Shown piece by piece: positions 1-5,162 of a DNA stretch of 5,162 nt (the first letter of the stretch is position 1; each line of letters starts with the position of its first letter). Below the pieces are notes generated by a model that did not search any database, was not told the DNA's origin, and saw only the letters and a program-made list of their open reading frames with translations. Origin of the DNA: an uncultured bacterium. GTDB taxonomy: Bacteria; Eisenbacteria; RBG-16-71-46; CAIMUX01. The stretch is taken from positions 1 through 5,162 of the forward strand of contig CAMPIC010000262.1 in the NCBI GenBank assembly GCA_946886185.1, in the 5' to 3' direction. The translations under genes were made by a program, and so were the position numbers.

Positions 1-925
1 CCTCCAGCGCGCTGGACATCGAGCGTAGCAGATCGAGCGGAGCCGGAGTCGCATCCAGCACGTTGAGCGCGATGACTCTTCGAAACCTCTCTTCAGAGAA
101 AGGAAGCACCGTTCCGTCTCCGATCCAGAAGTCGATCCGCTTGCGATCGGGGAAGGGCAACGGAAACTCGCGGCGATCGTAAAGGAGCCCTTGGCGCCGG
201 CGCGGATAGGCGATCGATCCTGTCCGCGCTGCCCGTTGGGCAAGACGGAGCATCGAGACGTTGGTGTCGATCCCGAGAACGACCGACCCTTCCTGCGCTT
301 CCTCGAACACGATCCTCCCCACGGAACAGCCGATCTCCAGGACGCGCTCCGGCGGCTCACCGCCCCCCCCGTGCCTCCGCGACGCGACCGCCTGCGACTC
401 GTGCGCCACGGCCGGGGACTCGAGAGACGGAGTGGATGCACGCGCGAGATCGCGCAAGCGCCGCCACACGTCGACGATCGATCCGGGGCGGGGTTCGCTC
501 GTCCGCGGCTCCTCCGGATCGAACTCGCCGTAATGGTCCCAGGCGTACGTGCTCAGGTGCAGGCGGGTCGAATCGAGCGCGGAACCGGGTCCGCAGCACT
601 CGCCGAGAAGCGCCTCCACGCGGCCGTCCAAATCCTCGCGGGCGAGGAAATGGAAGATGTTCTCGGCGATGAAAGCGCGCGGATCGGGGACCAGCACGGG
701 CAGGCCGTCCACGATCGGATATTCCGCCCGGCAGCGCGTCGAGGTGCAATAGAGCGCCCCCTCTTCGATGGCGTCACCAACCTCGCGGGCAATCCAACCG
801 AGCTCGAGGGGTGGATCGGGATCATGCTCTGGATCGGGATCACGCTGTGCGATCCCATTGCCCAGGCGGGCGAGCTTGCAGGCCGGGCAGATCGGGCGGA
901 GCGTTTCGAAGTGGAGCCGTTTCAT
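1..925 (-). CDS. Zinc-ribbon (Trm112-like) class I SAM-dependent methyltransferase, 3' end beyond the window
   Basis: The frame is open from ATG 925-923 to the left edge (308 codons, no stop), so the C-terminus is missing. Residues 11-81 look like a Trm112/UPF0434-type zinc ribbon: CPAC at 13-16, a second Cys pair at C60 and C65, then the typical 'YPIVDGLPVLVPD' at 69-81. A helical linker follows. The SAM-binding fold begins with motif I 'VLEIGCSVGR' (195-204), followed by the acidic residue after beta-2 (D220 in 'LGIDTN') and a motif near 265-275 (DFWIGDGTVLPF). This architecture is common in bacterial methyltransferases acting on small molecules, lipids or sugars; the substrate cannot be told. 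A weak purine-rich ribosome site (GAGGATGAGG) precedes ATG 925. The same frame stays open upstream, and ATG 1057 is a possible earlier start. The gene diverges from the MidA-like methyltransferase at 1149. Residues 29-38 contain a short DPDP-EH-DPDP duplication. The family is fairly certain, the start less so. Confidence 0.85.
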   Translation of the reverse strand, partial: MKRLHFETLRPICPACKLARLGNGIAQRDPDPEHDPDPPLELGWIAREVGDAIEEGALYCTSTRCRAEYPIVDGLPVLVPDPRAFIAENIFHFLAREDLDGRVEALLGECCGPGSALDSTRLHLSTYAWDHYGEFDPEEPRTSEPRPGSIVDVWRRLRDLARASTPSLESPAVAHESQAVASRRHGGGGEPPERVLEIGCSVGRIVFEEAQEGSVVLGIDTNVSMLRLAQRAARTGSIAYPRRRQGLLYDRREFPLPFPDRKRIDFWIGDGTVLPFSEERFRRVIALNVLDATPAPLDLLRSMSSALE

Positions 926-929
926 CGCC

Positions 930-1154
930 TCATCCTCGCCGAGCCATTCGACGCTCCCGTGCCGCGTATATGCAGCTCGAGCATCCGTGAAGGTGCACGA
1001 TCTCGATGCCGCTCCACTGCTTCGCGAAGTACTCCGCAACGAGGCGGCGATGGCCATGGTGCGGCATGTCTTCGCTGCAGAGCAAGCAGGCTCCTTCTTC
1101 GCGAATCCGGCCAGTTGCGATAACGTTGCCGAGAAGGGCAAGGGAACGATGAGA
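930..1154 (-). pseudogene. C-terminal remnant of a DUF488-family protein, apparently frameshifted
   Basis: A 74-codon open stretch lies between TGA 1157-1155 and TGA 932-930, with no ATG near its beginning. It encodes 'LLCSEDMPHHGHRRLVAEY' (codons from 1085 to 1029) followed by 'GIEIVHL' (1012-990). This closely resembles the conserved C-terminal signature of DUF488 proteins (LLC-E-x-P-x-x-C-HR-x-L-x-AEYL ... GIEVVH). The Cys usually found before the HR pair is Gly here. The N-terminal two thirds of the family are absent: no frame further upstream resembles DUF488. After the VH codons (998-993) the likely continuation moves into the methyltransferase frame, reading 'FTDARAAYTRHGSVEWLGED' up to ATG 925. 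A one-base deletion near 992 would join the two. It may be a decayed gene, a broken fusion with the methyltransferase, or a sequencing/assembly error. The assignment is by pattern recognition only. Confidence 0.45.
1140..1145 (+). promoter_or_regulatory. Ribosome binding site supporting the start at 1149
   Basis: AAGGGA lies 3 bases before ATG 1149, with a further GAGAAGGG at 1131-1138. The next in-frame ATG (1269) has only pyrimidines and GC-rich sequence before it, so 1149 is the preferred start. Confidence 0.5.
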
Positions 1155-2945
1155 TCATCTCCAGAGCGCGGATCGGACACGGGTCGGTCTTCGGAGCAGG
1201 ATGCTCGGCCGCGCCATCCGGTCGAGGTGCTCGATTCGCTGCCCGCCGCCAGCGCCCCGACTTCCCCCATGGTAACGGACCGAATCCTCCTGCAGGATTG
1301 GAAGCCGCTCACCGAGACGTTGGAATGGCATCTCTCCCGGCGAACCTGGTCGGCGCGCGGACTCGATCCGTTCGTGCAGGGAGAAGTGCCGCACGTCGTC
1401 AACAACGTCGCCTGGGTGGCGGAGAATGCCGCGGCCGTCTTGCTCGCGCGCGTTCGCGAGCAGGAGCTTCTTCCCGACCGCATCCAGGTGCTCGAGCTCG
1501 GGGCGGGCCTCGGTCTTTTCGCGCGTCAATTCCTGGCGTCGTTTCGCCGGCTTTCGCGTGAGGAAGCCGAGTACGGGCGATTGACCTACTGGGTCACCGA
1601 CGGTTCCGAACGAACGGTCGAGCGCTGGGAAGCGTCCGGACTCTTTCGCGACCATGCCCCACACGTGCGGGCGTTGGTTTGCGATGCGACCCGACTGCGC
1701 GCGGCTTCAGGTGGCGATGGAGGATCGGAAGCGCAGCGCGCGGCCGGTCCGGGGCCTCTGCCGGCTGCATCCTTCCACCTGATCATCGCGAACTATCTGT
1801 TCGATTCCCTCCCGGCGACGATCGTGCGCCCCCTGCCCGGCGGCGGTTTCGCCGAGATGCAGGTCCGCACGTATCTGGATCCGGACGGACAACGAGAGAT
1901 CGCGCGGCGATTCGGTTGGGAGACGCCAGAGCTGGCGCGGATCGTGGAGGATCCCGCCTCCGATGAGCGCCTTGCCTCGATCCTGCCCTACTGCTCGTTC
2001 GAGGTGGCCTTCGCGCCTCCCGCGCAGCCGCCGCGTCATCAGGACCTGCTCTCCTCCCTGGATCGAGCGGACCGGATGGCGCTCAATCACGGCGCGATCG
2101 ACTGTCTCGACTCCGCGGTCCACCTGCTTCGGGACGAGGGCATGATCCTGTATCGCGACCTCGGCGCGGGTGGGCGCGAAGCGATGGCTGAGCGATCCTA
2201 TTCGGCGCGCTTTGGCACGACCGTCGTGGCCACGCTCAACTTTCCACTTCTCGATCTCCATCTACGGTCGCTCGGCTTCTCCGTCCTTGCCCCGAAAGAG
2301 GATGAGCTTCGCGCCATCCATACCCGGCTTGCGCTGCGCGGCGCGTCGGGCGCCGCGCGCGCGTTTCACGAACGCTTCGACGAGGATCGATACGGCCTGG
2401 CCGACGCTGCCTCCGCGGAAGCGGCTCGTTCGATCCACGAAGGGAAGCTCGATCACGCCCTCGCTTCTTACCGCCGGGCGCTGGAGCTCTGCCCCGACGA
2501 TTGGCAGATCCTCGGTCAGGTCGCGCAGTTCCTGACCCAGCAAATGTTGCGGACCGCCGAAGCGCTGGAGCTGGTGGAGCAGGCTCTGGAGATCAATCCG
2601 GAGTTCAGCGCCTTCCTCTGGAACACGTTCGGAAACTGCCGCTTCGTGATGGGGGACGTCGCAGGCGCGCACCAGGCGTATCTCAAGGCGCGCGCCATCG
2701 ACCCTCGCGACGTCCAGGCTCACCTCAACCTCGCGTACACCTACGCCTCGAACGACGCGTTGGACGAGGCGTTGGAAGCAGTCGCTCGCGGGCTCGCCAG
2801 TGACTTGGACGGGCGCTTCGAGTCGGCGCTCCTCGGGAAGCAGAGGGAGATCCTGACCCGCCTGGAGCAGCGCCGCCGCGACGAGAATGCGCGGTCGACG
2901 GCTCGACATCGAGCCTTCACCACACTCGAGCCTACCGGGGAGTGA
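1149..2945 (+). CDS. MidA-like SAM-dependent methyltransferase fused to C-terminal TPR repeats
   Basis: From ATG 1149 the product is 598 residues. Residues 1-40 look disordered (Ser/Pro/Arg-rich). From residue 41 (ATG 1269, alternative start) a helical region leads to motif I 'VLELGAGLGLFARQF' (114-128). 'YWVTDGSERTVERW' (147-160) covers the acidic-residue region after beta-2. 'LIIANYLFDSLP' (211-222) resembles the motif of MidA-type methyltransferases (ANE-FDALP). A late strand 'GMILYRDLGA' (331-340) completes the fold. The C-terminal third has about four TPR-like helix pairs: about 418-452 (AARSIHEGKLDHALASYRRA), 455-486, 489-520 (FGNCRFVMGDVAGAHQAYLK) and 523-556, then a charged helix. MidA-family enzymes methylate proteins, including a complex I subunit in mitochondria, and TPRs bind protein partners. 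A protein substrate is therefore a reasonable inference, but it is not shown. The product is probably cytoplasmic: no signal peptide or membrane segment is visible. Frame continuity upstream to 768 overlaps the divergent methyltransferase and is not coding. Confidence 0.85.
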   Translation: MRSSPERGSDTGRSSEQDARPRHPVEVLDSLPAASAPTSPMVTDRILLQDWKPLTETLEWHLSRRTWSARGLDPFVQGEVPHVVNNVAWVAENAAAVLLARVREQELLPDRIQVLELGAGLGLFARQFLASFRRLSREEAEYGRLTYWVTDGSERTVERWEASGLFRDHAPHVRALVCDATRLRAASGGDGGSEAQRAAGPGPLPAASFHLIIANYLFDSLPATIVRPLPGGGFAEMQVRTYLDPDGQREIARRFGWETPELARIVEDPASDERLASILPYCSFEVAFAPPAQPPRHQDLLSSLDRADRMALNHGAIDCLDSAVHLLRDEGMILYRDLGAGGREAMAERSYSARFGTTVVATLNFPLLDLHLRSLGFSVLAPKEDELRAIHTRLALRGASGAARAFHERFDEDRYGLADAASAEAARSIHEGKLDHALASYRRALELCPDDWQILGQVAQFLTQQMLRTAEALELVEQALEINPEFSAFLWNTFGNCRFVMGDVAGAHQAYLKARAIDPRDVQAHLNLAYTYASNDALDEALEAVARGLASDLDGRFESALLGKQREILTRLEQRRRDENARSTARHRAFTTLEPTGE

Positions 2946-2983
2946 GACGCCGAGCTCGGAGAGCCTCGTGCGCGTGATCCGAA

Positions 2984-3026
2984 GAGTTGGCTTGGCATCC
3001 AACTCGCAGGCAACTTCGCCTGTTGG
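2984..3026 (+). terminator. Alternative hairpins downstream of the TPR-methyltransferase
   Basis: Some 39 bases after the stop at 2945, GAGTTGG (2984-2990) pairs perfectly with CCAACTC (2999-3005) across an 8-base loop. The CCAAC arm can instead pair with GTTGG (3022-3026), next to an inner CAGGC/GCCTG stem (3007-3011 with 3018-3022), so the two folds exclude each other. A GGGCGCCC palindrome (3025-3032) follows. There is no T-run, so this would not be a classic intrinsic terminator. A role in transcript ending or 3' end protection is only inferred from its position. Confidence 0.3.
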
Positions 3027-3147
3027 GCGCCCGATGCGAGAGGTGTGCGGCCCGGCGGCGGGTGGCCACCGGTCTGCGGCGGTCGGTTCGTCGTCTGCGC
3101 CGTGACCGGCCCGTGGACCTGCTGATCAGATTCGTGGTCTGACGTGT

Positions 3148-3165
3148 GAGACGACAATGCGTCTC
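3148..3165. other. Perfect 6-bp stem hairpin before the 11-bp repeat array
   Basis: GAGACG (3148-3153) and CGTCTC (3160-3165) form a perfect inverted repeat around a 6-base loop, 8 bases before the tandem array begins. There is no T-tract. The rest of 2946-3172 shows short palindromes such as GGTGGCCACC (3061-3070) but no credible gene on either strand: the open frames there are low-complexity and Pro/Arg/Ser-rich. Confidence 0.35.
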
Positions 3166-3172
3166 GGGGTGG

Positions 3173-3335
3173 TCGGCTGGGTCGGCTAGTCGTCGGCTGG
3201 TCCTCGGCTGGTGGTCGGCTGGTGGTCGGCTGGTGGTCGGCTGGTGGTCGGCTGGTGGTCGGCTAGTCGTCGGCTGCTGGTCGGCTAGTCGTCGGCTGCT
3301 GGTCGGCTGGACATCGGCTGGTGGTCGGCTGGACA
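3173..3335. repeat. 11-bp tandem repeat array, consensus TCGGCTGGTGG, 14 full units
   Basis: After a 9-bp partial unit (3173-3181), exactly 14 head-to-tail 11-bp units run from 3182 to 3335. Every unit keeps TCGGCT in its first six bases; the last five vary (GGTGG, AGTCG, GCTGG, GGTCC, GGACA). Five units in a row (3204-3258) are identical. Later units alternate in pairs: AGTCG/GCTGG twice (3259-3302), and GGACA on both sides of GGTGG (3303-3335), which suggests a 22-bp higher-order duplication. Eleven bases is about one helical turn, so each unit would face the same side of the DNA. There are no spacers, so it is not CRISPR. All frames stay open through it because 11 is not a multiple of 3, which makes the Pro/Thr/Arg-rich minus-strand frame an artefact. 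It ends about 85 bases before the COMM-like gene. Confidence 0.95.
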
Positions 3336-3345
3336 TCGACGGTAT

Positions 3346-3378
3346 GGACCGGTGATCGGTCGCGGTCCGTCGTATGAT
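3346..3378 (+). promoter_or_regulatory. Candidate promoter with inverted repeat ahead of the COMM-like gene
   Basis: TATGAT (3373-3378) is one base from the -10 consensus and would give a leader of about 35 bases before GTG 3421. The matching -35 position (about 3350-3355) has no good TTGACA match. An inverted repeat, GGACCG (3346-3351) with CGGTCC (3363-3368), overlaps that position as an operator would. It adjoins the 11-bp array. This rests on pattern only. Confidence 0.25.
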
Positions 3379-3407
3379 CGGATTCGTTCGGGAACGTGTG
3401 ACCTGGG

Positions 3408-3413
3408 AAAGGA
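3408..3413 (+). promoter_or_regulatory. Ribosome binding site deciding the GTG start at 3421
   Basis: AAAGGA sits 7 bases before GTG 3421. The earlier in-frame GTG at 3352 lies inside the inverted repeat and has no such site, so 3421 is preferred. Confidence 0.6.
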
Positions 3414-3420
3414 ATCGCTT

Positions 3421-4020
3421 GTGGACATCCCTCTTCGATCCTGCGGCGCAGCGGCGCCTCCCCTGCCCATAGTGGAAGGTTGGAAACAATATCTGGAGCT
3501 ATCGGATCCGGTTCAGCTCGACGTCTGGAAACTGGTTGTCGATTCCCTGGCGGAGCCGAACGACGCCAACAATGTGCAGCAGCGCGTCGAGGCAGTGAGC
3601 GCGGTGCACGACGTGTCCGCGGGCGATGTCGTCGCGGCGGCGCTGGCGTGCCAGGTCCTCCTCGGCGGCGCTTATGCGAACGATCTCACGCGCGAAGAGT
3701 TCGCGCAGGATCTGACGACCCTTTCGGAGGGCAGCACGGACGGACTCGAGGTGATCCTCAGCCGCTATGACGTGGTCAAGGCAGAGCTGCGCCATGTCGA
3801 GGATGCGCAGGTCATGGCGGATCACGGAAAGGTACTGGAGAACGTGGAGTGGCGGCTGGACAAGATCGTTTCTTCCAGTCGCGGCTACCATCGCGAGTCG
3901 GACGTGATCTTCCTCACGATCGAATATCGTGAGGGAAACACGCCCGGACGGACGACCTTCCAGGTGAGCGCGCGCGGCCTGCAATCACTCAAACGCTTCA
4001 TGGCCCGCTTCCAGTCCTGA
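3421..4020 (+). CDS. COMM-domain-like (COMMD-like) small protein
   Basis: The product is 199 residues from GTG 3421, close to the 170-220 residues usual for COMMD proteins. The N-terminal half is predicted helical: 'DVWKLVVDSL' (34-43), a helix around 65-83, then 'LTREEFAQDLTTLSE' (89-103) and 'VILSRYDVVKAELRH' (111-125), the pattern of the helical N-terminal domain of COMMD proteins. The C-terminal part matches the COMM domain layout: 'VLENVEWRLDKIVSSS' (138-153, W144, R145, D147, S151-153), a strand 'DVIFLTIEYREG' (161-172), a strand 'RTTFQVS' (177-183), and the final amphipathic helix 'GLQSLKRFMARF' (186-197). COMMD proteins are known chiefly from eukaryotes, where ten paralogues assemble in the Commander complex for endosomal recycling, so a bacterial homologue is unexpected; its role here is unknown. 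No signal peptide or membrane segment is seen. It lies alone between two repeat arrays and converges on the PAAR gene. The gene is certain, the COMM call fairly likely. Confidence 0.7.
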   Translation: MDIPLRSCGAAAPPLPIVEGWKQYLELSDPVQLDVWKLVVDSLAEPNDANNVQQRVEAVSAVHDVSAGDVVAAALACQVLLGGAYANDLTREEFAQDLTTLSEGSTDGLEVILSRYDVVKAELRHVEDAQVMADHGKVLENVEWRLDKIVSSSRGYHRESDVIFLTIEYREGNTPGRTTFQVSARGLQSLKRFMARFQS

Positions 4021-4025
4021 ACGGA

Positions 4026-4209
4026 ACTCCCGCGCCGGGAGTGACTCGCGCGAAAACCATGCCAGCTACTCCCGCCCCGGGAGTGAACTCGCGCGAAAAC
4101 CGTGCCAGCTATTCCCGCGACGGGAGTGACTCGCGCGAAACCGTGCCAGCTATTCCCGCGACGGGAGTGACTCGCGCGAAACCGTGCCAGCTACTCCCGC
4201 GCCGGGAGT
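4026..4209. repeat. Tandem array of five 17-bp palindromes in 41-43 bp units between convergent genes
   Basis: Four complete units (4026-4067, 4068-4110, 4111-4151, 4152-4192) and the head of a fifth (4193-4209) follow the COMM-like stop by 5 bases and end 11 bases before the PAAR-like stop. Each starts with a palindrome of seven-base arms and a three-base loop (ACTCCCG-CGC-CGGGAGT; loops CGC, CCC or CGA). Each complete unit then has a spacer with the 8-bp palindrome TCGCGCGA and ending CC(A/G)TGCCAGCT. Units 3 and 4 are identical and change the arm to ATTCCCG, which still pairs through a wobble. The hairpins could act as bidirectional transcript ends for the two convergent genes, but they lack T-runs. 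Open frames through the array are by-products of the repetition. Confidence 0.95.
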
Positions 4210-4220
4210 GGCTTGCGGTG

Positions 4221-4607
4221 TTACCCGCCGAATTTCACATTCGGGCTGCAGGGAGGCATGATCTTGCCGACCGGCGCGGGGATCGGAGCGACGCAGCTCA
4301 CGTGCGAGGTCATATCGTTGGCGCGCGCGGCTCCCAGAGAGTTGGCTTTCACCGTCATCGACGCCTTCGCGATCATGCCCGGTCCGGCCGGGACGCAGCT
4401 CGGGAGCATGCACGGCTTGGACTTGTCGGTCATCCTGGCCGCCGCCTTGTTGTTCACCTTCACGTTGGGCGAACAGGTGATGATGATGTCCAGGGGCAGC
4501 CCGGGATGCGGAACGGGAGTCGGCACCGGAGCCGCCGGATGGATCGGCGCATGGCAATGCGGCGCATCCTGCTTCATCTTGTCGCCCATTCTTGCTGCCG
4601 ATGGCAT
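4221..4607 (-). CDS. PAAR-like type VI secretion spike-tip protein
   Basis: The product has 128 residues, small like stand-alone PAAR/DUF4150-type proteins that sharpen the VgrG spike of T6SS. It starts with 'MPSAARMGDK' (1-10), a typical PAAR opening, followed by a His/Cys/Pro-rich loop (H17, C18, H19, H23) and the repeat-like strands 'ITCSPNVKVNNKAAARMTDK' (43-62) and 'MIAKASMTVKANSLGAARAN' (78-97). It closes with 'CSPNVKFGG' (120-128). The 'SPNV.vN..aAAR..D' pattern occurs two to three times, as expected for the PAAR beta-fold. Several His and Cys residues (H102, C105, C120 among others) could bind the tip metal. No toxin extension is present, so any effector would be separate. A 156-bp gap without visible genes (4608-4763) separates it from the upstream gene on the same strand; the two may be co-transcribed. 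Confidence 0.85.
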   Translation of the reverse strand: MPSAARMGDKMKQDAPHCHAPIHPAAPVPTPVPHPGLPLDIIITCSPNVKVNNKAAARMTDKSKPCMLPSCVPAGPGMIAKASMTVKANSLGAARANDMTSHVSCVAPIPAPVGKIMPPCSPNVKFGG

Positions 4608-4613
4608 GATCCT

Positions 4614-4619
4614 CTCCTT
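4614..4619 (-). promoter_or_regulatory. Strong ribosome binding site of the PAAR-like gene
   Basis: On the minus strand AAGGAG lies 6 bases before ATG 4607-4605, which fixes the start. No clear -35/-10 pair is seen in the rest of 4620-4763. Confidence 0.75.
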
Positions 4620-4763
4620 CCCTGCGAATGACTTGCGTACGAAGACTACGCTGATTCCTTTCGAACTGACCGCTCCGAACCCTGCGTGCCATCTTGCGAT
4701 TGACTGAGCCGAACCGCCTGAGGCCTCTTGCGAGGAACGAACCGTGAGAGCCCTGGCAGCGAC

Positions 4764-5162
4764 CTAGCGACCGGAACCGTGCGGGTCGTGCGGGTCGTTC
4801 ACCCCAGGATCCTCCGCCTCCACTTCTTCGGACTCTTCCGGGTACTCGACGCCTTCATCATGGTAGCCCGTTCGATCCAGGCAGTTCAGATTGACGTAGT
4901 CGCCGTCGATGAAGGTCTGCTTGGCCGACTTCACACGGATCTCGCGACCGCTCCGCAGCGAAAGGTCCGATCCTGACTGGATCGTCAGATCCTCACGAGC
5001 GGCGATCTCCAGGCTGCGGCACTGGATCTTGATGCTATCGGAGGAATCGAGCACGAGCTGCCCTCCCCGCAGCTTCACGATCGGCCCGCGCTCGGTCAGC
5101 TCGATCGAAAGCTCGACTTCCCCTCTGGGGGAACGCAGCTCGAGCACTTCGCTCTGCGCGCC
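4764..5162 (-). CDS. C-terminal part of a beta-repeat protein, probably T6SS spike or baseplate accessory; 5' end beyond the window
   Basis: The frame is open from the right edge to TAG at 4766-4764 (132 residues seen). A GTG at 5147 could be a start, but the frame continues upstream and no ribosome site is evident, so the gene is taken as partial. The visible part is a run of short alternating beta strands: 'VLELRSPRGEVELSIELT', 'PIVKLRGGQLVLDSSDSIKI', 'RSLEIAAREDLTIQSGSDLS', then 'REIRVKSAKQTFIDGDYVNL'. This pattern recalls the C-terminal beta-helix of VgrG/gp5-type spikes and the DUF3540-like proteins encoded near PAAR genes in some T6SS clusters. An acidic, Pro-rich tail with a DPHDPH duplication follows, encoded by a short 9-bp direct repeat near 4777-4795. 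Its place directly upstream of the PAAR gene supports a spike-related role. The exact family is not settled. Confidence 0.65.
   Translation of the reverse strand, partial: GAQSEVLELRSPRGEVELSIELTERGPIVKLRGGQLVLDSSDSIKIQCRSLEIAAREDLTIQSGSDLSLRSGREIRVKSAKQTFIDGDYVNLNCLDRTGYHDEGVEYPEESEEVEAEDPGVNDPHDPHGSGR

Follow-up and report, generated by a model that had tools for sequence, protein, structure and literature searches.

Bacterial homologues of COMMD proteins and their genomic linkage to type VI secretion spike modules

COMMD proteins are the subject of a 2023 paper on the structure of the Commander complex, and according to passages of that paper, eukaryotic COMM domains form dimers and a ring, no COMMD homologues were identified in Bacteria or Archaea, and the family is likely to have originated on the eukaryotic stem (PMC10187114). 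On the bacterial side, the closest described machinery is that which prepares the spikes of type VI secretion systems (T6SS). As described in parts of two publications, PAAR-like (PIPY) tips are chaperoned by DUF2169 proteins, and the formation of VgrG–PAAR spikes is aided by Tvp complexes that include pentapeptide and DUF3540 proteins (PMC11883445, PMC13373197). The main text of the Tvp paper contains neither “COMM domain” nor “COMMD”. A literature search, based mostly on titles and the starts of abstracts, returned no paper linking the COMM domain or COMMDs with T6SS or VgrG, and, judged largely by title, none on bacterial COMMDs or bacterial COMMD entries of the PDB.

Bacterial COMMDs were nevertheless already known before the gene described here. 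Public databases list several Sorangium proteins under the name “COMM domain-containing protein”, and PDB entries 9Q6A and 9Q6C, released in October 2025, are titled as an octameric COMMD-like protein (MBK5214510) of a Flavobacteriaceae bacterium. The new part is the T6SS-spike neighbourhood of the bacterial COMM genes.

The gene lies in a window of 5,162 nucleotides (the whole stretch of DNA that was analysed) from an uncultured bacterium. Its features are listed in Table 1, together with those of a protein, referred to as X, that recurs in related loci.

Table 1. Features of the window, and positions of protein X in related loci (locus:position).
Feature	Position	Strand	Basis and remarks
Methyltransferase with Trm112-like start, cut by window start	2..925	-	Pfam, scanned as 2-946
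Methyltransferase (Methyltransf_28) and TPR protein	1149..2945	+	Pfam, scanned from 1266; start ATG 1149 or 1269
Probable ribosome-binding site GGGAAAGGA	3405..3413	+	Read directly from the sequence
COMMD-family gene	3421..4020	+	HN helical domain, residues ~14-130; COMM domain, ~134-199
PAAR-motif protein (T6SS spike tip), convergent with COMMD gene	4221..4607	-	PF05488, 39.1 bits (cut-off 27)
VgrG-tail-like or beta-prism repeat protein, cut by window end	4764..5162	-	Sub-threshold matches only
Protein X	L059:10390-11775		
Protein X	L062:10225-11481		
Protein X	L077:2533-4005		
Protein X	L088:12147-13334		

The COMMD reading frame starts with GTG, stops with TGA at 4018–4020, and encodes 199 amino acids. 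The Shine–Dalgarno-like sequence GGGAAAGGA ends 7 nt before the GTG, and a metagenomic relative of 199 aa and 92% identity (P0002) has its initial MDIPLRSCGG at the same point as the window protein. As this homologue and a second metagenomic relative (P0003, 79% identity) exist, the gene is conserved. Two tandem arrays flank it: ~15 copies of an 11-bp unit, GGTGGTCGGCT, just upstream (3168–3332), and, in the interval that separates COMM from the convergent PAAR gene (4026–4217), 4.6 copies of a 41-bp unit that contains a palindrome.

The product of this gene is a true bacterial COMMD homologue. Taken singly, the protein matches the Pfam COMM_domain (PF07258) over residues 139–190 with 23.5 bits (cut-off 22.4; E = 6.2e-5), while the Pfam HN model gives no match; among its 52 relatives, 48 match COMM_domain and 37 match COMM_HN (E up to 1). 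A profile of the 52 sequences covers most of human COMMD7 (3.4e-9) and COMMD4 (9e-9), and also reaches COMMD1, 2, 5, 10, and 8 with E values up to 3e-4, COMMD5 again over most of its length. COMMD9 and COMMD3 are found only at E values of about 0.1 and 0.5, and COMMD6 is not matched by this profile of bacterial relatives. When three human sequences were added to the profile, chains of all ten human COMMDs were matched, a result that is partly circular because the profile itself then held human sequences.

An AlphaFold2 monomer model built with the 52 sequences (pLDDT 89.6, pTM 0.73) predicts the plan of an HN helical domain, a three-stranded COMM sheet, and a last helix, with helices at residues 15–26, 29–44, 49–63, 67–86, 91–101, 109–113, 116–135, and 184–198 and strands at 137–151, 158–171, and 174–182. 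An HN domain (PF21672 or the corresponding fold) is thus accompanied by the COMM fold of beta-sheet and C-terminal helix in the predicted structure. The top matches in structure comparison (Foldseek) are human COMMDs and a bacterial COMMD-like protein, with both domains covered. The separate HN and COMM domains of COMMD9 fit the model at 3.0 and 2.1 Å; the larger rmsd over the whole chain would fit a different angle between the domains.

The WRLD and SSS signature is located at residues 144–147 and 151–153. In 59 aligned rows, W144 is a tryptophan in 56, R145 an arginine in 58, and D147 an aspartate in 53, and the same W-R-D positions are present in the profile alignment rows of human COMMD1 and COMMD4. 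The GC3 of the COMMD gene (0.74, from base composition by codon position) is similar to that of its neighbours (0.76 and 0.78). An earlier note, made from the letters of the window, had proposed a COMMD-like protein with this signature and with a base composition like that of the surrounding genes, and each of these points is borne out, the first by the PF07258 match above cut-off, the reach of the profile to human COMMDs, and the predicted fold. The profile search and the comparison of a predicted monomer with COMMD structures that it had recommended both gave the COMMD family, contradicting on both counts its refuting outcome of no profile match and no COMM fold. Of the structural plan it described, the helical N-terminal half and the terminal helix stand; its two strands are three in the model.

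The same note had taken the gene to be a stand-alone one. This does not hold, since PAAR and VgrG-tail-like genes are among its neighbours, and most of the relatives examined are tied to spike modules. The window thus contains the tip component of a T6SS spike (Tvp) module (PF05488), and its PAAR protein shares 79% identity over 125 aa with a PAAR encoded close to COMM in a Phycisphaeraceae metagenome-assembled genome (MAG; loci L002 and L099). The truncated VgrG-tail-like gene stays below the thresholds of Pfam (DUF2345, 17.5 bits versus 30.7; DUF3540, 12.0 versus 27.9) and of NCBIfam TssI (18.1 bits versus a cut-off of 100), but shares 57–58% identity over 95–99 aa with the gene directly before COMM in L002, where a full VgrG is also present. 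The two methyltransferases have relatives in L002 as well. The TPR-containing one is 43% identical over 555 aa to a relative near the COMM gene, and the Trm112-like one, with PF08241 and PF13649 above cut-off and Trm112p below, is 41% identical over 310 aa.

The window arrangement resembles that of L002/L099, with the genes in another order. The Phycisphaeraceae locus has VgrG, the Trm112-methyltransferase, PAAR, the methyltransferase/TPR protein, the VgrG-tail-like protein, and COMM. Neither the 5.2-kb window nor the 19 kb of L099 showed a DUF2169 (TvpA) gene, which is present in most other COMM stretches examined. COMM is optional in such an arrangement, since the trio of methyltransferase, PAAR, and methyltransferase/TPR genes in genome G1254 has no COMM match within 19.8 kb. 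When 298 genomes from the class of G001, the Phycisphaeraceae genome, were searched for the methyltransferase/TPR gene, the best matches were those of G001 (44%) and G1254 (40%), and almost all other listed matches cover the TPR part.

Many other relatives lie inside spike modules. Loci L005 and L006 show the order VgrG, COMM, X, DUF2169-pentapeptide, a further pentapeptide-type frame, DUF3540, and PAAR-like, and the same kinds of genes are found near COMM in L003 and L004. Hidden Markov models built from these loci were used to scan 50 more stretches and the window; 41 of the 50 cover all 47 COMM matches in the family of G005 (Sorangium), and the other nine represent the remaining genomes. 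Since source loci of these models partly recur among the tested stretches, such self-hits are not independent, unlike the Pfam matches. At least one spike-type gene, a count that excludes X and peptidase S41, occurs in the stretch of 45 of the 58 COMM matches, and at least three kinds occur with 41. The 13 matches without a spike gene comprise an orphan Sorangium clade (six, including one from a contig of 4 kb), L079 (at a contig end), L081, L083, L091, and weak or partial matches in L101 (one) and L102 (two).

Statistically, the linkage of the bacterial COMM family to VgrG–DUF2169–pentapeptide–DUF3540–PAAR-like modules is strong. DUF3540 occurs in 29 of the 41 COMM stretches of the G005 family, fewer than 29 independent events given that six of them (L067–L072) are closely similar, versus 0.66 expected from copy number and genome size. 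All 29 genes exceed the curated Pfam cut-off (lowest 39.1 bits versus 27.9). The expected value may be too low, being based on DUF3540 copy numbers from at most 26 scored candidates per genome, but the excess would survive an error of several-fold. At the genome level in this family, DUF3540 is found in 26 of 26 COMM-positive genomes versus 11 of the remaining 82, an association to which genome size may contribute. The T6SS sheath protein TssC is present in all 33 COMM-positive genomes tested, a set without the two genomes of weak COMM matches (G071 and G211); its match is weak in G145 (4e-6), and its score is lower in G991 (3.7e-47). The same spike linkage is seen in loci of several differently named lineages.

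The position of COMM is not fixed. It adjoins VgrG in some loci, nearly overlapping it in Sorangium and in L067–L072. Elsewhere it lies next to the PAAR-like gene or the S41 end of that gene, and COMM is often on the opposite strand. A peptidase S41 match lies within 250 bp in 15 of 55 COMM genes, and in another count of 15 of 55, no tracked gene lies within that distance. Because DUF3540 modules without COMM are numerous (G005 has 12 DUF3540 matches and two of COMM), COMM is not regarded as a core module part. Protein X was found in 29 stretches, in several loci between COMM and DUF2169. It has no Pfam match above cut-off and only a chance-level NCBIfam match; in L059, a sub-threshold Pfam match to the T4 gp5 trimerisation domain suggests that X may be another spike-like beta-structure. 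PAAR-like domains fused to a peptidase S41 domain were observed in COMM-bearing modules at L016:427–1545 and L023:2229–3374.

The distribution of COMM in bacteria is patchy. In phylum samples that each include the genome on which they were centred, matches were obtained in 7 of 235 genomes for G005 (those in G071 and G211 being weak or partial), 3 of 249 for G003 (Gemmatimonadales locus), 1 of 246 for G001, and 1 of 247 for G002 (Deltaproteobacteria); these counts are lower bounds, since only 12–13 candidates per genome were scored. At the family level, 26 of 108 genomes are positive for G005, with up to four matches per genome, and 4 of 78 for G003; a search of the G169 family (13 of 60) overlaps the G005-family genomes and was not counted again. 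Within 155 genomes of the class of G002, the window protein has a match in G002 alone. Viral contigs gave a single 17-residue match (L001) in a protein scan and no relative in an alignment scan, and tblastn searches of phages with P0001 and of plasmids with P0005 were negative at E = 0.01. A third homology search with divergent members returned four proteins, two of them new (P0048 and P0049). P0047, in which a GTPase-like start is joined to a COMM tail, is a likely misassembly; it was included in A3, the query of the genome searches, and excluded from both A4 and the context profile. A divergent COMM-like protein with a weak profile match and seemingly F at the family's W position was also observed (L101:8920–9540), with no tracked spike genes in the 19-kb stretch around it.

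The tree comprised 48 rows: 45 of 59 bacterial sequences, after removal of 14 near copies or duplicate rows, and three of the ten human COMMD paralogues, COMMD1 in part only; L101 and L102, as weak or partial matches, were left out. The human sequences fall on one side and the bacterial ones on the other with support of 80/94, which is not strong, and the human branches are very long and were flagged by the tree program. With support of 86/88, the window sequence clusters with those from Gemmatimonadales, Phycisphaeraceae, and G002. This long-branch split and the spread of profile matches over several human paralogues disfavour recent capture of one eukaryotic paralogue, and recent capture from a eukaryote thus appears unlikely. 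From codon use and base composition, the earlier note had argued against very recent transfer; of the two origins offered there, ancestral or acquired from a eukaryote, the latter loses ground as far as recent capture of one paralogue is concerned.

Positive genomes of the G005 family carry one to four COMM copies, and different COMM genes within one stretch are 27–34% identical. The two COMM types of L078/L082 and those of L085/L088 pair in the tree with support of 100/99 to 100/100, which indicates that the pairs were inherited together and, in turn, suggests mixed oligomers. A homo-oligomeric form of the window protein is plausible by analogy, since PDB titles call the Flavobacteriaceae COMMD-like protein octameric.

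From the gene neighbourhood, we infer that bacterial COMMDs most likely serve a subset of T6SS spikes as cytosolic, oligomeric accessory factors, a role to which we give about an even chance. The COMM protein, presumably as an oligomer, would bind VgrG and/or a PAAR or PAAR-like tip, together with beta-prism proteins of the DUF3540 or VgrG-tail-like kind, and, as a chaperone or adaptor, would assist in assembling, retaining, or loading the spike ahead of firing. Its place beside a VgrG or PAAR-like gene in a subset of modules would fit such a further factor. Counting against it are the 13 spike-less matches, the variable placement, the DUF3540 modules and the G1254 trio that lack COMM, and a window that is cut, with its own VgrG-like gene sub-threshold. 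The first two of these points would also suit a genomic passenger, that is, a protein with a general cell role whose gene shares accessory-gene islands with spike modules, as would the varying strand of COMM. This is unlikely in view of the DUF3540 excess over expectation, the recurrence of the linkage across lineages, and the near-overlap of COMM with VgrG.

Adjacency to VgrG or PAAR-like genes in many loci, together with several diverged copies in some genomes and a family known mainly from eukaryotes, might instead point to injected cargo, which would mimic eukaryotic COMMDs and disturb Commander in amoebal predators or other predatory eukaryotes. The profile is close to no single human paralogue, the three human sequences and the bacterial ones are separated by a long branch, and orphan Sorangium copies lie away from spike genes, so that such mimicry is improbable. 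Immunity to a module toxin, for example the peptidase-S41 part fused to the PAAR-like protein, is suggested by the nearby S41 matches but is highly improbable: eight COMM stretches have a PAAR-like gene without S41 (L059, L062, L064, L077, L095, L097, L098, and L100), and COMM is often on the opposite strand, which is not usual for an effector–immunity pair. That a COMM-like fold arose independently, with no homology to COMMDs, is scarcely credible. The single sequence does exceed its Pfam cut-off by only 1.1 bits and lacks an HN match of its own; against this, the profile matches several human COMMDs over both domains, most relatives match the Pfam HN and COMM models, the W-R-D positions are conserved, and the structure match spans both domains. 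This possibility was rejected.

A bacterial COMMD family contradicts the absence from Bacteria reported in the Commander paper (PMC10187114), and its T6SS linkage gives COMMDs a candidate bacterial job, hinting at what they may do outside eukaryotes, and makes them a possible new accessory protein of the spike-loading machinery. It is conceivable, if distinctly doubtful, that COMMDs are an old bacterial family of T6SS spike assembly, that the COMMD ring of Commander descends from such an oligomeric chaperone, and that co-inherited COMM pairs are the bacterial counterpart of COMMD heterodimers.

Among the closest known systems are PDB entries 9ZA1 and 9ZA2 (phmmer E = 1.9e-24 and 3.9e-29 with the window protein), which belong to the same family yet share only 31% and 33% identity with it. 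In the stretches compared, identity is 100% to the orphan COMM protein (193 aa) and the VgrG-linked one (189 aa) of So0157-2, from which Sorangium is taken to be the source organism. At the C-terminus, each chain has an additional copy of the tail of the 9ZA2 COMM domain, perhaps a feature of the constructs. Entries 9Q6A and 9Q6C are likewise bacterial and of the same fold (Foldseek E = 4.3e-6 for 9Q6A), but were not listed when sequence profiles of the window relatives were run against the PDB, and so apparently represent a distant bacterial branch. With COMMD1–10 of Commander/CCC, the window protein has the HN and COMM domains, the fold, and the sequence signature in common. The eukaryotic proteins form a hetero-decamer with CCDC22/CCDC93, as stated in the part of the source used here (PMC10187114), whereas the bacterial ones are T6SS-linked and present in one to four copies per positive genome. 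Finally, the module around most COMM relatives examined shares its parts with Tvp Class III accessory systems (DUF2169-pentapeptide, pentapeptide, DUF3540, and PAAR), while the window and its Phycisphaeraceae relative show a variant with PAAR and VgrG-tail genes in which no DUF2169 was seen.
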